64,000 nucleotides of DNA from Kitasatospora cineracea (lineage in GTDB: Bacteria > Actinomycetota > Actinomycetes > Streptomycetales > Streptomycetaceae), in NCBI RefSeq assembly GCF_003751605.1, contig NZ_RJVJ01000001.1, forward strand, positions 4,030,001 to 4,094,000, in the 5' to 3' direction. Below are positions 1-64,000 of this stretch, piece after piece (position 1 is the stretch's first letter; every line of letters begins with the position of its first letter). The position numbers and the translations under genes are program-made. The notes beneath the pieces were generated by a model. It saw only the letters and a program-made list of their open reading frames with translations. It ran no database searches and was not told the origin of the DNA.

Positions 1-1004
<1,004 letters not shown>

Positions 1005-1048
1005 GGAGGGCCCCCGCCGTTCCCCGGGCCCCCGCCCGTCTTCCGGCC

Positions 1049-1060
1049 TACGCTGGATCC
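1049..1060 (+). promoter_or_regulatory. -10 box giving a probable leaderless transcript
   Basis: TACGCT at 1049-1054 lies 6 nt before the ATG at 1061 and there is no Shine-Dalgarno sequence. This places the transcription start at the start codon, as is common for leaderless actinobacterial genes. Inferred from spacing only. Confidence 0.5.
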
Positions 1061-2425
1061 ATGTCCAAAGCAGCCGCCGCGCTCGCCGAGGGGTTCCGGG
1101 GCGACATCGTGGTGCCCGGGGACGCGGACTACGACGCGGCCCGGGCGGTGTGGAACGGGGCGGTGGACCGGCGGCCCGAGGTGATCGCCCGGTGCACCGG
1201 CGCCGCGGACGTGCTGCAGGCCGTCGCGGTGGCCCGGGAGCACGGCCTGCACGTCGCGGTGCGCGGCGCGGGCCACAGCCTGGCCGGGCTCGGCACCTGC
1301 GACGGCGGGATGGTGGTCGACCTGTCGCGGCTGACGGGCGTCCGGGTCGACCCGGCCCGCCGGCTCGCCCGGGCCCAGCCGGGGGCGACCTGGGGAGCGT
1401 TCGACCACGAGACGCAGGCGTTCGACCTGGCGACCACCGGCTCGCCCTACTCGGGCTCCGGCGTCGCGGGGACGACGCTCGGCGGCGGGCTCGGCTGGCT
1501 GGCCCGGTCGTACGGGCTGACCTGCGACAACCTGGTGGAGGCGGACGTGGTGACCGCCGACGGGCGGTTGCTGACGGTGAGCGCGGCGGCGCACCCGGAG
1601 CTGTTCGCCGGGCTGCGCGGGGGCGGCGGCAACTTCGGGGTGGTGACCTCCTTCACCTACCGGCTGCACCGGGTCGGGCCGCACGTGCTGTGCGGGGCGG
1701 TGTACGTGCCGGTGGAGCTGCTGGCGCCGACCCTGGCCGCGGTGCGGGACTTCATGGCGGCCGCGCCGGACGGCCTGACGGTGATGGTGGAGTTCGGGCG
1801 TCCGCGCGGCATGCCGCAGCTGCCGGCCCGGACCATGCTGCGGATCGGCCTGTGCTGGTCGGGCCGCGCCGACCGGGGCCGGGAGGCGGTGGCGCCGCTG
1901 CGCGCGCTGCCGGGCGTGGTCGCGGACACCGTGCAGACCCGCCCGTACCCGCTGTGGCAGAAGATGCTGGACGTGGACCGGGGGCCGGGCGCCGGGAACG
2001 TCGGCCGCTCGGAGTTCCTGTCGGTGCTGGACGGGACGGCGATCGACCGGCTGGCCGCCCAGGTGGACGCGCTGCCGGGCCCGTCGGCCCAGCTGCAACT
2101 GGCGTTCCTGGGCGGGGCGGTGGCCCGGGTCGGCCCGGAGGACACCGCCTACACCTACCGGACGGCCCCCTACCTGCTGAGCGCGGTGGCGCGCTGGACG
2201 GACGGCCCCGCGGAGCCGCACGCGGCCTGGGTGCGGCGCTGCTGGGAGGCGATGCGGCCGTTCTCCTCCGGCGGGGCGTACGTCAACCTGATGGGCGCCG
2301 AGGGGCAGGGCCGGGTGGTGGAGGCGTACGGGCTGGCGAAGTACGAGCGGCTGGTGGCGCTGAAGGACCGGTACGACCCGGCGAACCTGTTCCGCGTCAA
2401 CCAGAACGTCCGGCCGAGCGGGTGA
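1061..2425 (+). CDS. FAD-binding oxidoreductase (PCMH/berberine-bridge type)
   Basis: A 454-residue flavoprotein. The N-terminal PCMH-type FAD-binding domain (about residues 40-210) contains RGAGHS with His72 at the position that carries 8-alpha-histidyl FAD in this family, followed by the VAGTTLGGGLGWLARSYGL segment. The C-terminus has the berberine-bridge (BBE) tail ending ...DPANLFRVNQNV. Members oxidise sugars, alcohols or secondary metabolites; the substrate cannot be told from sequence. The ATG at 1061 is chosen because a -10 box sits just upstream and the protein aligns from there; the frame itself is open much further upstream but overlaps argH. It stands alone, not in an operon. Confidence 0.88.
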   Translation: MSKAAAALAEGFRGDIVVPGDADYDAARAVWNGAVDRRPEVIARCTGAADVLQAVAVAREHGLHVAVRGAGHSLAGLGTCDGGMVVDLSRLTGVRVDPARRLARAQPGATWGAFDHETQAFDLATTGSPYSGSGVAGTTLGGGLGWLARSYGLTCDNLVEADVVTADGRLLTVSAAAHPELFAGLRGGGGNFGVVTSFTYRLHRVGPHVLCGAVYVPVELLAPTLAAVRDFMAAAPDGLTVMVEFGRPRGMPQLPARTMLRIGLCWSGRADRGREAVAPLRALPGVVADTVQTRPYPLWQKMLDVDRGPGAGNVGRSEFLSVLDGTAIDRLAAQVDALPGPSAQLQLAFLGGAVARVGPEDTAYTYRTAPYLLSAVARWTDGPAEPHAAWVRRCWEAMRPFSSGGAYVNLMGAEGQGRVVEAYGLAKYERLVALKDRYDPANLFRVNQNVRPSG

Positions 2426-2520
2426 GCGGTCCGCCCGCGGGGGCGTGACGCTCGCCACGTCGGACGTCGGGGAGGTTGAGAACAGCTGGCGGCTGGGTAG
2501 AGCGGTGGCGAACGTCTCTC

Positions 2521-2548
2521 TTGACGGTCGCCCGACTCCCCGGATACT
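2521..2548 (+). promoter_or_regulatory. Candidate sigma-70-type promoter for the downstream GNAT gene
   Basis: TTGACG (2521-2526) and GATACT (2543-2548) are separated by 16 bp, about 160 nt before the GNAT start at 2712. The rest of the 286-bp gap (2426-2711) shows no credible gene. Confidence 0.5.
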
Positions 2549-2711
2549 GAGCGTGAGCGTGTCAGTTCCGGCTGTCCGGGCCACCGTCCGGCGGGGCGCG
2601 TCGCGCTTCTCCCGGGCCGGGCAGATCCCCGTCCGGGCACACCTCGGACAGGAACCGGTGCCAGACCCTCACTCGCACGCGCCGGGCACTTAACGATGGA
2701 GGCCCCCGCAC

Positions 2712-3206
2712 ATGGGCATGAGTGTGATCATCGCAGCGGCACGACCGGAAGAGGCGGAGCAGATCCTCAAGCTCCAGTACCTCGGTTACCAGAGCGAGGC
2801 GGAGCTGTACAGCGACTGGACGCTGGAGCCGCTGACCCAGACCCTGGAGAGCCTGCGGGCCGAGCTGTCCGAGCACCGGGTACTGGTGGCCCGGCTCGGC
2901 GACGAAGTGGTGGGCAGCGTCCGCGGCTGGGTGGACGCCGACGGCGTCGGCCGGATCGGCCGGCTGGTGGTGCACCCGCGGATGCAGCGGCACGGCCTGG
3001 GCCGCCGCCTGCTGGAGGGCCTGGAGGCGCAGCTGGCCGAGGACGGCGCCACCGGCGGCTTCGAGCTGTTCACCGGCCACCGCAGCCTGGGCAACCTGCG
3101 GCTGTACCGCAAGCTCGGCTACCGCGAGACCGAGGTGCGCGAGGTGTCCCGCCGGCTGTCGATCGTGACGCTGGCCAAGCCGGTGACGACCACCCTGGCC
3201 GCCTGA
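2712..3206 (+). CDS. GNAT-family N-acetyltransferase
   Basis: A 164-residue single-domain acetyl-CoA-dependent acetyltransferase. The acetyl-CoA binding motif A is visible in IGRLVVHPRMQRHGLGRRLL (Q/R-x-x-G-x-G/A pattern), and a C-terminal NLRLYRKLGYRE segment closes the fold. The acceptor substrate is unknown. The ATG at 2712 is preceded by a GGAGG-type ribosome site near 2698. A strong hairpin terminator follows at 3221, so this is a single-gene unit. Confidence 0.85.
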   Translation: MGMSVIIAAARPEEAEQILKLQYLGYQSEAELYSDWTLEPLTQTLESLRAELSEHRVLVARLGDEVVGSVRGWVDADGVGRIGRLVVHPRMQRHGLGRRLLEGLEAQLAEDGATGGFELFTGHRSLGNLRLYRKLGYRETEVREVSRRLSIVTLAKPVTTTLAA

Positions 3207-3220
3207 GCACGACCGTCCAG

Positions 3221-3263
3221 CCCCGCGGCGCCCGACCCGAACGAGGGGTCGGGCGCCGCGGGG
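3221..3263 (+). terminator. Strong hairpin terminator after the GNAT gene
   Basis: An 18-bp perfect stem (3221-3238 with 3246-3263) and a 7-nt loop, 14 nt after the stop codon. It lacks a long U-tract, as is usual in streptomycetes. Confidence 0.8.
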
Positions 3264-3281
3264 CTTGTGCCGCAAGGGTCG

Positions 3282-3349
3282 TGTCCGCAATGCGGACAGA
3301 GCGTCCCGGAAATTGGGACGTGGACCAAATGTCTGATTTACTGGGTTCC
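3282..3349 (+). promoter_or_regulatory. Inverted repeats and promoter region upstream of the met leader ORF
   Basis: Contains a 17-bp palindrome TGTCCGCAATGCGGACA at 3282-3298. A second inverted repeat follows, with arms CGTCCC (3302-3307) and GGGACG (3315-3320). A relatively AT-rich segment (GTCTGATTTACTGG) ends just before the ATG at 3350, suggesting that the promoter lies here and that the leader ORF is translated from near the transcript end. The palindromes look like operator sites for a dimeric repressor; which one is not known. Confidence 0.5.
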
Positions 3350-3436
3350 ATGACCACGACGACGACATGCATCCCCACCGGCGCGACGCCGGCAGGTGAG
3401 TCGCGCATGTGCGGCCGTCGAATGTGTCGCCGCTGA
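3350..3436 (+). CDS. Putative regulatory leader peptide (28 aa, Cys/Met-containing)
   Basis: A 28-codon ORF, MTTTTTCIPTG... ending RMCGRRMCRR, 194 nt before metN. It has three Cys and three Met codons, with two Met-Cys pairs next to the stop. Actinobacteria often place short Cys-, Arg- or His-rich leader peptides before sulfur-assimilation and sulfur-compound transport genes, where ribosome stalling can control downstream expression. Here that would couple charged Cys/Met tRNA levels to methionine uptake. Coding is inferred from position, composition and the AT-rich promoter-like segment just upstream; it may also be a chance ORF. A short hairpin follows at 3556-3573. Confidence 0.5.
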   Translation: MTTTTTCIPTGATPAGESRMCGRRMCRR

Positions 3437-3555
3437 GGGCCTGCGCCCGGCGCCCGCTGACGCCCCGTCCGCTGATGACTCGTTAGGGCCACGCCCACGG
3501 GCGGCCCGGCCGGCCGGCGGACATGATCGGAACGAAGCCGGCAGCCCCATCTTCC

Positions 3556-3573
3556 CGGGCACCCGCGTGCCCG
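3556..3573 (+). other. Hairpin between leader ORF and metN
   Basis: A 7-bp perfect stem CGGGCAC/GTGCCCG with a 4-nt loop, about 57 nt before the metN start. It could be part of an attenuation structure linked to the leader ORF. No SAM riboswitch core was recognised in 3264-3630. Confidence 0.35.
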
Positions 3574-3630
3574 TCCCGCCACTGGCGCGGACGTCCCCAC
3601 GGCCGTCCGCCGACGAACACGGAAGCAGCT

Positions 3631-4671
3631 GTGATCACCACCAAGGGCCTGACCAAGGTCTACCGCTCGGGAGACCGCGAGGTCCGGGCACTGGACGACG
3701 TCGACCTGCACGTGCGGCAGGGCGAGGTGTTCGGGGTCGTCGGCACCAGCGGCGCCGGCAAGTCCACCCTGATCCGGTGCGTCAACCTGCTGGAGCGGCC
3801 CACCTCCGGCACCGTCACCGTCGACGGCCTGGAGCTGACCGCGCTGTCCGGCGGCCGCGAGCGCGCCGGACGCGAACTGCGCGAGGCCCGGCAGCGGATC
3901 GGCATGGTGTTCCAGCACTTCAACCTGCTGTCCTCGCGCACCGTCCAGCAGAACGTCGAACTCCCGCTGGAGATCATCGGCCTGGACCGGCGCGAACGCC
4001 GCCGCAAGGCCGCCGAACTGCTCGACCTGGTCGGCCTGGCCGACAAGGCCCGGCAGTACCCCGACCAGCTGTCCGGCGGCCAGAAGCAGCGCGTCGGCAT
4101 CGCCCGCGCCCTGGCCGGCGACCCCAAGGTGCTGCTCTCCGACGAGGCCACCAGCGCCCTCGACCCGGAGACCACCCGCTCCATCCTCAAGCTGCTGCGC
4201 GAACTCAACCAGCAGCTCGGCCTGACCGTCCTGCTGATCACCCACGAGATGGACGTCATCAAGTCGGTCTGCGACTCGGCCGCCCTGATGCGCGGCGGCC
4301 GGGTGGTCGAGAGCGGCCGGCTCACCGACCTGCTCGCCGACGGCCACTCCCGGATCGCCCGGGACCTCTTCCCGCTCGGCGACCTCGGCACCCGCACCGC
4401 GGCACCGGAGGAGGGCGAGCACACCGTCCTGGAGATCACCTTCCAGGGCGACGCCCCCGCCCAGCCGTTCGTCTCCCAGCTGGCCCGCACCTACCAGATC
4501 GACATCAACATCCTCGGCGCGGCCGTCGAGACCATCGCCGGCCGCCTGGTCGGCCGGATGCGGGTCGAACTGCCCGGCAGCCACACCGACAACGTGGTGC
4601 CGATCGGCTACCTGCGCCAACAGGGACTCCAGGTGGACGTCCTCGACCCGTCGAACGGAGCGGCCGCATGA
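3631..4671 (+). CDS. metN: Methionine ABC transporter ATP-binding protein MetN
   Basis: A 346-residue ATPase that drives D/L-methionine import at the cytoplasmic face of the membrane. Visible features are Walker A GTSGAGKST (38-46), the ABC signature LSGGQ (147-151), Walker B with DEATS (from 171), and the H-loop in ITHEMD. A C-terminal NIL regulatory domain (about 265-340) binds methionine and inhibits transport in known MetN proteins. GTG 3631 is chosen because homologues begin at the MITTKGLTKVY sequence; the frame also runs upstream to 3523 without homology. Its stop overlaps the metI start (ATGA at 4668), so the two are translationally coupled. Confidence 0.96.
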   Translation: MITTKGLTKVYRSGDREVRALDDVDLHVRQGEVFGVVGTSGAGKSTLIRCVNLLERPTSGTVTVDGLELTALSGGRERAGRELREARQRIGMVFQHFNLLSSRTVQQNVELPLEIIGLDRRERRRKAAELLDLVGLADKARQYPDQLSGGQKQRVGIARALAGDPKVLLSDEATSALDPETTRSILKLLRELNQQLGLTVLLITHEMDVIKSVCDSAALMRGGRVVESGRLTDLLADGHSRIARDLFPLGDLGTRTAAPEEGEHTVLEITFQGDAPAQPFVSQLARTYQIDINILGAAVETIAGRLVGRMRVELPGSHTDNVVPIGYLRQQGLQVDVLDPSNGAAA

Positions 4672-5408
4672 CCTGGGACCAGATGCAGGAACTGCTGTGG
4701 CCCGCCACCCGGGAGACCCTCGGCATGGTCGGCATCGCCGGACTCGCCACCCTGGTGATCGGCCTGCCGATCGGGCTGCTGCTGGTCCTCACCGACAAGG
4801 GCGGCCTGCTGCAGAACCTGGCGGTCAGCCGGGTGCTCGGCGCGGTCGTCAACATCGGGCGCTCCATCCCGTTCGTCATCCTGATCGTCGCGGTGATCCC
4901 GTTCACCAAGCTGCTCATGGGCACCTCGCTCGGCTGGCAGGCCGCCAGCGTGCCGCTGGCGATCGGCGCGATCCCGTTCTTCGCCCGGCTGGTGGAGACC
5001 TCCGTGCGCGAGGTGGACGGCGGCCTGGTCGAGGCGCTCAAGTCGATGGGCGCGAGCACCGGCACCATCGTCCGCAAGACCCTGCTGCCCGAGGCGCTGC
5101 CCTCGCTGGTCGCCTCCGCCACCACCACGGTGATCGCGCTGATCGGCTACTCCGCGATGGCCGGCACGGTCGGCGGCGGCGGACTCGGCGACCTCGCCAT
5201 CCGCTACGGCTACCAGCGCTTCGAGACCACCTTCATGTGGGTGATCGTCGCCGAACTCGTGATCATCGTCACCGCGATCCAGCTGCTCGGCGACCTCGCC
5301 GCCCGGCGGCTCTCGCACCGCGGCGACTACCGCAGCCCGCTCAGCTTCTTCCGCTCCGCCACGGCGAAGCCGGAGGACACCGAGGAGGACCTGCTCTCCT
5401 CGCACTGA
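4668..5408 (+). CDS. metI: Methionine ABC transporter permease MetI
   Basis: A 246-residue inner-membrane permease with about five hydrophobic segments: TLGMVGIAGLATLVIGLPIG near the N-terminus, two central helices and two near the C-terminus. The coupling-helix (EAA) motif appears as EALKSMGASTGTIVRKTLLPEALP. It forms the channel of the MetNI complex and receives methionine from MetQ. It starts at ATG 4668, overlapping the metN stop by 4 nt. The tail after residue 225 is charged and cytosolic. Confidence 0.96.
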   Translation: MTWDQMQELLWPATRETLGMVGIAGLATLVIGLPIGLLLVLTDKGGLLQNLAVSRVLGAVVNIGRSIPFVILIVAVIPFTKLLMGTSLGWQAASVPLAIGAIPFFARLVETSVREVDGGLVEALKSMGASTGTIVRKTLLPEALPSLVASATTTVIALIGYSAMAGTVGGGGLGDLAIRYGYQRFETTFMWVIVAELVIIVTAIQLLGDLAARRLSHRGDYRSPLSFFRSATAKPEDTEEDLLSSH

Positions 5409-5483
5409 CTCCCCGTCCCGCACCACCGGACGGGCGCCCCGGCCCCACCAGGGCCGTTCGCACCCCGCAGAAAGGCACTTTTC

Positions 5484-6320
5484 GTGCGTCACGTTCTGAA
5501 GACCACCGCCCTGACCGCCACCGCCGCCGGCCTCGCGCTCACCCTCGCCGCCTGCTCCTCGGGCTCCTCCGGCTCCGGCGCCTCCGCCGACCCGAACAAG
5601 CCCCTGGTGGTCGCCGCCAGCCCCACCCCGCACGCGCAGATCCTCAAGTTCGTGCAGGACAACCTGGCGGCCAAGGCCGGGCTCAAGCTGGACATCAAGG
5701 AGGTCAGCGACTACGTGACCCCCAACACCTCGGTCCAGGACGGCTCCGCGGACGCGAACTACTTCCAGCACCAGCCCTACCTCGACGACTTCAACAAGAA
5801 GAACGGCACCGACATCGTCTCCGTCGAGGCCGTCCACCTGGAGCCGCTCGGCGTCTACTCCAAGAAGGTCAAGAGCGTCGCCGAGCTCAAGGACGGCGCC
5901 CAGGTCGCCGTCCCCAGCGACGCCACCAACGAGGGCCGGGCGCTCAAGCTGCTCGCCGACAACAACGTCATCACCCTCAAGTCCGGCGCCGGCACCACCG
6001 CCACCGTCCAGGACATCTCCGGCAACCCGAAGAACCTCAAGTTCAAGGAGCTGGAGGCGGCCCAGCTGCCGCGCGCCCTCGACGACGTCGACGCCGCCGT
6101 CATCAACGGCAACTACGCGCTGGGCGCCAACCTCAAGCCGTCCACCGACGCGCTGGTGCTGGAGAAGGCCGAGGGCAACCCCTACGCCAACATCCTCGCC
6201 GTCAAGAAGGGCCACGAGAGCGACCCGCGGGTGCAGAAGCTCGCCGAGCTGCTGCACTCCGCCGAGGTGAAGAAGTACATCGACGACACCTTCCAGGGTG
6301 CCGTCGTCCCGGCGTTCTGA
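5484..6320 (+). CDS. metQ: Methionine-binding lipoprotein MetQ
   Basis: A 278-residue substrate-binding protein of the NlpA/MetQ family. A lipoprotein signal peptide (basic N-terminus, hydrophobic core, lipobox LAAC with Cys24) anchors it to the outer face of the membrane, where it captures methionine for MetNI. The family region SPTPHAQILKFVQ and the ligand loop PNTSVQDGSADANYFQHQPY are clear. It starts at GTG 5484, 75 nt after metI, with a purine-rich AAAGG site. It completes a metNIQ operon. Confidence 0.95.
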   Translation: MRHVLKTTALTATAAGLALTLAACSSGSSGSGASADPNKPLVVAASPTPHAQILKFVQDNLAAKAGLKLDIKEVSDYVTPNTSVQDGSADANYFQHQPYLDDFNKKNGTDIVSVEAVHLEPLGVYSKKVKSVAELKDGAQVAVPSDATNEGRALKLLADNNVITLKSGAGTTATVQDISGNPKNLKFKELEAAQLPRALDDVDAAVINGNYALGANLKPSTDALVLEKAEGNPYANILAVKKGHESDPRVQKLAELLHSAEVKKYIDDTFQGAVVPAF

Positions 6321-6464
6321 CCCGCGCTCCAACCCATTGGTGCCCCCGGCCTCCCCGCCGGGGGCACCGTGCTGACGAGCCGTGAGGTACGGAGCGGGTA
6401 CGCTGGCACGCCCGACGAAGGGCGGGGCGTACGGTGTGTCCACGACCCGGCGAGGAGAGACGGC

Positions 6465-7301
6465 ATGGTTGCGAACTTCCCCGAGACAGCCATCAGCACC
6501 GAACGGCTGCTGCTGCGCGCCCTTGAGGAGCAGGACGCCCCCGGACTGGCCGCCATGCTCGACGACGAACTCGTCCAGACCTGGACCGGCCACCCCCGCC
6601 CCTACCGACCGGCCGACGCGCACGAGCTGATCACCCGTCGGGCGCCCGAGCGGCGGGCCCGGGGGCGCGGAATCGTTTTCGCCGTCACCGAGCACCTCAC
6701 CCAGCGCCTCGTCGGCCTGCTCGAACTCGACCGCACCGACTGGCACCTGCGCGCCACCGAGGTCCGCTTCGTCACCGCCCCCTGGGCCCGCGGCGAGGGC
6801 TACGCGCCCGAAGCCGTCCTCGGCACCGCCCAGTGGCTGTTCGAGGACCGCGACTTCCAGCGCCTCGAACTGCGCACCGCCGCCGGCAACACCGCCGCCC
6901 AGCAGGTCGCCCAGAAGACCGGCGCGATCAGCGAGGGCGTGCTGCGCAACGCCGGCATAGTCCGCGGCGGCGAATGGGGCCCCGGGCCCGAGGAGCACAC
7001 CGACCTGATCGTGTGGAGCCTGCTCCCGAGGACCTCGACCCGCCCGAACCCGCCCACCCCGACGACCGCTACCACGCGCTGCGCCACTGAAACCCGTCCC
7101 CCGCGGGGCTCGCACGCCTGTACGCCCGTTGTTCACGCCCCGGCGCGCGCCTCGGCTCCGCACCACCCCGGCCAGGCGGTAGCCTCTGCCCCAGGGGCGC
7201 GCCCGCGGCGCACCCCGCCAGGGGTGGAACACGGCATGAGGGAGAGCGGCCGCAGATGGCTGACCGGATCACGGTCATCGGGTGGGACGGCACCCCACTG
7301 A
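6465..7301 (+). CDS. GNAT acetyltransferase (RimJ/RimL type), apparently frameshifted near its 3' end
   Basis: The first ~187 residues form a complete GNAT domain of the RimJ/RimL type (TERLLLRALEEQDAP..., RFVTAPWARGEGYAPEA, ...GNTAAQQVAQKTGA). After DLIVWSLLP (about base 7028) the frame becomes low-complexity Pro/Arg/Thr sequence and runs to 7301, 46 nt into the next gene. Shifting to the -1 frame at CTCCCGAGG restores ...LLPEDLDPPEPAHPDD and a stop at 7090, which looks like a natural family ending. One C is therefore probably missing from the CCC run near 7027-7029. The coordinates give the literal open frame; the likely original end is 7090. ATG 6465 follows a GAGGAGAG ribosome site. Confidence 0.75.
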   Translation: MVANFPETAISTERLLLRALEEQDAPGLAAMLDDELVQTWTGHPRPYRPADAHELITRRAPERRARGRGIVFAVTEHLTQRLVGLLELDRTDWHLRATEVRFVTAPWARGEGYAPEAVLGTAQWLFEDRDFQRLELRTAAGNTAAQQVAQKTGAISEGVLRNAGIVRGGEWGPGPEEHTDLIVWSLLPRTSTRPNPPTPTTATTRCATETRPPRGSHACTPVVHAPARASAPHHPGQAVASAPGARPRRTPPGVEHGMRESGRRWLTGSRSSGGTAPH

Positions 7302-8494
7302 CCCAGGCCGCCGCCGGCGCACTCGCCGGAGCCACCCTGGTCGCCGGGGCGGGCTACCAGCTCGACGCCCTCCCCGTCCCCGAACGCGCCGAACGCATCG
7401 GCCTCGCAGACCTGCGGGCCGCCGCCCGGAGGATCGCCGACCACCGCGGCACCGCCGTCGTCGTCGCCGAGGGCGACCCCGGCTTCTTCGGCGTCGTGCG
7501 CACCCTGCGCCGCCCCGAGTACGGCCTCGAACTCGAAGTCCTGCCCGCCGTCTCCTCGGTGGCCACCGCCTTCGCCCGGGCCGGCATGGCCTGGGAGGAC
7601 GCCCAGGTGGTCTCCGCGCACGGCGGACGGCTGCGCCGCGCCGCCAACGTCTGCCGCGCCCACCCCAAGGTCGCCGTCCTCACCACCGGCGGCGCCGGCC
7701 CCAGCGAACTCGCCCTGATGCTGCGCGGCGTCCCCCGCACCTTCGTGGTCTGCGAGGCCCTCGGCACCTCCGAGGAGGACGTCACCGTCCTCACCTCCGA
7801 ACGCGTCCCCGACCACGACTGGCGCGACCCCTCCGTCGTCCTGGTGATCGGCAACGTCCCGCCCGCCGAGGCCGCCTCCGGCTGGCTGGCCGGCCGCCCG
7901 CTCGACCACCCCGGCCCGCAGCGCGGCTGGGCGCTCCCCAACCGGGCGTACGCCGGAGCGGACGCCGACGCCCGGCGCCCCCGCGCACTCCCGCCGCACG
8001 TCCGCGCGCTGGCCCTGGCCCGGCTCGCCCCCGCGCCCGGCGACCTGCTGTGGACCGTCGGCGCCGGGGACGGCGCGCTCGCCGTCGAGGCCGCCCGGTT
8101 CGGCGCCGCCGTGGTCGCCGTCGAGGCCGAACCCGCCGACTGCGCCCGGATCTCCGCCAACGCCCGCAAGGCCGGCGTCGAGGTCGAGACCGCCGCCGGC
8201 ACCGGCCCCGAAGTCCTCGGCGCCCTTCCCGAACCCGACGCCGTCGCCGTCGAGCAGGGCGGCCCCGCCATGGTCCGCGCCGTCGCCGCCCGCAAGCCCG
8301 GACGCGTGGTCGCCGTCGCCCGCACCCTCGCCGAAGCCGGCGAGACCCGCCAGATCCTGGACGCCGCCGGCTACCGCACCGACGGCCTGCTGCTCCAGTC
8401 CGCCCCCCTGCGCGCCGAACAGGCCGCCGGCGCCGGGCCCTCCTTCGGACGCGGCGACTACACCCTGCTGATCTGGGGCGAACCGCACGACTGA
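7256..8494 (+). CDS. cobL: Precorrin-6Y C5,15-methyltransferase (decarboxylating), CbiE-CbiT fusion
   Basis: A 412-residue bifunctional enzyme of aerobic corrin-ring synthesis. It adds methyls at C5 and C15 of precorrin-6Y and removes the C12 acetate carboxyl. The N-terminal half (about 1-205) is a CbiE-like tetrapyrrole methylase (EGDPGFFGVV, TTGGAGPSEL). The C-terminal half (about 220-410) is a CbiT-like Rossmann methyltransferase with the SAM site LLWTVGAGDGALAVEAA. It starts at ATG 7256 shortly after a GAGAGCGGC stretch. No cobalamin riboswitch was recognised upstream. Other corrin-ring genes except the SUMT at 12748 are absent from the window. Confidence 0.93.
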   Translation: MADRITVIGWDGTPLTQAAAGALAGATLVAGAGYQLDALPVPERAERIGLADLRAAARRIADHRGTAVVVAEGDPGFFGVVRTLRRPEYGLELEVLPAVSSVATAFARAGMAWEDAQVVSAHGGRLRRAANVCRAHPKVAVLTTGGAGPSELALMLRGVPRTFVVCEALGTSEEDVTVLTSERVPDHDWRDPSVVLVIGNVPPAEAASGWLAGRPLDHPGPQRGWALPNRAYAGADADARRPRALPPHVRALALARLAPAPGDLLWTVGAGDGALAVEAARFGAAVVAVEAEPADCARISANARKAGVEVETAAGTGPEVLGALPEPDAVAVEQGGPAMVRAVAARKPGRVVAVARTLAEAGETRQILDAAGYRTDGLLLQSAPLRAEQAAGAGPSFGRGDYTLLIWGEPHD

Positions 8495-8932
8495 CCCCCG
8501 CGGACACCCCGTGGACACCCCCGCGGACGGTCGGTCCCCGGCGGTACGGTGATCCCCGTCGCATCCGGACAGGGTTTCGAGATCGGCCCGGCCACGGCCG
8601 GTAGGGTTTCCCCGGGGGACCAGCCCGTCGAAGCAGCACCGTGTCCGATCCGGCACGGTTCGCGCCGATTTGACGCGTTGCAACCCGAACGGCCCGCTTC
8701 GCGGGCATTCGACGTGGTGCGCACCCGCCCGGAAGAATGCCGTGAGGGTCCGGAGCGGCCGCGCCGTCGTGCCGGTTGCCCGGGGCCGTCGTTGTTTCTG
8801 ATGGCACGCCACCCGTGCGGGTGACGGCCGATGGAGTAAGGGACGGGTCGGTGCGGTTCCGTTCCGGCGAAGTGGGCGGGGCCTCCGGGGACCTCGCCGA
8901 GGACGCGCAAGCGGCCTGGAAGGAGCATTGAC
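8495..8932 (+). other. 438-bp intergenic region before the BluB-CobT gene
   Basis: No credible gene. It contains a TAGGGT-type -10 candidate near 8600 and a small hairpin GCCCGC-TTC-GCGGGC around 8692-8706. No B12-box sequence was recognised, so a cobalamin riboswitch cannot be supported. AAGGAG near 8920 is the ribosome site of the next gene. Confidence 0.5.
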
Positions 8933-11900
8933 ATGACCGACGGCGGCCACGCCCCCAGTGCCGGTCCCCTCGCGCCCGAACCCGGGCCCGGCGGACCCGT
9001 CCCGGAGCACCACCTCGGCGCGCCCCTCCAGCCCGCCGCGCCCGCCGGGGCCTGGCACGGCGACCAGCAGCGGCCCGCGTACACCTTCCTCGACCAGCCC
9101 GACGGCGACGAGGAGGACGACGTCCTGCTGATGCCCGGCCCGCAGACCGCCTGGGGCGACGCCGTGCACGGCACCGTCGAGCCGGCCGAGCCGGTTGCCG
9201 GTGCGGGCGCGGTCCCGGGCACGGACGTGCCGGTCGGCGGGGAGCAGCCGCCCGGCACCCCGGTCGCGCCGTCCTGGCCGCCGCTCGAACCCCCGCTCCT
9301 CACCGTCGCCCCGCCGGTCGAGCCGACGACGCTCACGCCCGCCGCACCGGCCGCGCCCGCCGGGGCCGAGGAGGCCGCCGGGAACGGCACCCTGCACCTC
9401 GGCGCCCCGCAGGCGCAGCCCGCCGCGGCACCCGCTGCCGCCGCGGCACCCGCCGCCGGGCAGCAGCCGGTGCCGCCGCAGCCGCGCCGTCCGCTGCACG
9501 CCGGGCCGCCGATCCCCGACCCGTCCCTGATGACCGGTCACGTCCCGGTCCGCTCGCTCGCCGACCGCGGCCCGTCCGCGCCCGGCGGCACGCCCGCGTA
9601 CGGGGTGCCGGTGCTGACCGCCGAAACGGTGCAGCAGGCGCAGGTGCAGGCGCAGGCCCCGCAGTCCCTCGCTCCGCAGGTGCCGGCCCAGCAGGCGGCG
9701 CCCGCGCCCGTGCAGCCGCAGGTGGTGGAGGCCGCCGCTGGGGCGCCCGTGGTCGTCGTCGAGCAGCCCGTCGCCGAGCAGCCCGTCGCGGTGGAAGCCG
9801 CGGCCGAGGCGGTGGCGGAGGCCGTGGCCGTGGTGGCCGGGCCCGTCGCCGAACCGGCCGCCGTCGAGCAGCCGGTGGCCGCCGAGGCCGCGCCCGTCGC
9901 GAACCTGGCGCCGGTGTTCGTCGAACCGGCCGAGTCGGCCGAGCCGACCGCACCCGCCGAGCCGGCCGCACCCGCCGAGCCGGCCGCGCCGGTCGAGCAG
10001 CCGGCCGCGCCGGTGGCGGAGGCCGCCGAGACCGTTGAGCCCGCCGAGGTCGTCGAGGTCGTTCCGGCCGTCGAGGCCACGGAGGCTGCTGCGGCCGCCG
10101 AGACCGTTGAGCCGGCCGAGACCGACGCGGCCCCCGCGCCGTCGCAGGTGCAGCCCGAGGCCGCTGCGCCCGCCGTCGCTGCGGCGGCAGTTGACGCGCC
10201 GTCGGCCGAGCAGCCAGTGGCCGTCGAGGCCGCGCAGGCCGCTGAGCCCGTGCAGCCCGAGGCCGTCCCGGTGGCGGACGCGGAGACGGTGAGCGGCGAG
10301 GCCGCCGCGGAGCCGATCCCCGCCCCGGCCGCGAAGTCGTCCGGACGGGGCGCGCACCGGCGGATCTCCGCGTTCCTCGCCGCGCCCGCCGGACTGCCGC
10401 TGCTGGAGCCCGAGGCCGCGCAGGCCGCCGAGGCCCCGCAGCCGCAGGCCGCGCCGGTGGCCGAGGCCCAGCCGGAAGCCGCCGCCGAGCAGCCCGCGGC
10501 CGTCGAGACCGCGCAGGCACCCGAGGTGGCCGAGGCCCCCGTCGCCGCCGAGGCCGTTGCGGAACCGGCGGCCGCGCAGGCCCCCGCCGCCGAGGCCGAG
10601 GCCCCGCAGCCGGAGGTCGCGCCGGTGGCCGAGGCCCAGCCGGAAGCCGCCGCCGAGCAGCCCGCGGCCGCCGAGACCGCCGAGGCCGTCGAGAGCGCCC
10701 CCGAAGCCGAGCCCGAGGCCGAGCCCGCGGCCGCCGAAGAGCCCGCGGAAGCAGCAGTCACCGAGCAGACCGCGGAGGCGGCCGCCGAAGAGCCTGCCGA
10801 CGCAGCCGCCGAAGCCGCCGCCGAGGAGGCCGCAGAGGACGAGCGCCCGCCCGCCGCGCCCGGGTACGACGAGGCCGGGCGGGAGGCCGTGCACCAGGTG
10901 ATCCGGGAGCGGCGCGACGTGCGCAACGGCTTCCGGTCGGACGCGATCCCGCACGAGGTGCTGATCCGGGTGCTGGAGGCGGCGCACACCGCGCCGAGCG
11001 TCGGCTACTCGCAGCCGTGGGACTTCGTGGTGATCCGTTCCGCGAAGACCCGCCGGAAGATGCACGAGCTGGCGGCGCGTCAGCGCGAGGCGTACGCGGA
11101 CTCGCTGCCCAAGGGCCGGGCGAAGCAGTTCAAGGAGATCAAGATCGAGGCGATCCTCGAGACGCCCGTCAACATCGTGGTGACCGCCGACCGCACCCGC
11201 GGCGGCCGGCACACCCTGGGCCGGCACACCCAGCCGCAGATGGCCCCGTACTCGGCCGCGCTGGCCGTGGAGAACCTGTGGCTGGCGGCCCGCGCCGAGG
11301 GCCTGGGCGTCGGCTGGGTGAGCTTCTTCGACGACGAGGAACTGGTCCGCGAGCTGGGCCTGCCCGAGCACCTGGAGGTCGTCGCCTACCTGTGCGTCGG
11401 CTACGTGGACGCGTTCCCGGACGAGCCGGAGCTGCAGCAGCAGGGCTGGGCGAAGAAGCGGCCGCTGTCCTGGGTGGTGCACGAGGAGCAGTACGGCAAC
11501 CGCGCGCTGCCCGGCGAGGAGCCGCACGACCTGCTGTCCGACACCCTGCGCGGGATCCGTCCGCTGGACGCCAAGGCGCTCGGCGAGGCGTGGGACCGGC
11601 AGAAGCGGATGACCAAGCCCGCCGGTTCGCTCGGCGTGCTGGAGCTGATCGCGGCCCAGCTGTCCGGCCTGGCCCGGCAGTGCCCGCCGCCCGTCCCGGA
11701 GCCCGGCTGCGTGGCGATCTTCGCGGGCGACCACGGCGTGCACGCCCAGGGCGTCACCCCGTGGCCGCAGGAGGTCACCGCGCAGATGGTCGGCAACTTC
11801 CTGGCCGGCGGCGCGGTGGTCAACGCGTTCGCCGCCCAGGTCGGCACCGAGGTGTGCGTGGTGGACGTCGGCGTGGCCGCCGAACTCCCGGACGCCATCC

Positions 11901-12601
11901 AGCAGGGCCGCACCACCGGCCTGCTGCCGCGCAAGGTCAAGCCCGGCACCGACGACATGACGCAGGGACCGGCGATGAGCCGGGACGAGGCGCTGCGCGC
12001 GATCGAGGTCGGCATCGAGACCGCCCGCGACCTGGTCGCGGCCGGCAACAAGGTGCTGATCACCGGCGACATGGGCATCGCCAACACCACCGCCTCCGCC
12101 GCGCTGATCTCGGTCTTCACCGAGACCGACCCGGCCGAGGTCACCGGCCGCGGCACCGGCATCGACGACGAGACCCACGCCCGCAAGGTCGAGGTGATCC
12201 GGCAGGCCCTCGACCTGCACAAGCCCGACCCGGCGGACCCGATCGGCGTGCTGTCGGCCGTCGGCGGCCTGGAGCACGCCGCGATCGCCGGGTTCCTGCT
12301 CGGCGCGGCCTCGCTGCGGATCCCGGTGATCCTGGACGGCGTGATCGCCGGCTCGGCGGCCCTGGTCGCCAAGGCGATCGCCCCCGAGGTGCTGGCCGCC
12401 TGCATCGCCGGGCACCGCTCCGCCGAACCCGGCCACCAGACCGCGCTCGCCAAGCTCGGCCTGCGCCCGCTGATCGACCTCGACCTGCGGCTCGGCGAGG
12501 GCACCGGAGCCCTGCTGGCCCTCCCGCTGGTGCAGAGCGCGGCCCGGGCGATGCACGATGTAGCCACCTTCGACTCCGCCGGAGTCACCGAGAAGGCCTG
12601 A
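8933..12601 (+). CDS. cobT: Disordered-BluB-CobT fusion: 5,6-dimethylbenzimidazole synthase plus nicotinate-nucleotide:DMB phosphoribosyltransferase
   Basis: A 1,222-residue protein in three parts. Residues 1 to ~640 are Ala/Pro/Glu/Val-rich, repetitive and surely disordered. Residues ~645-865 are a BluB-type nitroreductase fold (ERRDVRNGF, TAPSVGYSQPWDF) that makes the lower-ligand base DMB from reduced FMN. Residues ~870-1222 are CobT (RMTKPAGSLG, FAGDHGVHAQGVTP, ITGDMGIANTTASAA, catalytic Glu in LGEGTGALLAL near 1189), which transfers the base to the phosphoribosyl group to give alpha-ribazole phosphate. The fusion puts synthesis and activation of the lower ligand on one chain. ATG 8933 follows AAGGAG at 8920. 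Both enzyme domains look intact. Confidence 0.93.
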   Translation: MTDGGHAPSAGPLAPEPGPGGPVPEHHLGAPLQPAAPAGAWHGDQQRPAYTFLDQPDGDEEDDVLLMPGPQTAWGDAVHGTVEPAEPVAGAGAVPGTDVPVGGEQPPGTPVAPSWPPLEPPLLTVAPPVEPTTLTPAAPAAPAGAEEAAGNGTLHLGAPQAQPAAAPAAAAAPAAGQQPVPPQPRRPLHAGPPIPDPSLMTGHVPVRSLADRGPSAPGGTPAYGVPVLTAETVQQAQVQAQAPQSLAPQVPAQQAAPAPVQPQVVEAAAGAPVVVVEQPVAEQPVAVEAAAEAVAEAVAVVAGPVAEPAAVEQPVAAEAAPVANLAPVFVEPAESAEPTAPAEPAAPAEPAAPVEQPAAPVAEAAETVEPAEVVEVVPAVEATEAAAAAETVEPAETDAAPAPSQVQPEAAAPAVAAAAVDAPSAEQPVAVEAAQAAEPVQPEAVPVADAETVSGEAAAEPIPAPAAKSSGRGAHRRISAFLAAPAGLPLLEPEAAQAAEAPQPQAAPVAEAQPEAAAEQPAAVETAQAPEVAEAPVAAEAVAEPAAAQAPAAEAEAPQPEVAPVAEAQPEAAAEQPAAAETAEAVESAPEAEPEAEPAAAEEPAEAAVTEQTAEAAAEEPADAAAEAAAEEAAEDERPPAAPGYDEAGREAVHQVIRERRDVRNGFRSDAIPHEVLIRVLEAAHTAPSVGYSQPWDFVVIRSAKTRRKMHELAARQREAYADSLPKGRAKQFKEIKIEAILETPVNIVVTADRTRGGRHTLGRHTQPQMAPYSAALAVENLWLAARAEGLGVGWVSFFDDEELVRELGLPEHLEVVAYLCVGYVDAFPDEPELQQQGWAKKRPLSWVVHEEQYGNRALPGEEPHDLLSDTLRGIRPLDAKALGEAWDRQKRMTKPAGSLGVLELIAAQLSGLARQCPPPVPEPGCVAIFAGDHGVHAQGVTPWPQEVTAQMVGNFLAGGAVVNAFAAQVGTEVCVVDVGVAAELPDAIQQGRTTGLLPRKVKPGTDDMTQGPAMSRDEALRAIEVGIETARDLVAAGNKVLITGDMGIANTTASAALISVFTETDPAEVTGRGTGIDDETHARKVEVIRQALDLHKPDPADPIGVLSAVGGLEHAAIAGFLLGAASLRIPVILDGVIAGSAALVAKAIAPEVLAACIAGHRSAEPGHQTALAKLGLRPLIDLDLRLGEGTGALLALPLVQSAARAMHDVATFDSAGVTEKA
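10430..10680 (+). repeat. Direct repeat in the disordered part of the cobT fusion (two 83-nt copies)
   Basis: Near-identical 83-nt segments at 10430-10512 and 10598-10680, 168 nt apart, both encode APQP...APVAEAQPEAAAEQPAA. They show recent internal duplication in the low-complexity region. Confidence 0.8.
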
Positions 12602-12641
12602 TCACCGGGGTCGCCGAGAAGGTCCGACCACCGTCCGGCGC

Positions 12642-12672
12642 CGGCCGCCCCCGCAGTGCGAGGGGGCGGCCG
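12642..12672 (+). terminator. Hairpin between cobT fusion and the siroheme/SUMT gene
   Basis: An 11-bp stem CGGCCGCCCCC (12642-12652) with its complement at 12662-12672, 9-nt loop, no U-tract. It probably reduces read-through between the two genes. Confidence 0.55.
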
Positions 12673-12747
12673 CCCGCCGAACCCGCACCGGCTCAAGGGC
12701 GCGCCGGTGCGGGGCTCCCCGCACCGCCCGCCCAAGGAGCTCCCCTC

Positions 12748-13980
12748 ATGACCGCGCCCACCCCCCACCCGTCCACCCAGGGCCTCACCCCGTACCCCGT
12801 CGGGCTGCTGCTCACCGGCCGCCGCGTCGTGGTGGTCGGCGGCGGACAGGTCGCCCAGCGCCGGCTGCCCGCGCTGATCGCCGCCGGTGCCGACATCCAC
12901 CTGATATCCCCGGCCACCACCCCCGCTGTCTCCGCGATGGCCGACGCCGGTGAACTCACCTGGCACCGGCGCCCGTACGCGGACGGCGACCTCGCCGACA
13001 CCTGGTACGCCCTGGTCGCCACCGACGACCCGGCCGTCAACACCGCCGTCTCCGCCGAGGCCGACCGCCTGCGGGTGTTCTGCTCGCGCAGCGACGACGC
13101 CTCCGCCGCCACCGCCTGGACGCCCGCCTCCGGCCACGACTCCGGCGCGACCGTCGCCGTCCTCACCGGCGACCCGCGGCACTCCGCCGCGCTGCGCGAC
13201 TCGATCGTGGCCGGCCTGCGGGACGGCTCGCTGGCCGCCCGCCAGTACCGGGCCCGGGACGCGGGCGTCGCCCTGGTCGGCGGCGGACCCGGCGACCCCG
13301 ACCTGATCACCGTCCGCGGCCGCCGCCTGCTCGCCGACGCCGACGTGGTGGTCGCCGACCGGCTCGCCCCGCGCGAACTGCTCGCCGAACTGCCCCCGCA
13401 CGTCGAGGTGATCGACGCGTCCAAGATCCCCTACGGCCGGTACATGGCGCAGGAGGCGATCAACAACACGCTGATCGAGCACGCCAAGGCGGGCAAGTTC
13501 GTGGTCCGGCTCAAGGGCGGCGACCCGTACGTCTTCGGCCGCGGCGGCGAGGAACTGCTCGCCTGCGTCGAGGCGGGCGTCCCGGTCACCGTCGTCCCCG
13601 GCATCTCGTCCTCGATCAGCGTCCCCGCGGCGGCCGGCGTCCCGGTCACCCACCGCGGCCTGACCCACGAGTTCACCGTCATCTCCGGCCACGTCGGCCC
13701 CGGCGACCGCTCCCTCACCAACTGGGCGGCCGTCGCCGGGATGACCGGCACCCTGGTCCTGCTGATGGCCGTCGACAAGATCGGCGCGATCGCCGCCGAG
13801 CTGATCGCCCACGGCCGCGCCGCCGACACGCCCGTCGCGGTCGTCCAGGAGGGCACCACCGCCACCCAGCGCCGCGTCGACGCCACCCTCGCCACCGTGG
13901 GCGAGACCGTCGCGGCCGAGGGCATCAAGCCCCCGGCCGTCATCGTCATCGGCGAGGTGGTCCACGTCCTGGGCTCCTAG
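12748..13980 (+). CDS. cobA: Precorrin-2 dehydrogenase / uroporphyrinogen-III C-methyltransferase (CysG/CobA-like)
   Basis: A 410-residue bifunctional tetrapyrrole enzyme. The N-terminal NAD-binding domain (about 15-160; RRVVVVGGGQVAQRR) oxidises precorrin-2. The C-terminal SUMT domain (about 170-405; VGGGPGDPDLITVRG, VVRLKGGDPYVFGRGGEE, PGISSS) methylates uroporphyrinogen III at C2 and C7. It feeds both siroheme (sulfite/nitrite reductase) and cobalamin. ATG 12748 follows AAGGAG. The TAG stop is part of the CTAG at the IS insertion junction at 13980/13981. Confidence 0.94.
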   Translation: MTAPTPHPSTQGLTPYPVGLLLTGRRVVVVGGGQVAQRRLPALIAAGADIHLISPATTPAVSAMADAGELTWHRRPYADGDLADTWYALVATDDPAVNTAVSAEADRLRVFCSRSDDASAATAWTPASGHDSGATVAVLTGDPRHSAALRDSIVAGLRDGSLAARQYRARDAGVALVGGGPGDPDLITVRGRRLLADADVVVADRLAPRELLAELPPHVEVIDASKIPYGRYMAQEAINNTLIEHAKAGKFVVRLKGGDPYVFGRGGEELLACVEAGVPVTVVPGISSSISVPAAAGVPVTHRGLTHEFTVISGHVGPGDRSLTNWAAVAGMTGTLVLLMAVDKIGAIAAELIAHGRAADTPVAVVQEGTTATQRRVDATLATVGETVAAEGIKPPAVIVIGEVVHVLGS

Positions 13981-14980
13981 ACGAGTAGTTCCGAAGTCGG
14001 TTAGTCGGTCAGTGGTCGTAGGCGATCAACGAGCGTGTGACGGGTTGGCCGGTGGTGCGGTTGTGCCAGATCGCGCAGGTCATTGCGAGTAGCCGTTGGC
14101 CGACTCGGGCGCCGAGGCCCTCGATGGTGCGGCCGCCGTGCTGTTCGAGGCCGAGTTGGCCCTTGAGGGTGTCGTTGACGGACTCGATCAGCTGGCGGAC
14201 GGACTTCAGCAGCCCTTCCCCGGGGCGTGGGGTTCGGTTGCGGTAGGACGGTCGCAGCAGTTGGGCGCCGTGCTGTTCGAGGAAGCGGTCGAGTTCGGCG
14301 GAGACGTAGCCCTTGTCGGCGAGGATCAGCAGGCCGGGCCGCTCGCGGGCCAGCTCCGGTTCGGTTTCGACGAGCGCGGCCAACACCTCGCGCTCGTCGA
14401 CCTTCGGACTGGCCAGGGCCCAGGTGACGGGGAGTCCGGCCGGGGTGCAGACCAGGTGCAGTTTCAGGCCCCAGAACCAGCGTGAGTGCGAGCGGCTGTA
14501 GCCGTAGCCGGCCCACCCGGCCAGGGCCGAGCGGCGCACGGTGTCGCGGGAGCGCCCGCACTCCACGGGTGTGGAGTCGGTGATCCACACCGGGTCCGCC
14601 CACAGGTCGGTGTCCCGGGCCAGGTCGCGGATCGCCTGCTGGAGCAGCGGGCGCGCGGCGCGCAGGCGCTTGTTGTAACCGGGGCGTTCGGGCAGGTGCG
14701 GGAACATGCCGCGCAGGCGGGCGCGGGCGAAGCGGATCCAGCGGGCCTCGGAGTGGAAGCCCAGCAGCACCTGGGCCACGGCCAGGCACACCAGTTCCGA
14801 GTCCGTCAGCCGCGGCGGGCGCCCCAACCAGCGCGTTCGAGGCAGATGATCATCGATCCACACGTAGAGTGCCGTCAGGAGGGTGTCCAGCTCTTCGGTC
14901 GTCACAACCCGAAGCCTGGACACCCTCCCCGCATGTCCGAAGCAGAACAGCCAAAGACACCCGACTTCGGAACTACTCGT
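13981..14980 (-). mobile_element. IS982-family insertion sequence, complete, 1,000 bp
   Basis: Perfect 20-bp terminal inverted repeats ACGAGTAGTTCCGAAGTCGG at 13981-14000 and, inverted, at 14961-14980 bound a single intact transposase gene on the minus strand. CTAG flanks both ends (13977-13980 and 14981-14984) and is either the target duplication or, being self-complementary, part of a longer inverted repeat. The left end abuts the stop codon of the preceding gene. The element looks recent: its ends are perfect and the ORF is intact. Confidence 0.93.
14009..14923 (-). CDS. IS982-family transposase
   Basis: A 304-residue DDE transposase. The catalytic triad is visible as Asp116 (WITDSTPV), Asp203 (LILADKGYVS) and Glu247 (RQLIESVND), with the family's SRSHSRWFWGLKLHL stretch between the first two. 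It cuts and joins the terminal inverted repeats of its own element. The 28-nt gap to the left end and 57-nt gap to the right end hold no other gene. The ORF is intact, so the element may be active. Confidence 0.93.
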   Translation of the reverse strand: MSRLRVVTTEELDTLLTALYVWIDDHLPRTRWLGRPPRLTDSELVCLAVAQVLLGFHSEARWIRFARARLRGMFPHLPERPGYNKRLRAARPLLQQAIRDLARDTDLWADPVWITDSTPVECGRSRDTVRRSALAGWAGYGYSRSHSRWFWGLKLHLVCTPAGLPVTWALASPKVDEREVLAALVETEPELARERPGLLILADKGYVSAELDRFLEQHGAQLLRPSYRNRTPRPGEGLLKSVRQLIESVNDTLKGQLGLEQHGGRTIEGLGARVGQRLLAMTCAIWHNRTTGQPVTRSLIAYDH

Positions 14981-15010
14981 CTAGGCCCTGTCCGGACGAG
15001 GGGAACGGGA

Positions 15011-15051
15011 GAAGGGGAACGGCCGTCGCTCCGGACGGGCCGTTCCCCTTC
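15011..15051 (+). terminator. Bidirectional hairpin terminator, displaced from cobA by the IS
   Basis: A 14-bp perfect stem (15011-15024 with 15038-15051), 13-nt loop, just past the IS right end. Before insertion it would have lain about 30 nt after the cobA stop. It also sits at the end of the minus-strand membrane-protein gene at 15074. Confidence 0.75.
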
Positions 15052-15073
15052 GTCGTAGGACCGGCCGCCGCGC

Positions 15074-15616
15074 TCAGCCCACCGGGTGGACGGTGCGGGT
15101 GCCGCCGGCACTGCGGGCCGCGCGGGCCTCGCGGCGCAGGTCCCGGACGGCCAGGGCGATCATGACGGCGGGGATCAGCAGGTCGTTGGCCAGGATGCCG
15201 CCGGTGTTCCCGGCGGCGTGGTCGCCGTGGGCGAACCACTGGTAGAGGTGCCCGGCCGCCGCCCCCCACAGGAACGCGGCCGCCGCCAGCCCGCTGGTGA
15301 GGCGTTCGCGCGGGGAGGCCGACGCGGCGCGGAAGCCCAGCAGGGCGAAGCCGATGTTGGCGCAGGCGATCTCGAACTGGAACGGCGAGTGCGCGAACCC
15401 GATGGCGTCGGCCATGCCGGACGGGGCGCCCAGGAACGCGACCGCGACCCAGAGGCTGCCGAAGCCCAGGGCGCCGACGGCCCACCAGCGCTGCCAGACC
15501 TCCGCCGCCGGACGGGTCCGGTTCCGGCGGCGGCAGCTCAGCAGCGCTCCGATGGCGGGCACCAGCAGGAAGAGGATCGGGAACGAGGTGCGGACGGCGT
15601 ACGGGAGAGTGTCCAT
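15074..15616 (-). CDS. Small multi-pass membrane protein, divergent from the MarR gene
   Basis: About 180 residues with four hydrophobic segments (near the N-terminal SFPILFLLVPAIGALL, around WAVGALGFGSLWVAVAFL, near FEIACANIGFALLGF, and SGLAAAAFLWGAAAGHLYQW). It resembles uncharacterised DUF6790-type membrane proteins, but I am not sure of the family. The start at 15616 (MDTLPYAV) is preferred to the open frame from 15676, because the longer form would be translated through the palindromic operator and overlap the marR start. It is probably repressed by the adjacent MarR regulator. Confidence 0.7.
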   Translation of the reverse strand: MDTLPYAVRTSFPILFLLVPAIGALLSCRRRNRTRPAAEVWQRWWAVGALGFGSLWVAVAFLGAPSGMADAIGFAHSPFQFEIACANIGFALLGFRAASASPRERLTSGLAAAAFLWGAAAGHLYQWFAHGDHAAGNTGGILANDLLIPAVMIALAVRDLRREARAARSAGGTRTVHPVG

Positions 15617-15627
15617 GCCTTCGAGTG

Positions 15628-15653
15628 TTGCATGGTTAATATTAACCATGCAA
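15628..15653. promoter_or_regulatory. 26-bp perfect palindrome, probable MarR operator
   Basis: Two 13-bp half-sites, TTGCATGGTTAAT and its complement, meet at 15640/15641. The site is AT-rich in a GC-rich context and lies between the divergent starts at 15616 (-) and 15675 (+). It overlaps the likely -35 region of marR and sits 12 nt before the membrane-protein start, ideal for control of both. Confidence 0.85.
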
Positions 15654-15662
15654 GCGTTCCGG

Positions 15663-15668
15663 TAGGAT
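15663..15668 (+). promoter_or_regulatory. -10 box of the marR gene
   Basis: TAGGAT 6 nt before ATG 15675, with no Shine-Dalgarno sequence; a leaderless transcript is likely. Confidence 0.5.
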
Positions 15669-15674
15669 GGCCCC

Positions 15675-16136
15675 ATGGACGAAGGACTGGCAGAACTCCT
15701 CTACCGCGTGGTCATGCTGATGGGGGACGCCGCCCGGCGCCGCTCCGGCCCCGACCGGCGCCTCTCGCCCAGCCAACTGCGGCTGCTGGGCACCCTCGAG
15801 GAGATCCAACCCGCCACCCAGCACCGGCTCGCCGAGGCCCTGGCCCTGTCCGACCCCGCCGTCAGCCGCGCCCTGCGCCCGCTGGAGGCCGAGGGGTACG
15901 TCGCGGTCGACGTCGACCCCGCCCACCGGCGCCGCCGCCTGGTCACCCTCACCCCGGCCGGCCAGGCCGCCTTCCTGGCCGAGGGCAAACCGCTGGAGGA
16001 GGAGTTCCGCACCGCCCTGCTGGCCGCCGGCTTCCCCTACGAGCAGTACCTCGCGGACACCCACCGGCTCGCCGCCCTGCTCACCCCCGCACCGCCACGC
16101 CGCGCGGCCGGGGCCCGGGAGGCGGAGCCGGAGTGA
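15675..16136 (+). CDS. MarR-family transcriptional regulator
   Basis: A 153-residue winged-helix regulator. The recognition region is HRLAEALALSDPAVSRALRPLEAEGYV (about 50-75), followed by the wing with D-x-D-x-x-H-R-R-R-R (VDPAHRRRRLVTLT). MarR dimers bind palindromes and release on ligand or oxidant binding. The 26-bp palindrome 22 nt upstream of its start suggests autorepression and control of the divergent membrane protein. The signal is unknown; the protein has no cysteine, so simple thiol oxidation is unlikely. Confidence 0.9.
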   Translation: MDEGLAELLYRVVMLMGDAARRRSGPDRRLSPSQLRLLGTLEEIQPATQHRLAEALALSDPAVSRALRPLEAEGYVAVDVDPAHRRRRLVTLTPAGQAAFLAEGKPLEEEFRTALLAAGFPYEQYLADTHRLAALLTPAPPRRAAGAREAEPE

Positions 16137-16200
16137 GCCCCGGGCACCCGCCGCCCGCTCCCGTCCCGGCGCGCCGCCCGCGACGTGCGAAAATCGTCCG

Positions 16201-17004
16201 GTGTCCGAGCCACTCACCGTCACCGACGCCGCCGACCCCCGGCTGAGCGACTACACCGACCTGACCGACGTCGAACTGCGACGCCGCCGGGAGCCCGCCG
16301 AAGGGCTGTTCATCGCCGAGGGGGAGAAGGTGATCCGGCGGGCGCTGGCCGCCGGGTTCCGGATGCGCTCGATGCTGCTGACCGCCAAGTGGCTGGGCGT
16401 GATGGGAGACGTGATCGCCGAGGCGGACGCCCCCGTCCACCTGGTCGAACCGGCCCTCGCCGAGCAGGTGACGGGCTACCACGTGCACCGCGGCGCGCTC
16501 GCCTCGATGGAGCGCAAGCCGCTGCCCACCGCCGCCGAGGTGCTCGCCGGGGCCCGCCGGGTCGCCGTCCTGGAGGGCCTGGTCGACCACACCAACCTCG
16601 GGGCGATCTTCCGCTCCGCCGCCGCACTCGGCATGGACGCCGTGCTGCTCTCGCCGGACTGCGCGGACCCGCTGTACCGGCGGGCCGTCAAGACCTCGAT
16701 GGGCGCCGTCTTCTCCGTCCCGTACGCGCGGCTCGAGCCCTGGCCGGCGGCGCTCGGCACGGTGCGGGAGGCGGGGTTCGAACTGCTGGCGCTGACGCCC
16801 TCCGGCGCGGAGGACTTCACCGCGGCCCGCCCGCACCTGCTCCCCAGGGCCGCGCTGATGCTCGGCGCCGAGGGCGACGGCCTCACCCCGAAGGCCCTCG
16901 CGGCCGCGGACCAGCGGGTGCGGATCCCGATGGCCCACGGCATCGACTCGCTGAACGTCGGCGCCGCCGCCGCGATCGCGTTCTACGCCGTCAACCACGG
17001 CTGA
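16201..17004 (+). CDS. TrmH/SpoU-family RNA 2'-O-methyltransferase
   Basis: A 267-residue SPOUT enzyme that would use SAM to methylate a ribose 2'-OH in rRNA or tRNA. An N-terminal substrate-binding region (about 20-100; EGLFIAEGEKVIRRAL) precedes the trefoil-knot catalytic domain. Its three motifs are visible: VDHTNLGAIFRSA, LMLGAEGDGL and IPMAHGIDSLNVGAAAAIA. The exact target nucleotide is not predictable. It starts at GTG 16201, 64 nt after marR, without a strong ribosome site. Confidence 0.9.
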   Translation: MSEPLTVTDAADPRLSDYTDLTDVELRRRREPAEGLFIAEGEKVIRRALAAGFRMRSMLLTAKWLGVMGDVIAEADAPVHLVEPALAEQVTGYHVHRGALASMERKPLPTAAEVLAGARRVAVLEGLVDHTNLGAIFRSAAALGMDAVLLSPDCADPLYRRAVKTSMGAVFSVPYARLEPWPAALGTVREAGFELLALTPSGAEDFTAARPHLLPRAALMLGAEGDGLTPKALAAADQRVRIPMAHGIDSLNVGAAAAIAFYAVNHG

Positions 17005-17113
17005 CCGGGCCGTCCGACGCAGCCGGCGGGCCCGGGCGGCAGCCACGGCCGGCGGACGCGGTCAGTGGTTACGGCCGGCGGGCCCGGGCAGCGGCCACAG
17101 TCGGCGGACGCGG

Positions 17114-17488
17114 TCAGAGGGCGGCGAACACCGCCCCGTCCGCGTCGTCCAGCACGAACCCGTTGTCGAACCGCACCCGGACCGATGACAGCGGGCCCCG
17201 CGCCTCGAACTCCCGCCAGTGCGGCTCCAGTTCGGCCAACTGCGCCTCCAGTCGGCGCAGGCTCTCCGCGGGCATGGTGTGCCCGTAGTCCTCGAACAGG
17301 GCCCGCAGCCGCTCGTACTCGCGGACCTCCTCGGGCGGCGGCAGCTCGCCGCTCACCCGCACCACGGTGCCCTCCACGCCCGCACCCAGCAGCAGCACAC
17401 CCACCAGCGGGCCGTCCTCCCCGGCGGACGCCCCGCCCAGCGCCAGGTCCTCGACCAGCCTGACACGCTGTCCCTCCACCAGGGCCAT
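17114..17488 (-). CDS. Conserved hypothetical protein, 124 aa
   Basis: Not recognised. The N-terminal half is a beta-rich segment (MALVEGQRVRLVEDL, GVLLLGAGVEGTVVRVSGEL), then a predicted charged helix with leucine heptads (EYERLRALFEDY, LRRLEAQLAELEPHW), then a strand pair (SVRVRFDNGFVLDD). The start at 17488 is chosen because it follows a purine-rich GGGAG stretch; the frame continues to 17530. It stands alone and convergent with the SpoU gene. Confidence 0.65.
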   Translation of the reverse strand: MALVEGQRVRLVEDLALGGASAGEDGPLVGVLLLGAGVEGTVVRVSGELPPPEEVREYERLRALFEDYGHTMPAESLRRLEAQLAELEPHWREFEARGPLSSVRVRFDNGFVLDDADGAVFAAL

Positions 17489-17634
17489 CGCTCCCGCACC
17501 TCCCGGATCACCGTCCACCGCCGCCGCCACCGGCCCGCGGTGCGCACCATTATCCGGCGGCCGACGGGCCCACCCGCGCCGGGCACTCCGGCGAACAGCA
17601 CGGTGTGATCATCGACATGCCGCGCCCGACCTCC

Positions 17635-17676
17635 AGCCCACCGCCCCCAGCCCACCGCCCCCAGCCCACCGCCCCC
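17635..17676. repeat. Three perfect 14-bp tandem repeats
   Basis: The unit AGCCCACCGCCCCC is repeated three times directly after the stop codon of the minus-strand gene at 17678. Function unknown. Confidence 0.85.
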
Positions 17677-17677
17677 G

Positions 17678-18241
17678 TCACGCCGCCCGACGCGCCGCCG
17701 GAGGCCGGATCGGCTGCGGCGCCGGCCGCCGCGGATCGTGGTGCCGCCGGCCCGTCAGGTCGCCGACCCGCAGCACCAGGTCGGGCGCCGGGGGAGCGGG
17801 CCACACCGTCAACCGGTGCTCCTCGACCGGCCGGGCCGCCGTGTCGGCCTCCCGCCCCCGGTCCCGTCCCCGGGTCTGCACCCGCACCCGGTACCAGCCG
17901 CGCCCGGCGTGCGCCAGGTTCCCCGCCCCGTCGACGTCCACCCCGTCCCAGGCGCGCAACCGCAGCTCGCCGCTGCTGTACAGCGACAGCTCCACCGCGC
18001 TCTCCCACTCCGCCCCCGGCTCCGGTGGCCGCTCCGCGCAGCGCTCCACCCCCAGCCGGATCAGCCCGGTGTGCGTCCCGCACAGCACCGTCAGGTGGTC
18101 GGGGCAGCCCGCGGCCACCCCGTTCCCGTGGAACAGCCGGTCCAGCGCGTGCGCGTCCCAGCCGGCCGGCAGCTCCGGCCCGTACAGGAAGTACTGGCAG
18201 TACGCGACGTGCATCGCGTCGGTCGTCCACATCATGCGCAC
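17678..18241 (-). CDS. Hypothetical protein, 187 aa
   Basis: Not recognised. The first ~60 residues look globular (AYCQYFLYGPELPAGWDAHALDRLFHGN, HLTVLCGTHTGLIRL), followed by a beta-rich region (ELSLYSSGELRLRAWDG, GWYRVRVQTRG) and a basic, Pro/Arg-rich tail that may be disordered. GTG 18241 or ATG 18235 could start it; neither has a clear ribosome site. It is divergent from the GNAT gene at 18306 with a 64-bp shared promoter region. Confidence 0.6.
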   Translation of the reverse strand: MRMMWTTDAMHVAYCQYFLYGPELPAGWDAHALDRLFHGNGVAAGCPDHLTVLCGTHTGLIRLGVERCAERPPEPGAEWESAVELSLYSSGELRLRAWDGVDVDGAGNLAHAGRGWYRVRVQTRGRDRGREADTAARPVEEHRLTVWPAPPAPDLVLRVGDLTGRRHHDPRRPAPQPIRPPAARRAA

Positions 18242-18292
18242 ATGCTGCCGCCGCCTACTGACAAGCCGTCACCGCCGTTCGCCCCCGTCCGG

Positions 18293-18298
18293 TAGCGT
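18293..18298 (+). promoter_or_regulatory. -10 box of the GNAT gene
   Basis: TAGCGT 7 nt before ATG 18306; no Shine-Dalgarno sequence, so a leaderless mRNA is likely. Confidence 0.45.
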
Positions 18299-18305
18299 CC
18301 CGGCC

Positions 18306-18869
18306 ATGCCGACCGCACCGACAGCCGTCGTCCTGGAGGGCCGCCTGGTGCGGCTCGAACCGCTCACCGCCGCCCACGTCCCCGCGCTGTTCGAAGCCGG
18401 CGGCCGGGACGAGGAGGTCTGGCGCCACCTGAGCGCCCCCACCCCGCAGACCGAGGACGACCTGCACGCGATCGTCGCCGCCCGCCTCGCCGACGCCGCC
18501 CGCGGCCACCGCCTCCCGCTCGCCGTCCTCGACCGCGCCCGGGGCCGCGCGATCGGCACCACCAACCTGCACGGCTGGGACACCGCCACCGGCCGGATCG
18601 AGATCGGCGGCACCTGGTTCGGCCGCCGCTGGTGGCGCACCGGCGCCAACCGCGAGACCAAGCTCCTGCTGATGGCCCACGCCTTCGACACCCTCGGCTT
18701 CACCGAGATCCGCTGGCGCGTCGACGCCGCCAACACCCGCTCCCGCCGAGCCGTCACCCGCCTCGGCGCCCGCCCCGCCGACTCCGCCGCCCCACCGCAC
18801 GGCCTGCTCCACTACACCCTGACCGCCACCGACTGGCCCGCCGCCCGCGCCCGCCTCACCACCCGCTGA
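18306..18869 (+). CDS. GNAT acetyltransferase, RimJ/RimL type
   Basis: A 187-residue acetyl-CoA transferase of the RimJ/RimL (Acetyltransf_3) group: LEGRLVRLEPLTAAHVPALF, IGTTNLHGWDTATGRIEIG, the acetyl-CoA site around NRETKLLLMAHAFDTLGF, and VDAANTRSRRAVTRLGA. Related proteins acetylate alpha-amino groups of ribosomal proteins, antibiotics or small amines; the substrate here is unknown. The next gene starts 15 nt downstream and is probably co-transcribed. Confidence 0.87.
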   Translation: MPTAPTAVVLEGRLVRLEPLTAAHVPALFEAGGRDEEVWRHLSAPTPQTEDDLHAIVAARLADAARGHRLPLAVLDRARGRAIGTTNLHGWDTATGRIEIGGTWFGRRWWRTGANRETKLLLMAHAFDTLGFTEIRWRVDAANTRSRRAVTRLGARPADSAAPPHGLLHYTLTATDWPAARARLTTR

Positions 18870-18884
18870 AGGAGCTCCGCCCGC

Positions 18885-20315
18885 ATGTCCGACGTCCGCT
18901 ACGAGTTGCTGGACGGCCTGGCCGAGAACCCGGCCCTGCCCACCGACCTGATCGACCGCCTGCTCGCCGCCCCGGGCCGCTCCTTCGAACTCGCCCGCCG
19001 CCCCGGCCTGACCGAACCCCAACTCGACGCCCTGATCACCCAGGACGCGCACGGCGTCGCCCTCAGCCGCCACCTGCCGCCGCAGGTCCGCCGCCGCCTC
19101 ACCGCCCACCCCAACCCGAGCGTCCGGACCGCGCTGGTCATCTCCTCCACCCCCGACGAACGCGACCTGTTCGAACGGTTCACCGCAGACCCGGCGCCCC
19201 GGGTGCGCGAGCAGCTCGCCAAGTCCGATCGCACCCCCGCCGACCTGCGCGCCCGCCTCGCCCACGACCCCGCCCCGGACGTCCGCGCCGCCCTCGCCCA
19301 GTGGTGGACCGACGCTCCCGAGCCCGTCCGCCGCACCCTGCTCACCGACCCCGAGGGCAGTGTCCGCGCCGCGGCCTGCGCCGGGTACTTCCGCCGCCTG
19401 CCGCACCCCGTCCCGCCCGCCGACCTCGTCCCCGCCCTGCTCGCCGACCCGCTCACCCGGGCCGGTGCCGCCCCGCACTGCGACCCGGACACCACCGACC
19501 TCGAAAGCCTCGCCGCCGACCCCGACCCGGACGTCCGCCGCGCCCTCGCCACCCACCCCGGCCTGCCCGCCGCGATCCGCGCCCGCCTCGCCGCCGACCC
19601 CCGCGCCCTGGTCCGCCTCGCCGTCCTCGCCCGCCCCGACACCCCCGCCGCCGACCGCGCCGCCCTCCACGACTCCATCACCGGACCGTTCGAACCACCC
19701 GGCGAGGACGTGGACGAGGAGACCGCCATCGAGCTGGAGATCGACCACTTCGGGGTCGGCATCGAACTCCGGATGCTCCACCTCCCCTGGGTCACCGCCG
19801 ACCCGCTGCCGCACCTCGACTCGCCCCACCCGGCCTTCCGCCGGGCCGCCGCCGCCTCGCCCGACCTGCCCGCCGAGGCCCGCGCCCGGCTGCTCGCCGA
19901 CCCCGACAACGAGGTCGCGCTCGCCGCCGCCCGCAGCAGCCCCGACCCGATCGACCCGGTCACCGCCGAACGCCTCGACCGCGAGCACCGCCCGGTCAAG
20001 CGGATGCGCTGGCGCCCCGCCGACGCCCACCCACTGCCCGTCGAAACCCTCCGCCGCCTCGCCGACGACCCCACCCCCCGGATGCGCCAACTCGCCCTGC
20101 GCGACCCCGAGTTGCCCGCCGCCCTACTGGAACGCCTCGCCGCCGACCCCGATGATCGCGTCCGCCGCATCGCCGCGAGCCACCCCGCCCACACCCCGGC
20201 CACCTTCCGGGCCCTGCTCGCCGACCCGTCCCCGGCCGTCCAACGGGCCGCCGCCGTGAACCCGGCCCTCCCGGTCGAGGAGATGCGCGCGCTCCTGGAC
20301 GCCGCCGGCCTGTGA
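18885..20315 (+). CDS. Leucine-rich variant/HEAT-like repeat protein, 476 aa
   Basis: Built almost entirely of ~20-25-residue repeats with the pattern LLADPDPxVRxALAxHPxLPxxxRxRL, for example near residues 200-225, 320-350 and 405-470. This matches leucine-rich variant (LRV) or short HEAT repeats, which form curved alpha-solenoids that bind proteins. The N-terminus (YELLDGLAENPALPTDLIDRLL) begins directly with a repeat. No signal peptide and no enzyme motif. It has an AAGGAG ribosome site and sits 15 nt after the GNAT gene, so they are likely co-transcribed. Confidence 0.8.
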   Translation: MSDVRYELLDGLAENPALPTDLIDRLLAAPGRSFELARRPGLTEPQLDALITQDAHGVALSRHLPPQVRRRLTAHPNPSVRTALVISSTPDERDLFERFTADPAPRVREQLAKSDRTPADLRARLAHDPAPDVRAALAQWWTDAPEPVRRTLLTDPEGSVRAAACAGYFRRLPHPVPPADLVPALLADPLTRAGAAPHCDPDTTDLESLAADPDPDVRRALATHPGLPAAIRARLAADPRALVRLAVLARPDTPAADRAALHDSITGPFEPPGEDVDEETAIELEIDHFGVGIELRMLHLPWVTADPLPHLDSPHPAFRRAAAASPDLPAEARARLLADPDNEVALAAARSSPDPIDPVTAERLDREHRPVKRMRWRPADAHPLPVETLRRLADDPTPRMRQLALRDPELPAALLERLAADPDDRVRRIAASHPAHTPATFRALLADPSPAVQRAAAVNPALPVEEMRALLDAAGL

Positions 20316-20331
20316 ACCCGCCCGGGGCCGG

Positions 20332-22293
20332 TCAGTCCGCCGAGCCCGAGACGCCCGAACCCGGCCAGGACTCCTCCAGCCCCCCGTCCGCCCGGACGGT
20401 GTACCGGGTGGAGGAGACCGCACCGGTCCGGTCGACCCGCTCCTCGCGGATCAGCGCGCCGTTCTCGACCCGCCACACCGCGCCCGCCTCCGGATTGGCC
20501 GCCGAGGCCCGGTCGGCGAGCAGCACGGGGGAACCGCCGGTGAAGCCGTACAGCTGGACCAGGTCGACCGGCACCGCGCCCTCCAGCCGGCGCAGCACCA
20601 CCAGCGCGGCCTGCGCGTCCCGGTAGCGGGCGGGCAGCACCGCGGAGAGCGAGATCGGCGGGCCGTTCTCGGTGGAACGCCCGTCGTGCAGCCGGATCGC
20701 CGGGCCGCCGGACGGGTCGGGGTAGCTGAGGTTGGGCCAGTCGACCTGCGGCGGGCTGCCGAAGGACGGGGCGAGCCCGGTGTCGCTGTGCCCGGTGGCG
20801 TTCACGCCGTCCACGGACAGCGTCGTCCCGGCGCTCGGCGCCCCCGGGCCGCCGGACACCACCGCGCCGGGCTGCGGGCCCAGTCCCTGCGCCTCGCGGT
20901 TCTGGCAGCCCTGCGCGACGGCGATGGCCAGCGCCACGCCCAGGGTGACCGTCACGAACACCACCAGCCGCTGCCGCAGCAGCCGCTGACGGGGCGTCGG
21001 CCGCCCACCCAGGGTGTGCGGGGCGCGCCCGGGCGGGGGAGTGCGGTCCCGGCCGGGCACGGGGGTGCGCCCGGCCCCGGCCGCCGGGCGGCGCTCCCGG
21101 ACGGTGTCGCCGTCCCGGACCGGACGCCGCGGCCCGGGGCCGCGGGTCTCCGGACGGGCCGCGTCCTGCCGGGGCATCGCGGGCGCGGCCACCGCCCGCC
21201 CGCCGGGCCCGGCCGCCCCCTCCGCCTTCGCCGCCACCGGCCGGACGCCCGCGGCCGCGCCGCGCACCGGCTCGGGCCGCCCGCCCGCCGCGCCGCGCAC
21301 CCCGTCGGGCCGGCCCTCCGGCCGCCGCACCGCGCCGGGCGCCGCACCGGCCGCCGCCCGGCGGACCGGGGAAGCGCCCTCCGCGGGCCCGTCGGCGGGC
21401 GGCGCGGCGGGCGCGTGCGCCTCGTCGGCCCGGCCGGCGGCGCCGCCGCCACCGCTCCGCCCGGCCCGGCCGCCGCCGCGCGCCGCGAGCTCGCTCAACC
21501 GCTCGTGCAGCGCCGCGGCCGGCGGGCGCTCGGACGGCTCCTTGGCCAGGCAGGCGCGCACCAGCGGGGCCAGCACCGGCGGGATGCCGGTCAGGTCGGG
21601 CTCCTCGTGCACCACCCGGTACAGCATCACCTCGGAGGAGGCGCCGGACCCGAACGGCGACTCCCCGGTCAGCGCGAAGGCCACCGTCGCCCCGAACGCG
21701 AACACGTCGGTGGCGGGCGTGACGGCCGCGCCGCGCACCTGCTCGGGCGCCAGGAAGCCGGGCGAGCCGACCGCGGTGCCGACGTGGGTGAGCGTGGAGG
21801 CGCCGCGCGACCAGGCGATGCCGAAGTCGATGATCCGCGGGCCCTTGGGGGAGAGCAGGATGTTCGACGGCTTGAGGTCCCGGTGCACCACCCCGGCCTC
21901 GTGCACCTTCACCAGCCCGTCGGCCAGCGCCGAGCCGATCCGGGCGGCGTCCGGCCAGGCCAGCGGCCCCTCCTCGGACACCTGCTTGTACAGCGAGGGC
22001 CCGGGCACGTACGCGGTGGCCAGCCAGGGCCGTTCGGTCTCGATGTCGGAGCCGACCACCCGGGCCGTGCACCCGCCGCGGATCCGCGAGGCGGCGGCGA
22101 TCTCCCGGGCGAACCGGGTGCGGAACTCGGCGTCCTCGGCCAGCTCGGCGCGGATCAGCTTCAGCGCGACCCGCTGCCCCTTGCGGTCGGAGCCGAGGTA
22201 CACCACGCCCATCCCGCCGGCGCCCAGCCGCCGGTGCAGCCGGTACGGGCCGACGATGCGGGGGTCCTCACGCCTCAGCCGCATCATTGCCAT
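20332..22293 (-). CDS. Transmembrane serine/threonine protein kinase (PknB-like kinase domain)
   Basis: 653 residues. The kinase domain (about 15-270) is complete: glycine loop LGAGGMGVV (23-31), Lys45, catalytic HRDLKPSN (137-144), DFG (156-158) and GSPGFLAPEQV. A long Pro/Ala/Gly/Arg-rich linker follows, then one membrane helix at about 440-462 (VVFVTVTLGVALAIAVAQG) and an extracellular ~190-residue region without PASTA repeats. It probably autophosphorylates and transmits an outside signal; ligand and targets are unknown. The 3' end nearly meets the convergent repeat-protein gene (16-bp gap). Confidence 0.93.
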   Translation of the reverse strand: MAMMRLRREDPRIVGPYRLHRRLGAGGMGVVYLGSDRKGQRVALKLIRAELAEDAEFRTRFAREIAAASRIRGGCTARVVGSDIETERPWLATAYVPGPSLYKQVSEEGPLAWPDAARIGSALADGLVKVHEAGVVHRDLKPSNILLSPKGPRIIDFGIAWSRGASTLTHVGTAVGSPGFLAPEQVRGAAVTPATDVFAFGATVAFALTGESPFGSGASSEVMLYRVVHEEPDLTGIPPVLAPLVRACLAKEPSERPPAAALHERLSELAARGGGRAGRSGGGGAAGRADEAHAPAAPPADGPAEGASPVRRAAAGAAPGAVRRPEGRPDGVRGAAGGRPEPVRGAAAGVRPVAAKAEGAAGPGGRAVAAPAMPRQDAARPETRGPGPRRPVRDGDTVRERRPAAGAGRTPVPGRDRTPPPGRAPHTLGGRPTPRQRLLRQRLVVFVTVTLGVALAIAVAQGCQNREAQGLGPQPGAVVSGGPGAPSAGTTLSVDGVNATGHSDTGLAPSFGSPPQVDWPNLSYPDPSGGPAIRLHDGRSTENGPPISLSAVLPARYRDAQAALVVLRRLEGAVPVDLVQLYGFTGGSPVLLADRASAANPEAGAVWRVENGALIREERVDRTGAVSSTRYTVRADGGLEESWPGSGVSGSAD

Positions 22294-22848
22294 CTGCCCG
22301 TACCCGTTCCCGTTCCGTCAGCTTGTGGGATGAGGCCCCGTCGGATGTGGGGCATCGTCAGGCAACCGTCTCGGGACAGCTTACGGACAGGTGGTGGCCC
22401 CGCGTCGACACGCAACACGCGAACCGCCGGTCGGATTGTCGGATTGGTGCCGTACGCTCCGTTCCCGGACGCCCCGCCCCCGCCCGCCACCGGCGGCGAT
22501 CCGTGTCCGAACCGCCTGCCGCCCGCCGTTCACGCCCCGTCAGAACCCGGGCTCCGCCGCCGATCGAGCCGACCCCCAGGGGGCGCCCCCAGGGTGGTCT
22601 AGGGGTACCCGCGCACCGGTCTCCGCCTCCAGGAGTAGGCCGCCGCACCACGCCTCATCCCAGCGGAGGCGATCGGAACGGTACGCGGGCATGACGACCC
22701 GGACACCCACCCCGCCATACGGTTGTCCACAGCGAGGGCGGGCCCGCTCGTCCCCCGAGAACCCGCCCCCGCTGCCAGACCGCACCACCCGTCCCACCCC
22801 CTCCGAACCCGACCCGCAGCACCCAGCCCGGCAGGAGCCCAGCACGCC
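22294..22848. other. 555-bp intergenic region without a clear gene
   Basis: Lies upstream of the minus-strand kinase and the small plus-strand membrane-protein gene. ORFs here show no recognisable product and overlap each other on both strands. It must hold promoters for both flanking genes, but none could be assigned with confidence. Confidence 0.5.
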
Positions 22849-23025
22849 ATGGCACCGCTCACCAGAGCCCTTCGCCGCCGCCACCTCCCCGCCACGGAGA
22901 CCCGGCACCCGGTCGTCGCCCTCGCCATCGTCCTGCCCTGCGCGGTCCTGCTGCTGGCCCTGTTCGGAGCGTGGGACCAATTGGCGACCCAGACCAGAGC
23001 GGTCGCCGACCTGATCGGGCGCTGA
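22849..23025 (+). CDS. Small single-pass membrane protein, 58 aa
   Basis: MAPLTRALRRRHLP... has a basic N-terminus, one hydrophobic helix (VVALAIVLPCAVLLLALFGAW, residues ~22-42) and a short polar tail. It follows an AGGAG ribosome site at 22833-22837 and is ended by a hairpin overlapping the stop at 23024. The frame is open further upstream (to 22723), but that part is Pro-rich and unlike a signal peptide. Function unknown. Confidence 0.55.
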   Translation: MAPLTRALRRRHLPATETRHPVVALAIVLPCAVLLLALFGAWDQLATQTRAVADLIGR

Positions 23026-23046
23026 CCCCCTCATGGGGTGGGGGTC
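23024..23046 (+). terminator. Hairpin terminator overlapping the stop of the small membrane protein
   Basis: Stem GACCCCC (23024-23030) with GGGGGTC (23040-23046), 9-nt loop, followed by TTC. Confidence 0.55.
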
Positions 23047-23199
23047 TTCGCCGGCCGGAGCCGCCCTCACAGTCGTGGACGGACTCGAGTGAGTGGCACA
23101 GGCTGCAGCTCCGGCCCACCCGATGGCCGGGAACGACACGTCGGTGAGGGCGTGCCGTTCCCGGCCACCGGTCGTTCCCCGACCACGGGAAGAAACGCC

Positions 23200-23231
23200 G
23201 AGAGCCGCAGTCCGGACGGACTGCGGCTCTC
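23200..23231 (-). terminator. Terminator of the minus-strand tRNA operon
   Basis: A 14-bp perfect stem GAGAGCCGCAGTCC with a GTCC loop on the minus strand, then CGTTTCTT, directly after the last tRNA-Val. Confidence 0.85.
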
Positions 23232-23236
23232 AACCG

Positions 23237-23311
<75 letters not shown>

Positions 23312-23346
23312 GGGTGCGCCAGGAATCCCCTGCTGGGAAGCCTGAG

Positions 23347-23418
<72 letters not shown>

Positions 23419-23452
23419 GGGTCGATCCGAAGGACCGGGATCCGAAGACCAG

Positions 23453-23524
<72 letters not shown>

Positions 23525-23563
23525 GGGGAGGGCCTCCGGTCGGAACCGGACGGCACCTCTTTG

Positions 23564-23634
23564 AGGTGGAGACGGGATTTGAACCCGTGTACACGGCTTT
23601 GCAGGCCGTTGCCTCGCCTCTCGGCCACTCCACC
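23564..23634 (-). tRNA. tRNA-Cys (GCA)
   Basis: A 71-nt cloverleaf with acceptor GGTGGAG/CTCCACC, anticodon GCA in CTGCAAA, and discriminator U as expected for tRNA-Cys. The CCA is not encoded. Confidence 0.96.
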
Positions 23635-23677
23635 AGGCAACTCACTTCTGAAGAACGATCTTACCCGTTCTCCATCG

Positions 23678-23750
23678 AGCGGACGACGAGATTCGAACTC
23701 GCGACCCTCACCTTGGCAAGGTGATGCTCTACCAACTGAGCCACGTCCGC
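23678..23750 (-). tRNA. tRNA-Gly (GCC)
   Basis: A 73-nt cloverleaf with acceptor GCGGACG/CGTCCGC, anticodon GCC in TTGCCAA, and discriminator U. First tRNA of the Gly-Cys-Val-Val-Val operon. Confidence 0.96.
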
Positions 23751-23806
23751 CTGTCGGCCCGGGTGCTTTCCGGTTTTCCCGGCTGCGCTCCCTGGCGACG
23801 TGTTGA

Positions 23807-23836
23807 ACTCTAGCGGATTCCCGGCCCAGCTGAAAA
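23807..23836 (-). promoter_or_regulatory. Promoter of the tRNA operon
   Basis: On the minus strand, TTTTCA (23836-23831) and TAGAGT (23812-23807) are separated by 18 bp, about 57 nt before tRNA-Gly. Confidence 0.6.
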
Positions 23837-23921
23837 ATCCGTTCCCGCAGCGTGGCGCGGTGGTGGCCGCCGCATGCCGAACCGCCCCGCCCGGCCCGGG
23901 CGTTCTCCCAGGCCCCCGACC

Positions 23922-23927
23922 TAGACT
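23922..23927 (+). promoter_or_regulatory. -10 box of the pabB-pabC unit
   Basis: TAGACT about 140 nt before the pabB start. The 319-bp gap 23751-24069 otherwise holds only the divergent tRNA promoter and GC-rich leader. Confidence 0.4.
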
Positions 23928-24069
23928 TTCCGGTACCGGGGCGATCCCCCGGGGCCCGTCCCGCGCCCGCGCGGACCGGCGCCGCCACCAGGCCCCGCCC
24001 GGCCGGTACCGCCGGGCGCCCGGCACCGGCGCCGCCGGCGGGCAGCACCGAAATCCGCGCAGGAGAACC

Positions 24070-25152
24070 GTGTCCGGCCGCACCGCCCCCCTCAGCCCCG
24101 ACCAGCCGATGGCCCGCTTCGCCGGCCGCCTCGCCACCGGACTGCGCGAAGTCAGCCACGACCCGGCCGTCCTCGACCGCGGCGGGTTCTGGGCCGTCGC
24201 CCACGACTTCGAGGGCCGCCTCACCTGCGCCCGGTTCGCCGACGTCCGCCCCGACCCGGCCCCGCCCGCCACCGCCCGCTGGCAGGGCCCCGCCCCCGCC
24301 GCCTGGCACAGCTCCCTCGACGCCGACGCCTACCGGGCCGGAGTCCGCCGGATCCGCGAGCACATCGCCGCCGGCGAGGTCTACCAGGCCAACCTCTGCC
24401 GGGTGTTGAGCGCCCCGCTGCCCGACCCCGCCCGCACCGACATCGACGCCCTCACCGGCCTGCTCGCCGCCCACAACCCCGCGCCGTACGCAGGAACGAT
24501 CCGCCTCCCCGAGCACGGCGTCGAGATCGCCACCGCCTCCCCCGAGCTCTACCTCGCCCGCCGCGGCCGCACCGTCCGCTCCGGCCCGATCAAGGGCACC
24601 GGCCGCACCGAGCACGACCTGCTCGACAAGGACCACGCCGAGAACGTGATGATCGTCGACCTGGTCCGCAACGACCTCGGCCGGGTCTGCGGGACCGGCA
24701 CCGTCACCGTCCCCGACCTCTGCGCCGTCGAGAAGCACCCCGGCCTGGTCCACCTGGTCTCCACCGTCGAGGGCACCCTGCGCCCCGACGCCGGCTGGCC
24801 CGAGCTCTTCGCCGCCACCTTCCCGCCCGGCTCCGTCACCGGCGCCCCCAAGAGCAGCGCCCTGCGGATCATCGACGCCCTGGAGACCGCCCCCCGCGGC
24901 CCCTACTGCGGCGCCGTCGGCTGGGTCGACGCCGACCGCGGCGAGGCCGAACTCGCCGTCGGCATCCGCTCCTTCTGGATCGAACGCCCCACCACCGGCG
25001 CCCCCGTCCTCAAGTTCGGCACCGGCGCCGGCATCACCTGGGACTCCGACCCCGACCGCGAATGGCGGGAAACCGAACTCAAGGCCGCCCGACTGGTGGC
25101 GATAGCCTCCACCGGCACCCCCGAAACACCCGAAGGAGCAAGCCGCCGATGA
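24070..25152 (+). CDS. pabB: Chorismate-binding protein, probable aminodeoxychorismate synthase component I (PabB)
   Basis: A 360-residue chorismate-utilising enzyme expected to convert chorismate plus ammonia to 4-amino-4-deoxychorismate in folate synthesis. The conserved core is visible: IAAGEVYQANLCR, SPELYL, the catalytic region RSGPIKGTGRT, VDLVRNDLGRVC, and FPPGSVTGAPK. GTG 24070 follows AGGAG at 24061; the frame is open upstream to 23800 but without homology. It overlaps the next gene by ATGA. A PabA glutaminase subunit is not encoded here. TrpE-like anthranilate synthase is a less likely alternative given the PabC-like partner. Confidence 0.88.
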   Translation: MSGRTAPLSPDQPMARFAGRLATGLREVSHDPAVLDRGGFWAVAHDFEGRLTCARFADVRPDPAPPATARWQGPAPAAWHSSLDADAYRAGVRRIREHIAAGEVYQANLCRVLSAPLPDPARTDIDALTGLLAAHNPAPYAGTIRLPEHGVEIATASPELYLARRGRTVRSGPIKGTGRTEHDLLDKDHAENVMIVDLVRNDLGRVCGTGTVTVPDLCAVEKHPGLVHLVSTVEGTLRPDAGWPELFAATFPPGSVTGAPKSSALRIIDALETAPRGPYCGAVGWVDADRGEAELAVGIRSFWIERPTTGAPVLKFGTGAGITWDSDPDREWRETELKAARLVAIASTGTPETPEGASRR

Positions 25153-25967
25153 TCTGGGTCAACGGAACCCTCACCACCGAGGACACCGCCGCACTCCCCG
25201 TCCTCGACCACGGACTCACCGTCGGCGACGGCGTCTTCGAAACCGTCAAGGCCGAGCACGGCGAACTCTTCGCCCTCACCCGGCACCTCGACCGCCTCAC
25301 CCGCTCCACCCGCGGCCTCGGCCTCCCCGACCCCGACCACGACCTGGTCCGCGAGGCCTGCACCGCCGTCCTCGCCGCCAAGCCGCTGCCGCTCGGCCGC
25401 CTGCGCATCACCTACACCGGCGGCACCTCCCCGCTCGGCTCCGAACGCGGCACCGCCGCCCCCAGCCTGGTCGTCGCCCTCGGCAGCGCCCACCCCCGCC
25501 CCGAGACCACCGCGGTCGTCACCGTCCCCTGGCGCCGCAACGAGCACTCCGCCGTCACCGGCCTCAAGACCACCTCCTACGCCGAGAACGTCGTCGCCCT
25601 CGCCGCCGCCCACCGGGCCGGCGCCAGCGAGGCCCTCCTCGCCAACACCGCCGGCCTGCTCTGCGAGGGCACCGGCTCCAACGTCTTCCTGGTCCTCGAC
25701 GGCCGCCTGGTCACCCCCACCCTCGCCTCCGGCTGCCTGGCCGGCATCACCCGCCACCTGGTCGTCGACTGGACCGGCGCCGAGGAGGCCGACGTCCCGC
25801 TCGAAGCCCTCGCCGAAGCCGAGGAGGTCTTCCTGACCTCCACCCTCCGCGACGTCCAGGCCGTCACCCGGATCGACGACCGCGAACTCCCCGGCGTCGG
25901 CCCGGTCACCCGCAAGGCCATGGAGGTCTTCGCCGAACGCGCCGCCCAGGACCGCGACCCGGTCTGA
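25149..25967 (+). CDS. pabC: Class IV aminotransferase, probable aminodeoxychorismate lyase (PabC)
   Basis: A 272-residue PLP enzyme of fold type IV. Expected to split aminodeoxychorismate into 4-aminobenzoate and pyruvate, the step after PabB. The PLP lysine is in GLKTTSYAENVVAL, with the substrate/cofactor segment LCEGTGSNVFLV and the typical start NGTLTTEDTAALPVLDHGLTVGDGVFET. It starts at ATG 25149, overlapping pabB by 4 nt, which supports a shared pathway. D-amino-acid or branched-chain aminotransferase activity cannot be ruled out from sequence. Confidence 0.88.
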   Translation: MIWVNGTLTTEDTAALPVLDHGLTVGDGVFETVKAEHGELFALTRHLDRLTRSTRGLGLPDPDHDLVREACTAVLAAKPLPLGRLRITYTGGTSPLGSERGTAAPSLVVALGSAHPRPETTAVVTVPWRRNEHSAVTGLKTTSYAENVVALAAAHRAGASEALLANTAGLLCEGTGSNVFLVLDGRLVTPTLASGCLAGITRHLVVDWTGAEEADVPLEALAEAEEVFLTSTLRDVQAVTRIDDRELPGVGPVTRKAMEVFAERAAQDRDPV

Positions 25968-26022
25968 ACACCGGCGGCAGCACGGGGATAGAAGAACGTC
26001 CGGGGCGGGAAAGGGAGACGGC

Positions 26023-26868
26023 ATGACCACCACGTTGCGGCCCGACGGGCCCGAGGAAGCGGGCGTCGGCGGCGGGCGGACGCAGCGCTGGCACATCATG
26101 GTGAACGGCCGCCGGGCGGGCGGCCTGCGCACCAACGCGTGGGCCCGCACCGGCCAGTACCCCGGCGAGATCTGCGAACTCGAAGTGGCCGAACCGGACC
26201 GCCGCCGCGGCCGCGCTACCGTCGCCGTCCTGGCCGCCGAGGAGGTCCTCCGCTACTGGGGCTGCGCCCGCGCCCAGGTCACCGTCCCGGCCGGGGCCAC
26301 CGTCGCCCTGCACCTCGCGCACACCCTCGGCTACACCGAGCAGATGCGCAACCTCGGCAAGGACCTCGCCCAACTCCCGCCGATACCAGACGGGTTGACG
26401 GACCGTCCGATCACCGCCGAGGAGTACCCGGACTGGCGCCGAGCCGCCGTCGCCGGCTACCGCGAGGAACTGCTCACCGCCGGCCTCGGCCCCGACGAAG
26501 CCACCGCCCGCGCCGAGAACGACCACCGCCGCGCCCTCCCGGTCGGCCCCGGCACCGTCGGCACCGTGCTGCGCCACCTGCTGGACGCCGACGGCCGCGT
26601 CCTCGGCAGCATCTGGGTCACCCTCCACCAGGACCGCCTCCCCGACGGCAGCCCGCTCGCCTGGGTGATGCTGGTCAAGGTCGCCCCCGAGCACCGCGGC
26701 CGGGGCCACGGCCGCACCCTCATGCACATCGCCGAACGCGAGTGCCTGCGGGCCGGCGTCCGCCACCTCGGCCTCAACGTCTTCCGCGACAACGGGGTGG
26801 CGATCGGCCTGTACGAGTCGCTCGGCTACCGGACCACCCGGCACCTGCTCAGCAAACCCCTGGGCTGA
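26023..26868 (+). CDS. Tandem-GNAT N-acetyltransferase
   Basis: A 281-residue protein with two GNAT-like halves. The N-terminal one (about 22-120) keeps the fold (GEICELEVAEPDRRRGRATVAVLAAEEVL) but is less typical. The C-terminal one (about 150-281) has a full acetyl-CoA motif, LVKVAPEHRGRGHGRTLMHIAE, and NVFRDNGVAIGLYESLGY. The N-terminal half may be structural. Substrate unknown. It has a good AAGGGAG ribosome site before ATG 26023. Confidence 0.85.
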   Translation: MTTTLRPDGPEEAGVGGGRTQRWHIMVNGRRAGGLRTNAWARTGQYPGEICELEVAEPDRRRGRATVAVLAAEEVLRYWGCARAQVTVPAGATVALHLAHTLGYTEQMRNLGKDLAQLPPIPDGLTDRPITAEEYPDWRRAAVAGYREELLTAGLGPDEATARAENDHRRALPVGPGTVGTVLRHLLDADGRVLGSIWVTLHQDRLPDGSPLAWVMLVKVAPEHRGRGHGRTLMHIAERECLRAGVRHLGLNVFRDNGVAIGLYESLGYRTTRHLLSKPLG

Positions 26869-26892
26869 CCACCCCGCCGCCCCGGGCCGCCC

Positions 26893-27381
26893 TCAGCTGT
26901 TCAGCAGCTCGACGATCCGCTCCCGCAGCCCCTCCTGCGACTGCCCGCCGTCCAGCCGCTTCCCGGCCACCACGTACGTCGGCGTGCCCTTGACCCCGAT
27001 CGCCCGGCCCTCCGCCACGTCCGAGTCGACCCACAGCATGTGCCGCCCGTCGACCAGCGCGGTGTCCACCTCGTCCGCGTCCACGCCCACCGCACCGGCG
27101 ATCTCCACCAGCACCGGCGCCCCGCCCCGCTCGACGTCCGCCAGCCGCTCCAGCACGGCCTCCACGAACTCCCAGCCGCGCCCCTGCTCGAACGCCTCCG
27201 CCGCCGCCTCGGCCGCCGGGTACGCGTACTTGTGCTTCTCCAGCGGGAAGTGCCGCAGCTCGACGGTCAGCGCGTCGCCGAACCGCTCCCGCAGCGCCCG
27301 GACGTCGTCCAGCGCGGTACGGCAGTCGGGGCACAGCAGGTCGCACCAGAACTCGACACGGGGCAGCGAGGAATCACTCAT
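26893..27381 (-). CDS. DsbA-family thiol-disulfide oxidoreductase-like protein
   Basis: A 162-residue thioredoxin-fold protein with the redox motif CPDC at residues 17-20 (preceded by another Cys, C13). It also has a helical insert rich in Ala/Glu and the cis-proline motif KGTPTYVV. No signal peptide, so it probably acts in the cytosol, unlike classical DsbA. This matches the DsbA/FrnE-like two-domain group. Its 3' end is 24 nt from the convergent GNAT gene. Confidence 0.85.
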   Translation of the reverse strand: MSDSSLPRVEFWCDLLCPDCRTALDDVRALRERFGDALTVELRHFPLEKHKYAYPAAEAAAEAFEQGRGWEFVEAVLERLADVERGGAPVLVEIAGAVGVDADEVDTALVDGRHMLWVDSDVAEGRAIGVKGTPTYVVAGKRLDGGQSQEGLRERIVELLNS

Positions 27382-27425
27382 GCCGCCAAGTCTCCCAGGT
27401 CGGCGGCGCCCCGCCGACCGCCGCC

Positions 27426-28019
27426 TCAGCGCCCCGGGGCCGGCACCGCCTCCGCCTCGGCCGCGGCCTCCGCCGAGCGCTGCCGGGCCCGGTACGCGGC
27501 GACGTGCAGCCGGTTGCCGCAGGTGCGGCTGTCGCAGTAGCGGCGCGAGCGGTTGCGGGACAGGTCGACGAAGACCCGGGCGCAGCTCGGCGCCTCGCAG
27601 CGGCGCAGCCGCTCCAGCTCGCCGGCCATCACGATGAACGCCAGCGCCATGCTCAGCTCGGCGGCCAGGTGCCGGCCGATCGCGGCGTGCGGGGCGAAGT
27701 AGTGGATGTGCCAGCCGTGGTGGTCGTGGTTGGTCAGCCGGGGCGTGGTCCCGGCCTCCGCGACCAGGGCGTTCACCAGCCCGGCGGCCCGCTCGACCGA
27801 CCCGGCCGAGAACACCTCGCGCAGCCGGGAGCGCAGCTCGTGCACGGCGGCCAGGTCCGCCGGACCGAGCGAGTCGATCTCGCTGATCTCCTGCCGGACC
27901 ACGAACGCGCTCAGCGCCGCCACGTCGGGCAGCTGTTCGCTGCCGCACGCCTCCGGCGCCGTGTTCAGCAGCTCCACCAGGATGCTCAGCGCGCACTCGG
28001 TGTCATGGGTGATCAGCAC
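27426..28019 (-). CDS. ABATE/CGNR zinc-finger protein
   Basis: A 197-residue protein of the CGNR family. The N-terminal ABATE-type helical domain is followed by a zinc-binding C-terminal motif with Cys in RRCEAPSCARVFVD, then RRYCDSRTCGNR. Family members are thought to be stress-linked transcription regulators; no target is known. GTG 28019 is preferred because GAGGAG lies 8 nt upstream, although the frame stays open to 28067. Confidence 0.83.
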   Translation of the reverse strand: MLITHDTECALSILVELLNTAPEACGSEQLPDVAALSAFVVRQEISEIDSLGPADLAAVHELRSRLREVFSAGSVERAAGLVNALVAEAGTTPRLTNHDHHGWHIHYFAPHAAIGRHLAAELSMALAFIVMAGELERLRRCEAPSCARVFVDLSRNRSRRYCDSRTCGNRLHVAAYRARQRSAEAAAEAEAVPAPGR

Positions 28020-28301
28020 GTGGGGGCTCCTCACGCGGCGCCGGCCGGGGGCCGTCGCGTCGGTCATCGCGCGCCGACTCTACCGGCCCGGGCCGTCACC
28101 GGGGCGGGTGCGCGGGCCGGGACGTGACCAGGCCGTGACGTGAGGCGACCGGATCCGACCGCACGCGGCCCGGACCCGGACGTGACTGGGCCCCGGGCGT
28201 CTGCTCCGGTGGGAGGGACGCCCGGGGCCGGCCCCGAGGCCGCCGTGGCGGCTGCGAGCTGCGACCGTGCCCCCGAGTAGGACGGTGCGCATCGAGGCGT
28301 T

Positions 28302-28323
28302 CCCGCCGCCGCGCGACGGCGGG
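28302..28323 (-). terminator. Weak hairpin downstream of ssgB
   Basis: A 7-bp stem CCCGCCG/CGGCGGG about 20 nt after the ssgB stop, no U-tract. Confidence 0.4.
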
Positions 28324-28340
28324 CCGTACTCGTTCGGGGT

Positions 28341-28754
28341 TCAGTTCTCGGCGAGGATGTGGGAAAGCTCCCGGTCGAGGTCGAAGTGACGGTGTTCGGT
28401 GCCGGGGGGCACCGCGGCGTCCGTCCGCTTGAGGAAGGACTCAAGCGCCCGGGCCGGGGCTTCCAGCAGGGCCTCTCCTTCCGGAGAGCTCAGGGCGATG
28501 CAAACCACGCCTTGACCGTGGCTGCGGGACGGCCACACCCGGACGTCGCCGGTACCGGTCGGTCGGTGCAGCCCCTCCGCGAGGAGGTCGCGGGCGAACA
28601 CCCACTCCACGGTCTCGTCTGCTCCGGTGTGGAACGTCGCGTGCACGGCATAGGGGTCGGCAGTGTCGTAGCGCAGGCCCGCGGGGACGGGCAGTGACGA
28701 CTCGCTGGACACGATGAGGCGCAGGTGCAGCTCGCAGCTGACCGTGGTGTTCAT
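28341..28754 (-). CDS. ssgB: Sporulation-specific cell division protein SsgB
   Basis: A 137-residue SsgA-like protein (MNTTVSCELHLRLIV..., YAVHATFHTGADETVEWVFARDLL, VRVWPSRSHGQGVVCIALSSPEGEALLEAP). In streptomycetes SsgB, placed by SsgA, recruits FtsZ to future septum sites in aerial hyphae, so it acts at the cytosolic membrane face. The start at 28754 matches the standard length; the upstream frame to 28820 has no homology. An AAAGG purine stretch lies upstream. This gene is the main taxonomic marker of the window. Confidence 0.95.
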   Translation of the reverse strand: MNTTVSCELHLRLIVSSESSLPVPAGLRYDTADPYAVHATFHTGADETVEWVFARDLLAEGLHRPTGTGDVRVWPSRSHGQGVVCIALSSPEGEALLEAPARALESFLKRTDAAVPPGTEHRHFDLDRELSHILAEN

Positions 28755-29160
28755 AAGCGCCAGGGCCTTTCGCTCAGTGTGCGCTCGGGGAATCGCACGT
28801 CGGCGAACGGACCATCCCACCTGAAAGCCCGGTGTAAACCCGTCTGTCCCGATTCCGGTGCGAGTCGTACCCCTTCCGGCGCATTGCGGAATCCCCCGGC
28901 CGGTCCGGTCGCCCGAGCGGCGGGCCGGTAACGGCAGGGCATTACCGGGGGTCGCACCGGGGCGGCCGCGGCGGGACTGGAGGAACCCACGAACCTGGCC
29001 CGGCGCGCGCCCGGCCGGCCCCCGTCCGGCCCGGCCCGGCGGCCGCCCCGACTGGGGGCGTCACTCGGCGTGCCCGGCCCGCGCCGCTGGTCGGGACGGT
29101 CGGGCGGGGGCCGGCCCCGGAGGCGGGGGAGCGGGGCGGGCGCGGCGGTGGCGAGGGTGT
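28755..29160. other. Intergenic region between ssgB and the tRNA-Val genes
   Basis: About 400 bp without a credible gene. It must contain the ssgB promoter, which in streptomycetes is under developmental sigma factors; no consensus could be assigned with confidence. Confidence 0.5.
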
Positions 29161-29190
29161 TCGGAGCACCCGCGCGGATGGGGTAATGTT
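29161..29190 (+). promoter_or_regulatory. Promoter of the first tRNA-Val(CAC) gene
   Basis: TTCGGA (29161-29166) and TAATGT (29185-29190), 18-bp spacer, 13 nt before the tRNA. Confidence 0.6.
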
Positions 29191-29203
29191 TTCCCTGCAC
29201 CCG

Positions 29204-29275
29204 GGCGATTAGCTCAGCGGGAGAGCACTTCGTTCACACCGAAGGGGTCACTGGTTCGATCCCAGTATCGCCCAC
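29204..29275 (+). tRNA. tRNA-Val (CAC), copy 1
   Basis: A 72-nt cloverleaf with acceptor GGGCGAT/ATCGCCC, anticodon loop TTCACAC (CAC), discriminator A, CCA not encoded. Confidence 0.97.
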
Positions 29276-29286
29276 CGGAATGCACA

Positions 29287-29334
29287 GGCGTAGGGCTCCG
29301 ACTTGTTTATCAGGTCGGGGCCCTACGCCTTTTC
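29287..29334 (+). terminator. Terminator of tRNA-Val copy 1
   Basis: A 17-bp stem with one G-U pair (29287-29303 with 29315-29331), then TTTT: one of the few classical rho-independent signals in the window. Confidence 0.9.
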
Positions 29335-29414
29335 CGCGTACCGGGCGCCGAGTTCTGACGGCCATTCAACGTGCCGTCCCGGAACGGGAACTGGGGGACC
29401 GTCCGGGGAACGGA

Positions 29415-29445
29415 TTGTGAACCGGGGCCCAAGTGGTGCTACAGT
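29415..29445 (+). promoter_or_regulatory. Promoter of the second tRNA-Val(CAC) gene
   Basis: TTGTGA (29415-29420) and TACAGT (29440-29445), 19-bp spacer, 14 nt before the tRNA. Confidence 0.5.
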
Positions 29446-29459
29446 TCTTCTCGTTGCCC

Positions 29460-29531
29460 GGGCGATTAGCTCAGCGGGAGAGCACTTCGTTCACACCGAA
29501 GGGGTCACTGGTTCGATCCCAGTATCGCCCA
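29460..29531 (+). tRNA. tRNA-Val (CAC), copy 2
   Basis: Identical in all 72 positions to copy 1, 184 nt downstream, but with its own promoter and terminator. Confidence 0.97.
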
Positions 29532-29542
29532 CCGAGCACCAA

Positions 29543-29582
29543 CCGCAGGCCCCGACCACGCTGTCGGGGCCTGCGGCGTTTC
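29543..29582 (+). terminator. Terminator of tRNA-Val copy 2
   Basis: A 14-bp perfect stem (29543-29556 with 29563-29576), 6-nt loop, then CGTTTCT. Confidence 0.85.
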
Positions 29583-29608
29583 TCGGGCCGGGCGGTCCCG
29601 ACGGGGCG

Positions 29609-30382
29609 TCAGGCCGCCAACTCGCAGGCGTGGCCCGGCTCCAGGCGCTCGCCGCAGTGGCAGCGGGCCGGGCGCATCGGCCAGGCCGTGTCCACCCGCT
29701 CCGGGGTGCCCGCGCGCTCGAACCACCGCTCCAGGCCGCGGGCCTGCGCCGCGTGCCACACCGCCTGCCGCAGGTGCAGCTCGGCCGGCGTCAGCGCACC
29801 GAGGCGCGCCTCGTGCCGGGAGGCCACCGCGCGCACCAGGTCCATCGCCGCCAGCGCGTCCGCCGCCGCGTCGTGCGCGCCCACCAGCGAGACCCCGTAG
29901 TGCGCGCACAGGTCGGTCAGCGTGCGGCGGCCCTTGCGGTAGCGGTCCACCTGTTTGTCCAGCACCCGTGGGTCGAGCACCAGCAGCTCCGCGCCGCCCA
30001 GCACCTCCGGCAGCGAACCCGCCCCGTGCCGGCGCAACTCCCGGTCCAGCAGCGTCAGATCGTACGGAGCGTTCATCACCACCAGCGGCACGCCCGCCCG
30101 GGACTGCTCGGCCAGGGCCAGCGCCACCTCCACCGCGACCGCCCGCGGCGGCCGGCCGTGCGCCCGCACCTGTTCGTCCGAGATGCCGTGCACCGCGCGG
30201 GCCGGCTCCGGGATCGGCACCCCCGGGTTCGCCAGCCACGTCCGGACGGCGGCCTCCCGGCCCGGTGCGGGCTGCACCACCAGGGCGGCCGAAACGATTC
30301 TGTCCCGCTCGACGTCGACACCCGTGGTCTCGGTGTCGAAGGACGCCAGCGGGCCGCGGTACCAGGAACGGATCTGCTGCAT
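29609..30382 (-). CDS. DnaQ-like 3'-5' exonuclease
   Basis: A 257-residue DEDDh-type exonuclease. Exo I is FDTETTG (Asp16, Glu18), Exo II lies in VVMNAPYDLTLLDREL (Asp), and Exo III is GAHDAAADALAAM (His and Asp). It removes 3' nucleotides from DNA or RNA; it resembles stand-alone proofreading-type nucleases rather than the Pol III epsilon subunit. The C-terminal third (about 190-257) includes a Cys-x-Cys (ARCHCGERLEPGHAC) that may bind metal. It is divergent from thrS, with a 259-bp gap holding the thrS promoter. Confidence 0.9.
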   Translation of the reverse strand: MQQIRSWYRGPLASFDTETTGVDVERDRIVSAALVVQPAPGREAAVRTWLANPGVPIPEPARAVHGISDEQVRAHGRPPRAVAVEVALALAEQSRAGVPLVVMNAPYDLTLLDRELRRHGAGSLPEVLGGAELLVLDPRVLDKQVDRYRKGRRTLTDLCAHYGVSLVGAHDAAADALAAMDLVRAVASRHEARLGALTPAELHLRQAVWHAAQARGLERWFERAGTPERVDTAWPMRPARCHCGERLEPGHACELAA

Positions 30383-30591
30383 GACGCCCCCTCAGACGCC
30401 GCACGGTCCTTGCCGGGCGGCCGCTGCCACCGAGGACCGGTGCAGCGGCAGCGCCGTGCAGGAGTGATACCGCACTTGGCGGGCGGCCAACCGTCCCGGC
30501 GGCCGGATCGTCGCGGAACGTGACCGGGCGATCACCCGGGCCGCGACCGGGCCTTGGCGACGGGGACGCGGCCCGGCTCGGTACCATGCAC

Positions 30592-30613
30592 GGTGCAGCG
30601 GTTCTGCTGCACC
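30592..30613 (+). other. Hairpin in the thrS 5' region
   Basis: An 8-bp stem GGTGCAGC/GCTGCACC with a 6-nt loop, 28 nt before the thrS GTG and 4 nt after a TACCAT -10 candidate (30582-30587). No T-box features were seen. Confidence 0.4.
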
Positions 30614-30641
30614 ACGGTAGCCAGAACGTCAGGAGAGACCG

Positions 30642-32620
30642 GTGACGGACGTCCGGATCATCATCAACCGCGAACCCGATCGGGAAGAGCGCGTGGTGAC
30701 CACGGGCACTACGGCCGCCGAGCTCTTCGCCGACGACCGCGCCGTGATCGCCGCCCGGGTCGGCGGCCAGCTCAAGGACCTCGCCTACGCCGTCCGGGAC
30801 GGCGACGAGGTCGAACCCGTCGTGATCTCCAGCCCCGACGGCCTCGACATCCTGCGGCACTCCACCGCCCACGTGATGGCCCAGGCCGTCCAGCAGGTCT
30901 TCCCCGAGGCCAAGCTCGGCATCGGCCCGCCCGTCCGGGACGGCTTCTACTACGACTTCGACGTCGAGCGGCCGTTCCAGCCGGACGACCTCAAGACCAT
31001 CGAGAAGAAGATGCAGGAGATCATCAAGCGGGGGCAGAAGTTCTCCCGCCGCGTGGTCACCGACGAGGCCGCCCGCGAGGAGCTCGCCAAGGAGCCCTAC
31101 AAGCTCGAACTGATCGGCCTCAAGGGCTCGGCCGCCACGGCCGGCGAGGGCGCCGACGTCGAGGTCGGCGCCGGCGAGCTCACCATCTACGACAACCTCG
31201 ACCCGAAGACCGGCGAGCTCTGCTGGGGCGACCTCTGCCGCGGCCCGCACCTGCCCAGCACCCGGCACATCCCGGCGTTCAAGCTGATGCGCTCGGCCGC
31301 CGCCTACTGGCGCGGCAGCGAGAAGAACCCCATGCTGCAGCGCCTCTACGGCACCGCGTGGCCCACCAAGGACGAGCTCAAGGCCCACCTCGACTTCCTC
31401 GAGGAGGCCGCCAAGCGCGACCACCGCAAGCTCGGCAACGAACTCGACCTGTTCTCGATCCCCGAGCAGATCGGCTCCGGCCTCGCCGTCTTCCACCCCA
31501 AGGGCGGCATCATCCGCCGCACCATGGAGGACTACTCGCGCAAGCGGCACGAGGAGGAGGGCTACGAGTTCGTCTACACCCCGCACGCCACCAAGGGAAG
31601 CTGTTCGAGACCAGCGGCCACCTCGACTGGTACGCCGACGGCATGTACCCCCCCATGCAGCTGGACGAGGGCGTCGACTACTACCTCAAGCCGATGAACT
31701 GCCCGATGCACAACCTGATCTTCGACGCGCGCGGCCGCTCCTACCGCGAACTGCCGCTGCGCCTCTTCGAGTTCGGGACGGTCTACCGCTACGAGAAGTC
31801 CGGCGTCGTGCACGGCCTGACCCGCGCCCGCGGCTTCACCCAGGACGACGCGCACATCTACTGCACCCGCGAGCAGATGGCCGACGAGCTGGACCGCACG
31901 CTGACCTTCGTGCTGGACCTGCTGCGCGACTACGGCCTGAACGACTTCTACCTGGAGCTGTCCACCAAGGACCCGGAGAAGTTCGTCGGCAGCGACGAGG
32001 ACTGGGAGGAGGCCACCGCCGTCCTCGCCAGCGTGGCCGAGAAGCAGGGCCTGCCGCTGGTGCCGGACCCGGGCGGCGCGGCCTTCTACGGCCCGAAGAT
32101 CTCGGTGCAGGCGCGGGACGCGATCGGCCGGACCTGGCAGATGTCGACCGTGCAGCTGGACTTCAACCTGCCGAACCGCTTCGACCTGGAGTACACCGCG
32201 GCGGACGGCTCGCGGCAGCGGCCGGTCATGATCCACCGGGCGCTGTTCGGCTCGATCGAGCGCTTCTTCGCGGTGCTGCTGGAGCACTACGCGGGCGCCA
32301 TGCCGCCGTGGCTGGCCCCGGTCACCGTCACCGGCATCCCGATCACCGACGAGCACGTGCCGTACCTGCTGGACGTGGCGGCCGAGCTGAAGAAGCACGG
32401 GATCCGGGTCGAGGTCGACACCTCGGACGACCGGATGCAGAAGAAGATCAGGAACGCGCAGCGCAGCAAGGTGCCGTTCATGCTGATCGCGGGCAACGAT
32501 GACGTCGAGGCGGGTGCGGTGTCGTTCCGCTACCGCAGCGGCGAGCAGAAGAACGGCGTGCCCCGTGACCAGGCGATCGCCGAGATCGTTGAAGCGGTAC
32601 GGAGTCGGGTACAGGTCTGA
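30642..32620 (+). pseudogene. thrS: Threonyl-tRNA synthetase, complete but split by a one-base frameshift at ~31598
   Basis: Charges tRNA-Thr; normally essential. From GTG 30642 the frame gives TGS, editing ([30 protein letters not shown]) and the start of the catalytic domain through YTPHATKG, then goes out of frame and stops at 31697. The remainder continues in the -1 frame as [20 protein letters not shown], through class II motifs 2 and 3 and the anticodon-binding domain, to the stop at 32620. One base is missing after AAGGG (31595-31597); adding it restores a ~660-residue enzyme. An essential gene with everything else intact argues for a sequencing indel. Confidence 0.93.
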
Positions 32621-32621
32621 C

Positions 32622-32711
32622 GTATTCCCCGCGAAGGCGGGGGTGGTCCGAAGATTCGGAAGGCGCACAAGACCAAGGTGCCGTAGGACCCGCGGCCGCG
32701 GGTGAGTGCGG
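32622..32711 (+). CRISPR. Solitary type I-E CRISPR-like repeat with a degenerate second copy 61 nt later
   Basis: The 29-nt sequence at 32622-32650 begins GTATTCCCCGCG, has a palindromic CCCCGC...GCGGGG core, and ends TGGTCCG. Compared from memory with the E. coli type I-E repeat it matches 20 of 29 positions, including TTCCCCGCG, GCGGGG and the terminal CCG. A second copy at 32683-32711 matches the first at 18 of 29 positions, exactly 61 nt (29 + a 32-nt spacer) downstream, the type I-E period. It starts 2 nt after the thrS stop and its second copy runs into a terminator hairpin. No cas genes are in the window. A chance palindrome is possible. Confidence 0.5.
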
Positions 32712-32742
32712 GGCGGCCTCCTTCGGGAGGGCGCCCCGCACT
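32705..32742 (+). terminator. Hairpin terminator after thrS
   Basis: Stem AGTGCGGGGCG (32705-32715) with its complement at 32732-32742, extended inside by CCTCC-TTCG-GGAGG. Overlaps the degenerate repeat copy. Confidence 0.75.
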
Positions 32743-32766
32743 GCTCTGTTCGTGGGCCGTGGCGCT

Positions 32767-32772
32767 TATGCT
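32767..32772 (+). promoter_or_regulatory. -10 box of the HIT gene
   Basis: TATGCT 7 nt before ATG 32780, with no Shine-Dalgarno sequence: probable leaderless transcript. Confidence 0.5.
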
Positions 32773-32779
32773 GGCGGGC

Positions 32780-33325
32780 ATGACGAGTGAGCCGGAACTG
32801 CAGCGGGGCGTGGGGGAGCCGGACGGCTTCCGTCGCCTGTGGACACCCCACCGGATGGCGTACATCCAGGGCGAGAACAAGCCCACCGGGCCGGCTCCCG
32901 ACGACGGTTGTCCGTTCTGCTCGATCCCGAAGCTGAGCGACGAGGACGGGCTGATCGTGCAGCGCGGCGAGTCGGTGTTCGCGGTGCTGAACCTCTACCC
33001 GTACAACGGCGGGCACTTGATGGTGGTGCCGTACCGGCACGTCGCGGACTACACCGAGCTGGACGGGCCGGAGACGGCCGAGCTGGGGGAGTTCACCAAG
33101 AAGGCGATGACGGCGCTGCGGGCGGCGTCGGGGGCGCACGGGTTCAACATCGGGATGAACCAGGGGGCGGCCGCGGGGGCCGGGATCGCCGCGCACCTGC
33201 ACCAGCACGTGGTGCCGCGCTGGGGCGGGGACACGAACTTCATGCCGGTGGTGGGGCAGACCAAGGTGCTGCCGCAGCTGCTGGCGGACACCCGGAAGAT
33301 GCTGTCCGAGGTGTGGCCGGTCTGA
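32780..33325 (+). CDS. HIT-family hydrolase/phosphorylase (Rv2613c-like)
   Basis: A 181-residue histidine-triad protein. The nucleotide-binding triad is HLHQHVVPRW (His139, His141, His143), with a zinc-type CPFC (44-47) and the N-terminal substrate segment NLYPYNGGHLMVVPYRH. Its mycobacterial counterpart, in the same thrS-HIT-pgsA context, is a diadenosine tetraphosphate (Ap4A) phosphorylase, so that role is likely by family and synteny. ATG 32780 is preferred to the upstream open frame because of the -10 box just before it. Confidence 0.9.
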   Translation: MTSEPELQRGVGEPDGFRRLWTPHRMAYIQGENKPTGPAPDDGCPFCSIPKLSDEDGLIVQRGESVFAVLNLYPYNGGHLMVVPYRHVADYTELDGPETAELGEFTKKAMTALRAASGAHGFNIGMNQGAAAGAGIAAHLHQHVVPRWGGDTNFMPVVGQTKVLPQLLADTRKMLSEVWPV

Positions 33326-33388
33326 CAGCGGCTCAGGGGCGTGCGGGAGGGTTCCCGCACGCCCCTGCTGCTCGTGCGGCGGGCCCGG

Positions 33389-35032
33389 TCAGCCGGCGTC
33401 GTACTTGTCGGCGCGGAACGGGCGGGAGCCCTGGATCTCGCTGCGCAGGATGTTGGAGCGGTTGGTGATCCGGTCGGTGGCCACGTCGTGCTCCTCGAGG
33501 AACTCGACGACGGCGGCGTGGATGACGCCGATGACCGGGCTGGGCAGGTAGACGGTGTCGTCCGACTTGTAGCGGCTGTTCCAGGTCGGGTCGGCCCAGG
33601 CCTGGCGCAGGCAGAGCGGTTCGGGGAAGGAGATGCCGCCGCCGAGCCACTTCTGCAGGCCGGGGATCTTGTGGAAGGGGGCGCGGACGGCCTGGCGGAC
33701 CACCTCGTCGTCGTTGACGACCGCGAGCTGGACGGTGCGGGTCTCCCAGAAGCGGAAGGTCTTGGCGACGTCCTTCTCGGGGGTCTTCGGCTTGGCGGTG
33801 AAGTAGCCGTTGATCGGGCCGAGGGTGTGCGGGGTGACGTGGATCTGCAGGTTCTGCGCCAGGACCATCACGTTGATGACGATGGTGGAGACCAACTGGC
33901 CCTTGTGCAGGACGAACTGGACGGCGATCCGGTGCCGGGTGTCGGCGCCGAGGCTCTGCTTGCTGGCGAGTTCCTGGACGGCGAAGTCGCGCATCCGGTC
34001 GCCGTCCATGTCGGGGCCGGAGGGGCGGCCGATCTCGTCGGCGCCCTCACCGGTGTCGAGCACCACCCAGTGGTTGATCTGGGGCTTGGGCAGGCCGCCG
34101 TTGGGGACGTCGCTGCTGGTCAGGCTGGAGAGGCGGTCGGCGATCCGGCGGGTGAGGTCGGCGACGTGGAAGGTGCGGAAGTCGTCGTGGCCCTCGGCGG
34201 GGCGGAGGTCCTCGCGCAGGGACCACTCGGCCCAGCGGGCGCCGATGCCGAGGATGCCCTTGGGACCGGCGTAGTGCTGGATGTTGGTGTTCTGCTCGGT
34301 GCTGAGGCGGTCCAGGCCGGCCTTGAGGGTGTTGGCCTTCTTGTCCAGGTGGTCCTTGGGGACGGCCTTGGGGACGACGGCGGCGACCGGGCTGCCGCCG
34401 ACCAGGTCTCCCCAGCGGGCGCGCTGCTCCATGACGCTGGTGACCACGGTGCGCTTGGCCAGGTACCAGCCGACGGCCGGGCCGATCATGACCACCCGGA
34501 AGTAGAGGCCGAGCGGGCCGCCGAAGGGCGGGCGGACCAGCAGCAGGAGGGTCAGGCCGAGGGCGAGCAGCAGGGCCAGGGTGCCGATGAAGCCGTCCCT
34601 GGCGGCGGACTTCTTGCTGCCGAGCCAGGCGCGGGCCTGGTAGGCGGCCAGCCAGACCAGGGTGCCGGGCAGGAAGAGCAGGCCGAAGAGCAGGCTGAGG
34701 CCGGCCAGTTTGCGGTCCCGGGCCTCGCGGAGGTCCTGGGCGGCGAGGCAGTGCTCGACGACCATCCGGACGTCGGTGCCGTGCGAGGGGACCAGCGGTT
34801 TGCGGCCGCCGCCGAGGGTGCGGTCGATCAGGGCGCGGCTGAAGGCCTCGCCGGCGCTGGGGCGGAACAGGGCGAACTTGCCGGCCTTGACCGAGACGCC
34901 GGTGAGGACTTCCAGTTCCTTGACGTCGCCGTTGCGGTACGCGGCGGAGGAGAACGCCTGGGTGACCGCGGTCTGGTTGCCGACGTCCGTGCGTGGTACC
35001 TGCGCGCCCGGCGTCATGTCGAGCTGAGTCAC
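33389..35032 (-). CDS. Large uncharacterised membrane protein, 547 aa
   Basis: Not recognised as a named family. Hydrophobic segments lie at about residues 113-132 (GLSLLFGLLFLPGTLVWLAAY) and 150-195 (two or three helices around GTLALLLALGLTLLLLVRPPFG and VVMIGPAVGWYLA). The remaining ~350 C-terminal residues are soluble and globular (NHWVVLDTGEGADEI, RHRIAVQFVLHKGQLV). Probably membrane-anchored with a large cytosolic domain. It interrupts the otherwise conserved HIT-pgsA order, on the opposite strand. Confidence 0.75.
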   Translation of the reverse strand: MTQLDMTPGAQVPRTDVGNQTAVTQAFSSAAYRNGDVKELEVLTGVSVKAGKFALFRPSAGEAFSRALIDRTLGGGRKPLVPSHGTDVRMVVEHCLAAQDLREARDRKLAGLSLLFGLLFLPGTLVWLAAYQARAWLGSKKSAARDGFIGTLALLLALGLTLLLLVRPPFGGPLGLYFRVVMIGPAVGWYLAKRTVVTSVMEQRARWGDLVGGSPVAAVVPKAVPKDHLDKKANTLKAGLDRLSTEQNTNIQHYAGPKGILGIGARWAEWSLREDLRPAEGHDDFRTFHVADLTRRIADRLSSLTSSDVPNGGLPKPQINHWVVLDTGEGADEIGRPSGPDMDGDRMRDFAVQELASKQSLGADTRHRIAVQFVLHKGQLVSTIVINVMVLAQNLQIHVTPHTLGPINGYFTAKPKTPEKDVAKTFRFWETRTVQLAVVNDDEVVRQAVRAPFHKIPGLQKWLGGGISFPEPLCLRQAWADPTWNSRYKSDDTVYLPSPVIGVIHAAVVEFLEEHDVATDRITNRSNILRSEIQGSRPFRADKYDAG

Positions 35033-35223
35033 CTGTGCAGCTCCTTCTCCCCTGATCGATCTGCGGCAGGTTACCGTGCGGGGGCCGGGCCGTGCGGATC
35101 ATCGGCTGATCCTGGGTCACATATCGGCCGCGCGCGGGGTTTCCGGGGTGATGCTGCCCCGTGCGGGCGGGTTCGACGCCCCCGGTTTGTCGGCCGGTGC
35201 CGCGGGGGTGGAGGATCTCGGGC

Positions 35224-35646
35224 ATGACGAGTGCGTACGCACCGGGGCCGGTGCTGGTTTTCGACGGTGATTGCGCGTTCTGTTCCAGCTGCGTGCGGTG
35301 GGCGGAGCGCTACCCGCGGCAGAGCCTGTCCTCGGCGGGGTGGGACGCGGTGGCGTGGCAGTTCGCGGACATGGCGGCGCTGGCGGAGTTCACCGGCGGG
35401 GAGGTGTCGGCGGAGCGGGCCTCGCGGGAGGTGCTGTGGGTGACGCCGGACCGCAAGGTGTACGGCGGGGCGCAGGCGCTGGCGCGGCTGCTGATGCGGT
35501 CGGGCGGGCTGTGGGCGTGGGCCGGCGGGGCGCTGGCGCTGGCGCCGGTGCGGCCGGTGGCGGACGTGGTCTACCGCTGGGTGGCGAGGAACCGGGACCG
35601 GATGCCGGGCGGTACTCCGGCGTGCGCGCTGCCGCGGCGTTCCTGA
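35224..35646 (+). CDS. DCC-family thiol-disulfide oxidoreductase (DUF393)
   Basis: A 140-residue protein with the DCC signature VLVFDGDCAFCSSCVRW (Cys17, Cys20) near the N-terminus and the family's C-terminal VYRWVARNRDRM. Predicted thioredoxin-like redox activity, cytosolic; partner unknown. It starts at ATG 35224; the open frame upstream (from 35161) has no homology. It ends 8 nt before the convergent EF-G2 gene. Confidence 0.85.
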   Translation: MTSAYAPGPVLVFDGDCAFCSSCVRWAERYPRQSLSSAGWDAVAWQFADMAALAEFTGGEVSAERASREVLWVTPDRKVYGGAQALARLLMRSGGLWAWAGGALALAPVRPVADVVYRWVARNRDRMPGGTPACALPRRS

Positions 35647-35653
35647 CGGCGGG

Positions 35654-37666
35654 TCAGCCGTCGGTGTGCCGGGCGGCGAGGTGGGCGGGCATCGGGGCGT
35701 GCCGCAGGTAGCTGCGGGTGAACTGGCCGGTTCCGTGCGACAGCGAGCGCAGGTCGAGCGGGTAGCGGGTGAGTTCGAGCTCGGGGACCTCGGCGCGGAC
35801 CAGGCTGAGGCCGGGTCCGCCGACCTCGGTGCCCAGGACGTGTCCGCGCCGGGCGGAGAGGTCGGTGAGCACGGCGCCCTGGTACTCGTCGGGGAGCAGC
35901 ACGCGCACTTCGTCGACAGGTTCCAGGACGGCGACGGCGGTGTGGTCGGCGGCTTCCTTGAGGGCGAGGGCGGCGGCGGTCTGGAAGGCGGCGTCGGAGG
36001 AGTCGACGGAGTGCGCCTTGCCGTCGGTGAGGGTGACCCGGACGTCGGTCATCGGGTGGCCGTGCAGGCCCTGGGCGAGTTGGGCGCGGACGCCCTTCTC
36101 GACGGAGGGCACGAAGTGGCGGGGGACGGCGCCGCCGACGACGTGGTCGACGAATTCGAAGCCGCCGCCGGGCAGCGGTTCGACGGTGAGGTCGCAGACG
36201 GCGTACTGGCCGTGGCCGCCGGACTGCTTGACGTGCCGGCCGTGGCCGTCGGCGGGGGCGGCGAAGGTCTCGCGCAGGGCGACCCGGTAGTCGACGGTGT
36301 CGATGTGGACGCCGTGGCGGGTGGTGAGGCGGTCGAGGGTGACGGCGAGGTGGGCCTCGCCGGTGCACCACAGGACGAGCTGGTGGGTGTCGGGGTTCTG
36401 TTCGACGCGCAGGGCCGGGTCCTGGGCGGCGAGTTTGCCGAGGGCCTGGGAGAGCTTGTCCTCGTCGGCCTTGGAGCGGGCCCGGACGGCGGTGGGGAGC
36501 AGGGCTTCGGGCAGCGGCCAGGGCGGTAGGACGGTGCGGCCGGTGGTGAGGGTGTCGCCGGTGCGGGCGGCGGTGAGCTTGGTGACGGTGGCGAGGTCGC
36601 CGGCGACGGCCTGCGGGACGGGGCGCAGCTGGTGGCCGAGGGGGCTGTGCAGGGCGGTGAGGCGTTCCTCGGTGCCGTCGGGGAGGTGGGCGGCGGTGTC
36701 GGGGCGCAGGGTGCCGGCGAAGACCTTGAGCAGGCTGAGGCGGCCGAGGTAGGGGTCCTCGCCGGTGTGCACGACCTGGGCGGCGAGCGGGGCGTCCGGG
36801 TCCGGGGCGGGGAGGGCGTCGGTGCGGTCGGCGGGGGAGGGGAAGGCGTCGGCGACCAGGTCGAGCAGGGCGTCGCAGCCGGTGCCGTCGGGGGCGGTGG
36901 CCAGGACGGGGTGCAGGGTGCCGGCCAGCAGTTCGCGGCGCAGGCCGGCGGTGAGGGCGGCGGTGTCCAGGGGCTCGCCGTCGAGGTAGCGGGCCATCAG
37001 GGTGTCGTCCTCGCCGGCCAGGGCCTCGACCAGGCGGGCGCGTTCGGCGGCCAGGTCGGGGGCGTCGCCGGGGGTGCCGTAGGTGCGGCCGGTGAGCAGG
37101 TCGGTGCTGCCGTGCAGGTGGCCGTCGCGCAGGTCGGCGTGGTGCAGGGGGCGGACGGTGTCGGGGGTGCCGAGGGTGTCCTGGAGCATCTGCAGGACGT
37201 CGTCGAGGCGGACCCGGGCGGTGTTCAGGTGGGTGAGGACGATCGCGCGGGGGAGGCGGGCGTCCTCGCACTGCTGCCACAGGGCGCGGACCGGGCGGGG
37301 GACCTCGGGGTCGGCGGCGGAGTGGACGAACAGGGCGGCTTCGGCGGCGCGCAGGGCGGCCTGGAGTTCGCCGGCGAAGTCGGCGTAGCCGGGGGCGTCC
37401 AGCAGGTTGACCTTGAGGTCGCGCCAGGGGAGCGGGAGGAGGGCGAGCTGGACGGAGCGCTGCTGCTGGTGCTCGATGTCCTCCCAGTCGGCGGCGGTGG
37501 TGCCGTCGGGGACGGTGCCGGGTCTGGTCAGGACGCCGGCGGTGTGGGCGAGTGCTTCGGCGAGGGTGGTCTTCCCGGCTCCGCCGGCCCCGACCAGGGC
37601 CACGTTGCGGAGCCGGTCGGGTCGGTCGGCGGGCGGGGCGGGGGTGTGGGCCGTCCGGTCCGGCAT
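35654..37666 (-). CDS. Elongation factor G-like GTPase (EF-G2)
   Basis: 670 residues with all EF-G domains. The GTPase domain has G1 GAGGAGKTT (about 28-36) and G3 DAPGYADF, then domains II-V (KVFAGTLRPD, GEAHLAVTLDRL, DVRVTLTDGKAHSVDSSDAAFQTAA, LPDEYQGAVLTDLSARRGHVLGTE). The G4 NKxD guanine-specificity motif is replaced by THLN (VLTHLNTARVR), as in the divergent EF-G2 group. It is therefore not the main translocase; its role is unknown, perhaps in ribosome recycling or stress. Confidence 0.9.
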   Translation of the reverse strand: MPDRTAHTPAPPADRPDRLRNVALVGAGGAGKTTLAEALAHTAGVLTRPGTVPDGTTAADWEDIEHQQQRSVQLALLPLPWRDLKVNLLDAPGYADFAGELQAALRAAEAALFVHSAADPEVPRPVRALWQQCEDARLPRAIVLTHLNTARVRLDDVLQMLQDTLGTPDTVRPLHHADLRDGHLHGSTDLLTGRTYGTPGDAPDLAAERARLVEALAGEDDTLMARYLDGEPLDTAALTAGLRRELLAGTLHPVLATAPDGTGCDALLDLVADAFPSPADRTDALPAPDPDAPLAAQVVHTGEDPYLGRLSLLKVFAGTLRPDTAAHLPDGTEERLTALHSPLGHQLRPVPQAVAGDLATVTKLTAARTGDTLTTGRTVLPPWPLPEALLPTAVRARSKADEDKLSQALGKLAAQDPALRVEQNPDTHQLVLWCTGEAHLAVTLDRLTTRHGVHIDTVDYRVALRETFAAPADGHGRHVKQSGGHGQYAVCDLTVEPLPGGGFEFVDHVVGGAVPRHFVPSVEKGVRAQLAQGLHGHPMTDVRVTLTDGKAHSVDSSDAAFQTAAALALKEAADHTAVAVLEPVDEVRVLLPDEYQGAVLTDLSARRGHVLGTEVGGPGLSLVRAEVPELELTRYPLDLRSLSHGTGQFTRSYLRHAPMPAHLAARHTDG

Positions 37667-37793
37667 GGCTGGCCTCCTGCCGCTCGATCAGCGTGGATAC
37701 CATTGTCCAGCCGGGCGGGTCCATTCGCGCGGCCGCCCGGCGGGTCTGTGGTTCGCGGGTGCCAATCCGAGGAGCGGAGCGGACCGGAAGGCC

Positions 37794-38450
37794 ATGCTCA
37801 ACAAGTACGCGCGTGCCTTCTTCACACGTGTCCTCACCCCGTTCGCCGCGATGCTGCTGCGGTGGGGTGTCAGTCCGGACGCGGTCACGCTGATCGGTAC
37901 GGCCGGGTCGGTGGCCGGCGCGCTGGTGTTCTTCCCGCGCGGGGAGTTCTTCTGGGGCGTGATCACCGTCACGCTGTTCATCTTCTCCGACCTGGTGGAC
38001 GGCAACATGGCCCGCCAGGCGGGCCGCTCCAGCAAGTGGGGCGCGTTCCTGGACTCGACGCTGGACCGGGTCGCCGACGCGGCGATCTTCGGCGGTCTGG
38101 CGATGTGGTACGCCGGGGGCGGGAACAACGACCTGCTGTGCGCGGTGTCGATCTTCTGCCTGGCCAGCGGCCAGGTGGTGTCGTACACCAAGGCGCGCGG
38201 CGAGTCGCTGGGCTTCCCGGTGAACGTCTCGGGCCTGGTGGAACGGGCCGAGCGGCTGGTGATCAGCCTGACCGCGGCCGGGTTCGCGGGCCTGCACAAG
38301 TTCGGGGTGCCGTACATCGAGTGGCTGCTGCCGGTCGCCCTGTGGGCGGTCGCGGCGGGCAGCCTGGTGACGGTGGCGCAGCGGATGCTGACGGTGCGCC
38401 GGGAGTCGGCGGAGCTGGAGGCGGCGGCCGCCGCCGAGGGGGTCAAGTGA
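37794..38450 (+). CDS. pgsA: CDP-alcohol phosphatidyltransferase, probable phosphatidylinositol phosphate synthase
   Basis: A 218-residue inner-membrane enzyme. The CDP-alcohol motif D-x2-D-G-x2-A-R-x8-G-x3-D-x3-D is complete (Asp66, Asp69, Gly70, Arg74, Gly83, Asp87, Asp91), with several membrane helices. In actinobacteria this PgsA1 type joins CDP-diacylglycerol to inositol-1-phosphate, making the lipid base for PI and PI-mannosides. It heads a translationally coupled trio: its stop overlaps the patA start (GTGA at 38447). Confidence 0.93.
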   Translation: MLNKYARAFFTRVLTPFAAMLLRWGVSPDAVTLIGTAGSVAGALVFFPRGEFFWGVITVTLFIFSDLVDGNMARQAGRSSKWGAFLDSTLDRVADAAIFGGLAMWYAGGGNNDLLCAVSIFCLASGQVVSYTKARGESLGFPVNVSGLVERAERLVISLTAAGFAGLHKFGVPYIEWLLPVALWAVAAGSLVTVAQRMLTVRRESAELEAAAAAEGVK

Positions 38451-39352
38451 GGGAACGGTTGGTCGACGCCGCGTACGCGGCCGGGTGGGCGGGGCTCAGG
38501 CACCTGCCCGAGCCGGTGGCCCGCGGCCTGTTCGACACCATCGCCGACGTGGCGTGGCGGCGGCAGGGCAAGGGGGTGCGGCAGCTGGAGGCCAACCTGT
38601 CGCGGGTCCACCCGGACGCGGACGCGGTCCGGCTGCGGGAGCTGTCCCGGGCCGGGATGCGTTCGTACCTGCGGTACTGGAGGGAGTCGTTCCGGCTGCC
38701 GACCTGGAGCCGGGAGCGGATCGCCGGTGCCATAACGGTGAAGAACCTGGAGCAGCTGAACGAGGCGATGGCGGCCGGGCGGGGCGCGGTGCTGGCGCTG
38801 CCGCACATGGCGAACTGGGACCTGGCGGGGGCGTGGATCGCCTCGGCGGGCGGGTTCCCGTTCACCACGGTCGCGGAGCGGCTGAAGCCGGAGTCGCTGT
38901 TCGACCGGTTCGTGGCGTACCGGGAGAGCCTGGGGATGGAGGTGCTGGCGCTGACCGGCTCCCAGGTCTCGGTGGTGGGGACGCTGGCGCGGCGGCTGCG
39001 CGAGGGCAAGCTGGTGTGCCTGGTGGGTGACCGGGACCTCTCGGAGGCCGGGATCCAGGTGGACTTCTTCGGCGAGCCGACCCGGATGCCGGCCGGTCCG
39101 GCGGCGCTGGCCCAGCGGACCGGGGCGGCGCTGTTCCCGGTGTCGCTCTGGTACGACGGGTCGATGCTGCGGGCCGAGGTGCACCCCGAGGTGGTGCCGT
39201 CCGGCGAGGGCACCCGGCAGGAGCAGGCCGCGGCGATGACCCAGGCGATGGCGGACGTGTGGGCGGAGGCGATCCGCGAGCACTCGGTGGACTGGCACAT
39301 GCTGCAGAAGCTGTGGCTGGCCGACCTGACGCCCCGTCGGGAGGCGTCGTGA
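38447..39352 (+). CDS. patA: Phosphatidylinositol mannoside acyltransferase (PatA-like, LpxL family)
   Basis: A 301-residue peripheral membrane acyltransferase. The His-x4-Asp motif is HMANWD (His120, Asp125), and Glu200 in VGDRDLSEAG matches the second catalytic residue of mycobacterial PatA. It would acylate the mannose on PIM with palmitate. Gene order pgsA-patA-pimA and start/stop overlaps on both sides (38447, 39349) support the role strongly. GTG start. Confidence 0.93.
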   Translation: MRERLVDAAYAAGWAGLRHLPEPVARGLFDTIADVAWRRQGKGVRQLEANLSRVHPDADAVRLRELSRAGMRSYLRYWRESFRLPTWSRERIAGAITVKNLEQLNEAMAAGRGAVLALPHMANWDLAGAWIASAGGFPFTTVAERLKPESLFDRFVAYRESLGMEVLALTGSQVSVVGTLARRLREGKLVCLVGDRDLSEAGIQVDFFGEPTRMPAGPAALAQRTGAALFPVSLWYDGSMLRAEVHPEVVPSGEGTRQEQAAAMTQAMADVWAEAIREHSVDWHMLQKLWLADLTPRREAS

Positions 39353-40521
39353 GGATCGGCGTGGTGTGCCCGTACGACTGGGACGTGCCCGGCGGGGTGC
39401 AGTTCCACATCCGGGACCTGGCGGAGCACCTGATCCGGCTGGGGCACGAGGTGTCGGTGCTGGCCCCGGCGGAGGACGAGGAGGCGCTGCCGCCGTACGT
39501 GGTCTCGGCGGGGCGGGCGGTGGCGGTGCCGTACAACGGGTCGGTGGCGCGGCTGAGCTTCGGCATCCTGTCGGCGGCCCGGGTGCGGCGCTGGCTGCGC
39601 GAGGGCCGGTTCGACGTGCTGCACGTGCACGAGCCGAACTCGCCGTCGCTGTCGATGCTGGCGGCGTGGGCGGCGACCGGGCCGATGGTGGGGACGTTCC
39701 ACACCTCGAACCCGCGCTCGCGGGCGATGATCGCGGCCTCGCCGATCCTGCAGCCGGGCCTGGAGAAGATGTCGGGCCGGATCGCGGTGTCGGAGTACGC
39801 CCGGCGCACCCTGGTGGAGCACCTGGGCGGCGACGCGGTGGTCATCCCGAACGGCGTGGACGTGCGGTTCTTCGCGGACGCCGAGCCGAACCCCCGGTGG
39901 CAGGGCGGCGCGGCCGAGGGCGGCCCGGGCACCATCGGCTTCATCGGCCGGATCAACGAGCCGCGCAAGGGCCTGCCGACGCTGCTGGCCGCGCTGCCGC
40001 GGATCCTGGCCGAGCGCCCGGGCGTGCGGCTGCTGGTCGCGGGCAAGGGCGACGAGGAGGAGGCGGTGGCGGGCCTGGCGCCCGAGGTGCGGGCCCGGGT
40101 CGAGTTCCTCGGCATGGTCTCGGACCGGGACAAGGCCCGGCTGCTGCGCAGCGTGGACCTGTACGTGGCGCCGAACACCGGCGGCGAGTCCTTCGGCATC
40201 ATCCTGGTCGAGGCGATGTCGGCGGGCGCCCCGGTGCTGGCCAGCGACCTGGACGCGTTCCGCCAGGTGCTGGACGGCGGCGCGGCCGGCGAGCTGTTCC
40301 CGGTGGAGGACGCGGACGCGCTGGCCGCCTCGGCGGTCAAGCTGCTGGGCAGCCCGGAGCGGCTGGCGGCGCTGCGCGAGGCGGCCTCCCGGCACGTGCG
40401 GCGCTTCGACTGGGAGACGGTCGGCGCCGAGGTGCTGTCGGTGTACGAGACGGTCACCGACGGGCGGCCCCCGGTGGCCGAGCTGGAACCGTCCGACCGG
40501 CGTCCGCGCCAGAGCCGATGA
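39349..40521 (+). CDS. pimA: GDP-mannose:phosphatidylinositol mannosyltransferase PimA (GT4)
   Basis: A 390-residue GT-B glycosyltransferase of family 4. The N-terminus MRIGVVCPYDWDVPGGVQFHI has the GGV loop, and the nucleotide-sugar motif is NTGGESFGIILVEAM (E-x7-E). It transfers the first mannose to inositol, starting PIM synthesis at the inner membrane face. The GTG start overlaps the patA stop. Together with pgsA and patA it forms the complete first steps of PIM assembly. Confidence 0.94.
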   Translation: MRIGVVCPYDWDVPGGVQFHIRDLAEHLIRLGHEVSVLAPAEDEEALPPYVVSAGRAVAVPYNGSVARLSFGILSAARVRRWLREGRFDVLHVHEPNSPSLSMLAAWAATGPMVGTFHTSNPRSRAMIAASPILQPGLEKMSGRIAVSEYARRTLVEHLGGDAVVIPNGVDVRFFADAEPNPRWQGGAAEGGPGTIGFIGRINEPRKGLPTLLAALPRILAERPGVRLLVAGKGDEEEAVAGLAPEVRARVEFLGMVSDRDKARLLRSVDLYVAPNTGGESFGIILVEAMSAGAPVLASDLDAFRQVLDGGAAGELFPVEDADALAASAVKLLGSPERLAALREAASRHVRRFDWETVGAEVLSVYETVTDGRPPVAELEPSDRRPRQSR

Positions 40522-40551
40522 CCCCGCACCGCCCCGAGAGGTAGTCCCCGC

Positions 40552-40914
40552 ATGCCGTTGATCACCGTCGACTACACCGACCGGCTCGCCGGGTCCTTCG
40601 ACCGGCGCGGCTTCGGCCTGGCCCTGAACCGGCTGGCGGTGAAGCTGCTGGACGCCAAGCCGGAGAAGTGCAAGACCAGGTTCCGGCGCACCGAGGAGAA
40701 CGTGGTCGGGGCGGACACCGAGACCTTCGCGCTGGTCGCGGTCCGGGTCGAGGTCTTCCCGGGGCGCAGCGCGGAGGCCAAGGCGGTGCTGTCCGGGGCG
40801 GTGGTGGGGGTGCTGCCCGAGTACCTGGGGGCGGACGCCGGACCGGTGCAGGTCGCCGTCCAGGTCGAGGAGTTGGACCACCTCGCCTACCGCTCGGCGG
40901 TCCTCGGGGGCTGA
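40552..40914 (+). CDS. Tautomerase-superfamily-like small protein, 120 aa
   Basis: Starts MPLITVDYTDRL: the Pro directly after Met and the beta-alpha-beta pattern recall the tautomerase/5-carboxymethyl-2-hydroxymuconate isomerase group, where Pro1 is the catalytic base. I am not sure of the family. It follows pimA by 30 nt with a GAGAGGTAG ribosome site and may be co-transcribed, but no metabolic link to PIM synthesis is evident. Confidence 0.6.
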   Translation: MPLITVDYTDRLAGSFDRRGFGLALNRLAVKLLDAKPEKCKTRFRRTEENVVGADTETFALVAVRVEVFPGRSAEAKAVLSGAVVGVLPEYLGADAGPVQVAVQVEELDHLAYRSAVLGG

Positions 40915-40933
40915 GCCGGTACCGTAGCGCCCC

Positions 40934-41479
40934 GTGGCTACCTGGATCTGGGCCGTTGCGGCCGTCGTACTGTTCGCCGTCTACCTGAGCTGGACGGCGG
41001 GCAGGCTCGACCGGCTGCACGCCCGGATCGACGCCGCCCGGGCCTCGCTGGATGCCCAGCTGCTGCGCCGTTCCGCGGTCGCGGTGGAGCTGGCCACCTC
41101 CTCGCTGCTGGACCCGGCCGCGTCGATCCTGCTGCTGGAGGCCGCGCACGCGGCCCGGCAGGCCGAGGACGAGCAGCGCGAGGTGGCGGAGAGCGAGCTG
41201 AGCCTGGCGCTGCGGGCGGTGCTGGACGAGCCGGCGCAGGTCGGCGCCCTGCGGGCGGCGCCGGGCGGCGAGGAGGCGGTGCGCGACCTGGTCGAGGCGG
41301 TGCGCCGGGTGCCGATGGCGCGGCGCTTCCACAACGACGCGGTGCGGGCGGCCCGGGCGGTGCGCGAGCACCGGCTGGTGCGCTACTTCCGCCTCGCGGG
41401 TCGGGCGCCGTTCCCGATGGCCTTCGAGATGGACGACGAGCCCCCGGCGGCCCTCACGCCCGAGGGCGCGCCCGCGTAG
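40934..41479 (+). CDS. LemA-like membrane-anchored helical protein
   Basis: 181 residues: one N-terminal membrane helix (4-21) and a long helical domain. The pattern ARIDAARASLDAQLLRRSAVAVEL and the later RRFHNDAVRAARAVREHRLVRYF match the LemA fold (compare its D-x-Q-L-x-R-R and F-Y-N-D-A-V). LemA proteins are membrane-anchored scaffolds of unknown role. It starts at GTG 40934, 8 nt after a TACCGT -10 candidate. Confidence 0.75.
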   Translation: MATWIWAVAAVVLFAVYLSWTAGRLDRLHARIDAARASLDAQLLRRSAVAVELATSSLLDPAASILLLEAAHAARQAEDEQREVAESELSLALRAVLDEPAQVGALRAAPGGEEAVRDLVEAVRRVPMARRFHNDAVRAARAVREHRLVRYFRLAGRAPFPMAFEMDDEPPAALTPEGAPA

Positions 41480-41625
41480 GCTGACAGCGTTTCCTGCCGA
41501 AACCGGGCCGCTGGCCTGATTGTCGTATGCCGGGGACGGCCCTGGACCATGTGGCGCATGGGGCGCGGGGTCGCCGGGCCTACGATGGATCGATAGCACC
41601 GGTTCATCCCTGAGTGAGGTCTTAC

Positions 41626-42537
41626 GTGTCCACCACCCCCACTTCCGCTGAGCAGCCCCAGGTCGGCACCGCCCGGGTCAAGCGCGGCATGGCCGAGCAG
41701 CTCAAGGGCGGCGTGATCATGGACGTGGTCAACGCCGAGCAGGCGAAGATCGCCGAGGACGCCGGTGCGGTCGCGGTCATGGCGCTGGAGCGCGTTCCGG
41801 CCGACATCCGCAAGGACGGCGGCGTGGCCCGGATGTCCGACCCGAACATGATCGAGGAGATCATCGCCGCGGTCTCCATCCCGGTGATGGCCAAGTCCCG
41901 GATCGGCCACTTCGTCGAGGCCCAGGTGCTGCAGTCGCTCGGCGTCGACTACATCGACGAGTCCGAGGTGCTCACCCCGGCCGACGAGGTCAACCACTCC
42001 GACAAGTGGGCGTTCACCACCCCCTTCGTCTGCGGCGCCACCAACCTGGGCGAGGCGCTGCGCCGGATCGCCGAGGGCGCGGCCATGATCCGCTCCAAGG
42101 GCGAGGCCGGCACCGGCAACGTGGTGGAGGCCGTCCGCCACCTGCGCCAGATCAAGAACGAGATCGCCAAGCTGCGCGGCTTCGACAACAACGAGCTGTA
42201 CGCGGCCGCCAAGGAGCTGCGCGCCCCGTACGAGCTGGTCCGCGAGGTCGCCGAGCTCGGCAAGCTGCCGGTCGTGCTGTTCTCGGCCGGCGGCGTGGCC
42301 ACCCCGGCGGACGCCGCGCTGATGCGCCAGCTCGGCGCCGAGGGCGTGTTCGTCGGCTCCGGCATCTTCAAGTCGGGCGACCCGGCCAAGCGCGCCGCCG
42401 CCATCGTGAAGGCCACCACCTTCTTCGACGACCCGAAGATCATCGCGGACGCCTCCCGCAACCTGGGCGAGGCCATGGTCGGCATCAACTGCGACACCCT
42501 GCCGGAGACCGAGCGCTACGCCAACCGCGGCTGGTAG
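41626..42537 (+). CDS. pdxS: Pyridoxal 5'-phosphate synthase, synthase subunit PdxS
   Basis: A 303-residue TIM-barrel that makes PLP from ribose-5-phosphate, glyceraldehyde-3-phosphate and ammonia. It forms a 12-mer with PdxT. The Schiff-base lysine is Lys90 (VMAKSRIGH); the phosphate-binding [29 protein letters not shown] is intact. GTG 41626 follows GAGTGAGG. A TACGAT -10 candidate lies at 41581. It is followed by a hairpin and pdxT. Confidence 0.97.
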
Positions 42538-42561
42538 TCGGCAGACGCACGCCCGCGCGTC

Positions 42562-42590
42562 CGGCCCGCCGCCCCTCGCGCGGCGGGCCG
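42562..42590 (+). terminator. Hairpin between pdxS and pdxT
   Basis: An 11-bp perfect stem (42562-42572 with 42580-42590), 7-nt loop, then TT. It may attenuate pdxT relative to pdxS. Confidence 0.6.
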
Positions 42591-42640
42591 TTGCGTGGCG
42601 TCCCGGATCATCGGTTCGAGAACGAAGAGGTAGTGAGACC

Positions 42641-43252
42641 GTGAGCACCCCCACCATCGGCGTCCTGGCCCTGCAGGGCGACGTCCGCGAGCACCTGGTG
42701 GCGCTGGCCGCCGCCGACGCGCTGGCCCGGCCGGTGCGCCGCCCCGAGGAGCTGGCCGAGGTCGACGCGCTGGTGATGCCCGGCGGCGAGTCCACCACCA
42801 TCTCCAAGCTGGCGGTGCTGTTCGGCCTGATGGACCCGCTGCGCGAGCGGGTCGCGGCCGGCATGCCGGTGTACGGCACCTGCGCGGGCATGATCCTGCT
42901 GGCCGACAAGATCCTGGACGGCCGGGACGACCAGGAGGGCGTCGGCGGCATCGACATGACGGTGCGCCGCAACGCCTTCGGCCGGCAGAACGAGTCCTTC
43001 GAGACCGCGATCCCGTTCGCCGGCCTGGCCGGCGACCCGGTCACCGGCGTGTTCATCCGCGCCCCCTGGGTCGAGGCGGTCGGCGCGGGCGTCGAGGTGC
43101 TGGCCGAGGTGCCGGCCGCGGACGGCCCGGAGGCCCGGATCGTCGCGGTCCGCCAGGGCAACCTGCTGGCCACCTCCTTCCACCCGGAGCTGACCGGCGA
43201 CCACCGCGTCCACGAGTACTTCGTCCGGATGGTCGAGGCCGCCGGGCGCTGA
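42641..43252 (+). CDS. pdxT: Pyridoxal 5'-phosphate synthase, glutaminase subunit PdxT
   Basis: A 203-residue class I glutamine amidotransferase that supplies ammonia to PdxS. Conserved pieces are the oxyanion/substrate PGGES (48-52), nucleophile Cys81 in GTCAGM, and the His-Glu pair in SFHPEL. GTG start at 42641 with GAGGTAGTGAG upstream. About 100 nt separates it from pdxS, with a hairpin between. Confidence 0.97.
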
Positions 43253-43302
43253 GCGCCCGGTGCGGCGCGGTGACCGTGTGCCACCTGACGGTGCGGCACC
43301 GG

Positions 43303-43308
43303 TAGGAT
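43303..43308 (+). promoter_or_regulatory. -10 box of yebC
   Basis: TAGGAT, 43 nt before the yebC start. Confidence 0.4.
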
Positions 43309-43350
43309 CTCCCCTGTTCATTTCCCATTGGCGACGAAAAGGAGCTGGCG

Positions 43351-44106
43351 ATGTCCGGCCACTCTAAGTGGGCTACCACCAAGCACAAGAAGGCCGCGAT
43401 CGACGCCAAGCGCGGCAAGCTCTTCGCCAAGATGATCAAGAACATCGAGGTGGCGGCCCGCACCGGCGGCGGCGACCCCGCGGGCAACCCGACGCTCTAC
43501 GACGCCATCCAGAAGGCGAAGAAGAGCTCCGTCCCGATCGACAACATCAACCGGGCCGTCAAGCGCGGCTCCGGTGCGGAGGCCGGCGGCGCCGACTACT
43601 CGACGATCATGTACGAGGGCTACGGCCCCAACGGCGTGGCCGTCCTGATCGAGTGCCTCACCGACAACCGCAACCGCGCCGCCTCCGACGTGCGCGTGGC
43701 GATGACCCGCAACGGCGGCAACATGGCCGACCCGGGCTCGGTGTCCTACCTGTTCAACCGCAAGGGCGTCGTGATCGTCCCCAAGGCCGACGGCGTGGAC
43801 GAGGACAAGATCCTGGACGTCGTGCTGGACGCCGGCGCCGAGGAGGTCAACGACCTGGGCGAGGCCTTCGAGGTGATGTCCGAGGCCACCGACATGGTCG
43901 CGGTCCGCACCGCGCTGGTCGACGCGGGCATCGACTACGACTCCGCCGACGCCAACTTCGTCCCCAGCATGCAGGTCGAGCTGGACGCCGAGGGCGCCCG
44001 CAAGATCTTCAAGCTGATCGACGCGCTCGAGGACAGCGACGACGTGCAGAACGTCTTCGCCAACTTCGACGTCTCCGACGAGATCATGGCCGAGCTGGAC
44101 GCCTGA
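43351..44106 (+). CDS. yebC: YebC/PmpR-family regulatory protein
   Basis: A 251-residue three-domain protein ([36 protein letters not shown] is the invariant start; [23 protein letters not shown] in the middle). Members act as DNA-binding regulators and, as shown for several YebC proteins, help ribosomes through proline stretches. The gene lies directly upstream of ruvCAB, as in many bacteria. ATG 43351 follows AAGGAG. Confidence 0.96.
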
Positions 44107-44218
44107 GTCCGGCTGCTCCCCGCCCGGTGGCCCGCTGGTGGCCGCCGGGCGGAGGCGTGTCCGGGGCCGCCTGTCGGTGGCCGGGAGTAACCTGCGCAGG
44201 TCGGAGAGAGGCGGGGCC

Positions 44219-44899
44219 GTGCGAGTACTGGGTGTGGACCCTGGGCTGACCAGGTGCGGCGTCGGCGTGGTCGAAGGGCTGCCCGGGCGGCAGCTGACGA
44301 TGCTCGGCGTCGGCGTGGTGCGGACCCCGCCGGAGGACGAGATCGGCCCCCGGCTGCTGGCCATCGAACAGGGCCTGGAGTCCTGGCTCGACCGGTACCA
44401 GCCCGAACTCGTCGCCGTGGAGCGGGTGTTCGCCCAGCACAACGTCCGCACCGTGATGGGCACCGCGCAGGCCTCGGCGGTCGCCGTGCTCTGCGCGACC
44501 AGGCGCGGCATCCCCGTCACGCTGCACACCCCCAGCGAGGTCAAGGCCGCGGTCACCGGCTCCGGACGCGCCGACAAGGCGCAGGTCACCGCCATGGTCA
44601 CCCGGCTGCTGCGGCTCGACGCCCCGCCCAAGCCCGCCGACGCCGCGGACGCCCTCGCCCTGGCCATCTGCCACATCTGGCGCGGCGGCAGCACCAACCG
44701 GCTGACCGCGGCGATCAAGGCCCACGGCGCGGGCGGGAGCTCCTGGCACGGCGGGGCACCCGGGCGGAACCAGGGGCGCGGGGAACCGCGCGAAGCGGGA
44801 GACGCCGGGCAGCAGGATCCGCCCGAGCAGCAGGCGGCCCCGCCCAGGGCGGCGTACGGCAGGGTGCCGGGCCGCTCGCGCAGTTCCCCGCGCCCCTGA
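44219..44899 (+). CDS. ruvC: Holliday junction endonuclease RuvC, with an unusual C-terminal tail
   Basis: 226 residues; resolves Holliday junctions with RuvAB. The catalytic acids are Asp7 (GVDPGL), Glu in VAVERVFAQ, and the pair in [12 protein letters not shown]. The core ends near residue 180 (IKAHGAG). The last ~45 residues ([14 protein letters not shown]...[10 protein letters not shown]) come from a 126-bp inverted-repeat element (44772-44897), and the TGA stop lies at its edge. GTG 44219 is the start used by homologues; the frame is open back to 44138. Confidence 0.92.
44772..44897. repeat. 126-bp element bounded by 22-bp inverted repeats, inside the ruvC 3' end
   Basis: Left end begins AGGGGCGCGGGGAACCGCGC (44772), and its inverted copy ends at 44897, with one mismatch in 22. 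Ends of the GGGGCGCGGGGAACTGCGC type are common dispersed repeats in streptomycete genomes, so this looks like a small non-coding mobile or fold-back element captured by the ruvC frame. Confidence 0.75.
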
Positions 44900-44987
44900 C
44901 GGGGCCCGGAGGTCGAGCGGAAGCCCGCGGCCCTGACGGGCGCGGGACGCGTCAAGCATCGGAACCATCGAGAGGAACGACTTCACC

Positions 44988-45599
44988 ATGATCGCCTTTG
45001 TGCAGGGGCCGGTTGCGGTGGTGGGGGCCGGGGTGGCCGTGGTGGAGGTCGGGGGAGTGGGGATGGCGGTGCAGTGCACGCCGACCACGCTGGCGACGCT
45101 GCGGGTGGGGGAGGTGGCCCGGCTGGCGACCTCGCTGGTGGTCCGGGAGGACTCGCTGACGCTGTTCGGGTTCGTGGACGACGACGAGCGGGCGACGTTC
45201 GAGGTGCTGCAGGCGGCGCCGGGGGTGGGGCCGAAGCTGGCCCAGGCGATCCTGGGGGTGCACTCGCCGGAGGCGCTGCGGGCGGCGGTGGCGGGCGGCG
45301 ACGAGAAGGCGCTGATCGCGGTGCCCGGCATCGGCAAGGCGAAGGCGGCGAAGCTGCTGCTGGAGTACAAGGACAAGCTCGGTGCCCCGCACGGCACCGT
45401 CCCGGCGCAGAAGCCGGTGGCGTCCGGCCCGGCGCCCTGGCACGAGCAGCTGCACTCCGCGCTGGTGGGCCTGGGCTACGCTCCGCGGGAGGCGGAGGAG
45501 GCGGTGGCCCGGGTGACGCCGGAGGCCGAGGCGCAGCCGGTGCCGGACGTCGGCGCGCTGCTGCGGCTGGCCCTGCGGGGGCTGAACCGGGCCCGCTGA
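44988..45599 (+). CDS. ruvA: Holliday junction branch-migration protein RuvA
   Basis: 203 residues; binds the four-way junction as a tetramer and loads RuvB. OB-fold N-terminus (to ~60), two helix-hairpin-helix motifs (LQAAPGVGPKLAQAIL; LIAVPGIGKAKAAKLLL), a flexible linker, and a C-terminal three-helix domain that contacts RuvB (LHSALVGLGYAPREAEEAVARV). GAGAGGAAC ribosome site before ATG 44988. ruvC, ruvA and ruvB are adjacent and co-oriented. Confidence 0.96.
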   Translation: MIAFVQGPVAVVGAGVAVVEVGGVGMAVQCTPTTLATLRVGEVARLATSLVVREDSLTLFGFVDDDERATFEVLQAAPGVGPKLAQAILGVHSPEALRAAVAGGDEKALIAVPGIGKAKAAKLLLEYKDKLGAPHGTVPAQKPVASGPAPWHEQLHSALVGLGYAPREAEEAVARVTPEAEAQPVPDVGALLRLALRGLNRAR

Positions 45600-45667
45600 G
45601 GCCCGCCGGACCACGATGAAGCAATGTGACGATCCGTCACCAAGTCGACATGGGGAGCAGTCTTCCG

Positions 45668-46765
45668 ATGAGCCCGTACGAGTCCGAGCCCGTTGACCGC
45701 CTGGTGACGGCGTCCGCCGACGGCGAGGACCAGGCGGTGGAGGCGGCGCTGCGCCCCAAGCTGCTGGAGGAGTTCATCGGGCAGGAGCGGGTGCGCGAGC
45801 AGCTCTCGCTGGTGCTGCAGGCGGCCCGCAAGCGCGGGGCGGCGCCGGACCACGTGCTGCTCAGCGGCCCGCCCGGGCTGGGCAAGACCACCCTGTCGAT
45901 GATCATCGCGGCGGAGCTGAACGCCCCGATCCGGATCACCTCCGGCCCGGCGATCCAGCACGCGGGCGACCTGGCGGCGATCCTGTCCTCGCTGACCGAG
46001 GGCGAGGTGCTGTTCCTCGACGAGATCCACCGGATGTCCCGGCCCGCCGAGGAGATGCTGTACCTGGCGATGGAGGACTTCCGGGTCGACGTGATCGTCG
46101 GCAAGGGCCCGGGCGCCACCGCCATCCCGCTGGAGCTGCCGCCGTTCACGCTGGTCGGCGCGACCACCCGGGCGGGCCTGCTGCCGCCGCCGCTGCGCGA
46201 CCGGTTCGGGTTCACCGGGCACATGGAGTTCTACGCGCCGGCCGAGCTGGAGCGGGTGGTGCACCGCTCGGCGGGCCTGCTGGACGTGGAGATCGACCCG
46301 GCGGGCGCGGCCGAGATCGCCGGCCGCTCGCGCGGCACGCCGCGGATCGCCAACCGGCTGTTGCGCCGGGTGAGGGATTTCGCGCAGGTCCGGCACGACG
46401 GCCTGGTGACCCGGGAGATCGCCGCGCGGGCGCTGGAGGTCTACGAGGTGGACGCGCGCGGTCTGGACCGGTTGGACCGGGCGGTGCTGGAGGCGCTGCT
46501 GAAGCTGTTCGGCGGTGGCCCGGTGGGCCTGTCCACGCTGGCGGTGGCGGTGGGCGAGGAGGCGGAGACGGTCGAGGAGGTGGCTGAACCTTTCCTCGTC
46601 CGGGAGGGCCTGCTGGCGCGCACCCCGCGCGGGCGGGTCGCCACCGCGGCGGCCTGGCAGCACCTGGGGCTGACCCCGCCGCAGCCGGCGCGGGCGTCGG
46701 GCGGGGCGCGGGGCGGGCAGCAGAACGGGCTGTGGGCCGATGGCCAGGGGCCGGGCCAGGGATAA
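45668..46765 (+). CDS. ruvB: Holliday junction ATPase RuvB
   Basis: A hexameric AAA+ motor that drives branch migration. Walker [10 protein letters not shown], Walker B LFLDEIHR, sensor LVGATTRAG, and the C-terminal winged helix ([37 protein letters not shown]). ATG 45668 ([13 protein letters not shown]) is preferred by homologue length (365 aa); a GTG at 45626 in the same frame would add 14 residues. It ends the ruvCAB cluster. Confidence 0.95.
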
Positions 46766-46792
46766 CTCCGCTGCCTTATCGGGAGTTTATGT

Positions 46793-46833
46793 GCATGCCA
46801 AGGCTCGCCACTTTCGGCGGCACACTGGCATGC
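46793..46833. other. Inverted repeat between ruvB and the yajC promoter
   Basis: Arms GCATGCCA (46793-46800) and TGGCATGC (46826-46833), 25-nt loop. It may be the ruvB terminator or a regulator site just upstream of the -35 box. Confidence 0.4.
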
Positions 46834-46839
46834 TTGGCG

Positions 46840-46868
46840 TTGTCCGTTCAGTGCGGGTCGCCTAGACT
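46840..46868 (+). promoter_or_regulatory. Sigma-70 (HrdB-type) promoter of yajC-secD-secF
   Basis: TTGTCC (46840-46845), 17-bp spacer, TAGACT (46863-46868), about 80 nt before yajC. Confidence 0.7.
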
Positions 46869-46949
46869 CCGCCGGACCGCCCCAGTCACCCGACGGGCCG
46901 ACGTATACGCACTGGCTGCCGCACCGGCGGCCTACAAAGGACCCTGGCT

Positions 46950-47366
46950 GTGCAATTCATCATCTTCCTCCTCCCGCTCCTCGCCATCTTCCTGATGATG
47001 CGCTCGCAGAAGAAGCGTCAGGCCCAGATGCAGAGCATGCAGACCGCGCTCCAGCCGGGGTCCGGTGTTCGCACCATCGGCGGAATGTACGCGCTGGTGA
47101 AGGCCGTCAACGACGAGACGGTCGAGCTGGAGGTCGCCCCCGGTGTGGTGGCCCACTTCACCAAGGGCGCGATCGCGGCCGTCCTGGAGCCGCTGGAGTA
47201 CGACGCGATCATCAACGGCCGCCCCGCCGAGGACGAGTCCGACGAGGCCGTCGAGGCCCTCGACGCGGATGCCGACGAGAAGCCGCTGAGCCTGTCCAAG
47301 GACGAGGCGAAGGACGAGGCGAAGATCGAGGCGAAGGTCGACGCCGAGGCTCCCGAGAGCAAGTAG
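46950..47366 (+). CDS. yajC: Preprotein translocase auxiliary subunit YajC
   Basis: 138 residues: one N-terminal membrane helix (IIFLLPLLAIFLMM) followed by RSQKKRQAQMQSMQ, a beta-rich YajC core (GSGVRTIGGMYALVKAVNDETVELEVAPG) and an acidic, Glu/Asp/Lys/Ala-rich tail (about 95-138) likely disordered. Associates with SecDF in protein export. GTG 46950 start. Confidence 0.95.
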   Translation: MQFIIFLLPLLAIFLMMRSQKKRQAQMQSMQTALQPGSGVRTIGGMYALVKAVNDETVELEVAPGVVAHFTKGAIAAVLEPLEYDAIINGRPAEDESDEAVEALDADADEKPLSLSKDEAKDEAKIEAKVDAEAPESK

Positions 47367-47513
47367 TACGGTCGGGGTCACCCTCGACCAGCGGCATCCG
47401 CCGCAAGCCCAACAGGACCTCTTGGGCCGTCGTGCGTCCGCCGCCTTCCGCCCCCGCCCGCGCGGGGCCGGGGGCCGGCCGCCGGGCGGCATGGACAGGG
47501 AGAAACGAGCAAG

Positions 47514-49286
47514 GTGGCAACACCCAAGTCGCGGTCGCGCGACGGATACCCGGGACGGGCGCTGGCGCTCATCCTGGTGGTCACCGTCGGCCTTGTGGCC
47601 CTCATGTTCGGGACGGGCAACACCAAGCCCCGTCTCGGTATCGACCTCGCCGGTGGCACCAGCGTCACGCTGACCGCAAAGTCGGACGATCCCTCCGCGA
47701 TCAACAAGACCAATCTGAACACCGCGGTCGGCATCATCCAGAAGCGCGTCAACGGCATGGGTGTCTCCGAGGCGGAGGTGCAGACCCAGGGCAATGCCAA
47801 CATCATCGTCAACATTCCCGACGGTGGTAACACGCAGCAGTCCATCGACAAGGTCGGTGACACCGCCAAGCTCTACTTCCGCCCGGTGCTGGCCGCCGAG
47901 CCGTCCGGCGCGGCCGCCCAGCAGCCCGCCCCGTCCGGCTCCCCGGACGCCGCGGCCTCGGCCGCCCCGAGCGCGGGCGCCTCCGCCTCCGCGGGCGCCT
48001 CCACCTCGGCCTCCGCCCCGGCCTCGGCCTCCGCGTCCGCCAGCAAGGCGGGCCGCGCGCTGTCCGGCGCGCTGCAGGCCGACCCGACGGCCTCCGCGAG
48101 CGCCGGCGCCTCGGCCCAGCCGAGCACCGCCGCCTCCGCCCCCGCCGCCGACCCGAGCGCCGCGCCCACCCCGGACGCCGCGACCGTCGCGCTGCAGCAG
48201 AAGTACGCCGCCCTGGACTGCACGGTCAAGGAGCAGCGGATCAACTACCAGACCAACGACCCGACCGCGCCGGCCCTGGCCTGCTCGTACGACGCGGAGC
48301 AGGGCCTCTGGTACAAGTTCGTGCTCGGCGGCGTCGCGGTGAACGGCTCGGACGTCACCAAGGCCCAGGCCGTGTACGACACCCAGACCGGCAAGGGCTG
48401 GATGGTCGACCTGTCGTTCAACGACACCGGCTCCAAGGCCTTCGCCTCCACCACCGGCCAGCTGGCCACCCAGTCCACCCCGGCCAACCAGTTCGCCATC
48501 GTGCTGGACGGCCAGGTCGTCTCCCACCCGTACGTGCAGGAGTCGATCACCGGCGGCAGCGCCGTGATCAACGGCACCTTCACCTCGGACGAGGCCAAGT
48601 CGCTGGCGAACGTGCTGAGCTACGGCGCGCTCCCGCTGGACTTCGTCAAGAGCGACGTCACCACCGTCTCCCCGCAGCTCGGCTCCGAGCAGCTGAAGGC
48701 CGGCCTGATCGCCGGTCTGATCGGCATGGTGCTGGTGGTCGCGTACTCGCTGGTCTACTACCGCGGCCTGGGCCTGATCTCGATCGCCGGCCTGGTCGTC
48801 TCGGCGATCCTGACCTGGTCGATCATGAGCCTGCTGGGCGCGGGCATCGGCTTCGCGCTGAACCTGCCCGCGGTCTGCGGCGCGATCGTGGCGATCGGCA
48901 TCACCGCGGACTCCTTCATCGTGTACTTCGAACGGATCCGGGACGAGGTCCGCGAGGGCGCCCAGCTGCGGGCCGCCGTGCAGCGGGCCTGGCCGCGGGC
49001 CCGGCGCACCATCCTGGTGTCGGACTTCGTCTCCTTCCTGTGTGCCGCGGTGCTGTACCTGGTGTCGGTCGGCAAGGTCCAGGGCTTCGCCTTCACGCTG
49101 GGCCTGACCACCCTGCTCGACGTCGTGGTGATCTTCCTGTTCACCAAGCCGCTGATCAGCCTGCTCGCCCGCACGAAGTTCTTCGCCAGCGGCCACCCGA
49201 TGTCCGGCCTGGACCCGAAGCGGCTCGGCGCCCGTCCGCCGATCCGCGGCTCCCGCCGCCGTTCCACCACCACCCAGGAGGTCTGA
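47514..49286 (+). CDS. secD: Protein translocase subunit SecD, with a large Ala/Ser-rich insert
   Basis: 590 residues, inner membrane. Uses the proton gradient to pull secreted proteins across after SecYEG. First helix at ~14-33; P1 domain with LGIDLAGGTSVTL. An Ala/Ser/Pro-rich low-complexity insert (about residues 125-225) sits inside the periplasmic P1 domain. Five more helices lie in the C-terminal third (IAGLIGMVLVVAYSLVYYRG ... GITADSFIVYFERIRDEV). GTG 47514 start; secF begins 4 nt after its stop. Confidence 0.95.
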   Translation: MATPKSRSRDGYPGRALALILVVTVGLVALMFGTGNTKPRLGIDLAGGTSVTLTAKSDDPSAINKTNLNTAVGIIQKRVNGMGVSEAEVQTQGNANIIVNIPDGGNTQQSIDKVGDTAKLYFRPVLAAEPSGAAAQQPAPSGSPDAAASAAPSAGASASAGASTSASAPASASASASKAGRALSGALQADPTASASAGASAQPSTAASAPAADPSAAPTPDAATVALQQKYAALDCTVKEQRINYQTNDPTAPALACSYDAEQGLWYKFVLGGVAVNGSDVTKAQAVYDTQTGKGWMVDLSFNDTGSKAFASTTGQLATQSTPANQFAIVLDGQVVSHPYVQESITGGSAVINGTFTSDEAKSLANVLSYGALPLDFVKSDVTTVSPQLGSEQLKAGLIAGLIGMVLVVAYSLVYYRGLGLISIAGLVVSAILTWSIMSLLGAGIGFALNLPAVCGAIVAIGITADSFIVYFERIRDEVREGAQLRAAVQRAWPRARRTILVSDFVSFLCAAVLYLVSVGKVQGFAFTLGLTTLLDVVVIFLFTKPLISLLARTKFFASGHPMSGLDPKRLGARPPIRGSRRRSTTTQEV

Positions 49287-49289
49287 CCC

Positions 49290-50411
49290 ATGTCGCTCCG
49301 CAACATCGGTCACCGCCTCTACCAGGGCGAGGTCTCCTTCGACTTCGTCGGCAAGCGGAAGATCTGGTACTCGATCTCGGCGGTGATCGTCCTGGTGGCC
49401 GCCGTCGGCCTGGCCATGGGCCTGCACCTGGGCATCGAGTTCAAGGGCGGCTCGGTCTACACCGTGCACAAGCCCGGCCTCTCGGCCTCCCAGGCGAAGG
49501 AGACCGCCGACAAGATCATCGGCTCCAACACCGCGCTGGTGCAGACCACGGACAAGGGTGACGTCCGGGTCCAGGTCAGCGCCCAGGAGTCGATCCCGGC
49601 GGCGACCTTCACCAAGGAGTTCTCGCAGGCGGTCGGCGTCCAGGAGCAGGACATCAACGCCCAGGTGATCGGCCCCTCCTGGGGTGCCGACATCTCCAAG
49701 AAGGCGCTGACCGGTCTGATCGTCTTCATGGTGCTGGTCACCGTCTACATGGCGATCGCCTTCGAGTGGCGGATGGCGGTGGCCGCCCTGGTCGCCCTGA
49801 TCCACGACCTCCTGATCACCATCGGCGTCTACGCCCTGGTCGGCTTCGAGGTCACCCCGGGCACCGTGATCGGCTTCCTGACCATCCTCGGCTACTCGCT
49901 CTACGACACGGTCGTCGTCTTCGACACCGTGAAGGAGAACACCCGGGGCATCACCAAGCAGTCCCGCCGGACCTACAGCGAGGCCGCCAACCACGGCCTC
50001 AACCAGACCCTGGTGCGCTCCATCAACACCACGGTGGTGGCCCTGCTGCCGGTCTCCGCGCTGCTGTTCATCGGCGGCGGCCTGCTCGGCGCCGGCACCC
50101 TGAACGACATCTCGCTGGCCCTGTTCATCGGCCTCGCGGCCGGTGCCTACTCCTCCATCTGCGTGGCCACCCCGCTGCTCGCGCAGCTCAAGGAGCAGGC
50201 CCCGGACATGAAGGCGCTGGCCAAGCGGGTTGCCCAGCGGCGCGCCTCGGAGGCCAAGGCCGCGGCCGAGGGCCGGGGCAAGGACGCCGAGGGTGAGGAG
50301 TTCGACGGCGGGGAGGACGACGGCGACGAGGTCCCGGCCGGTATGGTCGGACAGCGTAACCAGCCGACCAGCCGCTCCCGAGGCAAGGGACGGCCGTCCG
50401 GCAAGCGCTGA
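49290..50411 (+). CDS. secF: Protein translocase subunit SecF
   Basis: 373 residues, six membrane helices; partner of SecD. Typical IEFKGGS, WGADISKKAL, and GYSLYDTVVVFDTVKEN are clear. The basic and Gly/Asp-rich C-terminal tail (after ~300) is cytosolic. It starts 4 nt after secD and is probably translationally coupled. Confidence 0.96.
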   Translation: MSLRNIGHRLYQGEVSFDFVGKRKIWYSISAVIVLVAAVGLAMGLHLGIEFKGGSVYTVHKPGLSASQAKETADKIIGSNTALVQTTDKGDVRVQVSAQESIPAATFTKEFSQAVGVQEQDINAQVIGPSWGADISKKALTGLIVFMVLVTVYMAIAFEWRMAVAALVALIHDLLITIGVYALVGFEVTPGTVIGFLTILGYSLYDTVVVFDTVKENTRGITKQSRRTYSEAANHGLNQTLVRSINTTVVALLPVSALLFIGGGLLGAGTLNDISLALFIGLAAGAYSSICVATPLLAQLKEQAPDMKALAKRVAQRRASEAKAAAEGRGKDAEGEEFDGGEDDGDEVPAGMVGQRNQPTSRSRGKGRPSGKR

Positions 50412-50431
50412 CCCTCCGCGAAGGAACCCCC

Positions 50432-50986
50432 GTGACCTCCACCACCGACCCCGCCCTGTCCGAGCTGCTCAACAGCCGGATCCGGGACGTGCAGGACTAC
50501 CCGAAGCCGGGCGTCCTGTTCAAGGACATCGCCCCCCTGCTCGCCGACGCCGAGGCGTTCGGCGCGCTGACCCGGGCGCTGGCCGAGCGGGCGCGGGAGC
50601 TCGGCGCCACCAAGGTGGTCGGGCTGGAGGCGCGGGGGTTCGTGCTCGCCGCCCCGGCCGCGTTCGCGGCCGGGCTCGGGTTCGTCCCGATCCGCAAGAA
50701 GGGCAAGCTGCCCGGCGAGGTGTTCGCCCGCTCGTACGACCTCGAGTACGGGTCGGCGACGCTGGAGGTGCAGTGCGACGCGTTCGAGCCCGGCGAGAAG
50801 GTCCTGGTGGTGGACGACGTGCTGGCCACCGGCGGGACGATCGCCGCCTCGCTGGACCTGGTCCAGGAGGCCGGGGCCGAACTGGTCGGCGTGGTCGTGC
50901 TGATGGAGCTCGGCTTCCTGACGGGGCGCGCGAAGCTCGCCGCGCACCTGCACGGCGCACCGCTGGAGACGCTCGTCGTGGTGTGA
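50432..50986 (+). CDS. apt: Adenine phosphoribosyltransferase
   Basis: 184 residues; salvages adenine with PRPP to AMP. PRPP-binding motif VLVVDDVLATGGT and the adenine-binding VGLEARGFVLAAPAA are present. GTG 50432 follows AAGGA; 21 nt after secF. Followed by a strong hairpin terminator. Confidence 0.96.
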   Translation: MTSTTDPALSELLNSRIRDVQDYPKPGVLFKDIAPLLADAEAFGALTRALAERARELGATKVVGLEARGFVLAAPAAFAAGLGFVPIRKKGKLPGEVFARSYDLEYGSATLEVQCDAFEPGEKVLVVDDVLATGGTIAASLDLVQEAGAELVGVVVLMELGFLTGRAKLAAHLHGAPLETLVVV

Positions 50987-51003
50987 CGCCGCGCTGTTCG
51001 AGA

Positions 51004-51035
51004 GCCGCCCGGGAACAGGACCGTTCCCGGGCGGC
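51004..51035 (+). terminator. Terminator after apt
   Basis: A 13-bp perfect stem (51004-51016 with 51023-51035), 6-nt loop, then TTCCTGTTC. Confidence 0.8.
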
Positions 51036-51081
51036 TTCCTGTTCGAGGCGGGCGCGCCGCCGCGCGGGGGTGCGCTGTCGG

Positions 51082-51087
51082 TACGAT
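51082..51087 (+). promoter_or_regulatory. -10 box of relA
   Basis: TACGAT, 28 nt before the TTG start of relA. Confidence 0.4.
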
Positions 51088-51114
51088 GAAGGTTGATCCG
51101 ACGTAGGAGTGTCC

Positions 51115-53466
<2,352 letters not shown>

Positions 53467-53485
53467 GCCCGCGGCCCTCCCGGTC

Positions 53486-53536
53486 GCCGACCGCCCCCGC
53501 CCCGCCGACACTGGCCGGGTGGGGGCGGTCGGCTTT
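53486..53536 (+). terminator. Terminator after relA
   Basis: A 13-bp perfect stem (53486-53498 with 53521-53533), 22-nt loop, then TTT. It runs almost into the next gene's ribosome site. Confidence 0.7.
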
Positions 53537-53548
53537 CCGGGAGGCACC

Positions 53549-54361
53549 GTGCACGGGATACGGATGAGGACGGCAGTGGCCAGCGCGGCGGCGGCCGCGG
53601 CGCTGGCGGCCGGCTGCGGCAGCGGCTCGGGCGGCTCCGGCAGCACCGGCAGCCCGGCGGCGAGCGGCACCGGCAGCCCGGTGTCGGCGTCCGCGGCGGC
53701 GGCCTCCGCGGCCGCCGACAACGGGGTGGCCGGGCAGTCCGCCGACCAGGTGCTGCAACGGGCCGTGCAGGCGCTCAAGGACGCCGGCGCGGTCCGGGCG
53801 GCGGGCACCGTCGGCAGCGAGGGCGGGCAGATCACCATGGACCTGCGGCTGGACACCACCGGCGACTGCACCGGCACGCTCAGCCAGGGCGGCGTCGGCA
53901 GCTTCCAGGTGGTGAAGTCCGGGCAGCAGCTGTGGGTCAAACCGGACCAGGAGTTCTGGCAGACCCACGGCGGTCCGGCGATGGCCCAACTGGTCGGCGA
54001 CCGCTACCTGAAGACCACCAGCGACAACCCGGACTTCGGCGAGATCGGCAGCCTGTGCGACCTGACCGCGCTGGCCGACCAGCTCGGCACCGGCAAGAGC
54101 GGCCTGGCCAAGGGCGGCGAGGAGAACGTGCAGGGCCGCCCCGCGCTCACCCTGACCAACACCTCCGGCACCGGCACCGGCACCGGCACCCTGTACGTGG
54201 CCACCACCGGCGAGCCGGTGCCGCTGAAACTCGCCAAGGACACCGGGGCGGTCGAGTTCAGCGACTTCGGCACCCCGGTGCCCAGCGCCACCCCCGGGCC
54301 CGACCAGAGCCTCGACCTGGACCAGCTGCAGCAGCCGTCCTCCTCGACCTCGGTGGTGTGA
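53549..54361 (+). CDS. Secreted lipoprotein, LppX/LprG-like size class
   Basis: About 270 residues. Signal peptide ending with a Cys in ALAAGCGSGSG (lipobox-like AAGC), a Gly/Ser/Ala linker, then a ~200-residue beta-rich domain (GQITMDLRLDTTGDCTGTLSQGGVGSFQVVKSGQQLWVKPDQEFW) similar in layout to lipid-binding lipoproteins. Lipid transfer at the outer membrane face is a guess. GTG 53549 fits GGGAGG just upstream; an ATG at 53564 is also possible. Confidence 0.78.
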   Translation: MHGIRMRTAVASAAAAAALAAGCGSGSGGSGSTGSPAASGTGSPVSASAAAASAAADNGVAGQSADQVLQRAVQALKDAGAVRAAGTVGSEGGQITMDLRLDTTGDCTGTLSQGGVGSFQVVKSGQQLWVKPDQEFWQTHGGPAMAQLVGDRYLKTTSDNPDFGEIGSLCDLTALADQLGTGKSGLAKGGEENVQGRPALTLTNTSGTGTGTGTLYVATTGEPVPLKLAKDTGAVEFSDFGTPVPSATPGPDQSLDLDQLQQPSSSTSVV

Positions 54362-54379
54362 GCCGCCGGGCCGCGGAAC

Positions 54380-54419
54380 GCGCGAAGGGCCCCCACCGCA
54401 CGGTGGGGGCCCTTCGCGC
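54380..54419. terminator. Bidirectional terminator between convergent genes
   Basis: An 18-bp perfect stem (54380-54397 with 54402-54419), 4-nt loop, serving both the lipoprotein and the DUF349 gene. Confidence 0.9.
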
Positions 54420-54434
54420 AGGCACTGCGGGAGC

Positions 54435-55664
54435 TCAGGAGGTGAACTCCTGGAGCGACTTCTGCGCCTGGTCGAGCAGCTCCCGGCGGCCGGCCAGCTC
54501 GGTCTCCAGCTTGGCGGCCTTGGCCGTGTTGCCGGCGGCGCGGGCCTTGGCCAGGTCGGCTTCGAGCTTGTCCACGGCGGCCTGCAGCAGCGCGGTCATG
54601 CCGGTGGCGCGGGCCCGGGCCTCCGGGTTGGAGCGCTGCCACTCGGCCTCCTCGGCCTCGCGGACCGCGCGCTCCACCGCGCCCAGCCGGCCGTCCAGCT
54701 TCGGGCGGGCGTCGCGCGGGACGTGGCCGATCGCCTCCCAGCGCTCGGCGATGTCGCGCAGCGCGGCCTTGGCGGCCTTCAGGTCGGTGATCGGCAGGAT
54801 CGCCTCGGCCTCGACCAGCAGCGCCTCCTTGGCCTTCTGGTTCTCGCCCTGCTCGGCGTCACGCTCGGAGAACGCGGAGGACCGGGCCTGGAAGAAGACG
54901 TCCTGGGCGCCGCGGAAGCGGGCCCACAGCTCCTCCTCGGCGTCCCGCTGGGCGCGGCCGGCGGCCTTCCACTGCGTCATCAGGTCGCGGTAGGCGGCGG
55001 CGGTCGGGCCCCACTCGGTGGAGCCGGACAGCGCCTCGGCCTCGGCGACCAGCTTCTCCTTGACCGAACGGGCCGACTCGCGCTCCGAGTCGAGCGCCGC
55101 GAAGTGCGACTTGCGGTGCTTGGAGAACACCGAGCGGGCGTGCGAGAAGCGGTGCCACAGCTCGTCGTCGCTCTTGCGGTCCAGGCGCGGCAGCGCCTTC
55201 CAGTTGTCGACCAGGGCGCGCAGCCGGTCGCCGGCCTCCCGCCACTGGTTGGACTCGGCGAGCTGCTCGGCCTCGGCGACCAGCGCCTCCTTGGCGGCCC
55301 GGGTCTCCTCCTGGGCCCTCGCCTTGGCGGCCTTGCGCTCGCCCTGCCGGGTCTCGATCTCGCCGGCCAGGGTGTCCAGGCGGGCGGCCAGGGCGGCCAG
55401 GTCGCCGACCGCGTGCGCCTCGGTGACCTGCGCGCGCAGGTGGTCGAGCGCGGTCTGCGCCTCCTTGGCGGCCAGATCGGTCTTGCGCACCCGGTGCTCC
55501 AGGAGGGCGGTCTCCGCCTCCAGACCCTGGAACTTGCGCTCGAAGTAGGCGAGGGCCTCCTCGGGGGAGCCGGCCTGCCAGGAGCCGACCTGGCGTTCGC
55601 CGTCGGCCGTCCTCACGTAGACGTTCCCCTGCTCGTCGACACGGCCCCACGGGTCGCTGCTCAC
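54435..55664 (-). CDS. DUF349 coiled-coil protein
   Basis: 409 residues, almost all alpha-helical and highly charged. Several DUF349 repeats with the W-x-x-A/L pattern are visible (DRLRALVDNWKALPRLDRKSDDELWHRF; AAYRDLMTQWKAAGRAQRDAEEELWARF; RDIAERWEAIGHVPRDARPKLDGRL). Function unknown in the family. GTG 55664 follows GGAGGAGG; the frame opens to 55694 without homology. Confidence 0.88.
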   Translation of the reverse strand: MSSDPWGRVDEQGNVYVRTADGERQVGSWQAGSPEEALAYFERKFQGLEAETALLEHRVRKTDLAAKEAQTALDHLRAQVTEAHAVGDLAALAARLDTLAGEIETRQGERKAAKARAQEETRAAKEALVAEAEQLAESNQWREAGDRLRALVDNWKALPRLDRKSDDELWHRFSHARSVFSKHRKSHFAALDSERESARSVKEKLVAEAEALSGSTEWGPTAAAYRDLMTQWKAAGRAQRDAEEELWARFRGAQDVFFQARSSAFSERDAEQGENQKAKEALLVEAEAILPITDLKAAKAALRDIAERWEAIGHVPRDARPKLDGRLGAVERAVREAEEAEWQRSNPEARARATGMTALLQAAVDKLEADLAKARAAGNTAKAAKLETELAGRRELLDQAQKSLQEFTS

Positions 55665-55871
55665 AGCGCCTCCTCCACATGACGCCACGCCCACGGGCGG
55701 GAGCGTCGTCCACAGTTGATGTGCGGCGGACCGATGGAGCCCGCCGTCCCGAGCCGTCGTGGTGTTGTGCCGAGGGTGACGGCCGACGGTCAGGGCACCC
55801 TATACAACAGCAACATAGGCGACCAGCGCCGGTGCTGTCCGCATCCGGCGCCGGTCGATTTTCGCGGCGGG

Positions 55872-56624
55872 TCAGCCCTTGGCGGTGGTGATGCTCGTGA
55901 CGTTGACGGGGAGCTTGGGGGCGCCGTCGCCGCCGGTCCCCTCGGCGCCGGCGGCGGCGATCTTCTGCAGCACGTCGAGGCCGCCGGTGATCTTGCCGAA
56001 CGGGGTGTAGCTGGGGGGCAGTTGGGTGTCCTTGTAGACCAGGAAGAACTGGCTGCCGTTGGTGTTCGCGCCGGAGTTGGCCATCGCCACGGTGCCCGCG
56101 GGGTAGGTCGCGCCCTCCAGGTTCTCGTCGGCGAACTGGTAGCCCGGGCCGCCCCGGCCGGTGCCGGTCGGGTCGCCGCACTGCAGGACGTAGATGCCCT
56201 CCGTGGTGAGGCGGTGGCACTTGGTGTCGTCCCAGAACTGCTGACCGGCCAGGAACACGAAGGAGTTGACGGTGTGCGGCGCCTTCGCCGCGTCCAGCGC
56301 GAGGGTCACCTCGCCCTGCGAGGTCTCGATCTTCGCGGTGTACTTGGCGGCCGCGTCGATCGACATGGCCGGCTCGGCGGCCCACTGCTTGCCGGTGGCG
56401 GACGGGGATGGCGCGGCGGAGGCCGCCTTGGTGTCCTTCTTCTTGTCCGAGTCGAACACGCCGGAGGCCACGGTGGCGACACCGCCGACCACCACGACGG
56501 CCAGGATCCCCGCGACGATCGCGTTGCGCTGCTTGCGCTTGGCCGCCGCCTCGGAGCGCGCCTGCATCTGGCGCTCGTACTTGTCACGGGCGAGCTGCCG
56601 CCGCCGCTGTTCGCTGCTGACCAC
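55872..56624 (-). CDS. Membrane-anchored peptidyl-prolyl isomerase (cyclophilin type)
   Basis: About 250 residues. A charged cytosolic N-terminus (EQRRRQLARDKYERQMQ), one membrane helix at ~35-57, a Ser/Ala linker, then the cyclophilin domain (APHTVNSFVFLAGQQFWDDTKCHRL, YQFADENL, GTVAMANSGANTNGSQFFLVY, TPFGKITGGLDVL). Catalyses proline isomerisation, probably outside the membrane. GTG 56624 follows AGGAG; the frame runs upstream without homology to 56891. Confidence 0.9.
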   Translation of the reverse strand: MVSSEQRRRQLARDKYERQMQARSEAAAKRKQRNAIVAGILAVVVVGGVATVASGVFDSDKKKDTKAASAAPSPSATGKQWAAEPAMSIDAAAKYTAKIETSQGEVTLALDAAKAPHTVNSFVFLAGQQFWDDTKCHRLTTEGIYVLQCGDPTGTGRGGPGYQFADENLEGATYPAGTVAMANSGANTNGSQFFLVYKDTQLPPSYTPFGKITGGLDVLQKIAAAGAEGTGGDGAPKLPVNVTSITTAKG

Positions 56625-56850
56625 CGGGGGTGTCTCCTGGACTGTGTCGACGTGGGGGGGGAGTTGAGCTGGCGTGCACGGATCATCGCATCCGTCGGCG
56701 GCCAGTGTAAGGACCCCGCGCGTCAGGACGGGATCAGCGCGAGATGAGAAAGGTCTGAACGCACCGGACAACCGGTTCGCCCGCGGCCCGGTGCCGCCGG
56801 TAGGCTGCGGGGGAAAAGCAGACCGCCGCCGCATGAAACGAAGGACTCGC

Positions 56851-57558
56851 GTGTTCGTCGCCGGATTCCCCGCCGGGGCCTGGGGCACCAACTGCTACCT
56901 GGTCGCACCCGCCGCCGGTGAGGAGTGCGTGATCGTCGACCCCGGGCACGAAGCGGCCGCCGGCGTCGAGGAGTTGATCCGCGAGCACCGGCTCAAGCCG
57001 GTCGCGGTGCTGCTCACCCACGGGCACATCGACCACGTCGCCTCGGTCGTCCCGGTCTGCGGCGCGCAGGGCGTCCCGGCCTGGATCCACCCCGCGGACC
57101 GCTACATGCTGGCGGACCCGGAGAAGGCGCTCGGGCGCTCGCTCGGGCAGCAGCTGATGGGCTCGATCACCGTCGGCGAGCCGGACGACGTCCGCGAGTT
57201 GGCCGACGGCAGCGTGCTGGAGCTCGCCGGGATGCACCTCACCGTCGACCACGCCCCCGGCCATACCGAGGGGTCGGTGACGTTCAGGACGCCCGCATCG
57301 GCAGAGGTCCCGCCGGTGCTGTTCTCGGGCGACCTGCTGTTCGCCGGCTCCATCGGGCGTACCGACCTCCCGGGCGGAGACAGCGGAGCGATCATGCGCT
57401 CGCTGGCCCGGGTGTGCCTGCCCCTCGACGACGCGACCGTGGTGCTCTCCGGCCACGGCTCGCAGACCACCATCGGCCGAGAGCGCGCCACCAACCCCTA
57501 CCTCCGGCAGGCGGGCGGTGCGCCGGACGCACCGGCCTTCCCGCGACGAGGAATGTGA
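56851..57558 (+). CDS. Metallo-beta-lactamase-fold hydrolase (glyoxalase II-like)
   Basis: 235 residues with the metal motif THGHIDH and the downstream [24 protein letters not shown] and [12 protein letters not shown], matching hydroxyacylglutathione-hydrolase-like enzymes; the true substrate is probably a mycothiol or other thioester. GTG 56851 follows GAAGGA; a TAGGCT -10 box lies near 56801. Its stop overlaps a GTGA at 57555 upstream of hisS. Confidence 0.87.
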
Positions 57559-57569
57559 CGGAAGAGAAG

Positions 57570-58841
57570 TTGAGCACCTTCACCGCCCCCAAGGGCACCT
57601 TCGACCTGCTGCCGACGGTCAACTCCGCGGCCTACCTGGCGATCCGCGACCGGCTCTCCGGGCCGCTGCGCCGCGCCGGGTACGGCTACGTCGAGACCCC
57701 CGTGTTCGAGGACGTCAAGCTGTTCTCCCGCGGTGTCGGCGAGTCCACCGACATCGTCACCAAGGAGATGTTCACCCTCGCCCGGCGCCCCGAGAGCAGC
57801 GAGTCGCTGGCGCTGCGCCCCGAGGGCACCGCCTCGGTGGTCCGGGCCGCGCTGGAGGCCAGCCTCCACAAGCTCGGCAACCTGCCGGTCAAGCTCTGGT
57901 ACTCCGGCAACTTCTACCGCTACGAACGCCCGCAGAAGGGCCGCTACCGGCAGTTCTCGCAGGTCGGCGCGGAGGCGATCGGCGCCGAGGACCCGGCGCT
58001 CGACGCCGAGCTGATCATCCTCGCCGACGACGCCTTCCGCTCGCTCGGCCTGCGCGACTACCGCCTGCTGCTCAACTCGCTCGGCGACAAGCAGTGCCGC
58101 CCGGTCTACCGCGCCGCCCTGGTCGAGTTCCTGGCCGGCCTCGACCTGGACGAGGACACCCGCCGCCGCGCGGAGATCAACCCGCTGCGCGTGCTCGACG
58201 ACAAGCGCGAGGCCGTCCAGGCCCAGCTGGTGGACGCGCCCAAGCTGCGCGACCACCTCTGCGAGGAGTGCAAGGCGTACGACGAGAAGGTCCGCGAGCT
58301 GCTCACCGCCGCGGGCGTCGCGTTCGTCGACGACCCCAAGCTGGTGCGCGGCCTGGACTACTACACCCGCACCACCTTCGAGTTCGTGCACGGCGGCCTC
58401 GGCGCGCAGTCCGCGATCGGCGGCGGCGGCCGCTACGACGGCCTGTCCGAGATGCTCGGCGGCCCGGCGCTGCCCTCGGTCGGCTGGGGCCTGGGCGTGG
58501 ACCGCACCTTCCTCGCGCTGGAGGCCGAGGGCGTCGTCCTCGACCTGCCCGCCACCACCGAGGTGTACGCGGTGGCGCTCGGCGAGGAGGCCAAGAACGT
58601 GCTGTTCGCCAAGACCGTCGAGCTGCGCCGGGCCGGCGTCGCCACCGACCTGGCCTTCGGCGTGAAGAGCATCAAGAACGCCATGAAGTCCGCCAACCGG
58701 TCGGGTGCGCGCTACGCCCTGATCGCGGGCGACCGGGACCTCGCCGAGGGCGTGGTCCAGCTCAAGGACATGGAGTCCGGCGAGCAGACCCCCGTCGCCC
58801 TTGAGGCGCTCGTCACCACCCTGAAGGAGAAGCAGCTGTGA
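57570..58841 (+). CDS. hisS: Histidyl-tRNA synthetase
   Basis: 423 residues, class II aaRS charging tRNA-His. Starts [14 protein letters not shown]; motif 2 in [20 protein letters not shown]; histidine-binding loop [13 protein letters not shown], and GGGGRYDGL. The C-terminal anticodon-binding domain ends near LKEKQL. TTG 57570 is favoured by homology; GTG 57555 (overlapping the previous stop) is an alternative with five extra residues. Confidence 0.94.
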
Positions 58842-60637
58842 TCCGCACGCACGACGCGGGCACGCTCCGCGCGGAGCACGCCGGCACCACCGTCACCCTG
58901 GCCGGCTGGGTGGCCCGCCGCCGTGACCACGGCGGCGTGGCCTTCATCGACCTGCGGGACGCCTCCGGCACCGTGCAGGTCGTGGTCCGCGACCTGGAGT
59001 CGGTGCACGGGCTGCGCTCCGAGTACTGCGTGAAGGTGGTCGGCGAGGTCCGGGTCCGCCCGGAGGGCAACGAGAACCCGGAGATCCCGACCGGCGCGGT
59101 CGAGGTCGTCGTCGAGTCGATCGAGGTGCTGTCCGAGGCCGCGCCGCTGCCGTTCCAGGTCGCCGAGTACGAGCCCGGCTCGGTCAACGAGGAGGTGCGG
59201 CTGCGCTACCGCTACCTCGACCTGCGCCGCGAGGGCCCGGCCCGCGCGCTGCGGCTGCGCTCGAAGGTCAACCACATCATCCGCACGGTGATGGAGGAGA
59301 ACGACTACCTCGACATCGAGACCCCGTACCTGACCCGCTCCACCCCCGAGGGCGCCCGCGACTTCCTGGTCCCGGTCCGCCTCCAGCCGGGCCACTGGTA
59401 CGCCCTGCCGCAGTCCCCGCAGCTGTTCAAGCAGCTGCTGATGGTGGCCGGCATGGAGCGCTACTACCAGATCGCCCGCTGCTTCCGCGACGAGGACTTC
59501 CGCGCCGACCGGCAGCCGGAGTTCACCCAGCTCGACATCGAGGCGTCCTTCGTCGACCAGGAGGACATCCTGGCGCTCGGCGAGAAGATCATCGCCGCGA
59601 TCTGGAAGCAGGTCCACGGCTACGAGATCCCGAACCCGCTGCCCCGGATGACCTACGCCGACGCCATGTCGCGCTACGGCTCCGACAAGCCGGACGTCCG
59701 CTTCGGGCAGGAACTCACCGACCTCACCGAGTACTTCAAGGGCACCGGGTTCCGGGTCTTCCAGGCCCCGTACGTCGGCGCGGTCGTGATGCCCGGCGGC
59801 GCCTCGCAGCCCCGCAAGCAGCTCGACGCCTGGCAGGACTGGGCGAAGGCCCGCGGCGCCCGCGGCCTCGCCTACGTGCTGGTGGACGCCGAGACCGGCG
59901 AGCTGCGCGGCCCGGTCGCCAAGAACCTGTCCGAGGAGCACCTGGCCGGCCTGGCCGCCGCCGCGGGCGCCAAGCCCGGCGACGCGGTGTTCTTCGCCGC
60001 GGGCAAGAAGACCCCCTCGCAGGAGCTGCTCGGCGCCGCCCGCCTGGAGATCGGCCGCCGCTGCCAGCTGATCGACGAGTCCCAGTGGGCCTTCCTCTGG
60101 GTCGTGGACTTCCCGATGTTCGAGCCGATCGAGGACGACAAGGGCGAGTTCCAGGGCTGGCACGCGGTGCACCACCCGTTCACCGCGCCGACCGCCGAGT
60201 CGCTCGCCACCTTCGACACCGACCCGGGCAGCGCGCTCTCCAACGCGTACGACCTGGTGCTCAACGGCTCGGAGCTGGGCGGCGGTTCGATCCGCATCCA
60301 CCAGCGGGACGTGCAGAAGCGGGCGTTCGACGCGATCGGCCTGTCCGAGGAGGAGGCGGCCTCGCAGTTCGGCTTCCTGCTGGACGCCTTCAACTACGGC
60401 CCGCCGCCGCACGGCGGCATCGCGCTCGGCCTGGACCGCGTGGTCACCCTGCTGGGCGGCTACGACACCATCCGGGACGTCATCGCCTTCCCGAAGACCT
60501 CCACCGGCGGCGACCCGCTGACCGGCGCCCCCACCCCGATCACCCCGGCCCAGCGCCGCGAGGCCGGCGTGGACGCCCAGCCCAAGGCCAAGGAGAACAA
60601 GGACGGCGCCAAGGCCGAGGCCGAGCCGACCGCCTGA
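58838..60637 (+). CDS. aspS: Aspartyl-tRNA synthetase
   Basis: 599 residues: N-terminal OB anticodon-binding fold ([22 protein letters not shown]), class II motif 2 ([21 protein letters not shown]), the bacterial GAD insert (about 280-420), and motif 3 ([16 protein letters not shown]). Bacterial-type AspRS; in actinobacteria it may be non-discriminating and also charge tRNA-Asn. GTG start overlaps hisS by GTGA; a basic Lys/Ala-rich tail ends it. Confidence 0.96.
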
Positions 60638-60650
60638 CGGACCGTCACGA

Positions 60651-60673
60651 GCGCCGTCGGATTCTGACGGCGC
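60651..60673 (+). terminator. Weak terminator after aspS
   Basis: An 8-bp stem GCGCCGTC/GACGGCGC, 7-nt loop, about 14 nt after the stop. Confidence 0.5.
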
Positions 60674-60808
60674 ATCACAAAGATCACGATTTGTCCCGGC
60701 CCCGGCCGGTGCGCGGCCACCAGGAGTAGGCTGCCACCGCCCGGGGCCGGAATGCTGCACCACCCGGAACGCTGCACAACGGGGTGCAGAGCGCAAGAAG
60801 GGTCAAGG

Positions 60809-61315
60809 ATGACCGTACGAACCAGAGTTGAGCTCCCCGCCGACACCGCCGAGACCCGGCGGGTGCACATGGCGGCCTTCCCAGGCCCCGAAGAGGCGGA
60901 CCTGGTGGACGCGCTGCGCCGCGACGCCGCCTGGCTGCCCGCACTGTCCCTGGTCGCGGTGGACGAGCGCGAAGTGGTCATCGGCCACGCGCTGCTCACC
61001 CGGCTGAAGGTCGGCAACGGCAAGGGCCTGGCCCTCGCCCCCGTCGCGGTCGCCCCCGAGTGGCAGCGCAAGGGCGTCGGCACCGCCGTGGTGCGGGCCG
61101 CGCTGGACGCCGCCGCCGAGGCCGGCGAACGCGTCGTGGTGGTGCTCGGCGACCCGGGCTACTACGGCCGGTTCGGCTTCGCCCCCGCCTCCGGACACCG
61201 CATCACCGGGCCGTTCGACGTCCCCGACGGGTACTTCCAGGCCCTGCGGCTGCCCGGCGCCGACCGCGCCCCGCACGGCATGTGCCGCTACCCCGCGCCG
61301 TTCGCCGAGGTCTGA
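60809..61315 (+). CDS. GNAT N-acetyltransferase (YhbS-like)
   Basis: 168 residues; acetyl-CoA motif VAPEWQRKGVGTAVVRAALDAA and VVLGDPGYYGRFGFAPAS, as in YhbS-type proteins. Substrate unknown. ATG 60809 has a purine stretch upstream (GAAGGGTCAAGG). Its 3' end overlaps the convergent LysR gene by 28 nt. Confidence 0.85.
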   Translation: MTVRTRVELPADTAETRRVHMAAFPGPEEADLVDALRRDAAWLPALSLVAVDEREVVIGHALLTRLKVGNGKGLALAPVAVAPEWQRKGVGTAVVRAALDAAAEAGERVVVVLGDPGYYGRFGFAPASGHRITGPFDVPDGYFQALRLPGADRAPHGMCRYPAPFAEV

Positions 61316-62253
61316 GCGGCCGCCGCTTCGGGGGACCGGCCGCCACCGGTCGCCCGGAACTGCACCTCCAGGTGCAGCCGGCAGGACTCCGCGAACGCCG
61401 CCATGGCGGGCGTCTGCGCCCGCCCGCGCGGCCGGAACAGCCCCACCAGGCTCGGCCCCAGCCCGCGCACCGGCAGGCAGCGCACGTCCGGGCGGCTGCT
61501 CCAGCGGCCCACCGCGCGCGGCGCGAACCCCACCCCCTGCCCGCAGGCCACCGCGGCCATCCACTCGTCCGCGTTGTGCGCCACCGCCCCGATCCGCACC
61601 GGCCGGCCCGCCCGCTCCGGCGCGCCCAGCCAGTAGTCCCGCCACACCCCGGCCTGCTCCGGTACCGCCACGAACGGCTCGTCCCACAGGTCCGCCACGG
61701 ACACCTCGGTGCGGGCCGCCAGCCGGTGGTCGGCCGCCAGCACCACCCAGCGCTCCTCGGTGCCCAGCGGCACGTGCGAGTACCGCTCGGCCATCGAGGC
61801 CGGGGCGTGCCACAGCGCCAGGTCCAGCCGGCCCGAGGCCAGGCCGGAGGACTCGTCGAACCAGTCGTTCTGCCGCAACCGCAGCCGCCACCCCGGCATC
61901 CGGCGGGCGAAGTCCTCCACCACCGCGCGGCCCAGCAGGCTCATCGTCGACCCCTCGAAGCCGACCCGCAGCTCCCCGCCGGCCTCCGCCGCCGCCAGCC
62001 TGGCCGCCCGCACCGCCTCCTCCCAGCCCGCCAGCAGCGTCCCGGCCCGGGCCAGCAGCTCGGCGCCCGCCGCCGTCGGCGCCATCCCGGCCCGCGAGCG
62101 GCGGAACAGCTCCACCCCCAGCTGCCGCTCCAGCGCCCGGACCTGCTTGGTCAGCGTCGGCTGGCTGACCCCCAGCCGGGCCGCCGCCGCGGTCAGCTGG
62201 CCCTCCTCGCCGACCACGGTCAGGCAGCGCAGCATCCGGGTGTCCACATCCAT
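61288..62253 (-). CDS. LysR-family transcriptional regulator
   Basis: 321 residues. N-terminal winged helix (LTAAAARLGVSQPTLTKQVRALERQLGVELFRR, ~18-52) and a C-terminal effector-binding domain (GELRVGFEGSTMSLLG onward). Tetrameric LTTRs usually control a divergent gene; here the divergent neighbour is the PPK2 gene, with a 228-bp shared region, so PPK2 control is possible but unproven. A Pro/Ala-rich tail follows residue 305. Confidence 0.87.
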   Translation of the reverse strand: MDVDTRMLRCLTVVGEEGQLTAAAARLGVSQPTLTKQVRALERQLGVELFRRSRAGMAPTAAGAELLARAGTLLAGWEEAVRAARLAAAEAGGELRVGFEGSTMSLLGRAVVEDFARRMPGWRLRLRQNDWFDESSGLASGRLDLALWHAPASMAERYSHVPLGTEERWVVLAADHRLAARTEVSVADLWDEPFVAVPEQAGVWRDYWLGAPERAGRPVRIGAVAHNADEWMAAVACGQGVGFAPRAVGRWSSRPDVRCLPVRGLGPSLVGLFRPRGRAQTPAMAAFAESCRLHLEVQFRATGGGRSPEAAAAQTSANGAG

Positions 62254-62481
62254 GCCCCCAGGCTATGGACCAATGCATTGGACCTCGGACCCGGGGGTGC
62301 CGCAGAGTGGTCCGGCCTTCCCCGGCGCGATCGGCACCGGCGGCACAGGGGACCGCCGGTGCCCGCCGGGGAAGGACACCCGCGCCCTGCCCGCACCCCG
62401 TCCGAACTGCGGCGCCGCCCGGCGGACCGTAGCCTGAGGGATCGTCAGCATCGGCGACCCGGCGAGCGGAGGGCACACCCA

Positions 62482-63387
62482 GTGGCGGCACCCAGCACAG
62501 GCAGGACGGGCAGGGGCGACAAGGGCCGGAAGGGCGACGGGGGCGGCAGGGGCAACGGGGGCGGGAAGAAGTCCCGCGGTGCCAAGCGCATGCCGAAGAA
62601 GCTCTACGAGGACGAACTGCTCCGCCTCCAGCGCGAACTGGTCCAGCTCCAGGAATGGGTCCGCACCGAGGGCGTCCGGATGGTGATCGTCTTCGAGGGC
62701 CGGGACGCCGCCGGCAAGGGCGGCGCCATCAAGCGCGTCACCGAGTACCTCAACCCCCGGATCGCCCGGATCGCCGCCCTGCCCGCCCCCACCGAGCGCC
62801 AGCGCGGCCAGTGGTACTTCCAGCGCTACGTCGAGCAGCTCCCGGCGGCCGGCGAGATGGTCCTGTTCGACCGCTCCTGGTACAACCGGGCCGGCGTCGA
62901 GAAGGTGATGGGCTTCTGCACCGACGAGGAGTACTGGCAGTTCCTGCACCAGTGCCCCACCTTCGAACGGATGCTGGTCGAGGCCGGCATCCTGCTGCGC
63001 AAGTACTGGTTCTCGGTCAGCGACGTCGAACAGGAGCGCCGCTTCCGCGACCGGCTCGACGACCCGATGCGGCAGTGGAAGCTCTCCCCGATGGACGTCG
63101 AGTCCATCACCCGCTGGGAGGACTACTCGCGGGCCAAGGACGAGATGTTCGTCTACACCGACATCCCCGAATCACCCTGGAACGTCGTCGACAGCGACGA
63201 CAAGCGCCGCGCCCGGCTCAACATGATCGCCCACCTGCTCTCCACCGTCCCGTACCACGAGGTGGTCAAGCCCGCCGTCACCCTGCCGCCCCGCCCCGCC
63301 CCGCGCGGCTACCAGCGGCCGCCGCGCGACCTCCAGAAGTACGTCTTCGACCACGCCGCGACGGTGCTGGCCCGGGCCGGGAAGTAG
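62482..63387 (+). CDS. ppk2: Polyphosphate kinase 2 (PPK2)
   Basis: 301 residues; transfers phosphate between polyphosphate and nucleotides. Walker A GRDAAGKGG (73-81), lid region YFQRYVEQLPAAGEM, Walker B LFDRSWYNRAGVEKVMGF, and RRFRDRLDDPMRQWKLSPMD. The first ~37 residues are a Gly/Lys/Arg-rich, probably disordered tail. GTG 62482 follows GGAGGG at 62467; an ATG at 62590 is possible. Whether it mainly makes GTP/ATP or polyP cannot be read from sequence. Confidence 0.9.
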   Translation: MAAPSTGRTGRGDKGRKGDGGGRGNGGGKKSRGAKRMPKKLYEDELLRLQRELVQLQEWVRTEGVRMVIVFEGRDAAGKGGAIKRVTEYLNPRIARIAALPAPTERQRGQWYFQRYVEQLPAAGEMVLFDRSWYNRAGVEKVMGFCTDEEYWQFLHQCPTFERMLVEAGILLRKYWFSVSDVEQERRFRDRLDDPMRQWKLSPMDVESITRWEDYSRAKDEMFVYTDIPESPWNVVDSDDKRRARLNMIAHLLSTVPYHEVVKPAVTLPPRPAPRGYQRPPRDLQKYVFDHAATVLARAGK

Positions 63388-63396
63388 GGGCGAGCA

Positions 63397-64000
63397 ATGG
63401 CGAAGTACTTCGACGTGCACCCCGAGACGCCCCAGCCGCGCACCATCTCCACCGTGGTGGCGAGCATCCGGGACGGCGCCCTCATCGCGTACCCCACCGA
63501 CTCCTGTTTCGCGCTCGGCTGCCGGCTGGACAACCGGGACGGACTGGACCGGATCCGCACCATCCGGCGGCTCGACGACCGCCACCACTTCACCCTGATG
63601 TGCCAGGACTTCGCCCAGCTGGGCAAGTTCGCGCAACTCGACAACAACGTCTTCCGCGCCGTCAAGGCGGCGACACCCGGCAGCTACACCTTCATCCTCC
63701 CCGCCACCAAGGAGGTGCCGCGCCGGCTGCTGCACCCGAAGAAGAAGACCGTCGGCGTCCGCATCCCCGACCACGCCGTCACCCAGGCCCTGCTCGCCGA
63801 ACTCGGCGAACCCCTGGTCTCCAGCACCCTGCTGCTGCCCGACGAGGAGGAACCGATGACGCAGGGCTGGGAGATCAAGGAACGCCTCGACCACGTCCTG
63901 GACGCGGTGGTCGACTCCGGCGACTGCGGGACGGTGCCGACCACGGTCGTCGACTTCTCGGACGGGGTGCCGGAGATCGTCCGCTACGGGGCGGGGGACC
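63397..64000 (+). CDS. YciO/Sua5/YrdC-family protein, 3' end outside the window
   Basis: 201 residues visible. The YrdC/Sua5 fold is clear (GALIAYPTDSCFALGCRLDNRDGLDRIRTIRRLDDRHHFTLMCQDF; VGVRIPDHAVTQALLAELGEPLVSSTLLLP). The wording matches the YciO branch, whose role is uncertain, more than TsaC, which makes threonylcarbamoyl-AMP for tRNA. 9 nt after ppk2, probably same transcript. Confidence 0.88.
   Translation, partial: MAKYFDVHPETPQPRTISTVVASIRDGALIAYPTDSCFALGCRLDNRDGLDRIRTIRRLDDRHHFTLMCQDFAQLGKFAQLDNNVFRAVKAATPGSYTFILPATKEVPRRLLHPKKKTVGVRIPDHAVTQALLAELGEPLVSSTLLLPDEEEPMTQGWEIKERLDHVLDAVVDSGDCGTVPTTVVDFSDGVPEIVRYGAGD

Follow-up and report, generated by a model that had tools for sequence, protein, structure and literature searches.

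Solitary type I-E CRISPR-like units beside thrS and other streptomycete genes as candidate self-immune, single-guide loci

The 64,000-nt stretch of Kitasatospora cineracea DNA analyzed here (the window) contains, directly behind the threonyl-tRNA synthetase gene thrS, a solitary type I-E CRISPR-like unit. Judged by its sequence, this unit belongs to a broader class of self-immune single-guide loci, of which it is a probably silent copy in partial decay. Four features that are legible in the DNA itself, namely the anatomy of the units, the origin of their guides, the periodicity of guide mismatches and the escape of the carriers' own targets, make it very probable that such a class exists, with guides fitted to relatives and own targets that have escaped. 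With moderate confidence, we further propose that the unit represents a self-immune CRISPR locus consisting of a guide only, which would act as a cis-linked poison-antidote or homing-drive-like pair.

The unit is placed between the thrS stop codon (TGA, 32618-32620), with repeat 1 beginning one base further on, and the thrS terminator. Its parts and neighbors are the following.

30642-32620, + strand: thrS (threonyl-tRNA synthetase), host and target gene, with one apparent frameshift
32441-32443, + strand: AAG PAM of the own protospacer, directly 5' of it
32444-32475, + strand: own protospacer in thrS, AAGATCAGGAACGCGCAGCGCAGCAAGGTGCC, 24/32 identical to the spacer
32622-32650, + strand: type I-E-like CRISPR repeat 1, GTATTCCCCGCGAAGGCGGGGGTGGTCCG, 29 nt, with hairpin CCCCGC/GCGGGG
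32651-32682, + strand: spacer (guide), AAGATTCGGAAGGCGCACAAGACCAAGGTGCC, 32 nt, from the thrS coding segment KIRNAQ(K)xKVP
32683-32711, + strand: degenerate repeat 2, 18/29 identical to repeat 1, at exactly +61
32705-32741 (approximate), + strand: thrS terminator hairpin, also in unit-less relatives
32780-33325, + strand: HIT-domain gene, downstream of thrS

The unit has the palindromic repeat of 28-29 nt, the spacer of ~32 nt and the 61-nt period of type I-E systems. A sequence-only reading of the window had described the 29-nt repeat, the 32-nt spacer and the degenerate copy (18/29) at 61 nt, and our coordinates and identities agree with it; the second copy also touches the terminator hairpin, as that reading had suspected. 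Its view that a lone type I-E unit follows a housekeeping gene was likewise borne out. The core repeat pattern CCCCGCNNNNGCGGGGGTGRTCCG was found in 74/395 family genomes, where it lies largely within canonical arrays. The reversed control pattern of CCCCGCNNNNGCGGGGGTGRTCCG was found in none of the genomes among the matches listed, and a similarity to repeat 1 of at least 18/29 occurs at only 22/63,972 window positions. By its pattern, repeat 1 is a genuine I-E-type repeat that recurs in the canonical arrays of relatives. In place of the several spacers against mobile elements that mark a CRISPR array serving adaptive immunity, the unit has one spacer, which matches thrS. A phage or plasmid source for this spacer, which the earlier reading had wanted searched, was dropped for lack of a meaningful match, since no phage or plasmid matches beyond chance were found.

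Within the window genome, repeat 1 is the sole match to the core pattern, and no match to Cas7e or Cas5e was found. The window copy is probably silent, because its genome is without Cas7e or Cas5e and its second repeat has decayed; repeat 2 is intact at +61 in several relatives with a thrS unit (e.g. G018, G013 and G137), and G252 likewise carries an intact unit. The proposed search for arrays of the same repeat and for cas genes turned up no further match to the core pattern and no Cas7e or Cas5e in this genome; the repeat does form canonical arrays in relatives. The idea that the unit is a relic fits its probable inertness here, and the conserved contact positions of the spacer speak against it. 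A role as the present-day thrS terminator is not supported, as the terminator hairpin is a separate element that relatives without the unit share, and comparison of the thrS-HIT region among relatives did not reduce the repeats to a plain conserved terminator.

Several other features of the window deserve mention. Near 31593-31597, thrS is read in two frames (ACCAAGGGAAGCTG in the window vs ACCAAGGGGAAGCTG in relatives); the G run there is one base shorter in the window, which represents either a homopolymer sequencing error or a true frameshift. The window genome has a second, weaker thrS-like match. Five consecutive tRNA genes, three of them with equal scores, lie at 23240-23750, and two more, scoring equally with each other, lie upstream of thrS at 29203-29531.

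The spacer matches the thrS codons KIRNAQ..KVP of its own genome at 24/32 positions, immediately after AAG, the motif that serves as PAM in Streptomyces avermitilis, whose type I-E system is active (PMC4762764), and the thrS genes of relatives at up to 28/32. A match of 24/32 to thrS was reached by 7/3,000 other 32-mers of the window and by 0/2,000 shuffles. By these comparisons the window spacer is derived from the adjoining thrS. This origin, and the recurrence of such units at other housekeeping genes with immune own targets, had been missed by the sequence-only reading.

Among 395 family genomes and loci from other searches, ~20 related genomes, including Streptomyces sp. CB02056 and S. 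hyaluromycini as carriers of the same thrS unit, have a unit 1-5 nt past the thrS stop codon. The thrS-flanking spacers target at least five thrS sites or the neighboring HIT gene. The KIRNAQ spacer, in diverged form, is present in seven genomes besides that of the window and is recognizable across several genera; in two of these units (L028 and L224) three bases are missing, which gives a 58-nt spacing. Other units target the thrS sites NGVPRDE (NGVPRDEAIAE; G001 and G004), DAIGRT (G275 and G227) and DPEKFVG (G008), the antisense strand at TIQLDF (G201) and QMST (G091), or the HIT gene (G309 and, with a shorter match, G114). As differing thrS and HIT targets are found at one spot, the arrangement has originated there repeatedly, and, with the other housekeeping genes described below, many times overall. 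Full or shortened spacers with no target assigned are present in four further units behind thrS (L228, L278, L188 and L204). Lone repeat-like hairpins with no spacer follow thrS at seven loci (L226, L277, L279, L276, L309, L295 and L310), and these are likely the remains of lost units.

To extend the survey beyond thrS, 64 solitary repeats, each with ~7-kb flanks, were searched for an adjoining target; target names were read from sequence, with Pfam run for thrS and HIT only. Solitary units match a gene that adjoins them at cobN, at two sites (G279 and G145), hisS (G169), coaE and glnD (both in G180), DAHP synthase (G164), recN (G390) and, in G001, a gene for a 32-aa basic ribosomal-type protein. 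Most of the 64, well over half, showed no clear local target.

About 12 of these target-less repeats belong together as a conserved family that precedes a clpC-like gene, a neighbor that was seen in L158. There, at 7085-7180, a highly conserved I-E-repeat-like hairpin is followed by the fixed sequence GACGGGTGTCGGCAGTTGGAATGAGCTGTCCC just upstream of the gene, and hairpins of this type are also found in L150, L156, L159, L163-L165, L172, L174, L175, L180, L184 and L203. The hairpin has no meaningful Rfam match, and its 'spacer' matches nothing nearby, for which reason we left the family out of the self-guide class; it may represent a unit that has been domesticated or simply a regulatory element.

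When type I-E Cascade binds, each sixth base of the target is flipped out, so that mismatches at those positions do not count. To ask how the guides depart from their targets, we used 94 unit-less thrS genes, mostly obtained by protein search, as the reference for the thrS spacers, took one spacer per thrS site, and scored a position as departing if it was matched by <10% of relatives. The window spacer is mismatched to >90% of the 94 relatives at positions 6, 12 and 18 only, and across guides the recurrent mismatch positions are 6, 12, 18, 24 and 30. Of the sixth positions in the thrS spacers, 16/30 departed in this sense, against 4/30 of the other wobble positions and 3/132 of the rest (Fisher 0.0011 for sixth positions vs other wobble; 2.4e-10 vs all others). 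In the KIRNAQ units that lack three bases, the mismatches fall instead at 3, 9 and 15. Units beside genes other than thrS, compared with their own targets, gave a similar pattern, with mismatches at 32/45 sixth, 14/45 other wobble and 21/198 remaining positions (sixth vs other wobble, p 1.4e-4). Since sixth positions exceed other wobble positions, codon wobble alone is insufficient to account for the pattern, and since contact positions are matched where sixth positions have drifted, the contact positions look selected. Together, the tolerance of the sixth base and the PAM beside the protospacer point to spacers that are read by Cascade. The guides are all in reading-frame phase, but we gave this no independent weight, since a PAM that is itself an in-frame Lys AAG codon tends to impose that phase.

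This periodicity bears on a simpler account of adjacency and escape, in which Cas1-Cas2 inserted a spacer of self origin where a terminator hairpin beside the source gene resembled a repeat, the cells survived through mutation of the target, and the unit is functionless now. Such a scar of autoimmunity would account for the adjacency, the self-origin of the spacer, the escaped own target, the decay of repeats and the Cas-less genomes, and it is in keeping with the finding that some genomes have just a single decayed repeat behind thrS and with the irregular integration by the active S. avermitilis system (PMC4762764). However, a functionless spacer should drift evenly, and here the contact positions stay matched and mainly the sixth positions drift; the KIRNAQ spacer has, moreover, been kept recognizably across several genera. 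We regard this account as possible and rather unlikely.

To assess whether carriers are protected from their own guides, we called a target 'competent' if it had a PAM starting with AA, no seed mismatch and at most five contact mismatches, a rule that was set after seeing the data. Under this post hoc rule the own targets were non-competent in 17/18 tested units, whereas relatives were competent at frequencies of 0.23-0.98, with usually about half or more of the unit-less relatives keeping a good target; the naive product over 11 sites, comparing own and relatives' competence, was 6e-7. The exception, L099, has an own target that is still competent under the rule. In a further comparison, the spacers of 14/14 thrS units tested matched the own gene less well than, on average, the genes of its 15 nearest unit-less relatives, and the protospacers of carriers are hyper-divergent (KIRNAQ, p 0.0008; NGVPRDE, p 0.004).

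At several sites the PAM itself differs. The own PAM is CGG at hisS (AAG in 10/10 relatives), GCC at DAHP synthase (AAC in 8/9 relatives), TCG at coaE (AAA in 2/2 relatives) and CGC and CGG at the thrS site DAIGRT (AAG in 43/94 relatives). At the antisense TIQLDF site of thrS the own target has AAC and two seed mismatches (AAG in 75/94 relatives). At the cobN site of G279 the own target has the PAM CGG and three contact mismatches, in comparison to AAG in 20/~29 relatives, two of which have zero contact mismatches, and at that of G145 it has AAT and 7 contact mismatches, including amino-acid changes, where relatives mostly have AAG and 1. Relatives have AAC or AAA rather than AAG at the HIT, DAHP synthase and coaE sites, and a looser PAM would therefore be needed there. 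Where the PAM is intact, the own target differs in another way, either by mismatches in the seed or by several altered codons close together. The window unit is of this kind, with the PAM intact, a seed mismatch at position 7, a change from AAG to CGC at positions 19-21 and a further change at 23, so that its predicted escape depends on the changes at seed position 7 and within 19-23. Taken alone, the window unit gives a modest contrast between own and nearest relatives' targets (p 0.19), and the claim of escape therefore rests on the whole set of units.

Loss of the own target also separates these units from the CreTA/CreA mini-CRISPRs, which likewise carry a single spacer between degenerate repeats at an ectopic site and make use of a resident Cascade. 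CreA represses the adjoining toxin promoter, whereas a thrS-type guide points into essential coding sequence and its own copy has escaped; by the post hoc rule, applied to sequence only, pairing of the guide with the adjoining own target is not predicted in 17/18 units, which had lost PAM, seed or contacts. An analogous autoregulation, in which Cascade would be guided to the adjoining gene with mismatches blocking cleavage by Cas3, agrees with the partial complementarity, the location in the 3' UTR and the existence of ectopic-repeat regulators (PMC9458426, PMC8501985). We disfavored it and judge it very improbable, because the own PAM or seed, most needed for binding, is often lost, there is no association with resident Cas7e, and the targets lie within coding regions on either strand.

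The association with Cas genes was assessed directly. Cas7e was found in ~9/20 carriers vs 177/395 genomes overall, and being no commoner in carriers it indicates no dependence on a resident system, as would be expected of a passenger that uses effectors wherever it meets them. The window genome gave no match to Cas7e or Cas5e, and some other carriers have Cas7e/Cas5e together with Cas3e, which was encoded in 3/3 Cas-positive carriers examined; an unescaped target would therefore be dangerous to these cells. Streptomyces sp. CB02056 and S. hyaluromycini belong to the Cas-positive carriers. Separately, a type I-E-like Cascade operon with no Cas3 identified beside it was seen amid cell-wall type genes in L063 (G196:C1:2306001-2326000).

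Guides that tolerate wobble and are directed at a conserved gene found in many hosts are also known from type I-F3 transposons (PMC11406308), which raised the question of whether the unit is the homing guide of a CRISPR-associated (Tn7-like) transposon or a scar of one. Unlike those elements, thrS-type units have no transposase or element, their target lies inside the gene, and their own target is altered, for which a transposon guide gives no reason. By inspection, Tn7-like transposase genes and ends are absent at the thrS locus, where thrS and the unit are followed without interruption by the terminator and the HIT gene. The protospacers are scattered through thrS at differing depths and on both strands, and insertion ~50 nt downstream would often fall inside the gene; this geometry speaks against transposon homing, to which we give virtually no credence.

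Streptomycetes swap large chromosomal stretches by mating, and the reading we prefer, a linked guide and immune allele, can be set out for that situation. The unit would be co-transcribed with the adjoining gene, Cas6e would process the transcript, and the guide would enter any type I-E Cascade-Cas3 present in the cell. Where the linked guide and immune allele come to share a cytoplasm with an unprotected allele, as they might in a Streptomyces mating zygote, that unprotected copy would be cleaved, followed by its loss or by repair with the immune haplotype as template; cutting with such repair would amount to homing, and cutting alone to a barrier. The guide would thus be the poison and the altered neighbor the antidote, and their tight linkage would let the pair persist or spread. 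Linkage of guide and allele and the predicted resistance expected of a drive are both present in the sequence; transcription, processing, cleavage and a transmission advantage are steps that we infer. Against the proposal, no tract of raised identity that would mark a recent transfer of the haplotype was seen between distant carriers. An active poison-antidote or drive function is, in our estimate, somewhat favored, and slightly better than even is also how we rate the broader proposal that streptomycetes carry natural RNA-guided poison-antidote (drive-like) loci, small guide cassettes next to essential genes and cis-linked to an escaped allele, that direct any resident type I-E effector against the unprotected alleles of relatives.

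The same periodicity and escape data would support a barrier or kin-discrimination function, in which the guide destroys incoming chromosomal DNA of relatives and so shields the resident allele but does not itself spread, and the gain of chromosomal spacers between mating archaeal species is known in Haloferax. By itself, however, a barrier needs neither tight linkage of guide and allele nor presence in Cas-less genomes, and we consider it improbable.

Among known systems, the preferred poison-antidote arrangement most resembles several in part. Synthetic cleave-and-rescue and homing CRISPR drives likewise link a guide against an essential gene to a cleavage-resistant copy, but the units described here are natural, bacterial and type I-E, with no effector on the locus and a spread that is putative. 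Chromosomal self-targeting spacers in arrays share the housekeeping-gene spacer and the escape in the own genome, whereas these units lie outside arrays and beside the target gene, with a guide that appears selected at contact positions. Virus-borne mini-CRISPR arrays of interviral conflict (PMC6858448) are likewise tiny, without cas genes and used against relatives, and differ in that our units sit in bacterial chromosomes beside host housekeeping genes. Paper searches, which covered few preprints and few subscription journals, found no prior description of such loci.

If this interpretation is true, ordinary chromosomal loci have made CRISPR interference a weapon or drive between related bacteria, one that needs just ~90 bp of DNA and the effector of the host, and engineered cleave-and-rescue systems would then have an equivalent in nature. 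It would also explain orphan CRISPR units in Cas-less genomes, and the influence of CRISPR on gene exchange between actinomycetes could be tested directly.
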